Shown one piece after another: positions 1 to 36,881 of a DNA stretch of 36,881 nucleotides. The position numbers were made by a program, and so were the translations under genes. The notes below the pieces were generated by a model. That model was given only the letters and a program-made list of their open reading frames with translations, was not told the origin of the DNA and did not search any database. The stretch is from a virus, in IMG/VR virus record IMGVR_UViG_3300017605_000853, positions 1-36,881 of that record; one strand, given 5' to 3'. Numbering within the stretch: position 1 is the stretch's first letter; the number at the start of each line of letters is the position of its first letter.

Positions 1-492
1 CTGGAAGCCCTTCTCCTTCCCGAGGAGTCGCGCGGACCGGCGCAGGCGGGACGTGGCCCGGTCCGGGGCCGCGCTCGCTCGGCGCTTGAGCACGGACCAG
101 ATGCCAGAGTGCGCGGCCGCCAGCCAGCGCGCCATGCGCTCCTCGTCCAGGCGGGACGCGATCGCGTGCACGCACGCCTGCCACGAGTCCCCGCGGCTCG
201 CGCAGTCAAGGGTCGCGCGCAGGGCGAGGAGGGCGGACACGCGCACGGGCACGGTCAGGACCAGGGCGTGCACCTCGGGCCGGTTGGACGCGCGCCGGCG
301 CCCGTTCTCCTTCACCCACGCCTCCGTGGCCTCCACCACGCGCGTCATTGCCGCGCGCACGAGGCCGTGCCCGGCGGGGGTCAGCGATTCCCGCCCCAGG
401 GCGCGAGTGCGGGAGGCGGAGGCGCGCCGGCGCTCGCGCCCCCGCTCGCTCATTTCATTCTCGAGCGCGATTTCACGGTCAGTGAAAGTCAT
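1..492 (-). CDS. T7-type phage RNA polymerase, N-terminal part (cut by left window edge)
   Basis: Single-subunit RNA polymerase that would transcribe the phage middle and late genes from phage-specific promoters. Only the first 164 residues lie in the window; the palm and fingers are beyond the left edge. The visible part matches the T7 RNA polymerase N-terminal domain: a basic helical start, LTPAGHGL, then PEVHALVLTVPVRVSALLALR followed by TLDCASRGDSWQACVHAIASR (the counterpart of the T7 region around TIKTTLACLTSADNTTVQAV), then a basic segment ending in SRLRRSARLLGKEKG. The ATG at 492 has a good ribosome site (AGGAGA, 5 nt away). It follows the hydrolase-like gene after about 110 bp. Finding the polymerase downstream of integrase fits temperate T7-like phages. 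The assignment rests on pattern recognition of the N-domain only, but gene synteny across the window supports it strongly. Confidence 0.85.
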   Translation of the reverse strand, partial: MTFTDREIALENEMSERGRERRRASASRTRALGRESLTPAGHGLVRAAMTRVVEATEAWVKENGRRRASNRPEVHALVLTVPVRVSALLALRATLDCASRGDSWQACVHAIASRLDEERMARWLAAAHSGIWSVLKRRASAAPDRATSRLRRSARLLGKEKGFQ

Positions 493-605
493 GGTTCTCC
501 TGAAAATGGTGGGGGAGGCCGGCGTCACTCCGGCGTTTGGGTTTCCATCACCTCCTTCGAGTTCGCTCCCGGGAGCTCGCTCGGGTGTGGCTACTCCCCC
601 ATGTT
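493..605. other. intergenic leader before RNA polymerase
   Basis: A 113 bp gap between the hydrolase-like gene and RNA polymerase. It holds a 12 bp palindrome (GCTCCCGGGAGC), a short inverted repeat (GCCGG, 7 nt loop, CCGGC) and the ribosome site of the polymerase gene. No convincing sigma70 promoter, terminator with U-tract or tRNA-like attachment core was recognised. It is one of the longer gaps in the early region and so a candidate place for regulation or for attP. Confidence 0.4.
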
Positions 606-1901
606 CTAGTCCCCTCGCGCTGCTCGGGCCTTCGGGAGGAGTTGGGCGGGGTCCGTGCCCTCGAGCAGCCCAAACACGTCCACCCGCGGGTCGGTCGGGG
701 CCTGGTCGGTGGCGGCGGAGTACCAATTCAGAAGGTCCACGCCCGCGCCCTCGGCCGTCGCGCGGATGGTCCGGTACAGGTCCCCCATCCACTCGGTCCG
801 CTGCGCCTCGAGCGCGGCTCGGCGCCACGGGTGCGCGCCGGCGATCAGGGACTGGCCGGCCTCGTAGCAGGCGAAGTAGGGGACGCCGTGCGCTTGCCGA
901 ATCTGGTCGTGCTGGTACAGCGGGCCACGCACCGTGGCGTCGTCCGCGATCTCCCCCAACCGCGCGAAGCAGCTCGCCCGAAGCTCGTCCTGCGTGGGCA
1001 CGGCGCCCGTCGCCTCCCACTCCTCCTTGTGCGCCTTCAGGGGCGTGACGTACAGCGCGGGCCCGGCGAGGTCCGGCGTGACGCCGAGGTCCGCGAGCGA
1101 GGACAGGATGCGGTCGAGATGGCTCGGGACGGTCAGTTGCCCGCCCACGAACAGGTAGTAGGGGCGCGCGCCGAGCGGGCCCGGCGGCCCGAACACGCGG
1201 TCCGCGACGCGCTTGAGGGCGGCGATCTCGCGCGTAGCCGCGAGCTGCCAGTTGGGGCGCGTGGCCATCGGCTCGCGCAGCGTATCCAGCCACCCCTTCA
1301 CCGCGAACCCGTCGTTCCACAGCTCGTTCCCGTACTCGAGGATCGGCGGGCGCGTGGCGGTGTCGCGGATCGCGACGAGGAACTCTTCCAGCCGGCGCTC
1401 GTACTCCGTCACCGACAGCTCGAAGCGCGGCGGCGCGCACCACCACAGGTGGCACCCGAGGGCGTTCGCGGCCTGGGCCTGGAGCTCAACGGCCATCCCG
1501 CGGTCGGTGCCCTGGAGCACGTCCCCCGGCAACACGCGCGGGAGCGTCCAGTCCGGGCGCTTGTTCGTCATCTGCCAGTCAAGGGTACGCAGGACGGCGG
1601 GGCGGAGCGCTGCAAGGGCCAGGAGCGATGGCGTATGGAACGTCAACGGGTGAGAGGGAGTCGTCACGACTTGGTCGGCCCAGTCGTCGGTCGCAGCGTA
1701 GCGCGCGGCCGTCAGCAGCCCCGAGGGCCGTCGCGTCAGCTTGCAGCTCCCCGTGAGCGACGCCGCGAACTTCGCCGTCGTGTGCTCCATCAGCTTCACC
1801 GACCCGTCCGCCTCCACGCGCTTCGCGCGCCGGACCAGGTTCGCGAACAGGGGGAGCGGGGAGTTGTATACGAACGAGGGGTTGAGGCCGTAGAAGGTCA
1901 C
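606..1901 (-). CDS. glycoside-hydrolase-like protein (clan GH-A-like TIM barrel)
   Basis: A 431-residue soluble protein without a signal peptide. Around residues 104-114 it has LRTLDWQMTNK, and at 189-197 EYGNELWND, where Glu193 in the NE-W-N setting matches the acid/base glutamate of clan GH-A hydrolases. A second glutamate, Glu347 in YFACYEAGQ, is placed like the nucleophile of such enzymes. Similar 'R-F-D-W-x-x-T-N ... NE-x-WN ... YE-G-Q' proteins occur in bacteria as carbohydrate-active proteins of unclear specificity. The start is GTG at 1901, overlapping the preceding stop as GTGA. Its location in the early region between integrase and RNA polymerase is unusual, since phage glycanases are normally late virion proteins. 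Substrate and role are unknown. It may modify a host glycan or be a lysogenic-conversion gene, and it may also no longer be catalytic. Confidence 0.6.
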   Translation of the reverse strand: MTFYGLNPSFVYNSPLPLFANLVRRAKRVEADGSVKLMEHTTAKFAASLTGSCKLTRRPSGLLTAARYAATDDWADQVVTTPSHPLTFHTPSLLALAALRPAVLRTLDWQMTNKRPDWTLPRVLPGDVLQGTDRGMAVELQAQAANALGCHLWWCAPPRFELSVTEYERRLEEFLVAIRDTATRPPILEYGNELWNDGFAVKGWLDTLREPMATRPNWQLAATREIAALKRVADRVFGPPGPLGARPYYLFVGGQLTVPSHLDRILSSLADLGVTPDLAGPALYVTPLKAHKEEWEATGAVPTQDELRASCFARLGEIADDATVRGPLYQHDQIRQAHGVPYFACYEAGQSLIAGAHPWRRAALEAQRTEWMGDLYRTIRATAEGAGVDLLNWYSAATDQAPTDPRVDVFGLLEGTDPAQLLPKARAARGD

Positions 1902-2632
1902 AGCTGCTCCTCCGCCTCGATCTGCCGCAGCAGGTCCACCCCGGGCGACCCCGTCAGCTCGTACGCCTCCTCGGCGCAGCGCGCGGCGATGGTCAGGATG
2001 CGATCTCGTTCGGCGGCGTAGGCGGCGTAGGCGGCGGCGTCGGCGGCGTCGGCGGCGGCGTCGGCGGCGGCGTAGGCGGCGTGGGCGGCGGCGTAGGCGG
2101 CGTAGGCGGCGGCGTAGGCGGCGTAGGCGGCGTAGGCGGCGTAGGCGGCGTAGTCGGCGGCGTAGTCGGCGGCGTAGTCGGCGGCGACCTTGGCTGCTCT
2201 AGCGCTGGCCTCCGTGCCCTCGGCGCGGCAGCGGTTCGCGGCGGCGGTCAGGGCCTCGGCGTGCGAGGGCGTCGCTCTAGCGACCGCCAGCAGCGCCTCG
2301 GGAACCACGCGGCGGATCGTGAGCTCCGCGAGCGCGCGGAGCCAATGGCCGCGGGCGAGTCCGTTAGTCCCGAGCTGCATGACGGCCACGCGCCGGAGAC
2401 CCACGGCGCGCGCCGTGGGAGTGCTCCAGCTCGCGTCGTTCAGGTGAATCTTGAAGGCGCGGTCCGGCGCGGCCACGCAGGGCGGGCGGTCCCCGTGCGG
2501 GAGCCCGAGCGCGAGGCACACGGCGGCCTCGACGCACAACTCGCCCGGGACGGGCCGGCCTTGCCCACGAACCAGGCCATGGTCCACGATGGACAGGATC
2601 TTCCTCGCCACGGTCGCGTTCAGTTCGGTCAT
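1898..2632 (-). CDS. conserved protein with Ala/Tyr/Asp-rich tandem repeat tail
   Basis: A 244-residue protein in two parts. Residues 1 to about 150 form a conserved domain found in phage and bacterial hypothetical proteins; recognisable stretches are PGELCVEAAVCLALGLPHGD, FKIHLNDASWS and GLRRVAVMQLG. No function is established. From about residue 145 to 215 there is a low-complexity run of YAA, DYAA and AYAA units (heptad-free, alanine-rich helix), encoded by near-perfect 9-12 bp DNA repeats. A normal C-terminus of about 35 residues follows. The ATG at 2632 overlaps the integrase stop as ATGA, and its own stop overlaps the next GTG start, so it is coupled on both sides. The alanine-rich run probably forms a long helix. 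Repeat number may vary by slippage. Confidence 0.75.
   Translation of the reverse strand: MTELNATVARKILSIVDHGLVRGQGRPVPGELCVEAAVCLALGLPHGDRPPCVAAPDRAFKIHLNDASWSTPTARAVGLRRVAVMQLGTNGLARGHWLRALAELTIRRVVPEALLAVARATPSHAEALTAAANRCRAEGTEASARAAKVAADYAADYAADYAAYAAYAAYAAYAAAYAAYAAAHAAYAAADAAADAADAAAYAAYAAERDRILTIAARCAEEAYELTGSPGVDLLRQIEAEEQL
2018..2187. repeat. short tandem repeat coding YAA/DYAA units
   Basis: On the plus strand this is a run of gcggcgtag, gcggcgtcg and related 9-12 bp units. It encodes the Ala/Tyr/Asp-rich segment of the gene at 1898-2632. All variation keeps the reading frame, so selection has maintained it as protein. Boundaries are approximate. Confidence 0.8.
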
Positions 2633-3444
2633 TGGTGTTCCTGGAGGAGTCGAACGGCGTTCTGGAGTCCGGCTTCGTCCACGTGGACGTACCGGAGTGT
2701 ACTTCGGTGGTCCCGGTGCCCGAGCCACGCGCTCACCACTGGCAATGATACCCCGGCCCGGACGAGGCGGCTGGCGGCCGTGTGCCGGAGCGTGTGCACG
2801 ACGACCTGCGCGTCGCCGCGCGTGGTCGCCACGGCCTCGCGCGCGGCCCTGAACACGTGGTTCAGGGTGGATTGGGAGAGGCCGTGCCAGGGACCCGTGT
2901 GTTGGGTCAGTCGCGTTCGCGCGGCCTGGACGGCCTCTTCCGTGAGGGGGACCGTTCGGCCCTCCCCGTTCTTGCTCGTGCGGACCCGGGCGAGGGCGCG
3001 GCCCTCGAGCTCCAGGTCGGCCCACGTCAAGGCGAGCGCCTCGCCCACGCGCACCCCGGTCTCGGCCAGGAAGCGCACCAGGGCGGCTATCGCCGGCCCG
3101 TGGCGGTGCGGGAGGCAGGCCTGGGCGAGCTGTGACACCTCGTCCGCCGTGAGCCAGCGGGTCCGGCCCTTGGGCTCCCGCTGCCACGGAACGGCGGGGG
3201 CGGCGGCCCCATAGGCCTCGCTCATCACCGCGGACAGGCTCGAGAGGTGCCGATTGCAGCTGGCCGGGCCCAGGCCGGCCGCGGCCATGTCCCGGACCAT
3301 GGCGCGCAGGAGGGCGGCGGTGGGGCGGCGCCCCTTCAGCCACGCCAGGCACCGCTGGGCGCGCGCGGCCGCCTCGCCCCCGGTCGCCTGGCCCGCCCAG
3401 CGCGCCGAGACCACGTCCTTGAGTGCCTGGTCGAGCTGGGTCAC
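2629..3444 (-). CDS. int: tyrosine recombinase / phage integrase
   Basis: Site-specific recombinase expected to integrate and excise the phage genome. The 271 residues contain an N-terminal SAM-like core-binding domain (about 1-90) and a C-terminal catalytic domain with the full active-site set: Arg132 (TGVRVGE), Lys158 (TSKNGEGR), His217 and Arg220 (HTLRH), His243 (WLGHRDH) and nucleophile Tyr252 (LRYVHV). The length is normal for a compact integrase. The GTG start at 3444 overlaps the upstream stop as GTGA. It lies in the early operon upstream of RNA polymerase, the arrangement seen in cyanophage P-SSP7 and several pelagiphages, and suggests a temperate lifestyle. No tRNA-derived attP core was found beside it, and no excisionase was recognised. 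Confidence 0.92.
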   Translation of the reverse strand: MTQLDQALKDVVSARWAGQATGGEAAARAQRCLAWLKGRRPTAALLRAMVRDMAAAGLGPASCNRHLSSLSAVMSEAYGAAAPAVPWQREPKGRTRWLTADEVSQLAQACLPHRHGPAIAALVRFLAETGVRVGEALALTWADLELEGRALARVRTSKNGEGRTVPLTEEAVQAARTRLTQHTGPWHGLSQSTLNHVFRAAREAVATTRGDAQVVVHTLRHTAASRLVRAGVSLPVVSAWLGHRDHRSTLRYVHVDEAGLQNAVRLLQEHQ

Positions 3445-3749
3445 GAAGTCGTCTCCTTGCCAGAAACGGAGGCATTGGCGGGGTCGCCAGGGCCGTTCGT
3501 GCGCAGGAGTTCGCGGACCTCCTGGACCAGCGCGGCTAGGTCCCGGAGCGCGCGCCCGGCGGCGCCCCTCTGGACCTCCACCAGGCCGGCCATGACCGCG
3601 ATGCGCGCGGCCCCCTCCGGGTTCACGGCGTGCCCCAGGAGGGCCCGGCGCTTGCCCCGGCGGACGAAGACCTGCCAGTGCTCGGACCAGCCCTCGTCCC
3701 CGGCCTGGGCCGTGACGAGCTCGAGCTCGATGGGCCCGAGCTGGATCAC
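3441..3749 (-). CDS. hypothetical protein (102 aa)
   Basis: Unrecognised small soluble protein directly upstream of integrase. The N-terminal half looks beta-rich (IELELVTAQ, HWQVFVRRGKRRALLGHAV) and the C-terminal half is helical (RALRDLAALVQEVRELLR). The GTG start at 3749 overlaps the previous stop, and its stop overlaps the integrase GTG, so it is translationally coupled to integrase. A recombination accessory role such as excisionase or directionality factor is possible from position only; no helix-turn-helix is obvious. Confidence 0.65.
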   Translation of the reverse strand: MIQLGPIELELVTAQAGDEGWSEHWQVFVRRGKRRALLGHAVNPEGAARIAVMAGLVEVQRGAAGRALRDLAALVQEVRELLRTNGPGDPANASVSGKETTS

Positions 3750-3979
3750 TTCGCCCCCCGCAGCCGGTCCGCCAGGTGCCCGCCCGCGGCGGCGCTCTCG
3801 GCGATGGCCTCGTTCAGGGCATCCCGCGGGGCGCCAGCGCGGCTACCGAGCACGCGCCACTCCACCCCGAGGGCCCGGCCCAGTAGCTTGCGCAGTTGGC
3901 GGCGCGCGGACCGGCCCAGCTCCGGTTCCCTGGAGAGTCGGGCCAGTCTCGCGCGCCAGTGCTTGTGTCCGCTCGCCAT
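3746..3979 (-). CDS. small basic hypothetical protein (77 aa)
   Basis: Unrecognised. The protein is strongly basic in its first half (GHKHWRARLARLSR, GRSARRQLRKLLGRALG), suggesting nucleic acid binding, with an alanine-rich helical C-terminus (ALNEAIAESAAAGGHLADRL). The ATG at 3979 was chosen because it sits 7 bp after the stop of the upstream gene; an in-frame open stretch continues further upstream but is the antisense-frame shadow of that gene. The stop overlaps the next GTG. Weak ribosome site. Confidence 0.55.
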   Translation of the reverse strand: MASGHKHWRARLARLSREPELGRSARRQLRKLLGRALGVEWRVLGSRAGAPRDALNEAIAESAAAGGHLADRLRGAK

Positions 3980-3986
3980 GGTGGAA

Positions 3987-4274
3987 TCATACCCTACCAG
4001 CGCGGCTACGTCCAGCGCGGCTACGGGAATCGGGGGCGGGGAGGGCGGGGCCCACGTCGGCCGCGCCCGTGTCCGGAGTCGCCCCTCGGGAGAGGACCCT
4101 CGCGATCGCGAGCTCCGCCCGACGGCACCGCGCTCGCGCCCTACGTCGCCGGCGCTCGATGCGCGCCATCGCGGGAGTTCCGCCGGGAGCGCTCTCGCCC
4201 TCGGCCGCGAGGATCGCGGCGAACGCGACGGCTTGGATGGCCCACAAGCGGGCGAGTCGGCGGAGGTCGGACAT
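3987..4274 (-). CDS. putative small membrane protein (95 aa)
   Basis: Unrecognised. Residues about 8-24 (ARLWAIQAVAFAAILAA) form a possible single membrane segment, followed by a strongly basic helix (IERRRRRARARCRR) and an Arg/Ser-rich tail. ATG at 4274, nine bases after the stop of the 195-residue gene. The 3' end contains a tandem 15 bp repeat (cgcggctacg... twice), which gives the repeated SRAGR at the C-terminus. Membrane location is inferred from hydrophobicity only. Confidence 0.5.
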   Translation of the reverse strand: MSDLRRLARLWAIQAVAFAAILAAEGESAPGGTPAMARIERRRRRARARCRRAELAIARVLSRGATPDTGAADVGPALPAPDSRSRAGRSRAGRV

Positions 4275-4283
4275 GCCGGAACC

Positions 4284-4871
4284 TTACCCGGGCGACGGGC
4301 GCGAGGTCGGGACAATCTCGGATCCCCACGGGATCACGCCGTCCCGGAGCGCGACCCACAGCACCGCTTGGAAGGTGGACGGGCGGAGGGCGACGGTGCG
4401 CGCGCCCGCGAGGTACGCGCCCTCGATCGCCCGATACCACCGAGCTCCCCCGCTCTCCGGCATGCCGGCCGCGCGCGCGGCCCACCGGTCCACCGTCACG
4501 CACGAGTCGTCTCCCGCGAGGTTCCGGGCGAACCGTGACACCTTGGGCCCGGAGGGCGCGCCGTGGCCGTCCAGGATCGCGCGAGCGGCGCGCACGTTAC
4601 GGGAGTAGGTCGGCATGGGCGGGAGCTCGGCCCCGTCCCGGTGCGCGCGCAGGAAGGCCGGGAGCCTCACCACGACGTCGTCCCATCGGCCGGCGGGCGA
4701 GAGCGCGGCCGCGGCATCCGTCGCCCGTCGCCCGTCGATCCCGAGCTCGGCCGCCATCGCCCGGATGCGCTCGCCCTCCGCGAGGTACCACGGGCGCGCG
4801 CGGAGGAGAGCGGGGCGGAGGGACACGGCGCGACGGTAGCGCGCGACGAGGAGTGCGGCAACGGGTTCCAT
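4284..4871 (-). CDS. conserved phage protein of the KVxxFxxNLxGD...VTVDRW type (195 aa)
   Basis: A 195-residue protein. The segment GPKVSRFARNLAGD followed by CVTVDRWAARAA is a signature of a widespread phage and mobile-element family, often annotated as hypothetical in actinophages and T7-like phages. The N-terminal half is helical (YLAEGERIRAMAAELGIDGR). A later part, RWYRAIEGAYLAGARTVALRPSTFQAVLWVALRD, resembles the same family's C-terminus. Function is not established. ATG at 4871. It is the first gene after the terminator that follows the DUF932 gene, so its expression may depend on read-through or a phage-specific promoter. Confidence 0.7.
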   Translation of the reverse strand: MEPVAALLVARYRRAVSLRPALLRARPWYLAEGERIRAMAAELGIDGRRATDAAAALSPAGRWDDVVVRLPAFLRAHRDGAELPPMPTYSRNVRAARAILDGHGAPSGPKVSRFARNLAGDDSCVTVDRWAARAAGMPESGGARWYRAIEGAYLAGARTVALRPSTFQAVLWVALRDGVIPWGSEIVPTSRPSPG

Positions 4872-4894
4872 GGGCGAAGTGTACCTCGGCCGCC

Positions 4895-4935
4895 AAAGGA
4901 AAGGGCCCGGCCACCCCTGGAAGGATGCCGGGCCC
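4895..4935 (-). terminator. rho-independent terminator after the DUF932 gene
   Basis: Read leftward, a perfect 9 bp stem (GGGCCCGGC at 4903-4911 pairs with GCCGGGCCC at 4927-4935) with a 15 nt loop is followed by TTTCCTTT. It lies 24 bp past the stop of the DUF932 gene and before the 195-residue gene, so it would split the early region into a first block (7.4-4.96 kb) and a second block containing integrase and RNA polymerase. Confidence 0.65.
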
Positions 4936-4958
4936 GGGCGGGCGCGAAAGGGAGAGCG

Positions 4959-6017
4959 CTACCGCCCCGAGAGCGCGAGCGCGCGACGGAACGCGCGCGT
5001 GACGATGCCGGACACGGCGCCGGAGAGACGGCTCTCCACGGCATCCTGACGGCCCTTTCGGACATGATGGGCCCAATGGCTCACGGCTTGGAACGATCGC
5101 CACGCGGATCCCTCGGGCGCCGGGCGCTGGAAGGGATGGGAGTCGAGCGCGACGAGGTCCGACGCGAGCTCCGCGGCGCGCGCCCGGTGGGTCGGATGCG
5201 CGATCGTGTCCGGGCGCCCGTCCGGGCCGAGGAACTCCACGCGCGCGCCGTGACCTTGACCGATGCCGGACACGGAGAGGGCCCCGACCGGGATCCCGAC
5301 GATGTCCTCCACGGTGCGGGCGAGGTACACGGCACGCGTGTCCATGGCCCAACGCGTATCGGCGAGTTCCTGACTCTCGGTCCGCTGCACGGACACGAGG
5401 GCCTCGGCCGATTCGAGTGCCGCGGACGCGTGACGGATGCGCTCCGCGAGCCCGGACGTGTGCAGGAGCCGAACCGTCGCCCCCCGCGCCTCGGCCGCGC
5501 GGAGCGTGTTCGCGCAAACGACCCGGACGTCCGTCGGAAGGAACGAGAGCGCGCGCGACCCGTCGTGACCGTTCACGGCCAGCAGGTACTGGCGCTGGAC
5601 GTCGCCGTTGCCGACGGCGAACGAACCTTGACGCAAGAGCGCGAACACGACGCGCCCTCCCCGGAGGGAACCCATCGTCTCCACCGGGCGCTTGAGCGCT
5701 TGCAAGAGCTCGGCGAGGTCCGCATTCTGGACCGGGCGGAACCCGTCCGACACGATGCCGAGCACGCCGCCCGTGTCCTCGCGCACGATCGCCCGATGGT
5801 CCGGAGCGTTCAGGTATAACGGCTGGCCGTCGCCCGGGCCACCTTGTACGCTCGTGACGGCCATTACGGGCGTCGCCCGCACTGTCCAATCGAGCTTCGC
5901 GACCTTGAGTGCCTCGTTCGGCGTGACGTCGCCCTCCGGGAGCACCGTCCCGAGCCCGTGCCATGCCGGCTTCCCGACGAGCGCGAGCCCGTCCGTGTCC
6001 GTGATCTCGTGAGCCAT
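4959..6017 (-). CDS. DUF932 family phage/plasmid-like protein
   Basis: A 352-residue early protein. The N-terminus (GLALVGKPAWHGLGTVLPEG, then ALKVAKLDWTV) and the stretch VVFALLRQGSFAVGN ... YLLAVNGHDGSRALSF ... VVCANTLRAA are typical of the DUF932 / phage-plasmid family found across phages and plasmids. Its biochemical role is unknown. ATG at 6017 with the shared CACGAAAGGG box 8 nt upstream; a hairpin (GCGCCC-GTGCT / AGCAC ... GGGCGC, 6042-6073) lies in its leader. It ends 24 bp before a terminator. High early expression is suggested by the strong ribosome site. Confidence 0.85.
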   Translation of the reverse strand: MAHEITDTDGLALVGKPAWHGLGTVLPEGDVTPNEALKVAKLDWTVRATPVMAVTSVQGGPGDGQPLYLNAPDHRAIVREDTGGVLGIVSDGFRPVQNADLAELLQALKRPVETMGSLRGGRVVFALLRQGSFAVGNGDVQRQYLLAVNGHDGSRALSFLPTDVRVVCANTLRAAEARGATVRLLHTSGLAERIRHASAALESAEALVSVQRTESQELADTRWAMDTRAVYLARTVEDIVGIPVGALSVSGIGQGHGARVEFLGPDGRPDTIAHPTHRARAAELASDLVALDSHPFQRPAPEGSAWRSFQAVSHWAHHVRKGRQDAVESRLSGAVSGIVTRAFRRALALSGR

Positions 6018-6025
6018 GATCGAAT

Positions 6026-6035
6026 CCCTTTCGTG
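6026..6035 (-). promoter_or_regulatory. CACGAAAGGG initiation box (DUF932 gene)
   Basis: The 10-mer CACGAAAGGG, 8 nt before the ATG at 6017. Identical copies precede the genes starting at 6444 (box 6452-6461) and 7290 (box 7297-7306) at gaps of 7 and 6 nt. GAAAGG pairs with the 16S tail; the conserved CAC upstream is unexplained. Confidence 0.55.
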
Positions 6036-6041
6036 AGTGTG

Positions 6042-6073
6042 GCGCCCGTGCTCGTCAGCACGGCCGAGGGCGC
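6042..6073 (-). promoter_or_regulatory. leader hairpin upstream of the DUF932 gene
   Basis: Inner stem GTGCT/AGCAC (4 nt loop) inside outer stem GCGCCC/GGGCGC, in the 94 bp between two early genes. There is no U-tract, so it is not a terminator. It could stabilise the transcript or be a processing site; function is unproven. Confidence 0.3.
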
Positions 6074-6111
6074 CGGTCGGTACCGTGGACGGGCTCGCGC
6101 CCGTTTCGCGT

Positions 6112-6444
6112 TCAGCGGTGGAGGATGACGGCCACGCTCCCGTCGATGAGCGGAACGAGGTCCGCGCGGAGGGCGAACCGGTGCGTGGGCGGAGGGAGCG
6201 GGTCGGAGACGTCCGGCACCGTCGGGCCCTTCACGGCCGATCCGCAGGACACGGCCAGGAGCGCGGCGCCGAGGGCGAGGAGCCGGGCGCGGAGGGTCCG
6301 GAGCCGATCCGGCGACGGGAGCAAGCGCGGGCGCCCCGCGCGCCCCGGGAGGTCGTGCCGGGCGTGCTCGCGCCCGTACTCGCGGGCGAGCTCGCGCTCA
6401 CTCGCTTCCAGGTTCAAGCGTTCGATCGTCTCAAGACTATGCAT
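6112..6444 (-). CDS. hypothetical protein with internal lipobox-like hydrophobic segment (110 aa)
   Basis: Unrecognised. Residues 1-50 are charged and helical (TIERLNLEASERELAREYG), 51-66 are hydrophobic and end in LLAVSC with Cys67, and the following part is proline-rich (SDPLPPPTHRF). Hydrophobic run, lipobox-like Cys and Pro-rich tail recall small lipoproteins such as Rz1-type outer spanins, but the 50-residue N-terminal extension is wrong for a signal peptide unless an unseen internal start is used. ATG at 6444 overlaps the preceding gene by 8 bp, with the CACGAAAGGG box 7 nt upstream. Early location argues against a lysis role. Confidence 0.6.
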   Translation of the reverse strand: MHSLETIERLNLEASERELAREYGREHARHDLPGRAGRPRLLPSPDRLRTLRARLLALGAALLAVSCGSAVKGPTVPDVSDPLPPPTHRFALRADLVPLIDGSVAVILHR

Positions 6445-6790
6445 CGTCGTGCCCTTTCGTGTCGGTTCGGTTCGCGGACCCGGAGTGTATCGGCTCGATG
6501 GTCCAGAGAACCGTATCCTGTCCGTGCGCCTCGCGCAAGCGCTCCGCGATCGCGCGCGCGCTCTCCTCGCTGTAGTCTCCGAGGAGCTCGATCACGAGGG
6601 ACGGCTCGAGCGCCCCCTTCCAGAGCCCGACGGAAGGCGTGACGGTCGCGCCAGCGACGTGCAGCTCCGCCAGGAGGTCCGCGACGTGGTCGATGCGCCG
6701 GAGCGTGACGGTCCACCCCACGGCCATGCGATCGTCGCGCACGTTGCCCGAGAGAGGGCGCGTGCCGAGGTAGAAGCGGGCGCGGATCAC
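6437..6790 (-). CDS. hypothetical early protein (117 aa)
   Basis: Small soluble protein with an alternating beta/alpha pattern: RARFYLGTRP, WTVTLRRIDHVADLLAELHVAG, VGLWKGALEPSLVIELLGD, SARAIAERLREAHGQDTVLW. The 'GLWxGxxEPSLVIE' centre is familiar from small phage proteins of unknown function that often lie close to DUF932 genes. GTG at 6790 overlaps the hexapeptide-repeat gene's stop as GTGA. An ACT-like or ferredoxin-like fold is an inference from the pattern only. Confidence 0.65.
   Translation of the reverse strand: MIRARFYLGTRPLSGNVRDDRMAVGWTVTLRRIDHVADLLAELHVAGATVTPSVGLWKGALEPSLVIELLGDYSEESARAIAERLREAHGQDTVLWTIEPIHSGSANRTDTKGHDDA
6452..6461 (-). promoter_or_regulatory. CACGAAAGGG initiation box (110 aa gene)
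   Basis: Second copy of the shared ribosome-site box, here extended to GACACGAAAGGG as in the copy at 7297-7306, 7 nt before the ATG at 6444. Confidence 0.55.
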
Positions 6791-7290
6791 TGGCGCGCCC
6801 CCTTCCGCTCGGCCGCCGTTCGCTGGCGCACGTGCTCGCGCCATGCGGCGCGCGCCTGGGCGAGGGCGAGGTCACGGTGCGAGTCGGCTTCGGGCCCGTG
6901 CTCGCGCGACATGCGGGCCCGCTCGGCCAACGTCCAACGCGCGAGCGCGTGCTGTTCGCACCCGAACCGGAAGAAGGGCGCGCCGTCCACGGTTTCGAGG
7001 GTCCAGCCGTAGTGCCCACGACCGGAGACGATGAGGGTAGCATGCGCGCCCACGCTGGCGTGCTCGCCCACGCTGGCGCGCTCGCCCACGCTGGCGTACT
7101 CGCCCACGCTGGCGCGCTCGCCCACGCTGGCGCCCTCGCCCACGCTGGCGCCCTCGCCCACGCTGGCGTACTCGCCCACGCTGGCGCGCTCGCCCACGCT
7201 GGCGCCCTCGCCCACGCTGGCGCCCTTGCCCACGCTGGCGCCCTTGCCCACGCTGGCCGTCGGATGCACACTCGCACTCGGATGGATCAT
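6787..7290 (-). CDS. hexapeptide-repeat (left-handed beta-helix) protein
   Basis: A 167-residue early protein. Residues about 2-78 contain twelve consecutive copies of A-S-V-G-x-x (x-x mostly EG, ER, EY or KG), the hexapeptide rule of left-handed beta-helices. Three turns of such repeats make a prism face, so this could form about four coils. The C-terminal domain contains HYGWTLETVDGAPFFRFGCE and HALARWTLAE, seen in other phage hexapeptide proteins where a Gly-Cys-Glu/His segment follows the helix. Acyltransferases use this fold, but no catalytic histidine loop is visible in the repeats, so enzyme activity is not claimed. ATG at 7290 overlaps the upstream stop as ATGA and has the CACGAAAGGG box 6 nt away. 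Confidence 0.8.
   Translation of the reverse strand: MIHPSASVHPTASVGKGASVGKGASVGEGASVGERASVGEYASVGEGASVGEGASVGERASVGEYASVGERASVGEHASVGAHATLIVSGRGHYGWTLETVDGAPFFRFGCEQHALARWTLAERARMSREHGPEADSHRDLALAQARAAWREHVRQRTAAERKGARQ
7040..7258. repeat. 18-bp tandem repeat array coding hexapeptides
   Basis: About twelve contiguous 18 bp units of the form cgcccacgctggcgNNct (plus strand), differing mainly in the codons for the two variable residues. It codes for the ASVGxx repeats. Near-identity at the DNA level suggests recent expansion and possible length variation. It is not a CRISPR array: there are no spacers. Confidence 0.85.
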
Positions 7291-7391
7291 TTCTTTCCCT
7301 TTCGTGTCAACGCTTCCAGGATGAGGCACGCGAGGGCGAGGATCGCCACGACGGCGCCCACGACGCTCGCACCTTGCTCTCTTTCGTTCAT
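7287..7391 (-). CDS. tiny membrane protein (34 aa)
   Basis: A 34-residue ORF: a charged start (MNEREQG), one hydrophobic segment (ASVVGAVVAILALACLILEAL) and a basic tail (TRKGKK), which is positive-inside topology for a single-pass protein. ATG at 7391; the stop overlaps the next ATG as ATGA. The predicted promoter would start transcription within a few bases of this ATG, so the mRNA might be leaderless, or the true transcription start may lie elsewhere. Function unknown. It is accepted because of its composition and the overlap with the next gene. Confidence 0.5.
   Translation of the reverse strand: MNEREQGASVVGAVVAILALACLILEALTRKGKK
7297..7306 (-). promoter_or_regulatory. CACGAAAGGG initiation box (hexapeptide gene)
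   Basis: Third copy of the shared box (GACACGAAAGGG), 6 nt before the ATG at 7290 and inside the coding end of the 34-residue gene. Confidence 0.55.
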
Positions 7392-7398
7392 GCTCCGG

Positions 7399-7427
7399 AG
7401 CATACCACGCGGGTTGCCAAAGTGCAA
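7399..7427 (-). promoter_or_regulatory. sigma70-like early promoter
   Basis: Leftward TTGCAC (7422-7427), 17 bp spacer, TGG-TATGCT (-10 at 7399-7404 with an extended -10 TG). It sits at the head of the early operon in the only long gap of the left half. Match is moderate: TTG plus extended -10 and TATxxT. It would let host RNA polymerase transcribe the early genes. Confidence 0.5.
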
Positions 7428-7529
7428 GACAAACACGCGAACAATAGCGCGCATTGTGCATCGTCGCCCGCATTGTGCACCGCGACCGATGTCGGCATCG
7501 GTCACAAGCGCTTGTCGGTACTGGAGTTG

Positions 7530-7569
7530 AAACGCAAAACGCCACGCCGAGGTCGATCGGCATGGCGTT
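7530..7569 (-). terminator. rho-independent terminator at the end of the late operon
   Basis: Read leftward: AACGCCA-T-GCCGA, 6 nt loop, TCGGC-G-TGGCGTT (13 positions with one mismatch, 7538-7569), followed directly by TTGCGTTTC. It separates late genes coming from the right from the early promoter. Confidence 0.65.
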
Positions 7570-7710
7570 CGCATCGCGCGCGTGGGCGCGATATCGCGCG
7601 GGCGGGCGCGGGATTAGGACGCGCGCGGGCGCGCGAGGGGCACGGGGGGGATCTGGCGCGGCTGCGAGTGCGTATACCCGCTCGTGAACCTGCGCCGCGA
7701 AAACGTCCCG

Positions 7711-7863
7711 TTAGGGCGGCGTAAGGGCGGCCCGCACGATCGCCGCCGCCACCGGTCGCCCCATGAGCTCCAGCAGGCCCGCGATCCGCTCGAGGTCGTA
7801 CGCCTCCACTCGCACCTGCCCCAACCACTTCCCGTCCGGCGCCTTCAGGTCCAGGACGATCAC
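7711..7863 (-). CDS. hypothetical protein (50 aa)
   Basis: Last gene of the late operon. Short alpha/beta protein: KWLGQVRVEAYDLERIAGLLELMGRPVAAAIVRAAL. GTG at 7863 overlaps the upstream stop as GTGA, which decides the start; a longer in-frame stretch is the shadow of the neighbour. No family recognised. Confidence 0.5.
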   Translation of the reverse strand: MIVLDLKAPDGKWLGQVRVEAYDLERIAGLLELMGRPVAAAIVRAALTPP

Positions 7864-8147
7864 GCCCTCACCTGCAGTTCCTCCCCGTCCGCCAGCTCGA
7901 GCGTCAGGCGCACGAAGCCCGTGCACTCGCCCGCGGCCCTCACCCGGTACCGGCTCTCGTACCCCAGGCACCGGTCCTCGGCCTCGGCCACGATCCGGCA
8001 CGTGGTGTTCAGCATCCACTCCACCGCCTTCCGGCTCGAGCCGAAGACGTTCACGACCTCCGGGTCTCGGGGGTCGGACGGGTCCCGGGTCAGGATCACG
8101 GACGTGCCCCCGTCGTCGCGGGGCAGGGTGCGCAGAGTGACGATCAT
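7860..8147 (-). CDS. hypothetical protein (95 aa)
   Basis: Unrecognised soluble protein with a beta-rich start (IVTLRTLP, TSVILTRDPSD), a central PEVVNVFGSSRKAVEWMLN helix and a beta-rich end (YRVRAAGECTGFVRLTLELADGEEL). ATG at 8147 preferred; a TTG two codons earlier (8153) is also possible. Stop overlaps the next GTG. Position beside the tandem paralogues may imply a virion-related role, but nothing in the sequence shows it. Confidence 0.55.
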   Translation of the reverse strand: MIVTLRTLPRDDGGTSVILTRDPSDPRDPEVVNVFGSSRKAVEWMLNTTCRIVAEAEDRCLGYESRYRVRAAGECTGFVRLTLELADGEELQVRA

Positions 8148-8169
8148 CGTCAAGTCTACCCGACCCGCC

Positions 8170-8661
8170 TCAGCCCGGCAAGAGCATTCCGGACAGGCTG
8201 GGGAGGACGGAGTACGAGTCCCCGGCCGCCGCGTTGTCCACGCGCAGGGTGAGGGTCGTGATCTGGCTCTCGCTCCCCAGCAGTACCAGGCCGTCGGGGA
8301 GGCACTCCCGGAACTGCTGCCCGGCCGTGCCCGCGTCCAGGCTCATCCCGGCCGAGAACTCGTACCGGCGCGTCTGGCCGGCGGTGGTCGTGTTGAAGGC
8401 CAGGCACACGCACGTGGCCCCGTTCGGGTACGTGATCGTGAGGCGCGGGCGGCGAGTGTTCACGGTCGCGCTGCAGGCGAGCTCGAACCCGAACCCGAGC
8501 AGGAGGAGGGACGGGAACGCGGGCAGGGCCCACGGGAAGCGCGTCGCGCCCGGGATCGCGGGGGCCCACTCGAGGGTCAGGTCCACGTTCGGCTGGCCGG
8601 ACAGGGCCCCGCCCACCGTGTTGCGCTGGCGCGTGATCCAGGTGAAGTCGGCGACGGTCAC
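8170..8661 (-). CDS. tandem paralogue 1 of a beta-rich late protein family (163 aa)
   Basis: One of three adjacent related genes. Shared landmarks, in order: FPWALPAFPS (about residue 42), a beta strand LLLGFGFELACSA, RRPRLTITYPNGA, TRRYEFSAGMSLD, CLPDGLVLLG, TLTLRVDNAAAGDS and a C-terminus ending in MLLPG. All-beta character and late location suggest a virion surface or decoration component, but no named family was recognised. GTG at 8661 overlaps the stop of paralogue 2 as GTGA. The RYE and DNxxAGD landmarks are conserved in the other copies, so the relationship is visible at protein level although DNA identity is low. Confidence 0.65.
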   Translation of the reverse strand: MTVADFTWITRQRNTVGGALSGQPNVDLTLEWAPAIPGATRFPWALPAFPSLLLLGFGFELACSATVNTRRPRLTITYPNGATCVCLAFNTTTAGQTRRYEFSAGMSLDAGTAGQQFRECLPDGLVLLGSESQITTLTLRVDNAAAGDSYSVLPSLSGMLLPG

Positions 8662-9167
8662 GGCAGGAGCAGGTGCGTGCGCAGGGTGATGGGCCCGAGG
8701 ACGTCCCCGGCCTGGAACCCGTTGATCGTGATGAGGAGCTGGCCCTCGCTCGTGCCCACGAGCCCGGGCAGGAGCATGAACCCGCGCGGGAGGGGCTCGC
8801 GGTACACGCTCGCGCCCGTGACCGTCGTGTCCAGGGCGTACCCGACCGCGCACTCCCACCGGCGCGAGAGGCCCGCGAGCTGCGTCCCGGACGACAGCCA
8901 CTCCGTGAAGGCCCCGTTCGGTTGCGTGAGCTGCAGGCGGAGACGGCGCGTGCCGGCCACGGCGGACGTCACGATCGTGAGCCCGACCCCGTAGATCAGG
9001 TGCGTCGGGTACTCGGGCAGCGCCCAGGGCAGGCTCGAGCCCTCCAGGAGCGGGTCGGGCGAGTGCGGGATGAAGGCCGTGCCCCCGCCCGGGTTGAAGA
9101 CCTCCGGGTCGTCGGTGAGGCCCACGGCCTCGTGCCCGCGCACGACCCAGTTGATGCCGATGGACAT
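8658..9167 (-). CDS. tandem paralogue 2 of a beta-rich late protein family (169 aa)
   Basis: Middle copy of the triplet. Landmarks parallel to copy 1: LPWALPEYPT, IYGVGLTIVTSA, RRLRLQLTQPNGAF, SRRWECAVGYALD, PLPRGFMLLPG, LLITINGFQAGD and terminal THLLLP. It is closest to copy 1. ATG at 9167 follows the stop of copy 3 by one base, so coupling is likely; no strong ribosome site is seen. A mostly beta protein with a conserved Pro-rich WALP element is consistent with a virion component. Function unknown. Confidence 0.65.
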   Translation of the reverse strand: MSIGINWVVRGHEAVGLTDDPEVFNPGGGTAFIPHSPDPLLEGSSLPWALPEYPTHLIYGVGLTIVTSAVAGTRRLRLQLTQPNGAFTEWLSSGTQLAGLSRRWECAVGYALDTTVTGASVYREPLPRGFMLLPGLVGTSEGQLLITINGFQAGDVLGPITLRTHLLLP

Positions 9168-9168
9168 G

Positions 9169-9630
9169 CTACGGGAGGAACACGCGCCCGCGCACGGCCA
9201 CGCGCACGATCGTGTCCCCGGTCTGCCGGTTGTCGAGCTGGAACTCGAGCCGGTGCCCGGGCAGGAGGATCAGGCCCTCGGCCCACGGCTCGAGGAGGAG
9301 GGTGCCCGGGCCCGTGAACGCGCGAGGGTCCGCGCCCGCGCGCTGGAACTCCACGCGCCGGGAGAGGGAGGCCGCGACGGTCGCGCTCGAGTGCCGGACC
9401 ATCTCCGCGCCGCCGGCGTTCTGGAGGGACACGGACACGCGCCGGTTGGCCGTGACGCTCGAGGTAGTCACCTCCGCGAACGCGGCCACGATCTCGAGGA
9501 CCTTCTCCGAGTCCTGGAAGGACGCGGGCAGGTCCAGGGGCCAGCGGAAGCCCACGGGCGCGGGAGGGACCGGGGGGGCCGTGTCGAAGGCCACGAAGTG
9601 CTGGCCCAGGAACTCGACCGCCCAGGTCAT
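9169..9630 (-). CDS. tandem paralogue 3 of a beta-rich late protein family (153 aa)
   Basis: First-translated and most divergent copy of the triplet. It retains WPLDLPASF, NRRVSVSLQNAGGA, SRRVEFQRAG, PWAEGLILLPG, LEFQLDNRQTGD and terminal GRVFLP in the same order and spacing as copies 1 and 2. An N-terminal segment VAFDTAPPVPPAPVG is proline-rich. ATG at 9630 overlaps the upstream stop as ATGA. Function unknown; a structural role is inferred from composition and position. Confidence 0.65.
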   Translation of the reverse strand: MTWAVEFLGQHFVAFDTAPPVPPAPVGFRWPLDLPASFQDSEKVLEIVAAFAEVTTSSVTANRRVSVSLQNAGGAEMVRHSSATVAASLSRRVEFQRAGADPRAFTGPGTLLLEPWAEGLILLPGHRLEFQLDNRQTGDTIVRVAVRGRVFLP

Positions 9631-9833
9631 CGACGGCCGCGCTTGTACGTGACCTGCGTGGAGCGGGTGCCCGTGCCCAGGCGGCTCTCGCCCTGGGTGC
9701 CCCCGAGGACGGCTTCGCGCGTCTCGGGCCGGGTGAAGGTCACCATGCCGCGCCGTTCTCGCTCGCGAGCGCGCTCCTGGCGATGGGCGAGGATCTGGTC
9801 TTCGGACATGGAGACTCGGGTCTTGTTGGCCAT
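9627..9833 (-). CDS. small basic hypothetical protein (68 aa)
   Basis: Highly charged small protein: helix SEDQILAHRQERARERERRG, then a Thr/Gly-rich basic tail ending in TYKRGRR. ATG at 9833. Stop overlaps the start of tandem paralogue 3 as ATGA. No family recognised; DNA or RNA binding is conceivable from charge only. Confidence 0.55.
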   Translation of the reverse strand: MANKTRVSMSEDQILAHRQERARERERRGMVTFTRPETREAVLGGTQGESRLGTGTRSTQVTYKRGRR

Positions 9834-9837
9834 GGGG

Positions 9838-9978
9838 CTACTTGCGCTTGCGGGGAGGGGGGACGTACCGCTGGGGCGAGCTCGAGCGGGACTGCTCGAC
9901 CACGTGCTTGGCGGCGGGCTGCTTCGCGCCGTTCACGGGCGGGCAGGGGATGGACAGGGGGACGCGCTTCAGGTTCAC
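9838..9978 (-). CDS. small basic hypothetical protein (46 aa)
   Basis: Short Pro/Lys/Arg-rich protein (VNLKRVPLSIPCPP ... YVPPPRKRK). GTG at 9978 overlaps the stop of the membrane-protein gene as GTGA, which supports this start over a longer shadow reading. No family recognised. Confidence 0.45.
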   Translation of the reverse strand: MNLKRVPLSIPCPPVNGAKQPAAKHVVEQSRSSSPQRYVPPPRKRK

Positions 9979-10181
9979 CGGCGGGAGTTCCGATCGAGGG
10001 TCTCGCGCAGCTGGGTCAGCTCGCGCAGGACGCTCTCGTGCTGGGTGGTCATGAGGGATCGGAGGAGCTCGAGCTCGTTCCGGTGGATCAGGTCCGGGTG
10101 CTGGTGGTGCTGGGCCCAGAACCACACGCCCACGCCCGACACCAGGCCGGACGAGAGGGACAGGACGAGTTCGAGGGGCAT
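9975..10181 (-). CDS. single-pass membrane protein with coiled coil (holin or inner-spanin candidate)
   Basis: A 68-residue protein: residues about 3-24 form a membrane segment (LELVLSLSSGLVSGVGVWFW), followed by a charged helix with heptad-like leucines (ELELLRSLMTTQHESVLRELTQLRETL). This layout fits small late-phage membrane proteins, either a one-helix holin-like protein or an i-spanin (Rz-like). ATG at 10181 overlaps the upstream stop as TGATG. No overlapping Rz1-type lipoprotein gene was found. It is the best lysis candidate in the window, but the assignment is inferred from topology and position only. Confidence 0.55.
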   Translation of the reverse strand: MPLELVLSLSSGLVSGVGVWFWAQHHQHPDLIHRNELELLRSLMTTQHESVLRELTQLRETLDRNSRR

Positions 10182-10468
10182 CACGGGGTGGGGAGGAAGT
10201 GACCGTGCCCGCCCACGGCCACGGGCGTCTGGTGCCCGGGGGCCTGGAGCATGTTCCCGCTCCCGCTCCCCCCGAGGAACATCATCCGGACCAACTGCTG
10301 GTCCCACGCGTCGTGCTGGCGCAGGAGGGCCGTGAGGGGCCCGTCCTCGGCCCCGGCGGCCGCACCGCTCCCCACGCTCGGTGCGCCCATGGCCGCCATG
10401 AGCTCGCTCAGGGACGGCGCGCGCCCAAGGTGCGAGTACAGGATCCGGCAGAGTTCGAGGGGGTCCAT
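10181..10468 (-). CDS. hypothetical protein (95 aa)
   Basis: Unrecognised late protein. N-terminal helix (DPLELCRILYSHLG) and SLSELMAAMG, a Gly/Ala/Ser linker, then DAWDQQLVRMMFLGGSGSGN and a Gly/His/Pro tail (VAVGGHGHFLPTP). ATG at 10468. Stop shares one base with the next ATG. Function not inferable. Confidence 0.6.
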   Translation of the reverse strand: MDPLELCRILYSHLGRAPSLSELMAAMGAPSVGSGAAAGAEDGPLTALLRQHDAWDQQLVRMMFLGGSGSGNMLQAPGHQTPVAVGGHGHFLPTP

Positions 10469-10472
10469 GGGG

Positions 10473-10760
10473 TCAACCGGTCCTGCGGTGCAGGCGGTCG
10501 AAGAGGTCGGGGTTGTCGATGACGAGGTACACGATGGCCTTCTCGAGCTGACGCACGGTGCGCTCGGACAGGCGGTGATCGATCTGGTGCAGGGCCTCGT
10601 GCACCAGGGTGCTCAGGGCCCGCACTCCCTTCAGTCCCGGGTCCACCCGGATCGCGCGCTTCCCGCGCCTGGGCTTCCGGCTGTCCCCCAGGTAACCACC
10701 TGGGACCGGCCGGCGCAGGACGGGCACATTCACGGAGCGGGGCAGGCGGTCACGCTTCAT
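10473..10760 (-). CDS. small HExxH zinc-metalloprotease-like protein
   Basis: 95 residues. Residues 50-58 (STLVHEALH) contain an HExxH zinc-binding motif (His54, Glu55, His58), followed by a helix (SERTVRQLEKAIVYLVID) where Glu73 could be a third ligand. Small SprT-like phage proteins with 'L-x-T-L-x-HE-x-L-H ... L-x-E-x-x-V ... L-x-x-A' look the same. The first 45 residues are basic and Pro-rich, with weak beta signals. ATG at 10760. It overlaps the 3' end of the upstream gene by 11 bp. The substrate is unknown; maturation protease or DNA-protein processing are both open. Confidence 0.65.
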   Translation of the reverse strand: MKRDRLPRSVNVPVLRRPVPGGYLGDSRKPRRGKRAIRVDPGLKGVRALSTLVHEALHQIDHRLSERTVRQLEKAIVYLVIDNPDLFDRLHRRTG

Positions 10761-10980
10761 GGTCCATCCCCTCCCGGGGTTCGTACAGGTTCGGGTTGAT
10801 CTCCAGGTCCACGAACCCGTCCTCCCTCTCGATCAGGACCATGGTCCCGTCTGATATCCTGGCCAGGAGGAGTCGGACCAGCTTGGGCGCTAGGGTCCTC
10901 TCGGTCCCTGTATTGGATAGGTGGGAGGTGGGGGAGGTGGGGGAGGTGGGGGGACTGGGGTGGATCTCGGGGTTCTTCAT
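10750..10980 (-). CDS. hypothetical protein with PTS-repeat N-terminus (76 aa)
   Basis: Residues 7-18 are a low-complexity SPPTSPTSPTS run, coded by a gggaggtgg tandem repeat; then comes a compact beta-rich part (KLVRLLLARISDGTMVLIEREDGFVDLEIN). ATG at 10980. It overlaps the next gene by 11 bp. Family not recognised. A similar PPTSP-coding stretch occurs in the homing endonuclease gene near 34.2 kb. Confidence 0.6.
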   Translation of the reverse strand: MKNPEIHPSPPTSPTSPTSHLSNTGTERTLAPKLVRLLLARISDGTMVLIEREDGFVDLEINPNLYEPREGMDHEA

Positions 10981-11114
10981 GGGGAGATCCTACCCCGGGG
11001 GTCCTCTCGGGGGGTCCTTCCTCCCGGGATTCCCCCGAGGGGGCGGAGGGGGAATCGGGGGAGGCGGGGGGGCTTCGGCCCCGCTTGCTCTATAGGGCCG
11101 GCCGGAGAGGGTTA
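10981..11114. other. 134 bp GC-rich intergenic region with hairpins
   Basis: Contains a GGGGC-TTCG-GCCCC hairpin on the plus strand (11069-11082, an exceptionally stable UUCG tetraloop), an adjacent CTATAGGG (11090-11097, plus strand) and further G/C runs able to pair (TCGGGG with CCCCGA). No U-tract follows on the minus strand. It may carry promoter or processing signals; none is certain. Confidence 0.4.
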
Positions 11115-11546
11115 CTACCGAGGAATGCGGGCGATACTGTCCTCCGCAGAGGACACCTCCCCGGTGGCCACTCGGTGCACCCTGGCGAAGGCCTGGCCCC
11201 ACGCCGGGCCGTGGTCCGAGGAGTCCCCCAGGCCCCCGTCCCAGACCAGGACGTGGCCGAGTTCGTGCTCGAGCACCATCCACTTCCCGGCCGGGTCCAG
11301 GTCCGCCCGGATCAGGACCACGTAGACGTCGTCCGAGGGCCAGGATTGGCCCAGGAGGCCGCGCTCGGCCAGGTCTTCGGAGTCCTGGATCCAGACAGGC
11401 TTCGAGAGGCCCAGGGACTCCACGAGGTACGCGGCCTGGGACGCGATGACAGGGCCCGCGTCCAGGATCACGTCCCCGCGCGGGACGCTCGCGCACGCGG
11501 CCAGGGACAGGGCGAGGGCGACGAGGAGGAGCTTGAGGGTTTTCAT
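11115..11546 (-). CDS. putative lipoprotein zinc metallopeptidase
   Basis: 143 residues. The N-terminus MKTLKLLLVALALSLAAC is a classic lipoprotein signal with lipobox LAAC (Cys18). The mature part contains VVLIRADLDPAGK and the zinc motif VLEHELGHVLVWDGG (His94, Glu95, His98) followed by DHGPAWG, where His112 is a likely third ligand 13 residues on, as in metzincin- or SprT-like proteins. Expected in the cell envelope. ATG at 11546. It is divergent from the plus-strand cassette starting 45 bp away. Late location could mean envelope attack or lysis, or superinfection exclusion; neither is shown. It differs from the other HExxH protein by its export signal. Confidence 0.7.
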   Translation of the reverse strand: MKTLKLLLVALALSLAACASVPRGDVILDAGPVIASQAAYLVESLGLSKPVWIQDSEDLAERGLLGQSWPSDDVYVVLIRADLDPAGKWMVLEHELGHVLVWDGGLGDSSDHGPAWGQAFARVHRVATGEVSSAEDSIARIPR

Positions 11547-11591
11547 GGGATTCGGGTGGCCCCGGGCAGGGGCGGACGGTACACTTGGAGC

Positions 11592-11813
11592 ATGAGCGAC
11601 TTCAGCAACGACGACTTCCACAAGGCCTTCCTGGTCCTCCTGGGCGGGGCCGTCACCCACCGGGGCGTGAACATGGCGGACGAGGGCGCGTACCGCGCCA
11701 CGTGCGACAACATCGAGGGCCTCGCGAAGGCCGCGGCGAGGGTCATGGCCAAGTACCCCACGGGCGCCTCGCGCGCCCTGAAGGCGTCCACGACGAAGGA
11801 CGGCGGCCTGTGA
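11592..11813 (+). CDS. rightward cassette gene 1 (73 aa, unknown)
   Basis: First of three plus-strand genes. The protein is helical and well composed: SNDDFHKAFLVLLGGAVTHRG, AYRATCDNIEGLAKAAARVMAKYP. ATG at 11592 with GGAG 4 nt upstream. Its stop overlaps the GTG of gene 2. No family recognised. A real gene is supported by the ribosome site, the GTGA chain through all three genes and better composition than the antisense frames. Confidence 0.7.
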   Translation: MSDFSNDDFHKAFLVLLGGAVTHRGVNMADEGAYRATCDNIEGLAKAAARVMAKYPTGASRALKASTTKDGGL

Positions 11814-12001
11814 GCGCGGCCGCCATGTTGACGTACGGCCTCATCCTGGGGGCCGTGATCGCCCTGGTGTGGCTCGAGATAGTGCGCGCGCCCATGCTCG
11901 AGGAAGACCCCCTGGAGGGGACCATCGAGCTCTCGGAACGGACCGAGAGCGGGAAGCTCATCGACGCGGCCTACCGGCGCGCGGAGGAGACGGAGCTGTG
12001 A
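11810..12001 (+). CDS. rightward cassette gene 2 (63 aa, single-pass membrane protein)
   Basis: Starts with GTG at 11810, overlapping gene 1 as GTGA. Residues about 6-25 (MLTYGLILGAVIALVWLEIV) are a membrane segment; the rest is an acidic helix (LEEDPLEGTIELSERTESGKLIDAAYRRAEE). Likely an inner-membrane protein with a cytoplasmic or periplasmic acidic tail. Not recognised as a named holin or spanin, though size and topology would allow either. Confidence 0.65.
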   Translation: MSAAAMLTYGLILGAVIALVWLEIVRAPMLEEDPLEGTIELSERTESGKLIDAAYRRAEETEL

Positions 12002-12303
12002 CCGACCCCGTCCTCGGCCCGCGCGGCGTGCCCCTCATCGGGCAGACGAACTCGATCCCGATGGGCGTCCAGCTCACGGGCCTCGAGACCCCGAAGGGCA
12101 TCGCCCTCGAGTCCCGCCGCGAGCGCTTCATCCTGGCCGCCCTCGCGGCCATCATGACGCGCGAGTCCTCTACGCTCGCGAGCGCCCCGATGCTCGGCCG
12201 TCTCGCGGTGAACGCGGCGGACGCTGCCCTTGCGGCGATGGACGCCCCGTCTGCCTCGACAGCCAACCCGGAGGGGATCCTCCCTTCGGGCGCAAAGGGT
12301 TAG
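11998..12303 (+). CDS. rightward cassette gene 3 (101 aa, unknown)
   Basis: GTG at 11998 overlaps gene 2 as GTGA. The N-terminus is VLGPRGVPLIGQTNSIPMGVQL, the middle is helical (ALESRRERFILAALAAIM) and the end Ala/Ser-rich. The last 134 bp overlap, tail to tail, the C-terminal coding of terminase on the other strand. Both frames stay open through the overlap, so one of the two C-termini may be shorter in reality. No family recognised. Confidence 0.6.
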   Translation: MTDPVLGPRGVPLIGQTNSIPMGVQLTGLETPKGIALESRRERFILAALAAIMTRESSTLASAPMLGRLAVNAADAALAAMDAPSASTANPEGILPSGAKG

Positions 12304-13945
12304 CGGCGCACTCGTGGAAGCGACGAAACTCCTCCTCCAGTGCGCCTGCGTCGTGCTGCTGCTGGCGGCGAGCTGCGTCCTGGGACAGGGCGTCCTTCCA
12401 CCAGGCGGCACCGATGGCCACGGTGTCCAGGCGGTCGTCCCGCTGCAGGGCCCCGCGGTCGCGCGTGATCCGGCTGAACTGGTACGCGAACCTGTAGGGG
12501 GTCTGCGACCCGTCCGGGAGGCCCGGGATCGGGCGCAGGTCCTCCATCAGGACCCGGTCGCTCACGACGAGCCGGTGCTGCTGCACGACGGGCTCGAGCG
12601 TGTCCAGGATCCGCTTCTCCTTCTGGATGTTGTGCTTGACGGGCTCGATCGCACAGTGGTGCCCGGTCCGGTGCAGGTGCGGCTCGAGCAGGCGCGCGAA
12701 CATGCCGTCCCCGAAGTTGTCCTCGGGCACGACCTGCGCGACCTTGTACTGGGCGGCCAGGGCCGCGATCTGGCCCAGGACGGAGTCGCTGTACCCCTCC
12801 CCCAGCCAGGCCTTCAGCTCGAGCAGGAACAGGTACCCGTTCAGCTGCCCGAGGACGGCCGCGGCGGTCTCGTCCTTCCCGCGCCCGGCCGGGTCCACCA
12901 CCAGGATCTTGCCCTGGTACGGGAGCCAGCGCTCGGACACGGACACGGGGGACCAGAACCGGTCCCCGCTGAACCCCAGGCACGGGATGTCCACGGGCAC
13001 GCGGTTCCCGTACGCCAGGCGCTCGGGCGCGCACTCCGGGTCCAGGGGCATGACGATGAGGTCGCTCAGGCGCAGGGGGTACCTGTCCTGGTCGCTCATG
13101 CGCGGGTCCAGCATGAACTGGAGGTTGAAGCGGGAGCGACCGAGCTCGGCCTCGCGCACCAGGATCTCCTCGTACGGGAAGCGCGCGGGGTCCGTGGGCT
13201 GGCCGACGAGGGTCTCGTCCTCATCCAGGGCGGCGGCTATCGTCGGCGCCAGCGTGCCCCCGAGCGCAGCCGCGAGCGCCCTTTCAGGGTATCGGATCGG
13301 CCACACGCGGATCGCGTAGCCCTTGCCCTCGAGCGCTCGGTACAGGCTCTCCTCCGTCTGGTCGGTGCCTAGGAAGATGATCTTCCCGCCTGGGCTCAGG
13401 ATCGAGGGGAACTCTTGAACGTGCGCCTGCAGCTTCTCGCGCTTGGTCTGCGTGTCCGAGTTGCTCTCGGTCTCCACGTCGTCCGCGATGATGACGTCCG
13501 CGCGGTTGCCCGTGAGCTGGCCCCCGATGCCCAGACTGGACATCGACGGCGCGTGGGCGAGGCGCGTCCCGGCCACGTCGAACGAGAGCTTGCTGTCCCG
13601 GAGGGCGTTCAGCCCGGGCCGGAGCTCTGCGACTAGGTCCCAGGTCTCGATCATCTGGCGCACGAAGGTCGTGAAGTCCGCCGCGCGCTTGGCGGAGCCG
13701 GACACGACCATGATCTTGGTGTCCGCGTCCATGGCCCAGCGCCACAGGCAGTACACCGAGCATATCCAGGACTTGCCCACGCCCCGGAATCCCTTCACGC
13801 CCACGCGGTCCGGCCCGCCCGCCATCCACTCGATGATCTGGTATTGGACCTCCGTGGGGCGCGGGAGGTTCGCGTGCTCCCACGCCAGGGCCAGGAAGTT
13901 GCGCGGGTCCTGTAGCCGGGGGTCCTCGACGAGGGGCCCGATCAC
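12170..13945 (-). CDS. terL: terminase large subunit (T7 gp19-like)
   Basis: DNA-packaging motor ATPase and headful/concatemer nuclease acting at the portal. 591 residues, close to the 586 of T7 gp19. ATPase domain: Walker A GFRGVGKSW at 52-60, Walker B VIIADDVE at 151-158, coupling-type region FLGTDQT near 195. Nuclease domain begins with ILVVDPAGRGKDET near 345, with the later acidic stretch DDRLDTVAIGAAWW. GTG at 13945 overlaps the small subunit stop as GTGA. The last ~44 codons overlap the convergent cassette gene on the plus strand and are basic and Pro-rich. Confidence 0.93.
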   Translation of the reverse strand: MIGPLVEDPRLQDPRNFLALAWEHANLPRPTEVQYQIIEWMAGGPDRVGVKGFRGVGKSWICSVYCLWRWAMDADTKIMVVSGSAKRAADFTTFVRQMIETWDLVAELRPGLNALRDSKLSFDVAGTRLAHAPSMSSLGIGGQLTGNRADVIIADDVETESNSDTQTKREKLQAHVQEFPSILSPGGKIIFLGTDQTEESLYRALEGKGYAIRVWPIRYPERALAAALGGTLAPTIAAALDEDETLVGQPTDPARFPYEEILVREAELGRSRFNLQFMLDPRMSDQDRYPLRLSDLIVMPLDPECAPERLAYGNRVPVDIPCLGFSGDRFWSPVSVSERWLPYQGKILVVDPAGRGKDETAAAVLGQLNGYLFLLELKAWLGEGYSDSVLGQIAALAAQYKVAQVVPEDNFGDGMFARLLEPHLHRTGHHCAIEPVKHNIQKEKRILDTLEPVVQQHRLVVSDRVLMEDLRPIPGLPDGSQTPYRFAYQFSRITRDRGALQRDDRLDTVAIGAAWWKDALSQDAARRQQQHDAGALEEEFRRFHECAANPLRPKGGSPPGWLSRQTGRPSPQGQRPPRSPRDGRASGRSRA

Positions 13946-14154
13946 TCGGCCGGGTACGGCAGGTTGCGCGTGACGGGCGGGGCCTTCGAGCGCGACTCGG
14001 GCCGGAGCTGGTCACCCAGGAACTTGCGCGCGGCCTCGAGCACGGCCGGGCTCGCGCCCCCGGCGTCGATCTGCTTCGCGAGCTCCCGGGCCACGCTCGC
14101 GCGCAGGAGGATGAGCGCGTCCCGCAGGACGTCGTCCGGGTGCGCCTCGCTCAC
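13942..14154 (-). CDS. terS: terminase small subunit (T7 gp18-like)
   Basis: 70 residues. Helical DDVLRDALILLRASVARELAK followed by GGASPAVLEAARKFLGDQ matches the 'G-x-x-x-x-A-D-L-x-x-A-R-x-F-L' signature of T7-like gp18 small terminases, which recognise phage DNA. The end is basic and Pro-rich. It is directly upstream of TerL with GTGA overlaps on both sides. Shorter than T7 gp18 (89 residues) but with the diagnostic core. Confidence 0.8.
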   Translation of the reverse strand: MSEAHPDDVLRDALILLRASVARELAKQIDAGGASPAVLEAARKFLGDQLRPESRSKAPPVTRNLPYPAE

Positions 14155-14474
14155 GCCTGGACCCACACGGTGCAGTTGGCGCTGTTCGCGCTCACGTTCG
14201 CGCGCATCTCGACCGTGGCCGCGGGCAGGATGTAGACCCCGGACGCGGTGATGGTGGCCGCGAACGCGCCCGTGGTCGGGAGCTGCACGCCGAGCGCGCG
14301 CATGGTGGCGCTCGGGTCCATGCGCCCCTCGATCACCACGGTGCCCGTGCCTGAGAGTTCCACGTGCACGAGGGCCGTGCCCTTGGGCCCGAGCTGGAAG
14401 GTCCGTGAGGCCTGGGCGCCGGTGGCGGCCGCGGTGAGGGCGGCCATGAGTTGAACGTCGTGTCCTTGCGTCAT
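14151..14474 (-). CDS. small beta-rich structural protein (107 aa)
   Basis: Mostly beta-strand protein: SRTFQLGPKGTALVHVELSG, TGTVVIEGRMDPSATM, AATITASGVYILPA, VEMRANVSANSANCTVWVQA. This 'GTGTVVIEG' type of small protein is common next to fibre or terminase genes in phages and is usually annotated as hypothetical or structural. ATG at 14474 overlaps the fibre stop as ATGA. Role in the virion inferred from fold and position only. Confidence 0.6.
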   Translation of the reverse strand: MTQGHDVQLMAALTAAATGAQASRTFQLGPKGTALVHVELSGTGTVVIEGRMDPSATMRALGVQLPTTGAFAATITASGVYILPAATVEMRANVSANSANCTVWVQA

Positions 14475-15688
14475 GATGCGACTGAAGTGCTGATGTGGTG
14501 GAGGAAGACGGTGATGTCCATGCTGTACGTGCCCGCGCTGGCGACGGGCGAGGCCGCCCGGAACACGATCGGGAACGAGCTCGCGTTGGACAGGATGATC
14601 TCGTCCGCGAACACGTACCGCCACCCGACCTGCCCACCGGACGCGATCTTCACGCGCGAGGGCGGGTAGTCCACGTACACGACCTGGGAGCCGGTGTTCG
14701 AGTTGTCGGTGAGTCGGAAGGCCGCGTCCTGGGCGGCCGCCATGCGGATCAGGGCGTGCCACTTGATGCGCCACGTGCCCGCGGCCAGGACGATCCCGTT
14801 CGCGTCCGTGCCCCCGTCCGCGGCCCCGGAGTTGTTCAGCTCCGTGCGCACGGCCCACGGGGCGTTGAAGGACACGCGCCCGCTCGAGTTCTGGCTCCAC
14901 GTGGCGAGGGACACGTTGATGTTCAGGTTGATCGCGTGGTTCGCCTGGCGGAAGGTGATAGTCGTGCCCTTCGCGCGCAGCGGCACCGTGGGGTGGTTCG
15001 CGAGGTCGATGTTGCGCCCGTCCGCGGTCGGGAAGCGCGCGTTCGAGTCGAGCTGCAGGGCGTTGTTCGCGGCCACGCCGGCTGTGAGTGGCGCCACCGT
15101 GCCCAGGCCCAGGTGCGTGCGGGACTGCGCGGGAGTGCGCTTCGCCCACGCCCCGCTCGCGACGAACAGGCCGTCGTCGTTGTCCGCGCCCGTCACGGCC
15201 GGGAGGCCCGTGGTGGCGGCGTCGATCGCGTCCAGCTGGGCCTTCGTGATGAGGTCGAACGGGTCCGAGCCCATGGCCAGGTTCTGGATCTTGAGGGTCT
15301 CGGCGTTCCAGTTCCCGTCCTCCCCGACCATCATCCCGTCCGCCCCCTCCAGGCCCTCGGTCACGTCCCGGGCCTCGCCCAGGATGTAGAGGGTCTGGCG
15401 GTAGTCCTGGTCAAGAAGATCCCCGGAAAGTCCCGCGGCGCCGGAAACCAGGTCCAGGAACTGAGTTACGCGATCGTCCTGGTCCCGGGGGGTGGTCCGG
15501 GACACTCGCACGACCGCGCCCGTGGGGGCCGTGTCAAGGGTCACCTGTTTCTTGGCGTCGTCCACCGTACCGGTCGTGGGGACGCCGTCCACGGTGAACG
15601 AGAGGTGCGCGGAGTCCAGGTACGGGAGGGCCTGGATGGGGTAGGGGCCCACGCCGCGCGCGGGGAACTCGAGGAAGGACTGAGCCAT
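14471..15688 (-). CDS. tail fibre protein A (T7 gp17-like N-terminus)
   Basis: 405 residues. Residues 1 to about 110 match the virion-attachment domain of T7-like fibres: GPYPIQALPYLDSAHLSFTV, AVVRVSRTTPRDQDDRVTQF, then DLLDQDYRQTLYILGEARDV. The middle has a GAWAKRTPAQSRTHLGLG segment typical of fibre shafts, and the C-terminal ~170 residues form a beta-rich region likely to be the receptor-binding jelly-roll (GTWRIKWHALIRM ... STSVAS). ATG at 15688 overlaps the stop of fibre B as TGATG. It shares architecture with the neighbour, indicating duplication and divergence of receptor-binding ends. Confidence 0.85.
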   Translation of the reverse strand: MAQSFLEFPARGVGPYPIQALPYLDSAHLSFTVDGVPTTGTVDDAKKQVTLDTAPTGAVVRVSRTTPRDQDDRVTQFLDLVSGAAGLSGDLLDQDYRQTLYILGEARDVTEGLEGADGMMVGEDGNWNAETLKIQNLAMGSDPFDLITKAQLDAIDAATTGLPAVTGADNDDGLFVASGAWAKRTPAQSRTHLGLGTVAPLTAGVAANNALQLDSNARFPTADGRNIDLANHPTVPLRAKGTTITFRQANHAINLNINVSLATWSQNSSGRVSFNAPWAVRTELNNSGAADGGTDANGIVLAAGTWRIKWHALIRMAAAQDAAFRLTDNSNTGSQVVYVDYPPSRVKIASGGQVGWRYVFADEIILSNASSFPIVFRAASPVASAGTYSMDITVFLHHISTSVAS

Positions 15689-16875
15689 CAGGTCGAGGTC
15701 GAGACCTTGCGGAAGGTCATGAACAGGGAGTTGATCCGGATGTCCGAGCCGTCCTCGTTCGCGGCTCGCATGACCACGTCCCCGCCCGCGGCGAGCTTGA
15801 GCAGGAGGACGTTGCTCAGGGTGTTGTACTGCTTGTTGGCGCCAGCGGACTCCATGTCCACGAGGTCGTACGTGTTGTCGTACACGACCTGCCCGCCCCC
15901 GTCCACGTCGTCCGTGAGCTTCACGCGCAGGTCCTGGTCGTTCCCCGCGGCGGCGTTCTGGTTGTACGCGCGCAGGCCCCACTGGACCTCCCACGTGCCG
16001 GCCGACAGGGTGACCTTGGTTCCGCTCAGGACGATGTCGCTCGAGTTGTCCAGGGACGTGAGGGTGCCCAGGGCCAATCGGCTGCCCGCGCTCTCGCTCC
16101 AGGTGGCCGTGGCGTCCGTGGGCGGGGTCTGCTCGCTCGTGTTCCGGACCTGCCCGACCGTGCTCCGGTACCGCAGGTTCAGGGTCGCGTTGTTCTCGAG
16201 GTCGATATTCCGGCCGTCGTTCGCGGGGTACCGGGCGGACCCGTCGAACTGGGGCACCTGGTTCGCTCCCGTGCCCGCGTCCAGGAGGGCGGCGGACCCG
16301 AGGGCTAGGTGCGCGCGAGCCTGGGCGGGGGTGCGGATGGCCCACGCGCCCGCCACGACCCACAGGCTTTTGTCGTTGTCCGCCGCGGACACGGCCGGGA
16401 GGCCGCCGGCGGCGATCGTGGCCGCGTCCAGTTGGGACTTCGTGACCGCGTCCGTCGCGGCCGTTCCCGGCTCCACGTTCGTGATCTTCAGGGACAGGGC
16501 GTCCCACTGGCCCGTGATCTCGTTCAGGCCCAGGCACGTGGCGGCCGCGATGAAGTCGAGGGCCTCCTGCGCGATGTACAGGAGCTGCAGGGAGCTCGTG
16601 TCCAGGTCCGACTGGCGGAGGCCACTCAGGTCCTGGAAGTTCACCAGGCGCCCGGCCTCGGTCTTGGGGGTGGACCGAGTGACCTCGATCGTCTCCCCGC
16701 CCGCGAAGCTCACGCCCGTGATGGTGATGGACGTGCGCGCGGCGTTCACGGTGAACGCGGCCTCGATCCCGTCCACGGTCACGGACAGGTGCTCGCTCGA
16801 GAGGAAGCGCAGGGTCGTGAACGCGTAGGTCTCCTGCCCGAGGACCCCGGTGAACAGCTCAGTGGAGAACGCCAT
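15688..16875 (-). CDS. tail fibre protein B (T7 gp17-like N-terminus)
   Basis: 395 residues. N-terminal attachment domain: YAFTTLRFLSSEHLSVTVDG, ETIEVTRSTPKTEAGRLVNF, then DTSSLQLLYIAQEALDF. Shaft-like segment GAWAIRTPAQARAHLALGS and the NDGRNIDLENN element are both also present in fibre A, so the two are paralogues. The C-terminal region (WEVQWGLRAYNQNA ... VVMRAANEDGSD ... FMTFRKVSTST) is beta-rich and differs from that of fibre A. ATG at 16875, two bases from the stop of the large internal protein. With both attachment domains kept, the virion may carry two fibre types or a mixed complex. Confidence 0.85.
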   Translation of the reverse strand: MAFSTELFTGVLGQETYAFTTLRFLSSEHLSVTVDGIEAAFTVNAARTSITITGVSFAGGETIEVTRSTPKTEAGRLVNFQDLSGLRQSDLDTSSLQLLYIAQEALDFIAAATCLGLNEITGQWDALSLKITNVEPGTAATDAVTKSQLDAATIAAGGLPAVSAADNDKSLWVVAGAWAIRTPAQARAHLALGSAALLDAGTGANQVPQFDGSARYPANDGRNIDLENNATLNLRYRSTVGQVRNTSEQTPPTDATATWSESAGSRLALGTLTSLDNSSDIVLSGTKVTLSAGTWEVQWGLRAYNQNAAAGNDQDLRVKLTDDVDGGGQVVYDNTYDLVDMESAGANKQYNTLSNVLLLKLAAGGDVVMRAANEDGSDIRINSLFMTFRKVSTST

Positions 16876-16876
16876 G

Positions 16877-19800
16877 TTACCGGGGGCTCAGGGCCTGGAG
16901 GAGTGCGGGACGGGTCTCGTTGCCGCGCAGGAGCTGGGCCTTGCGGTCCACGCGCTGGCGCTCGGCCGCGCCGAGCTCGGGGTACTCGCGCAGGAGCTGC
17001 CGGAAGGCGGCCGCGCGATAGTCGTCGATCACGCCCTGCACCATGCCGATGCGCGGGCTCGCGAGCTCGTCCGTGGACTTCCACGGGATCTTCTGGTAGG
17101 CCTTGCTCTCGAACATCCGCCCGAGGGCCTTGCGCAGGTCCCCGCGCGCGCCCAGCTTGACCTCCCCGTGCAGCTCGAGCCAGCGGTCGAAGGCGTTCTG
17201 GCCCTTCGCGTTCACGACCGTGGTCAGGTCCAGGCCCCCGCGCGTGCGCTTGGGCGGGGTGAACCCGTGCGCGAGCTTCGCGAGCTCCTTCCGGATCCCG
17301 TCGTCCGAGACCTCGCGGTACAGGATGGGCACGAACGCGTTCGCGACCGAGGACACGCCCGAGCCCAGGGACTGCGCGCGCCGCACGGGCTCGCCCAGGA
17401 CGTTCCGCATGGGCGGGAGGTCGTCGCTCGCGCCCGGCCACCGCGCGCGCGCCGCGTCCAGGATGGAGCGCACGTCGCGCAGGTTCGGGTCCACGACGTC
17501 CTTGATGGCCGCGGCCTGGCCCGGCACGAAGCTCGCCCCGAGGGTGCGCGCCCACACGGGGAACCCGCGCTGAGGGTCGTGCATCATGTCGAAGAAGTTC
17601 GCGAGGCCGGACAGGTAGGTCTTGTTCGTGAAGTTGTTCGCCAGGGAGATGGCCAGGCCGTACGTCAGGTCCTCGGCCGTGCTCTGGTCCTCCGCGGCCG
17701 CGAACTTGATGTAGTTCGTGATGTCCGCGGCCGTGCCGATGATGGACGCGAACGGGTCCAGGCGCCCGTACGCCACGTACTCGTTCCCGATCCGGATGGA
17801 GTACGGCTGCCAGCCGGCCTCCTCCAGGAGCTGCCGGGTCTCCTTGTCGCTCGGTCCGCGCCCGGTGAGGAGGGGCATGCCGTCCTCGGCCTCCTGCGCG
17901 GCGAGCGTGAGGACCAGGGTCGTGGTCGAGATGCCGAGGGAGGCGCGCCCGATGGCGTCCGAGGACCGGCGCGCGTCCCCGGAGAGCATGTCCTGCACGA
18001 GGCGGTTCTTGGAGGACTCGAGGCCCTGCGCCAGGGCCGGGAACCGGCGCGCGGCGAACAGCTGGGCCGCGCCCACGATGGGGCCCACGCTCCGGTCGTA
18101 CCCGGCCTTCGCGATGTTCACGGGCGTCTTCACGAAGGGCGTGATGAGGCGCAGGAGGGGGTGCTTCAGGACCAGCTCCTGGTAGTCGTACCCGATCGTG
18201 CCCTTCGCGAGCGGGGCCGAGAACGTGGCCTCCTGCGCGCGCTGCTGCGCGATCTGGGCCAGGGAGCTCAGGCGCGCGTGCGCCGGGGACTCGAGCTGCT
18301 TGCGCACGTACTCGCGCGCGTACTCGTCCACGGCCACCTTCGAGCGCAGGCCGCGGCTCGCGCCCTCCTCCACCCCGCGCGCGTACAGCTGGGCCGTGCC
18401 GTACGCCTGCCCGCGGTGGATGAGCTTGTCCATCTCGGCCGTCACGAACGCGGCCGCGCCCTCGCGCCCGATGGCCGGGTTCATGAGGGCCTCCTTCGTG
18501 AGCTGCGCGCGCGCGACGGCGCGGTAGTTCAGCTGCTGGAAGAACTGGTCCGTGGCCGTCAGGACCTTGCTCGGGTAGTTCACGAGGCGCCCGACCCAGG
18601 ACAGGGCCTGGCCGTGAATGGTGTCCTTCCCTAGCTCCTGCGCGGTCTGCTCGATCGCGGACCGGTTCAGGTTCTGGACGTCCGAGAACACGGCCTTCGG
18701 GTCCAGGAGCTGACCCTCCCCGGACAGGGAGGCCTTCATGGCGCGCCAGGCCTCGCTCGCGCTCGAGGACAGGGCCTGGAGCTCGCGCACGCCGTCCGCC
18801 ACCTGCGCCCCGTTCCCGAGGACGGCCCCGCCCGCGATGAGCTCGAGGGGCTTGTACACGGTCATGAGGGCGTTCGACATACCGTTCACGACGGCCGTGG
18901 TCGGGCGCCCGAGGAGGGCGTTGTACCAATACTCGTTCAGGATGCCCATGGCCCGGCGGCCGGAGAAGCCCTGGGCCAGGGCCACGCCCTTGGCCGCTCG
19001 GGCCAGGGGGTCCGCGGTGGATTCCCACAGGGTGCGGTACTTGTTCAGTATGTCGATGGCGCGCTTGCGCCCGCCCACCTCATGCAGGGCCTCGTCAATG
19101 GCCGAGCGGTCGAAGAGGTCCCCGAAGTAGCGCGTCGGGATGCGGTTCGCGCCCAGGCCGCGCCCTTGCTCGCTCCCGAGGGTCTTCACGCCCAGGACCA
19201 TCTCGTTCAGCGTTCGGTGGCCGTCCAGGGCCTCCAGGATGTCCTTGTCCGTCCCGTTCGGGCTCCACGCCTTCTTCGCGGCCCGATAAACGTACTCGCC
19301 CTGGGCTTGCAGCGCGGTTTTGTACGCGCGAACGCGGTCGTTCAGGGCGGCCAGGGTCTGCACGTCGCGCTGCATGGACACCATGAGGCGGTGCGGGTTC
19401 CCCTCGCCGATCATGTCGGCCAGCTCCCGGAAGCTCGCGTCCTCCTGCTGGGACAGGGTTCGCCGGCTCGCGTCCGCGACACCCCGGAACGGCTCCATGA
19501 GCTGCTCCGTGGCGCGCAGGAGTTGCAAGCCGCCCTCGGGCCCCTGGTAGGCGGACAGGTTCAGGTCCGTCTGGAGCATTCCCTGAGCGAAGCGCTCGGC
19601 CGGGGACAGCTTGCGCGGGTTCACGCGAGGGTCCAGGGTGGTGTCCAGGAGCTCGCCCCCGCCGTGCTGCCGCCGGCGGGCCTCCGTGTACAGCTCCTGG
19701 GCCTTCTCGGGGCTCACTCCCATGGTCTGCAGGATCTCCTGCTGGACCGGCCCGCGCGGGGCCGCCAGGGCCTCCGGTTTCGGCTGGGAGACGACTTCGG

Positions 19801-20623
19801 CCTCGGCTTGGCCCGGGACCCCTCCGAGGGGCTTGCCCGCCTCCGCGGCCTCCGGGAGCGCCGGCGCGCCCAGGGCGCCCGGCTCGGGCGGCGGCGTGGC
19901 CTCCGCGCCCCGGCCCCAGGCCTTCTCGAGCTCGTCCGGGGGGACGGCCTTGTCCATGGCGGCCTCTACCGCATCCGAGCCCTCGCCCGCGGCGCGCGCG
20001 AGGCGCCCGGCCTTCAGGGCCTTCAGGGAGCCCACGACCCCGTCCACGAGCAGGCCCACGCCCACGCCCTCGAGCGCGTTCTTGAGCCGGCCCACGATCT
20101 CGGGGTCGTCCTCCTTCGCGGCCAGGAAACCGTTGATCGGGTTCGCGAGGCCGGGGAAGGACTGGATGAGGTTCGATAGGCGCTCCTCGTGCCCGTCGAA
20201 CACGGCGAAGTCCGCCACGGCCCCCCGGAACGCGGCCTTGGCCACGCCGCTCAGGCGCCCCAGCTTGGAGGTCCACCCGAGCGGGATGAACCCGGCCCCG
20301 ACGAAGCCCGCGCCGAAGTTCGTGATGCCCTCGATCAGGCCCCCGATCCGGGTCCGGGACTCCCCGAACACGCGCTCCTCGTAGTCCGGGAGGGCGTCGA
20401 AGGTGAGCGTGTCCGCGAGGCCGTACACGTCCTGCACCGCCCCCTCGAGCCCGCGCAGGGGCGCGGCCAGGTAGTCGCCCGCCGTTTCGAGAAAACCGAG
20501 ACTGTCGGGGCTCGGAGATTCCGGCCCTTCCGGCGGGCGCGAGCCCGTGAGGATCGCGGGGCGCGCGGCGCGCAGGGCCTGCTGCTGCTGGCGCTTGAGC
20601 TCGTCGAAGGGCGTGAGGTTCAG
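16877..20623 (-). CDS. large internal virion / DNA-ejection protein (T7 gp16 position)
   Basis: 1248 residues. It belongs to the very large ejection proteins of podoviruses; characteristic stretches are TGRGPSDKETRQLLEEAGWQ-PYSIRIGNEYVAYGRLDPF, NYPSKVLTATDQFFQQLNY and the amphipathic middle region. No lytic transglycosylase domain like that at the N-terminus of T7 gp16 is seen. The start appears to be CTG at 20623: the preceding gene stops as CTGA there, an AGAGGA ribosome site lies 7 nt upstream, and no in-frame ATG or GTG is available nearby. An in-frame opening continues far upstream but only as shadow of the next gene. It follows the T7 gene order 15-16-17. Confidence 0.8.
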   Translation of the reverse strand: MNLTPFDELKRQQQQALRAARPAILTGSRPPEGPESPSPDSLGFLETAGDYLAAPLRGLEGAVQDVYGLADTLTFDALPDYEERVFGESRTRIGGLIEGITNFGAGFVGAGFIPLGWTSKLGRLSGVAKAAFRGAVADFAVFDGHEERLSNLIQSFPGLANPINGFLAAKEDDPEIVGRLKNALEGVGVGLLVDGVVGSLKALKAGRLARAAGEGSDAVEAAMDKAVPPDELEKAWGRGAEATPPPEPGALGAPALPEAAEAGKPLGGVPGQAEAEVVSQPKPEALAAPRGPVQQEILQTMGVSPEKAQELYTEARRRQHGGGELLDTTLDPRVNPRKLSPAERFAQGMLQTDLNLSAYQGPEGGLQLLRATEQLMEPFRGVADASRRTLSQQEDASFRELADMIGEGNPHRLMVSMQRDVQTLAALNDRVRAYKTALQAQGEYVYRAAKKAWSPNGTDKDILEALDGHRTLNEMVLGVKTLGSEQGRGLGANRIPTRYFGDLFDRSAIDEALHEVGGRKRAIDILNKYRTLWESTADPLARAAKGVALAQGFSGRRAMGILNEYWYNALLGRPTTAVVNGMSNALMTVYKPLELIAGGAVLGNGAQVADGVRELQALSSSASEAWRAMKASLSGEGQLLDPKAVFSDVQNLNRSAIEQTAQELGKDTIHGQALSWVGRLVNYPSKVLTATDQFFQQLNYRAVARAQLTKEALMNPAIGREGAAAFVTAEMDKLIHRGQAYGTAQLYARGVEEGASRGLRSKVAVDEYAREYVRKQLESPAHARLSSLAQIAQQRAQEATFSAPLAKGTIGYDYQELVLKHPLLRLITPFVKTPVNIAKAGYDRSVGPIVGAAQLFAARRFPALAQGLESSKNRLVQDMLSGDARRSSDAIGRASLGISTTTLVLTLAAQEAEDGMPLLTGRGPSDKETRQLLEEAGWQPYSIRIGNEYVAYGRLDPFASIIGTAADITNYIKFAAAEDQSTAEDLTYGLAISLANNFTNKTYLSGLANFFDMMHDPQRGFPVWARTLGASFVPGQAAAIKDVVDPNLRDVRSILDAARARWPGASDDLPPMRNVLGEPVRRAQSLGSGVSSVANAFVPILYREVSDDGIRKELAKLAHGFTPPKRTRGGLDLTTVVNAKGQNAFDRWLELHGEVKLGARGDLRKALGRMFESKAYQKIPWKSTDELASPRIGMVQGVIDDYRAAAFRQLLREYPELGAAERQRVDRKAQLLRGNETRPALLQALSPR

Positions 20624-23409
20624 GGGTTGGTCCTCTGGATGTTGTTCAGCTGGTGCCGCTCCCACTCGTTCACGAGCGCGTCGTCGTCCGGGTCGATCTG
20701 GAGCTTGCGGAGGAAGTCCGCGTACGCCGGGTCCTGGCGGAAGGCCTCCATGGCGGCCTCGGTCCGGAAGAAGGGCGTGGTGTACGGGTTCAGGGCCAGG
20801 CCCTCGAGCGGGACCTCGACCGGGCGGGTCATGGCCTCCAGTGCCGAGAGCTGCGCGCGCAGGCCGGCCGAGTCCATGCCCAGGCCGCTCATTCGCTGCA
20901 GGCGGTCCGCGTGCGCTTGGACCTCTGCCTTGGCCACGGGCTGGAGTGTGGCGTGCCCGGCCAGGACCTCCTGCGGGGACACCCCGATCACACTCAGGAC
21001 GGAGGACGTGGCGGCGGGCGAGGGCTGGGAGCGCAGGATCGCGTGCGCGTACTCCTCCACGTCCGCGCGCCGCACGGGCGCGCCCAGGATCGGGTCCCGT
21101 CCCGACATCCAGGCCGCGGCGTAGTCGTAGAAGCTGTTCTTGGTCTCGGCCCACGTGCCGCCCTCGCGCCCCACGGGCTTCGCGAGCTCGGGCACCTGCG
21201 CGAACATCGCGCCCGTCATGGACTCGCGCGCGGCGGGCGTGGCGATCAGGGACGCCCAGGACTGGGCCCGGGTCAGGTCCGCGGTGAGCGCGCGCGCCTG
21301 GTCGATGGACTCCTCCGCGCCCTTCCCGGCCTGGAGCCCGACCTCCGTGGCCTTGGCCTCCGGGGACGGGAACAGCTCCTGGTGCACCTCGCGCTCCACG
21401 CGCCGGGCCTCGCTCCGGGCGCGCGCCTCGAACGTGGCCGGGGTGGACGCGGGGTCCGCGAGCATGGCGTCCAGGGCCACCGAGAACCGGTCGCGCATCT
21501 CGTCGTGCGCGGCCCGGCGCGCGGCCAGGCCCTCGGGCGTGGGCGCCTCCCCGCCGTCCAGGCGGTCGAACTCGGCGTCCAGGAGCTGCTGGGACTCCTT
21601 GTACGCGGGCGTGGTGAAGAAGGACTCCCGGTTCGCGACGGCCTGGTCCCGGGCCTCGCGGTACGTCTGGGCGTCCGCGGCCGTGATGGCCCCCTCCTGC
21701 AGGGCGCGCTCGATCACGTCCCCGGCGTCTTGGTACCGGGACAGCTTCTGGCGGATCTCGGTGACGGCCGCGTCGCCCTTGGTGCGGGTCGCGGTCTCGA
21801 ACTTGCGGATGTCCGCCAGGTCCGCGCCCTCGCGCTCCGCGAGCCACGCGCGGTGCAGGTCCTCGCGGTTCGGCTCGCCCTCGGTGGTCTTCACGTAGGC
21901 GGAGAACTCGCGCTCGAGCCGGCGCTGCCGGTCGAGCACGTCCGCGTCGATCTTGGCCTGGATCTCGGGCGCGAAGCCCTTGGGGCGCGCGTCCCCGTAC
22001 CGCTGGCGGACGGCGTTGTAGATGCCGTTCTCCTCCACGTACTGGGACACGGACCGGCGCTGCTCGAGCGTGGCCAGGGCCGTGCCGTAGTCCTTCCCGG
22101 TGAGGGAGTGCGTGGCCATGGCCGAGCGCGCGAGGGCCTCGGCCGCGTCCAGGCGCCCGTCCGCCAGGTAGGTGTTGAACTGGTCCAGGACGCCCGCGTC
22201 GCTCGTGCGCGCGGTGTCCACGTTGCGCGCGTACTCGCGCATGGCCTCCACCACGAACGGGGCCATGGGGTCGTCGCCCCCGAGGTACTCGGCCGCCAGC
22301 TTGTCCGCGGCCGCCTGCACGCTCAGGCCGTCCTCCTTCGCGCGCTGGAGGATGGGCACGTACTCGCCCTCCGCGTGCTGGACGGCCAGCTTGCGCTTCG
22401 CGTCCGTCCCCCGGAGCTCCTCCAGGTCCGCGTTCCGGGCCTGCTCGCGCACGCGCTGGGTTAGGGTCTGCAGGTGCAGGCCCACGGGCCCGCGGTCGTC
22501 CCCCAGGCGCACCCCGCCCACCACCAGGTCCTGCGCCGCGTGCACCGCGCGCACGGCCTCGTCCGCGTCCACCGCGCTCAGGCGCTGGATGGAGAGCTCG
22601 ATGGCGTCCATGGTGAGCTCGCGCGGGTTCATGACGTTGTGCCCGCGCACCTCCTCCGTGAGGAAGTCCGTGATCGGCTGCAGGGTCTCGGTCGTGACCA
22701 CCGCGTTCGCGCCCAGGATCTGGTCGAAGCGCCCGCCGATCTCGCGCGAGAGCATGTCCTGGTAGTCCTTCTCCTGCGCTGCCGCGCGCTTCTCGGCGGC
22801 CACCTTCCGGAACTCCGCGTCGGCGTTCGACTTGGTGGCCAGGGCCTCCTGCCCGCCGTACAGGCTCTGCACGGCCGGGGACTGGCTGACCTTCTCCCAC
22901 TCCTCGGACATGATCGCGTCCAGGTCGGGCGTGCCCTTCACGTCCCCGGTGGCCGGGTCGCGCACGGTGGACACCTCGGCCATGCGCGCGTTCAGGCGAT
23001 CCCGATATTGGTCCGCGAGCTGGCGCCCGGCCGCGCGGTGGTATCCCACCTGCCAGAACGGGTCCGCGGGGGCCACGATCTGGCCGTTCCGCTGCAGGAA
23101 CGCGAACGCGTCCTTGGCCTTGAGCGCGCGCTCCTTCGCGTCCTTGATCTCCGCCAGGTTCTCCTCGACGTGCGCCACGAGGGCCGGGTTCTCGAGGGCC
23201 CATCGCTCGCCCGCCTGGATCTTCTTCTCCGCGTCCTTCCGCTCCGTCTCGGCCAGGTAGCTCGAGATGGTCTTGCTGATGGGCGCGAAGTCGTAAATCG
23301 GGAGGTCCGGCCTCGCGACCGTCACGTCCGCCCCGCCCACGGGCCCGGCCTGCGGCTGGGCCTGGATCAGGTCCTGGAGGGGCTGGACGGTCTGGCGGCG
23401 GCGGGCCAT
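20620..23409 (-). CDS. internal virion / DNA-ejection protein (T7 gp15 position)
   Basis: 929 residues, almost entirely helical and charged (for example RLNARMAEVSTVRDP, LEREFSAYVKTTEG, RRVEREVHQELFPSPEA). This fits the middle ejection protein that forms the periplasmic tunnel in T7-like phages. No sequence motif by itself proves it; assignment comes from size, composition and exact synteny between gp14-like and gp16-like genes. ATG at 23409, three bases after the gp14-like stop. The end overlaps the next gene's CTG start. Confidence 0.75.
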   Translation of the reverse strand: MARRRQTVQPLQDLIQAQPQAGPVGGADVTVARPDLPIYDFAPISKTISSYLAETERKDAEKKIQAGERWALENPALVAHVEENLAEIKDAKERALKAKDAFAFLQRNGQIVAPADPFWQVGYHRAAGRQLADQYRDRLNARMAEVSTVRDPATGDVKGTPDLDAIMSEEWEKVSQSPAVQSLYGGQEALATKSNADAEFRKVAAEKRAAAQEKDYQDMLSREIGGRFDQILGANAVVTTETLQPITDFLTEEVRGHNVMNPRELTMDAIELSIQRLSAVDADEAVRAVHAAQDLVVGGVRLGDDRGPVGLHLQTLTQRVREQARNADLEELRGTDAKRKLAVQHAEGEYVPILQRAKEDGLSVQAAADKLAAEYLGGDDPMAPFVVEAMREYARNVDTARTSDAGVLDQFNTYLADGRLDAAEALARSAMATHSLTGKDYGTALATLEQRRSVSQYVEENGIYNAVRQRYGDARPKGFAPEIQAKIDADVLDRQRRLEREFSAYVKTTEGEPNREDLHRAWLAEREGADLADIRKFETATRTKGDAAVTEIRQKLSRYQDAGDVIERALQEGAITAADAQTYREARDQAVANRESFFTTPAYKESQQLLDAEFDRLDGGEAPTPEGLAARRAAHDEMRDRFSVALDAMLADPASTPATFEARARSEARRVEREVHQELFPSPEAKATEVGLQAGKGAEESIDQARALTADLTRAQSWASLIATPAARESMTGAMFAQVPELAKPVGREGGTWAETKNSFYDYAAAWMSGRDPILGAPVRRADVEEYAHAILRSQPSPAATSSVLSVIGVSPQEVLAGHATLQPVAKAEVQAHADRLQRMSGLGMDSAGLRAQLSALEAMTRPVEVPLEGLALNPYTTPFFRTEAAMEAFRQDPAYADFLRKLQIDPDDDALVNEWERHQLNNIQRTNP

Positions 23410-23411
23410 GG

Positions 23412-23939
23412 TTACTCTTCCGTGGGCGGGAGGGAGGCCTGGTAGGACTGGTGCGCGCTGTACCCGGCGCTCGCGGCACCCAGGCCCGCGGACAGGATCC
23501 CAAGGGGCGTGTCCAGGGGCCCGAGGACCTTCTGCGGCCCGGGGATGCGCCCGCGCGCGACGGCCTCGGCCTGGATGCGGTGCTCGGTGTCCGCGAGGTT
23601 GGACTGGACCACGCCCACGTTCGCGAGCTCCCCGCGCTCGAAGTCCGCGAGGAGGGTGTTCACGGAGTGCCCGCCCGTGCCGGACTCGATCGCGTTCAAG
23701 CGCGCGGACGCCGCGGCCGATCGGGCCTGGGCGGTCACGCGCTGGATCTCCTGCGCGGCCTTCGCTCGCTCCTGGAACGTGCGCTCCCGGAGCTGGGCGA
23801 AGTCCTCGATCGCGGCCTCCTTGCGCTGGCCGTACGCGATCTTCTCGTACTTGTTCTGGACCTTGGACGCCTGCTGCTGCTGGGCGGTGGAGGCCGCCAC
23901 GGCCGCGATGGCCAGGCTGATGGAGACGGGCTCACACAA
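23412..23939 (-). CDS. internal virion protein (T7 gp14-like), TTG start
   Basis: 175 residues. It starts MCEPVSISLAIAAVAAS, the MC(x)P-hydrophobic start typical of gp14-like ejection proteins that insert in the outer membrane. Next come a Gln-rich and helical core (AQQQQASKVQNKYEKIAYGQ ... RTFQERAKAAQEIQRVTAQA) and a small-residue C-terminal segment (GILSAGLGAASAGYSAHQSY). The TTG at 23939 is favoured by a strong GGAGG ribosome site 7 nt upstream and by the conserved MC start; no ATG exists in frame nearby. It overlaps the gp13-like gene by 8 bp. Confidence 0.8.
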   Translation of the reverse strand: MCEPVSISLAIAAVAASTAQQQQASKVQNKYEKIAYGQRKEAAIEDFAQLRERTFQERAKAAQEIQRVTAQARSAAASARLNAIESGTGGHSVNTLLADFERGELANVGVVQSNLADTEHRIQAEAVARGRIPGPQKVLGPLDTPLGILSAGLGAASAGYSAHQSYQASLPPTEE

Positions 23940-24387
23940 GTTCAAACCTCCAGAAGGGTAGCCGGCCGGGGCCGTAGTGCGGCAGGAGTTCGACTTCCTC
24001 GAACCCGAGCCAGGCGAGCCATCGGCGGTGTAGGGTGTTGCGGTCGTCAACGACGTTCCACAGGCGCGCGTACGGGCGCCGGATGGACTCGAGCTCCTCG
24101 CGCGAGCGGCGCGCGAACTCGAACCAGTGCGAGAGGATGGCGTCGCTCCCGAGGAGCCAGGGAGCGCCCTCGCCCGGCCCGAGCGGGACCACGCCGAAGA
24201 CGGCGATGGCCTGCCCGCCGCACCGGATCGCGAGGCAGTCCGCGCTCGCGGCCAGGCCGTGCAGGAGGGCCTCCAGGGGCTCGCGCCCGCTCGCGGCCAT
24301 GACCTCCGCCCGGTCCTCGTGACGCAAGTTCGGTGCGAGCTGGGCGCAGTCGCGCTCGTCCGCGTCCCCGACGTGCAGGCGCCTCAC
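23932..24387 (-). CDS. T7 gp13-like internal/assembly protein
   Basis: 151 residues. The pattern QAIAVFGVVPL, APWLLGSDAI, FARRSREELESIRRPYARLWNVVDDRNTLHRRWLAWLGFEEV follows T7 gp13 and relatives (GNAT-like fold: 'W-x-V-T-S-D ... L-W-N-x-V ... H-x-R-x-L-x-x-x-G'). T7 gp13 is needed for proper virion assembly though absent or minor in the particle. GTG at 24387 overlaps the tubular protein B stop as GTGA. No acetyltransferase activity is implied. Confidence 0.8.
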   Translation of the reverse strand: MRRLHVGDADERDCAQLAPNLRHEDRAEVMAASGREPLEALLHGLAASADCLAIRCGGQAIAVFGVVPLGPGEGAPWLLGSDAILSHWFEFARRSREELESIRRPYARLWNVVDDRNTLHRRWLAWLGFEEVELLPHYGPGRLPFWRFELV

Positions 24388-27300
24388 GCGAGGGACGTGC
24401 GCATGCGGTTGAGGACTTCCCAGCGCCCGGACTGGACGAAGCACGGGAACGGGGTGTCGTTCTTGATCTCGACCGTGAGCTCCGTGGACTGGCCCAGGAT
24501 CGCGAAGTCCGCGTCCCCGGTGTACGTGCTCAGGACGCCCTCGAGCAGGAGGCCCGTGCCCAGGCCCGCGGCCGCGAACTCCTCGGAGCTCGCCGTGCGC
24601 AGGTCGGGGGTCACGGCCAGCTCCAGGAAGGCCGTGTTCGCCACGTACAGGTACAGGCGGTGCACGTCGATCGGGCGCCCGGTGAGGGCGATCGTGCCCC
24701 CGCGCGGGCTCGCGGACTGGATCACGGGCTCGGTCAGGCCCACCACCATGGTGAAGGCCTCGCCCGCGTACAGGTCCGTGTCGCTCAGGTCCCCGTGCAC
24801 CTCCAGGGTCGTGCTCGAGGACCCCGTCACCGGCACGAGGAGGCCGGACTCCGCGTCCACGACCTGCATGGTCGCGTCCGGGTCCACGGTGTACGGGAGG
24901 GTGATGGTGGTCGTGTCCGTGCCCCCGTCATAGGTCACGGTGCATTGCGATTCGTCCGCGCGCCGGTCCAGGAGGACGAAGGGCGTGCCCGCGTCCGTGA
25001 CCTCCGTGCCCACGAGGATAGACTCCAGGAACCAGCCCTCGTCGCGCTCGACCACTAGGCGCAGCTCCGTGTCCAGGAAGCACGCGCCCCGGATGAGGGT
25101 GTCGGGCGCGAAGGTCCACCGGTGCGGGGCGGACTGCAGCCGGTTCTCCTGGTCGTCGTAGAAGGTCTGGTGCATGAACAGGACGTTCCCGTCCGGCACG
25201 CGCGCGGCCGTCAGGCCGACCACGCTCGAGTGCGCGAGCTCGACAATGGCGCCCGCGATGTACCGCGGGGCCTGCACGGTGAGCTCGTCCACGCGGAACT
25301 GGATGTCGCCCTGCAGGAGCTGCGCGTCCAGGAGGCTCGAGAAGGACCGGTCGAAGCGCGCGAACAGGACCCCGCGCCCCGTGTCCACGGGCCGGGCCTG
25401 GGTGAGGGTCTCGAACGCGCGAACGGGCGCGAGCTGGGCGGACGCGGGCGTGAGGGTCGGGTCCCCGAGGAGCTCGAACTGGTGCCGGTCGCTGAAGAGG
25501 ATCAGGCGGTCCGCGCTCGCGGCCGCGTTCTTGAAGGCCACCACGTCCCGGGTACCGGACGTGATGTCGATGGGGTCCGTGTCCACGACGTCCAGGACGG
25601 TTGTGCGCCAGAAGTTGAAGACCTCGCCCGCCTCGGACAGGATGACCGCGTCCGCGGCCAGGAAGCCCAGGCGCCCGCGGTACAGGAACAGGTCCTGGAT
25701 CTTCTCCCCGATGAAGGAGGGCTCCGGGTTCGAGTCGTCGTCCCCGACGTCGCGCGTGTCCCAGGCCACCGCGCTCACGTCGAAGTAGATCGCGTTCGGG
25801 GTGCCCGTGATCGCGCCCGCGGCGTTGTCCTGCCGGCGCGTGAGCTGGAGGGGCATCGTCGCCTCGTCGAGGGACGTGAGGATCGCGCTCGCGGCCGCCT
25901 CGCTCCACTTGCCCTGCGCGAGCTGGCTGCCCGCGGGCGTGACCTCCGCGTCGAACCGCACGTAGTAGTCGTCCGCGCCGCGCTCGGGATCCCCCTCGAC
26001 CTTCACGAGGGTCGTTTTCGTGGCCGTCACGGTCTGGAAGGCGATGAGGGGCAGGCTGGTGAACTTCTGGATGCTGTTCAGGAACCCGACCATGCCAGTG
26101 TCCCCGCGCGAGTCCGAGACTTCGACGCCCAGGACGTTGTTCCCACCCGTGCCCACGATCGCGATGACGGACCCGAGGCGCGTGGCCTGCAAGTTGGCGT
26201 CGGCGTCGATCAGGGCCCGAAGGCCCTCGGCGATGTCGTCGTCGGTCTGGAGGCCCGTGGTGCCGGCGGCGGCCGTCGTGAACACGAAGGTGTCCGTCCC
26301 GCCCGTGGACTGCTTCACGGTCACGGTGTAGTTGACGTCGAGCAGGCCGCCCTGGCGGACGAACACGTGCCCGACCGGAAGCTGCTCGTCCGAGACCTCG
26401 GCCCCCATCGCGGCCGTGACCTCCGTGTTCAGGATGAACGTGGAGTCGGCGACCGTGAGCGCGCGGAAGAGGTCCGGGCGCGCGTACACGTACTCGGGCT
26501 GGGTCTCCGTGCGCACGATCGGGCCCCCGACGGTCGGGATGAGGGCGCGCTGGAGGTCGTAGCACCGGCACCCGAACAGGAGCAGGCGCTTGTTCGCGGG
26601 CGTCGCGCCCGTCGTGTGGAACCGAATCTGGATCACGCGCGCCGTGCCCACGATCGGGAGGACCGCGCCCGAGAACGTGTCCGAGAAGTAGACCGTGCAC
26701 CGGTACCAGCCGTCGCCCGCGTCCTCGACCGTGGCGTCGTACAGGCGACCGGGGACCTGCGTGTCCACCGTGCCCCCGCCCCCGTCCGGTACCCGGAACG
26801 CGGCGAATGTTATAACACCGTCCGCGCCCACAGCGAACCGCGCCCCATACGTGTCCGGGGCGGTCGTGACGAGCGTGAGCTCGAAGTCGCTGATGGCACT
26901 GGAACTCTTCTTGGCGTACACGGACAGGGCCGTGAGCTTCGAGAAGGTCCCGAAGGTCTGGTTGATGTCGGACACGGACGCGACCGCGCCGTTCCCGACC
27001 TCGGCCACGGTGTCCGCGGTCACGGTCACGAGGCTCTCGCGCCGGCCGAAGTCGAAGGGCCCGCGCCCGGCGACGTAAGACGTGACGCTGTTCGCGGCCG
27101 TGGAGAGCCAGTCGCCCGCGCCGATCACGAAGTCCTCGTCCTGGTCCACGACCCCGCTCGGGGTGCGCGGGTCCAGGTAGAGTAGCGGCGTGCCGCCCGT
27201 GGCCTTCCCGCGCCCGGCGTTCGTGGACGTGCCGTTCACCTTCACCGGGTACTCGTGCCCGTCCAGGGCCGAGAAGACGCGCACGCGCCGCTCGCCCAGG

Positions 27301-27533
27301 AGGACGGCGTACCGCTCGGTCGGGTCCCGGTTGATCCAGTGCACGTTCCGGACGGACTCGAGGCCGGTCAGGAGCTTGCCCAGGTGGCGCGAGCCGTGGC
27401 GCTTGGCCAGGCCGTTCACGACGTGCAGGATCGCGTTGTCACAGCTCTCGAGCTGCCCCGGCTGGCGGTTGGCCGCGGGCTGCTGGGAGACGCCCCCGAG
27501 CAGGTTCGGGACCGGGATCTCGAGGAGGGGCAC
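24384..27533 (-). CDS. tail tubular protein B (T7 gp12-like nozzle)
   Basis: 1049 residues. The N-terminus carries the family hallmark LGGVSQQPAANRQPGQLESC-DNAIL followed by NGLAKRHGSRHLGKL. The remainder is beta-rich, with GPDIQ/nozzle-type segments such as DLFLYRGRLGFLAADAVILSEAGEVFNFWR and VAFKNAAASADRLILFSDRHQFEL. It forms the tail nozzle in T7-like phages. Longer than T7 gp12 (794 residues): a stretch around residues 150-300 looks like an inserted domain with lectin-like beta strands (DWLSTAANSVTSYVAG ... GDGWYRCTVYFSDTFSG). GTG at 27533 shares a base with the TAG of tubular protein A. Confidence 0.92.
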   Translation of the reverse strand: MPLLEIPVPNLLGGVSQQPAANRQPGQLESCDNAILHVVNGLAKRHGSRHLGKLLTGLESVRNVHWINRDPTERYAVLLGERRVRVFSALDGHEYPVKVNGTSTNAGRGKATGGTPLLYLDPRTPSGVVDQDEDFVIGAGDWLSTAANSVTSYVAGRGPFDFGRRESLVTVTADTVAEVGNGAVASVSDINQTFGTFSKLTALSVYAKKSSSAISDFELTLVTTAPDTYGARFAVGADGVITFAAFRVPDGGGGTVDTQVPGRLYDATVEDAGDGWYRCTVYFSDTFSGAVLPIVGTARVIQIRFHTTGATPANKRLLLFGCRCYDLQRALIPTVGGPIVRTETQPEYVYARPDLFRALTVADSTFILNTEVTAAMGAEVSDEQLPVGHVFVRQGGLLDVNYTVTVKQSTGGTDTFVFTTAAAGTTGLQTDDDIAEGLRALIDADANLQATRLGSVIAIVGTGGNNVLGVEVSDSRGDTGMVGFLNSIQKFTSLPLIAFQTVTATKTTLVKVEGDPERGADDYYVRFDAEVTPAGSQLAQGKWSEAAASAILTSLDEATMPLQLTRRQDNAAGAITGTPNAIYFDVSAVAWDTRDVGDDDSNPEPSFIGEKIQDLFLYRGRLGFLAADAVILSEAGEVFNFWRTTVLDVVDTDPIDITSGTRDVVAFKNAAASADRLILFSDRHQFELLGDPTLTPASAQLAPVRAFETLTQARPVDTGRGVLFARFDRSFSSLLDAQLLQGDIQFRVDELTVQAPRYIAGAIVELAHSSVVGLTAARVPDGNVLFMHQTFYDDQENRLQSAPHRWTFAPDTLIRGACFLDTELRLVVERDEGWFLESILVGTEVTDAGTPFVLLDRRADESQCTVTYDGGTDTTTITLPYTVDPDATMQVVDAESGLLVPVTGSSSTTLEVHGDLSDTDLYAGEAFTMVVGLTEPVIQSASPRGGTIALTGRPIDVHRLYLYVANTAFLELAVTPDLRTASSEEFAAAGLGTGLLLEGVLSTYTGDADFAILGQSTELTVEIKNDTPFPCFVQSGRWEVLNRMRTSLA

Positions 27534-28174
27534 TACAGGGTCTCGAGGCGGTCGATGGGGGACTGCCGGCGTCCGATCCACGTGCGGCTCAGGGCGTTCG
27601 CGTCGCTCGTGTCGAGTTCGTCCTTCGCCAGGACCTGGAGCGCGCGCGCCTCGTCGTCCATGCTGAACCGGTACAGGGCCGGGTCGCTGATGATGCGCGC
27701 TTGCACGTTCCGGCCGGCGCGGATCTGGGCGTAGTGGCGGAAGGAGTCCGGCGTGTCCTCGAAGTCCAGGAGGCGCACGAGGTCCACGCGCACGTCGCCG
27801 ACGTCCGAGAAGTCGAACGGGTCCAGGTCGCGCGCCTGCTTGTTCTTGTCCCACAGGTACATGACGCCCGCGTCCGATCGCATGGTGAGGTCCACGCCCC
27901 ACGTGCGCGCTCCGCCGCGCTTGGCGCCGTCGATGCGCGCGATGTCGTCCGTGAGGGGGATGCGGTCGTTCCCGTCCTTCGGCATGAGGACGGAGCGCTC
28001 ACTGTTCCAGTGCCAGCCCTGGAGCTGGACCTGGCGGCTCACCTGGCGCAGCTCCTGCAGGGCGAAGCTACCATCCGGGGTGAGGTCCGCCGCGGCGAGG
28101 GAGTTGAGGGGGCGGCGCCCGAGCATCCGGAGGATGCCGTTCACGGCCTCGAGTTCAGTGAGTCTGCTCGCCAT
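27533..28174 (-). CDS. tail tubular protein A (T7 gp11-like adaptor)
   Basis: 213 residues. The start LTELEAVNGILRMLGRRPLNSL, then LQELRQVSRQVQLQGWHWN and the later VRLLDFEDTPDSFRHYAQIRAGRNVQARI are diagnostic of gp11-like adaptor proteins that join portal and nozzle. ATG at 28174. It follows the capsid terminator at the start of the tail operon, as T7 gene 11 follows T-phi. Confidence 0.92.
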   Translation of the reverse strand: MASRLTELEAVNGILRMLGRRPLNSLAAADLTPDGSFALQELRQVSRQVQLQGWHWNSERSVLMPKDGNDRIPLTDDIARIDGAKRGGARTWGVDLTMRSDAGVMYLWDKNKQARDLDPFDFSDVGDVRVDLVRLLDFEDTPDSFRHYAQIRAGRNVQARIISDPALYRFSMDDEARALQVLAKDELDTSDANALSRTWIGRRQSPIDRLETL

Positions 28175-28183
28175 GGTGAGTTG

Positions 28184-28227
28184 AAAAGGGAGGCCCCCTC
28201 CGGAAGGGAGGGGCCGGAAGGGGCCTC
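28184..28227 (-). terminator. terminator after major capsid gene
   Basis: Read leftward: GAGGCCCC (28220-28227) pairs with GGGGCCTC (28190-28197), with further pairing inside, followed by CCCTTTTC. It lies between capsid and tubular A genes, the same place as T-phi of T7, and would reduce tail gene expression relative to capsid. Confidence 0.7.
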
Positions 28228-28234
28228 GGGGGGA

Positions 28235-29323
28235 CTAGGCGTCCGTGCCGTCCGAAATCTCGATGCACGACTCCGGGCGCAGGAAGCTGACACCGGCCAG
28301 CTTCTTCGCGACCATGAGGGTGCTCTGGTACTCGATCATGTACTCGGTCTCGAGCGACAGGCCCTGGGCCTGGATCGAGCCGACACCGGACTTGTGGAAC
28401 GCGAGCGCCACGATCGACTCGTAGTGCCCGGCCGTGACCGCCACGCCGCCGTTGGTCGCGTTCGGGGCCGAAGCGCCCGAGTACACGTTCAAGCAGCCCG
28501 TGCGGTTCGCGGCCGACAGGTTCGTGAGGCCGGTCGTGTTGTCCGCACTCTTCAGCCGGTTGCTGATGTGGAGCTGGAACCCGGCCACGCGGAAGACGGT
28601 GCCGTCCGCGAAGTCGCCGTTCGAGCCCGCGACCCAGTCACGGTTCACCAGGTCCGTCTGCTGCGCCAGTGTGCTGTAGCACTCGGGCGTGATGATGACG
28701 TGGCGATCCTGCTGGGGCACGAACTTGGCGTCGAGCGCGCGCTTCAGCCGGAACAGCGTCGCCACAGCGGACGCGCCGTTCGAGTTGAAGTCCGCGTCCG
28801 ACGTGCGAGTGCCCGCCCGGTCGTTGTCCGGCCCGGAGGCCGTGATCTGGGTGGCCGAGCGCGCGCCGTTGGCGAGCATCAGCAACCCACGGATGTCGAA
28901 CTCCTCCGCGATGGCGCGGCCGAGTTCCACGGCGTGACCCGCGCGGACGTCGTACTGAGAACGAAGCTCGTCGAACTCCGCGATGGTCGCGACCGAGACG
29001 ATCGGGCCGTCGAGGAACACTTCCTTCTCGTTGGACTTGATCTGGTTCGAGAACGCCGAGTCCTGGAGCAGGTTCGTGATGATGCCGGTGGCGCCGGGCA
29101 GGAGGCCCGCCGCGGCCGCTCGGCCGGTGATGAGGAACTGGGCCGACTTGGCGCCCTTCGGGGCCATGCGGCGTTCCATGAGGTTCGCCATGACGTTGTA
29201 CTCGTCGAAGGCGTCGAGAACCTCGCCGGCGAAGACCTTGAGAAAGAGCGCAGATCCCGCAGTTTCGGTGGCGAAACTGTTGTTGGCGGAACCTGGGCGG
29301 GAGAGGATGGCATCGTCCGTCAT
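28235..29323 (-). CDS. major capsid protein (T7 gp10-like)
   Basis: 362 residues, HK97-fold T7 type. Recognisable stretches: SALFLKVFAGEVLDAFDEYN, GKSAQ-type FLITGRAAAAG near 63, EVFLDGPIVSVATIAEFDEL, QQDRHVIITPECYSTLAQQT, DGTVFRVAGFQLHIS, then GHYESIVALAFHKSGVGS and the end LAGVSFLRPESCIEI. ATG at 29323 with the best ribosome site of the window (AAGGAGGT, 7 nt away). Followed immediately by a terminator and preceded by a 259 bp gap, so it is probably its own strong transcription unit. No 10B-like frameshift extension is evident, since a TAG is followed at once by the terminator hairpin. Confidence 0.93.
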   Translation of the reverse strand: MTDDAILSRPGSANNSFATETAGSALFLKVFAGEVLDAFDEYNVMANLMERRMAPKGAKSAQFLITGRAAAAGLLPGATGIITNLLQDSAFSNQIKSNEKEVFLDGPIVSVATIAEFDELRSQYDVRAGHAVELGRAIAEEFDIRGLLMLANGARSATQITASGPDNDRAGTRTSDADFNSNGASAVATLFRLKRALDAKFVPQQDRHVIITPECYSTLAQQTDLVNRDWVAGSNGDFADGTVFRVAGFQLHISNRLKSADNTTGLTNLSAANRTGCLNVYSGASAPNATNGGVAVTAGHYESIVALAFHKSGVGSIQAQGLSLETEYMIEYQSTLMVAKKLAGVSFLRPESCIEISDGTDA

Positions 29324-29582
29324 GGGACGACCTCCTTGGATGCTCCGTGCTGTCGTGGTCGGTACTGAGCCGGCCCGAGTCGCCTAGAGCGTGGGGTTGC
29401 GGAAACAGGGTTCCGACCTCCACCTATCACCTTGCCTCGTCGCGCAGTTGTCCCCCGTGGGGGGCTGGGGAGTCGCGGGTCAGGGCTTCTGTCGTACCGG
29501 GGTGGACCCCCCGGCGGGGTGTAAGGTGCCAGGTAGTGCGCGTCCGCTTTTCACGGGACCGCGCGTCCCCCTGGCGGGGGCG
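29324..29582. promoter_or_regulatory. 259 bp leader and promoter region of the capsid gene
   Basis: The second longest gap. Reading leftward it starts with a hairpin right after the upstream stop (CCCCC-GCCA-GGGGG, 29567-29580), then more G/C-rich hairpins (CCCCGCCGGGG; CCCCCCACGGGGG), an A-containing stretch GTGAAAAGCGG, and a segment GGTGATAGGTGGAGGTCGGAACC (in part at 29409-29430) that resembles the sequence near 33.82 kb. It ends with the capsid ribosome site. It probably contains the phage RNA polymerase promoter for capsid, but the exact site cannot be proven from sequence alone. Confidence 0.45.
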
Positions 29583-30131
29583 CTATTCGACGTTCCCGAC
29601 GCGCGTGACCTCGAAGAACGAGCCCTTCGCGATGGTGCCGGTGGCGCCGGCGGTCTGCCACGCCACGTGCAGCTCGAGGGCGCGCGCGGCCGTGACCGTG
29701 ATGTACTGGACCGTGTGGAACGGGGCCGAGCTCGCGCTCAGGGTCACCGCCCCGCGCACGTTCTCGTACTCGACGTCGTTCGCCGCGGCCGCGGCCGTGG
29801 TGAGGGCCACGTGGAAGTCCGAGTCCGTGCCGGCCTCGACCAGGTGCAGGCCGATCTCGACGCGGTACACGCCCGGCTCCAGAAGGATGCGGTCGTTCGC
29901 GTCGTCGAGCGACACGTCGCCGCGCACCAGGAGCTCGGCCGCGGTCCACGAGCCCGCGCCGGGCTGCATGACCTTGGAGGTCTGGGCCGCGGACAGGGGG
30001 ATCTTGGTGCCCACGACCGGGAAGGTGCCGCCGGCGGCAGCTACGGTCGGGGTGACGGCCGCGCTGAAGGCGTGGCGGAGGCGCGTGTGGTACACGCCCT
30101 CCTTGACGAAGGCTTGCGTTTGCTTGCCCAT
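29583..30131 (-). CDS. beta-rich structural protein, probable head decoration or fibre (182 aa)
   Basis: 182 residues. Beta-sandwich pattern like C1q/TNF-type jelly rolls: ILLEPGVYRVEIGLHL, DSDFHVALTTAAA, FHTVQYITVTAARALELHVAWQ, GSFFEVTRVGNVE. No signal peptide. ATG at 30131. Located directly upstream of the capsid gene promoter region, where decoration or head fibre genes often lie. The fold assignment is inference from strand spacing. Confidence 0.65.
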   Translation of the reverse strand: MGKQTQAFVKEGVYHTRLRHAFSAAVTPTVAAAGGTFPVVGTKIPLSAAQTSKVMQPGAGSWTAAELLVRGDVSLDDANDRILLEPGVYRVEIGLHLVEAGTDSDFHVALTTAAAAANDVEYENVRGAVTLSASSAPFHTVQYITVTAARALELHVAWQTAGATGTIAKGSFFEVTRVGNVE

Positions 30132-30137
30132 GGGATG

Positions 30138-30554
30138 CTACTGCTGAGGGGGTTGGGATTGAGGGGAGGAGTGCTGAACGCCCCATGCCTTCAGCGCGTC
30201 ACCGGCGGCCGCGGCCACCTGGCCGCTGCCGATGTTCTTGAGGGCCGAGCCGTAGAGCTTGCGCTTGCGCCGGCTCCCGAGCGCGCCCACGACCTCGAGC
30301 GCGACCGCGCCCAGGCCGTACGGCAGGAGGCCCGCGAAGGGGCCCGCCTGGCGCTTCGCCACTTCGGACTCGAAGCGCTCCCACTCGGCCTCGACGGCGG
30401 CGTCGTCCTCGAGACCGGGCGTGGCCTCGGCCTCGACCTGCGCGGCCTGGAGGCGATCGAACTCGGAGCGCTCGGCCGGCGGGAGGGACTCCCGGTCGTA
30501 CGCGCACCCGGCGAGGGGCAGGAGCAGGAGGAGGGCGGCGAGGGTCGTCTTCAT
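30138..30554 (-). CDS. phage lipoprotein with second hydrophobic segment (138 aa)
   Basis: Signal MKTTLAALLLLLPLAGC with lipobox LAGC (Cys17). The mature part begins with a charged helix (RSEFDRLQAAQVEAEA, EAEWERFESEVAKRQ), followed by a hydrophobic stretch (FAGLLPYGLGAVALEVVGALG) and a basic segment RRKRKLYGSALKNIGSGQ. Similar 'KRKxYxxALKxIxxG' proteins occur in T7-like phages of unknown role. ATG at 30554 overlaps the Acb2-like stop as ATGA. A lipoprotein inside the head gene cluster is odd; superinfection exclusion or envelope interaction is possible. Confidence 0.65.
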   Translation of the reverse strand: MKTTLAALLLLLPLAGCAYDRESLPPAERSEFDRLQAAQVEAEATPGLEDDAAVEAEWERFESEVAKRQAGPFAGLLPYGLGAVALEVVGALGSRRKRKLYGSALKNIGSGQVAAAAGDALKAWGVQHSSPQSQPPQQ

Positions 30555-30814
30555 TCTTCGGGGCCGCCCTCGTTCCGGGCGATGGATCGGGCCGCCCAGG
30601 AGGCGGCGTTGTCGATGGCGGTGAGGGCCTCGTCCCGCTCGTAACTGGGCGGGCAGGTCGAGACCACGTGCCGCGCCATGAGGCGCGCGGACTCGCGAAC
30701 GCTCGCGATCCGGTTCTGCTGCTCGAGGTCCAGCATCGGGGCCCCGCTCACGCCAAAGCGGTGGTCCACCATGGCGCGCGCGACCGGGTCCGAGTAGTCG
30801 AGCATCGGGATCAC
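30551..30814 (-). CDS. Acb2/Tad1-hairpin-like protein, candidate anti-CBASS/anti-Thoeris sponge
   Basis: 87 residues. The part from 28 to 82 resembles the helical hairpin of Acb2/Tad1 phage proteins: RIASVRESARLMARHVV, then a turn TCPPSYER, then DEALTAIDNAASWAARSIAR. The 'P-x-S-x-E-R-x-x-A-L-x-x-[LI]-x-x-A-x-x-W-A-x-x-[AS]-I-A-R' layout is what marks that family, whose members bind cyclic nucleotide signals of CBASS (and, in Tad1, Thoeris) and so block host defence. The first 27 residues are extra and less typical. The GTG at 30814 directly follows the scaffold TAA; an ATG three codons later is also possible. Such genes often lie among virion genes. Function is inferred and not shown. Confidence 0.6.
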   Translation of the reverse strand: MIPMLDYSDPVARAMVDHRFGVSGAPMLDLEQQNRIASVRESARLMARHVVSTCPPSYERDEALTAIDNAASWAARSIARNEGGPEE

Positions 30815-31723
30815 TTAGAGCAGGCCCATCCGCTGGGACAGTGCCAGGCGCTCCGTGACCTGGTCCCGGTACGCGGGGTCTTCCTTGTACTTCGGGTCCT
30901 TGCGCGCTCGCGCCCAGTCCTCGTTCGACTGGAAGGGCACCAGGCCCCCCGCGTGCGCGCTCGGCTTGCGCCCGGCGATCACGCGCGGCGCGCGCCCGTT
31001 CTCTTGCTCGTACCGCGCGGCCAGGCCGTCCAGGGCCATCTGGGCCAGGGACTGGTCGCCCGAGTACACGGCCCGGTTGAACGTGGCCCGGTCCTCCGCG
31101 GACAGGCGGTTCTTGGCCCACTCCGTGAGCTCGGACACGGCCTCGGGCCCGCCCAGGCGCTTCGTGGCCAGCTCGTGCACGCGCTCGTTCTGGGCGGAGA
31201 GGTACCGGATCTGGTTGTCGATGTACGTGTCGGGCAGGCCCGTGCGCTGCGTGAAGTCCGCGCGCGCCTGGGCCGAGACCTCGCCCGTGGTGGCCCACTC
31301 CTGCGTGAGGCGCTGCACGAGGTCCGCGTTCCCCTGGGCCGGGGCGGGCGCGGGGGAGGCGGCGTCCGGTTGGGGAACGCCCTCCGCACTCGCCGGCTGG
31401 ACCGGCGTCGTGGCCGGGGTCGCCGGAGCTTGGCGGAGGGCGCCCATGCGCTGCTCGAGCGCGGAGTACGCCTGCGCCATGTCCTCCGGGCTCTTGAACT
31501 TCTCGGGGAGCCACGCCGGGCGCTGCTCGGCCGCGGGAGCGGGCTCGTTCGACTCCACCACCACCCGCTGCGGGCCGGACCCGGCCCCGGGCACGTCCTG
31601 GCGCGTGGGGAACCCGGACCGGCTGCCCGGGACCTGGACCTCGCGCGCGGGGTGCGTGGGCGCCAGGGGCGCGGGGGCGGTGGGGGCGGCCTGCGAGGAC
31701 GGGACGGACACTTTCTCGGTCAT
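30815..31723 (-). CDS. capsid assembly scaffold protein (T7 gp9-like)
   Basis: 302 residues. A long Pro/Ala/Gln-rich N-terminus is followed by RPAWLPEKFKSPEDMAQAYS, a hallmark of T7-like scaffolds, then an Ala/Pro linker, a helical DLVQRLTQEWATTGEVSAQA region and a basic C-terminal end (WARARKDPKYKEDPAYRDQV) that would contact the capsid protein. ATG at 31723, three bases after the portal stop. Position between portal and capsid agrees. Confidence 0.9.
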   Translation of the reverse strand: MTEKVSVPSSQAAPTAPAPLAPTHPAREVQVPGSRSGFPTRQDVPGAGSGPQRVVVESNEPAPAAEQRPAWLPEKFKSPEDMAQAYSALEQRMGALRQAPATPATTPVQPASAEGVPQPDAASPAPAPAQGNADLVQRLTQEWATTGEVSAQARADFTQRTGLPDTYIDNQIRYLSAQNERVHELATKRLGGPEAVSELTEWAKNRLSAEDRATFNRAVYSGDQSLAQMALDGLAARYEQENGRAPRVIAGRKPSAHAGGLVPFQSNEDWARARKDPKYKEDPAYRDQVTERLALSQRMGLL

Positions 31724-31726
31724 GTG

Positions 31727-33367
31727 CTACTTGGGAGGGGTTGCGGAGGGGCCGGCGGGCGCGCCGCCCTGCCCCGGGGCCAGGCCCATGCGCTCTGCGA
31801 CGCCGGGCCCGATCTGCTTGATGATCTCCGGCCCGAACTGCTGGGCCACGGCCATCTGCCGCTGCTGCTGCGCGGCCGCATCGACCTCTGCCTGCGTGCG
31901 CAGGAGCTTGGTCGTGTCCACGCCCGCGCTCACGAAGATGGCCCCGATGAGCTCGCGCACCTGGACGTACGTGTTCAGGTCCGGCGCGGCCAGGGCGGCC
32001 TGCGCGGCCTGCATGGCCACGTTGATCTTGGCCAGCTCCTGCCCGCGCCCGAGGGCCTCCACGCCCGTGACGATGGCCGCGCGCACCGCGCGCTCCGGCA
32101 GGCGCTGGATCTTGCCCTGGCGCGCGAGGCGCGTCCGGATCTGCTCCACGAGGGGGAGCTGGAGTTCCTGGGAGAGGACGGAGAACACGCCCCCGAGCGT
32201 GGCCTCGAGCTCCTGGGCCACGAACCGGATCTCCTCGGCCGTGACCCGCTCGGCCTGTCGCTGGACGGCCGTGTTCAGGAGGAAGGCCGCGCGCAGGCGG
32301 TCCGTGGTCGCGCCCATGACCGAGAACGCGACCTGCAGGTCCCCGTTCTTCCCGATCTGGGGGTAGCTCACGTCGGTCGGCCGACCGACCACGAAGGACC
32401 CGTTCGGGGCCCGGTTCAGGTCGTCCGCGGTGGCCGCGCCCGCGGGGTCCACCATGCCCACGCACCGGCTCGCGATGGCCGCGGCCTCGACCACGGCCTT
32501 GGTCAGGGCCTCGAGCGTGACGAGGTCCCCGAGGACCTCCTCCACCATGCCCCGGCCGTAGTCCTCGCCGTCGATCGTGCCGTACCGGAGCACGAGGAAC
32601 GGGGCCAGGGTCTCCTTGTACAGGCCCTTCACGCCCGGCACCTGCTTGCCCGCGATCTCCTGGTGCAGGCGGTACCGCTTGGCCTCCGGGTCCCACTCCA
32701 TGCACGTGAACAGCTCGACCGTGTCCCGCGCGCGCCCGGCCTGGCGGTAGTCCCCGCCGGCGGAGGCCTTGGCCAGGAGGAGGGGGTCGTGCCCCGCGCC
32801 CTCGCCGGCGGGGCCCACGAGCTCCGCGAGCTCGGGCGGGAGGGCGTCCCGGTCCAGGCACTCGCGGACGATCAGGCACTCCAGGAACCCCATCGGGTCC
32901 CGGCGGGCCACGTACTGGTCCAGGGGCACCATGCGGCTCGAGCCGTCAGGCTGCAGGTGCAGGACGCCGTTCCCGGCCACCAGGAGGTGCTTCAGGAGTT
33001 CGAACAGGCGCACGCGCAGGGCCATGGTCTCGAACTCGGCCGCGACCACCTTCTCCATGCGGCTCAGGCCCTCCTCCACGTCCTGCTGGGCCTTGGGCCC
33101 GGCCGCGCGCACGGCCTCCGGGTCCGTGGGCATGAACCGGAAGAAGGGCTGCGTGGGCGGGAACAGGGAGAGCAGGAGCTTGCTCGCCAGGTTCGTGACC
33201 CCCTGCGCGCCCAACCCCTGGTAGGGAGTGACGGTCTGCGACTCGGGCGTGTGCCCGAGCGGGGGCACCAGGGTCGGGAGGGTGACCCGGGCCGCGTCGC
33301 GTGCTCGGCGAAGGAAGGGCTCGCGGTCCGGCGCCCACTCGGAGTACGCCGCGGCCGCGTCGCGCAC
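31727..33367 (-). CDS. portal / head-tail connector protein (T7 gp8-like)
   Basis: 546 residues. T7-type portal features: GLGAQGVTNLASKLLLSLFPPTQPFFRF near the N-terminus, GNGVLHLQPDG, VLRYGTIDGEDYGRGMVEEVLGD, RQAERVTAEEIRFVAQELEATLGGVFSVLSQELQLPL and a Gln-rich C-terminus. GTG at 33367, three bases after the stop of the small Pro-rich gene. It forms the dodecameric portal through which DNA is packaged and ejected. Confidence 0.93.
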   Translation of the reverse strand: MRDAAAAYSEWAPDREPFLRRARDAARVTLPTLVPPLGHTPESQTVTPYQGLGAQGVTNLASKLLLSLFPPTQPFFRFMPTDPEAVRAAGPKAQQDVEEGLSRMEKVVAAEFETMALRVRLFELLKHLLVAGNGVLHLQPDGSSRMVPLDQYVARRDPMGFLECLIVRECLDRDALPPELAELVGPAGEGAGHDPLLLAKASAGGDYRQAGRARDTVELFTCMEWDPEAKRYRLHQEIAGKQVPGVKGLYKETLAPFLVLRYGTIDGEDYGRGMVEEVLGDLVTLEALTKAVVEAAAIASRCVGMVDPAGAATADDLNRAPNGSFVVGRPTDVSYPQIGKNGDLQVAFSVMGATTDRLRAAFLLNTAVQRQAERVTAEEIRFVAQELEATLGGVFSVLSQELQLPLVEQIRTRLARQGKIQRLPERAVRAAIVTGVEALGRGQELAKINVAMQAAQAALAAPDLNTYVQVRELIGAIFVSAGVDTTKLLRTQAEVDAAAQQQRQMAVAQQFGPEIIKQIGPGVAERMGLAPGQGGAPAGPSATPPK

Positions 33368-33370
33368 GCG

Positions 33371-33559
33371 CTAGAGGCCCACCCTCGGCGCCGGCGGGAG
33401 GCCCGTCGGGTTCAGGGGGATGCGCAGGCCCTCCAGGTCACTCGGGGCCCGGCGCTTCTTCTTGCCGCCGGCGGGCTCGACCACGGTGGCGGTCGGGGCG
33501 GGCGGGGGAGGCGGGGCGAGCGGGGGCGGGGGCTTGACCGAGGGGGTGGAGAAGCACAC
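33371..33559 (-). CDS. small Pro/Lys-rich protein (T7 gp7.3-like tail assembly candidate)
   Basis: 62 residues: MCFSTPSVKPPPPLAPPPPP, a basic KKKRR element, then SDLEGLRIPLNPTGLPPAP. Small proteins with an MCF start, a basic patch and a C-terminal LRIPLN segment occur upstream of portal genes in many T7-like phages, where T7 has gp7.3 (tail assembly/host range). GTG at 33559, two bases after the upstream stop. Assignment by position and composition. Confidence 0.55.
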   Translation of the reverse strand: MCFSTPSVKPPPPLAPPPPPAPTATVVEPAGGKKKRRAPSDLEGLRIPLNPTGLPPAPRVGL

Positions 33560-33561
33560 GG

Positions 33562-33804
33562 CTAGGTGGCGGACGCCTGCGCGGCGCCCTTGGGGGGTTT
33601 GGCCTGCTGGCGCTGCAGGTGCGCGCGCAGGAACTGGACGACCTCGAGCTTCCCGGCGTGCCGGTGCAGGTCCGCGGAGACCGCGTGCGGGTCCGTGGTC
33701 AGGATCTGGCTCGGGAAGGCGTTCGGGTACACGGCCTCCAGGTACTCCACGAGCTCGGCCGGGATGGGGGGCGGGCCGCCGGAGAGGTCTTTGGAGGGGG
33801 GCAT
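33562..33804 (-). CDS. conserved small phage protein (80 aa)
   Basis: Single compact domain: PAELVEYLEAVYPNAFP, then KLEVVQFLRAHLQRQQAK. This 'L-V-x-x-L-E-x-x-x-P' followed by 'G-x-x-x-V-V-x-x-L' pattern recurs in small proteins upstream of portal genes in T7-like phages; the function is unknown. ATG at 33804 chosen, with AGGTGG about 10 nt upstream; a GTG five codons earlier is also in frame. Confidence 0.65.
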   Translation of the reverse strand: MPPSKDLSGGPPPIPAELVEYLEAVYPNAFPSQILTTDPHAVSADLHRHAGKLEVVQFLRAHLQRQQAKPPKGAAQASAT

Positions 33805-33819
33805 GGTGTAGGTTCCCAC

Positions 33820-34269
33820 CTATGTAGGGGGATGAAAGACCGGGCGCTTCATTCGCGCGAGGCGCCGCGTCAGGTCCTCCCGGCGTCGTCGGTCCTCGTC
33901 GCTCATCGCCTGCCCGCGCCCGCGCTTGGGCTCGCCCAGGATGGCCTCGGCCTGCTCGCGCTTCTCGAGGAGGTGGGGGAGCAGGAGCTCGAGGCACGCG
34001 CGCGCCCGGTCCCCGGATACGCACCACTCGAAAGCCGGGCGGCACCGGGGCCCCACGTCCTTGTTGCACACGGACCCGCCGAACCAGTCGCAGAGCATGA
34101 GCAGGGTCGGGAGGTGGCAATTCGCGATGCGAACCAGGGGCGTGCCCCCGCGGAACGTGAGCGAGCTTTCACCGTCCGCAAAGCCCGCGGCCCACCCGAT
34201 GACCGCGGGGGAGGTGGGGGGGCTGGGGACCTCCACGGCGTAGAACGTGCGCTTCTTGCCCTTCCTCAC
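33820..34269 (-). CDS. LAGLIDADG homing endonuclease
   Basis: 149 residues. Residues 24-35 (IGWAAGFADGES) are a LAGLIDADG-type motif with an acidic catalytic residue at Asp32 or Glu34. The following SLTFRGGTPLVRIANCHLPTLLMLCDWFGGSV and WCVSGDRARACLELLLPHLLEKREQAEAIL match the beta-beta-alpha folding of single-motif family members, which act as dimers and cut DNA to spread their own gene. The end is basic and possibly extended. GTG at 34269 overlaps the DUF4406 gene as GTGA. It has no intron around it, so it is free-standing; the target site may lie in the same region of related phages. Confidence 0.85.
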   Translation of the reverse strand: MRKGKKRTFYAVEVPSPPTSPAVIGWAAGFADGESSLTFRGGTPLVRIANCHLPTLLMLCDWFGGSVCNKDVGPRCRPAFEWCVSGDRARACLELLLPHLLEKREQAEAILGEPKRGRGQAMSDEDRRRREDLTRRLARMKRPVFHPPT

Positions 34270-34643
34270 GAGGACCCGATCCCCGAGTCCACCACGCGCA
34301 CCCAGTCCCATCGCCCCTCGCGCCACAGGCCCCCGTCCGGGGCCATGGCGAACACGCGCAGGTTCACGACCTCGGCCGCGTGCCGCTCGAGGAGGGCGCC
34401 CGCGGACCCCTCCCACCCGGGCAGGAGCACGATCCCGTCGCACGCCAGGAGGGCGAACAGGTCCCGTGACATGGTGCTGGGCATATCCTGGAGCGCGACC
34501 TCGGGCCCGCCGATGGACTCGTCCAGCTCGGCCGGGGACACGATCTCGTGCCCGCGCGAGCGCAGGAGGGTCGCAGCTGCCCGGAACGCGGGGAAGTTGT
34601 ACTCGGGGATGCCGCGCATGGGACCGGCGAGGTAGAGCTTCAT
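34266..34643 (-). CDS. DUF4406 / nucleoside 2-deoxyribosyltransferase-like protein
   Basis: 125 residues. MKLYLAGPMRGIPEYNFPAF is the DUF4406 signature; later RDLFALLACDGIVLLPGWEG-SAGALLE is the second conserved part of the nucleoside 2-deoxyribosyltransferase-like fold. It may act on nucleosides or nucleotides in the cytoplasm; DUF4406 members lack a defined reaction. ATG at 34643 overlaps the MazZ-like stop as ATGA, so the two nucleotide genes are coupled. A base-exchange or nucleotide-hydrolysis role during replication is plausible. Confidence 0.75.
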   Translation of the reverse strand: MKLYLAGPMRGIPEYNFPAFRAAATLLRSRGHEIVSPAELDESIGGPEVALQDMPSTMSRDLFALLACDGIVLLPGWEGSAGALLERHAAEVVNLRVFAMAPDGGLWREGRWDWVRVVDSGIGSS

Positions 34644-34978
34644 GAGCGGTCCGCCTCGATTTCCTTCTGGAGGAGGGCGAGCGCGCGCCAGGCCACCTTC
34701 GCCGAGTGCCGGACGCCGTCCGTGTCCAGGGTCCCGTGCTGCAGGAGGTGCCGCGCGAGGGCGTCCGCCTCGTCCGTGGACTTGGTCCGGTCCCAGTGCA
34801 TGGGCTGGCCGGGGTTGTGCTGGTCGTTCCCGATCCGGGAGAGCTCGGCCACGGCCAGGAGGGCGTCCGGGAAGTAGGCGAGGCACCCGGAGAAGAGGGG
34901 ACGGCCCTTGCGCAGGGCGGCCATGGCCTTGCCGTCTAAGGCCTTGGCGATCTGGGCGCCGATGTCGATGGAGTTCAT
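34640..34978 (-). CDS. dATP/dGTP diphosphohydrolase-domain protein (MazZ-like)
   Basis: 112 residues: RKGRPLFSGCLAYFPDALLA, VAELSRIGNDQHNPGQPMHW, KSTDEADALARHLL, then DTDGVRHSAKVAWRALALLQ. This is the domain annotated as dATP/dGTP diphosphohydrolase N-terminal domain (formerly DUF5664), which includes MazZ of phages that carry 2-aminoadenine (Z) DNA. It would hydrolyse dNTPs such as dGTP to monophosphates. ATG at 34978 overlaps the exonuclease stop as ATGA; an ATG five codons earlier is possible. The domain is also common in ordinary phages, so Z-DNA is not implied. Neither purZ nor datZ is in the window. Confidence 0.75.
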   Translation of the reverse strand: MNSIDIGAQIAKALDGKAMAALRKGRPLFSGCLAYFPDALLAVAELSRIGNDQHNPGQPMHWDRTKSTDEADALARHLLQHGTLDTDGVRHSAKVAWRALALLQKEIEADRS

Positions 34979-35715
34979 TTCGTGGGGGTCCATAGGGTCA
35001 CAGCTTTCGTCTCGCGGTTGAAGAATCCCTGGCGCAGGATGAACGCCAGGCGGGCTTGCAGGAGGGCGTCGTCCTCGGCGAGGCCGGCCTTCTCGTACGC
35101 CTTCAGGACCCCGTGCTCCCACAGGTGCTCGCGCGCGACCGGCCCCAGGATCCTGCCGGCCTTCACGGGCCCGCACCCGGGCAGTCCGGGGTACCCGTCC
35201 ACGCGGTCACCGGTCAGGGTCTGCAGGAGATGCAGGAACTCGCCGGCCTCCGGCGTGATCTCCTCCATCGTGTCCTTGTCCGGGTTGTAGATCCGGCCCG
35301 GGATCTGCTTCAGGTCCTTGTCGATCGTGACGATCACCCCGTCCTTGATCTTGGGGCTGGTGGCGAGGAGGCCGAGGACGTCGTCGCCCTCGAGGCGGGG
35401 CTCGCGCACGGTCTTGCACTTGGCCACGATCCGGGCCTCGAACTCCAGGAACCCGGCGGGCTTGAAGGCCGCGCGGTGGGCCTTGTAACTGGGGGAGAGT
35501 TCCTTGCGGAAGTTCCCGGTTCGATCGCCTAGGGCGATAATGACTCGCTTCGCGCCGAGGGACTTCCGGAGCTTCGAGAGCTCCTCTCGGAACCAGGCCT
35601 CCGCGTGCTTCTGGTTCATGGTCAGGGTGGACTCGTCCCCGAACGTGACGGAGGTCGTGGCCACGGACACGGCCCTGTGCAAGAGAATGTCACCGTCCAA
35701 CAGAATCGTCGTCAT
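34975..35715 (-). CDS. 5'-3' exonuclease (T7 gp6-like, FEN superfamily)
   Basis: 246 residues. Metal-binding acidic clusters of the FEN fold: MTTILLDGDILLHRA, ARIVAKCKTVREPRLEGDDVLGLLA, VIVTIDKDLKQIPGRIYN, and the later LLQTLTGDRVDGYPGLPGCGPVKAG with the helix-hairpin-helix. It removes RNA primers and degrades host DNA in T7. ATG at 35715 overlaps the DNA polymerase stop as ATGA. Order polymerase-exonuclease equals T7 genes 5-6. Confidence 0.92.
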   Translation of the reverse strand: MTTILLDGDILLHRAVSVATTSVTFGDESTLTMNQKHAEAWFREELSKLRKSLGAKRVIIALGDRTGNFRKELSPSYKAHRAAFKPAGFLEFEARIVAKCKTVREPRLEGDDVLGLLATSPKIKDGVIVTIDKDLKQIPGRIYNPDKDTMEEITPEAGEFLHLLQTLTGDRVDGYPGLPGCGPVKAGRILGPVAREHLWEHGVLKAYEKAGLAEDDALLQARLAFILRQGFFNRETKAVTLWTPTK

Positions 35716-36881
35716 TTCGCTGACCAGTCCTCTCCGATGACCACCTTCGCGTCCAAGGGCACGCGCAGCTTGTACTTCACCCCGGCGCCCACGATGGCCA
35801 CCTTCAAGGATACCGCACACTCCTCCGCGGAGCCAGCGGGAACGTCCAGAACCAGCTCGTCGTGCACGAACGCGACCATGTACGCCGTCGCCGGCGCGCA
35901 GTCCACGATCGCGCGCTTCATGAGGATCGCGCCCCCGCCCTGCACGAGGGTGTTCAGGGCCGCGTGCTTGGACCGGACCCACGCCCGGCGACCGTCCAGA
36001 AGGCGGATCCAGCCGCGGCTGGCGGCGTCCGACTGGACCGCGGCGATCAGCTTCCCGAGGCCCGGCAGGCCCTTCAGGATCGCGTCCCGCACGCGCTTGC
36101 CCACGGCCGGGCTCTTGCCCAGGATCGAGCCCACCTTCGCGTCCTGGGCCCCGTACAGGATCCCGTAGAACACGCGCTTCGCGTCCACGCGCGCGGGCTC
36201 CCACCCGAGCAGGTCCTTCACGAGCTCCTGGTTCCGCTTGTGCACGTCCCCCTCGAGCAGGAGGCGCCCGAGCTCGCCCCCGTCGAAGCGTGCGGCGAAA
36301 TGCCCCATGACCCGCGCCTCCAGGCCGGACGCGTCCCCGATCACGAGGCGGTTGCCCGGGCTCGCGACCCAGCACCGGCGCAGGGCCGGGCGCGTGTCCA
36401 CGTTCCCGAGGTTCGGCTTCGAGTGCGTGCACCGGGAGGTGACCGCGGCGTTGTGCGCCATGTACCCGTGCACGCGCCCGTCCGCCTTCACGACCTTGAG
36501 CCACGCCTGGTCCCCCTCGGCCACGGTGCCCAGGGTCTTCTGGGTCTTGATGCGTTCGGCCAGAAGCTTCGCCTCCGGGTACGCGAGGGCCCCGATCACG
36601 GCCTCGTCCACCTTCGGCTCCCCGGTGGGTGTGAACTCCTTCGGTTTCCACCCGTGCTTCTCGGCCAGGGCGCGCGCGATGTGGGCACGGCTGTTCGGGT
36701 TGAAGGTCACGATGCGGGTCTTCGCGATCTTCTTCTTGGGGGTCACGTAGTGGTCCGTGAAGTCCGGGAAGGCCGCGCGGTGCACGGCTCGGGAAAGGGT
36801 ATGGGCCAATGTAACGATTCTGCAACTAACGCCGAGACCAACCGGCCGACGTACGGCGTCGAGCGACTCGCCGTCGTGGGC
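35712..36881 (-). CDS. DNA polymerase I-type (T7 gp5-like), C-terminal part (cut by right edge)
   Basis: Family A replicative polymerase. The reading frame is open to the window edge, so the N-terminal exonuclease domain lies mostly outside; 389 residues are visible. Motifs: FNPNSRAHIARALAEKHGWKP and FTPTGEPKVDE (thumb/palm entry), SRCTHSKPNLGNV, motif A VIGDASGLEARVMGHFA, motif B AKRVFYGILYGA, motif C FVHDELVLDVP. A TTG at 36809 has no role as start. It is followed directly by the exonuclease gene. Thioredoxin-binding loop cannot be assessed reliably. Confidence 0.93.
   Translation of the reverse strand, partial: AHDGESLDAVRRPVGLGVSCRIVTLAHTLSRAVHRAAFPDFTDHYVTPKKKIAKTRIVTFNPNSRAHIARALAEKHGWKPKEFTPTGEPKVDEAVIGALAYPEAKLLAERIKTQKTLGTVAEGDQAWLKVVKADGRVHGYMAHNAAVTSRCTHSKPNLGNVDTRPALRRCWVASPGNRLVIGDASGLEARVMGHFAARFDGGELGRLLLEGDVHKRNQELVKDLLGWEPARVDAKRVFYGILYGAQDAKVGSILGKSPAVGKRVRDAILKGLPGLGKLIAAVQSDAASRGWIRLLDGRRAWVRSKHAALNTLVQGGGAILMKRAIVDCAPATAYMVAFVHDELVLDVPAGSAEECAVSLKVAIVGAGVKYKLRVPLDAKVVIGEDWSAK

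What the first reader, a model, noticed from the sequence alone, without database searches (positions are those of the whole stretch)
30551..30814. Acb2/Tad1-like anti-CBASS candidate between scaffold and capsid genes
The 87-residue protein has a helix, a TCPPSYER turn and an A-L-x-x-I-x-x-A-x-x-W-A-x-x-x-I-A-R helix, the recognisable layout of Acb2/Tad1 hairpins, which sequester cyclic nucleotide signals of CBASS and Thoeris. It has an extra N-terminal 27 residues and is coupled to a lipoprotein gene, so the pair may form a small counter-defence or exclusion module placed in the head operon.
Basis: partly seen in the sequence, partly recalled or inferred. Interest (0 to 1): 0.75.

Follow-up and report, generated by a model that had tools for sequence, protein, structure and literature searches.

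The report
Divergent Acb2-like sponge in capsid operon
A small protein made together with this virus's capsid proteins belongs to a known family that soaks up bacterial alarm molecules, but it and its closest relatives have lost several residues that known members use to hold those molecules, so what it binds, if anything, is open.

Summary
The gene is real: 30551-30814, minus strand, 87 aa. It belongs to the Acb2/Tad1-hairpin family. It passes Pfam PF24729's curated cut-off (28.0 against 27 bits) and matches PHROG 1454. A profile built only from 15 other phage homologues scores it 53 bits (1,200 shuffled clade sequences: at most 9.4). The predicted fold's best PDB matches are Acb2 homolog 43 with 3'cADPR and T4 Acb2 with cGAMP, though with weak Foldseek E-values. 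The gene sits at the same place (portal-scaffold-acb2-lipoprotein-182-aa gene-capsid) in all eight related metagenomic contigs that cover the slot (six sequence types with the window), but not in about 90 loci of more distant T7-like relatives. The aromatic aligned with T4 Tyr8 is absent (0/6). The near-invariant Arg of the turn, aligned with PaP2 Arg67, is Trp or Tyr (0/6 against 14/15 in homologues). The basic residue at T4 Lys23 persists as Arg. Best reading: a late-expressed sponge with an altered pocket. Its ligand (CBASS oligonucleotide, Thoeris cADPR or other) is untested, and loss of binding is not excluded. The lipoprotein module is only positional.

The parts
30551..30814 (-). Acb2/Tad1-hairpin-family gene, 87 aa (GTG start; alternative ATG at 30805); predicted helices at residues 10-19, 30-53 and 58-81
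   Evidence: PF24729 28.0 bits (cut-off 27); PHROG 1454 E 1.9e-12; family profile 53 bits; AlphaFold models
30138..30554 (-). Small lipoprotein gene (lipobox LPLAGC), 138 aa, start overlaps the acb2-like stop (ATGA)
   Evidence: weak lipobox match PF08139 (below cut-off); homologues in L002 (42%) and L017/L018 (67%)
30815..31723 (-). Scaffold / capsid assembly protein gene, 302 aa
   Evidence: PF05396 E 3.1e-9; PHROG 1052 E 3.5e-31
29583..30131 (-). 182-aa gene, conserved 61-82% in the clade, no family match
28235..29323 (-). Major capsid protein gene, 362 aa
   Evidence: PF21703 E 2e-25; PHROG 267
31727..33367 (-). Portal (head-tail connector) gene, 546 aa
   Evidence: PF12236 E 9.5e-69; PHROG 449
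28194..28210 (-). Terminator-like stem and T-run just after the capsid gene
   Evidence: Consensus scan only

Best explanation
The gene encodes a small, soluble, all-helical protein of the Acb2/Tad1-hairpin family (shown by sequence; fold predicted). Like Acb2 it most likely forms a ring of several copies (probably a hexamer) that binds and sequesters a cyclic nucleotide-type alarm signal made by a host abortive-infection system such as CBASS or Thoeris, so the suicide effector stays off (inferred from the family). It is translated from the head operon between scaffold and capsid genes (position shown; expression inferred), so the sponge would be made in bulk at the stage when capsid proteins accumulate. 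Published escape mutants link the major capsid protein to CBASS sensing. Because several ligand-contacting positions differ throughout this phage clade, the ligand or affinity probably differs from that of T4 or PaP2 Acb2 (inferred).
For: PF24729 above the curated cut-off. PHROG 1454 matched by the window and by the three relatives scanned, L006, L017 and L072, at E 2.2e-4 or better. tblastn to actinophage homologues at E 2e-7; those tested score 71-80 bits to PF24729, and one related gene is annotated 'cyclic nucleotide sequestering protein'. A profile with the actinophage homologues finds PDB 9ptq 'Acb2 homolog 43' at E 3e-6, a structure solved with 3'cADPR. A profile without the clade scores the window 53 bits, 9ptq 45, T4 Vs.4 16, shuffles at most 9.4. 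Predicted fold of a short N-terminal helix plus a long antiparallel hairpin matches the published Acb2 protomer (PMC12043709); top viral-structure matches are mostly Acb2/Tad1 hairpin proteins with probability 1.00. Arg40 aligns with the basic residue at T4 Lys23 / PaP2 Lys26, and Thr65 with T4 Thr68, whose mutation weakens binding. Gene retained at one place in every close relative whose slot is covered. Capsid mutants of PaMx41 escape CBASS (PMC10419184, PMC10286901).
Against: No aromatic at the position of T4 Tyr8, whose mutant is binding-deficient (PMC12657230), in any of six clade members. Turn Arg (14/15 homologues, PaP2, 9ptq) is Trp or Tyr in 6/6; Asn of the WAN motif (14/15) is 0/6. 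Thr65 is kept only in the window, not in its relatives. Foldseek E-values to PDB are 1 or above and the VIA Z of 7 is in the range of unrelated hairpins. Pfam score only just passes, and relatives fall below the cut-off. No binding data.
Confidence: 0.55

Rival explanations
1. A retired or repurposed sponge: the hairpin fold is kept but nucleotide binding has been lost and the protein now serves head assembly, for example as a scaffold or portal partner.
For: Fixed position next to scaffold in all members; family-typical ligand-side residues replaced in 6/6 while a new clade motif RL[FML]ARH plus PPS[WY] is largely conserved; absent from more distant T7-like relatives, so clade-specific.
Against: T7-like phages assemble heads without it (92 scaffold+capsid loci lack it). 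Basic Arg40 and the hairpin core stay conserved. Other family members also sit in late or packaging regions, for example upstream of terminase or between lysin B and holin.
Confidence: 0.2
2. A sponge for a signal not known to be bound by characterised Acb2, for example a larger cyclic oligoadenylate or another defence nucleotide, reached by remodelling the pocket around Trp/Tyr58, Arg40, Arg48 and His49. (Overlaps with the best explanation; the confidence is not additive.)
For: The family already spans cGAMP-binding T4 Acb2 and a 3'cADPR-binding homologue; clade-wide coordinated replacements with new conserved aromatic and basic residues.
Against: No ligand evidence; which residues line the pocket in this clade is not known because no multimer model could be made.
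Confidence: 0.3
3. acb2-like gene and lipoprotein form a two-part counter-defence or superinfection-exclusion module.
For: ATGA overlap in the window and a small lipoprotein gene immediately downstream in all six sequence types.
Against: The lipoproteins are of several unrelated types (window/L002/L017 type; L003; L006; L072), which argues against a specific protein partner; no neighbour of T4 vs.4 or of the actinophage homologues viewed is annotated as a lipoprotein.
Confidence: 0.08
4. Chance resemblance of an amphipathic helical hairpin to the Pfam model, with no true relationship to Acb2.
For: Pfam score only 1 bit above the cut-off; helical hairpins match many folds.
Against: Independent profile scores 53 bits against at most 9.4 for shuffles; PHROG 1454 E 1.9e-12; homology spans the N-terminal RF motif, SVR, the P-x-S/G turn and the WA..IAR end.
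Confidence: 0.03

Closest known systems
Actinophage / Paenibacillus-phage Acb2-like proteins (PHROG 1454; e.g. Gordonia phage DatBoi, Mycobacterium phages prophi91-3 and StellaBean gp101)
   Same: Length 65-100 aa, [IV]xxRF N-terminal motif, SVR in the first long helix, P-x-[GS] turn, WA..xIAR end; best matches 30-38% identity
   Different: Most carry [FY]H before the hairpin, R-E-K in the turn and WANAAIARN; the window clade lacks the aromatic, the turn Arg and the Asn, and has RLxARH and PPS[WY] instead
Acb2 homolog 43 (PDB 9ptq, with 3'cADPR)
   Same: Profile match E 3e-6 with the wider family, 45 bits with the clade-free family profile; best Foldseek PDB match of the second model, TM 0.59-0.73
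   Different: Retains the GREK turn Arg; 15% identity; Foldseek E 1.0, so the structural match alone is weak
T4 Acb2 (Vs.4, PDB 7uq2) and Pseudomonas phage PaP2 p26 Acb2 (8h2j)
   Same: Same Pfam domain for Vs.4 and PaP2 p26, same three-helix layout; Arg40 at T4 Lys23 / PaP2 Lys26, Thr65 at T4 Thr68 / PaP2 Thr74
   Different: About 16% identity to Vs.4; no aromatic at T4 Tyr8; PaP2 Arg67 position is Tyr58; longer N terminus; shorter loop between the long helices
Tad1 (PDB 7uav, 8kbc)
   Same: Shares the C-terminal helical hairpin and part of the SRE..ALT motif region
   Different: Tad1 has an N-terminal beta-sheet domain (PMC12043709) that the window protein lacks

Membership tests
Pfam PF24729 Acb2/Tad1 hairpin | Score above the curated cut-off | tested here: met
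   28.0 bits against 27; relatives L002 25.7, L003 26.3, L072 20.7, L017 16.4, L006 13.9 fall below
PHROG 1454 | Significant profile match | tested here: met
   E 1.9e-12; L006, L017 and L072 also match
Acb2 (sponge) | Short N-terminal helix plus two long antiparallel helices | tested here: met
   Predicted H10-19, H30-53, H58-81; hairpin pLDDT mostly above 90, N-terminal 20 residues about 48
Acb2 (sponge) | Clear structural match to solved Acb2 | tested here: inconclusive
   9ptq rank 1 (E 1.0, prob 0.94) and 7uq2 rank 3; Z about 7 tied with unrelated hairpins
Acb2 (sponge) | Homo-hexamer | not testable with these tools
   Only single-chain prediction was available
Acb2 (sponge) | Aromatic residue of the dinucleotide site (T4 Tyr8; Y8A is binding-deficient, PMC12657230) | tested here: not met
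   No aromatic between residues 21 and 28 in the window; 0/6 clade members at the aligned column; sequence alignment only, so another residue could take its place in space
Acb2 (sponge) | Basic residue at PaP2 Lys26 / T4 Lys23 (role in phosphate contact from my own knowledge) | tested here: met
   Arg40, Arg in 6/6 clade members and 15/15 homologues
Acb2 (sponge) | Arg at PaP2 Arg67, trinucleotide site (role from my own knowledge, not found in the papers held); not a defining feature for T4 Acb2, which has Asp there in the alignment | tested here: not met
   Tyr58 in the window, Trp or Tyr in 6/6; Arg in 14/15 homologues
Acb2 (sponge) | Binds cyclic oligonucleotides and inhibits CBASS | not testable with these tools
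   Needs purified protein and phage assays
Tad1 | N-terminal beta-sheet domain before the hairpin | tested here: not met
   87 aa, no strands predicted

The most novel reading that the evidence does not exclude
A clade of T7-like phages has fixed an Acb2-family sponge inside the capsid operon and remodelled its pocket (loss of the stacking aromatic and turn Arg, gain of Trp/Tyr58 and an RLxARH face) to capture a defence signal not bound by characterised Acb2, made exactly when capsid protein accumulates.
Probability: 0.3. Interest if true: 0.6.

Novelty: new variant of a known kind. Interest (0 to 1): 0.4.

Why it matters
If it binds a nucleotide signal, it extends the Acb2 family to a clade of uncultivated T7-like phages, ties counter-defence to capsid synthesis (the stage linked to CBASS escape by capsid mutations), and offers a natural pocket variant to show how these sponges change ligand. 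If it binds nothing, it would be an example of a counter-defence protein taken into the head operon for another job.

Tried and rejected
Single-sequence search of viral contigs found no relatives, and the clade alignment A2 found none in bacterial genomes, so no prophage or host assignment. phmmer of the window protein alone against PDB gave only chance hits, and so did the four-member profile; only the wider profile reached 9ptq. hhalign of the family against single T4 Vs.4 was inconclusive (probability 6%). The wide alignment A3 could not be used for a contig scan. dN/dS within the clade is uninformative because synonymous sites are near saturation. NCBIfam has no model for it. No sigma-70-like promoter was found in the operon. 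Repeat search gave only GC-rich background. Chance resemblance was rejected. Tad1 proper was rejected: no N-terminal beta domain. Published mutant data for PaP2 Arg67 and Lys26 could not be found in the papers held, so their roles are marked as own knowledge.

Full report
WHAT IS THERE. The window is a 36.9-kb virus record with no host known to me. It carries T7-like head genes on the minus strand: portal (PF12236), scaffold (PF05396, PHROG 1052), the 87-aa gene, a lipoprotein gene, a 182-aa gene and the major capsid gene (PF21703). The 87-aa ORF starts directly after the scaffold stop codon. Its TGA overlaps the ATG of the lipoprotein gene. A terminator-like hairpin follows the capsid gene, and no sigma-70-like promoter is seen inside the block, so the gene is probably translated from the late head transcript (inference).

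FAMILY. The protein passes the Pfam cut-off for Acb2/Tad1 hairpin by one bit (28.0 against 27) and matches PHROG 1454 at E 1.9e-12. tblastn finds homologues in phages of Gordonia, Mycobacterium, Paenibacillus and Brevibacillus, the listed ones at 29-38% identity, best E 2e-7. The four tested score 71-80 bits to PF24729. A related gene in Mycobacterium phage StellaBean is annotated 'cyclic nucleotide sequestering protein'. To guard against circularity I built a profile from 15 such phage proteins without any member of the window's clade. It scores the window 53.3 bits, the other five clade members 27-42, a 47-residue fragment of PDB 9ptq 45, T4 Vs.4 16, and the best of 1,200 shuffled clade sequences 9.4. 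An eight-sequence profile finds 9ptq, 'Acb2 homolog 43', in the PDB at E 3e-6.

STRUCTURE. AlphaFold2 on the six-member clade alignment gives a short helix (10-19, low confidence) and a long hairpin (30-53, 58-81; pLDDT mostly above 90). [quoted passage not shown] In BFVD most of the top 22 Foldseek matches are named Acb2/Tad1 hairpin proteins, most with probability 1.00 but with E-values of 0.006 or more (first model). In the PDB the first match of the second model is 9ptq with 3'cADPR, and T4 Vs.4 with cGAMP ranks third; E-values are 1 or above. VIA-align gives Z 7.0-7.2 for both, tied with unrelated hairpins. Structure is therefore consistent but not decisive; sequence carries the case.

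RELATIVES OF THE PHAGE. Searches with the capsid, portal and 87-aa proteins brought in eight other contigs of the same clade that cover this slot (L002, L003, L004, L005, L006, L017, L018, L072). With the window they make six distinct sequence types. All carry the gene in the same order, portal-scaffold-acb2-like-lipoprotein-182-aa gene, with capsid following. Among 92 further loci with both scaffold and capsid matches (more distant T7-like relatives, capsid and portal roughly 27-45% identical over most of their length) none has a tblastn match to it, and profiles found none either. Some of these loci may come from overlapping contigs, so 92 is an upper count. The gene is thus a fixed, clade-specific feature and not a sporadic insertion. 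The downstream gene codes for a small lipoprotein in all six types but of several unrelated sequences, so a specific partnership is not supported.

THE POCKET. Aligned with 15 homologues, T4 Vs.4, PaP2 p26 and 9ptq, the clade shows consistent replacements. (a) The residue aligned with T4 Tyr8, whose Y8A mutant is binding-deficient (PMC12657230), is Phe or Tyr in 11 of 15 homologues but never aromatic in the clade (0/6); the alignment there has gaps, yet no aromatic lies anywhere between window residues 21 and 28. (b) The turn Arg (14/15 homologues; PaP2 Arg67; also 9ptq) is Trp or Tyr in 6/6. (c) The Asn of WANAAIARN (14/15) is 0/6. In contrast Arg40, at T4 Lys23 / PaP2 Lys26, is Arg in all. 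The window keeps Thr65 at T4 Thr68, a position where T68M lowers binding, but its five relatives do not. New conserved features are RL[FML]ARH in the first long helix (L072: HLFARH) and PPS[WY] in the turn (L072: PCCY). Fisher tests give p of about 1e-4 for (b) and (c) and 0.004 for (a), but sequences within the clade are not independent, so these are descriptive. That PaP2 Lys26 and Arg67 contact di- and trinucleotides rests on my own knowledge; I could not find it in the papers held.

MECHANISM. Most likely the protein is a sponge: an oligomer that binds a cyclic nucleotide-type defence signal and keeps the effector inactive (confidence about 0.55). Shown: family membership, position, conservation, residue changes. 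Inferred: oligomer, binding, late expression, counter-defence. Late expression with capsid genes makes sense because capsid mutations let PaMx41 escape CBASS, though no direct activation by capsid is shown (PMC10419184, PMC10286901). The family's ligand range already includes cGAMP (T4) and 3'cADPR (9ptq), so neither CBASS nor Thoeris can be singled out. The main alternatives are a changed ligand (compatible with the sponge reading) and loss of binding with a structural role in head assembly.

VERDICT. The anti-CBASS function is plausible but untested, and the replaced pocket residues caution against naming it Acb2. The lipoprotein module idea is weak. It is a divergent, syntenically fixed variant of a known kind.

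Noticed in passing
L018 4986-6669: In a close relative the major capsid gene looks split: capsid matches at 4986-5108 and 5722-6669 flank an HNH-like ORF at 5200-5664, as if an intron or homing element interrupts the capsid gene.
   Followed up: no
window 33820-34443 (-): HNH-endonuclease-like ORF (PHROG 5046, E 2e-15) upstream of the portal gene.
   Followed up: no
window 30138-30554 (-) and the same slot in L002, L003, L006, L018, L072: The slot after the acb2-like gene always holds a small lipoprotein, but of several unrelated sequence types; the window type ends in a glycine-rich hydrophobic stretch and a conserved GDALKAWGVQHSSP tail.
   Followed up: partly
window 29583-30131 (-): 182-aa protein between lipoprotein and capsid genes, 61-82% conserved in the clade but without any Pfam or PHROG match; possibly a head decoration protein.
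   Followed up: no
L009, L148, L150, L153: Acb2-family genes of other phages also sit in late or packaging regions: between lysin B and holin, and just upstream of terminase genes.
   Followed up: partly
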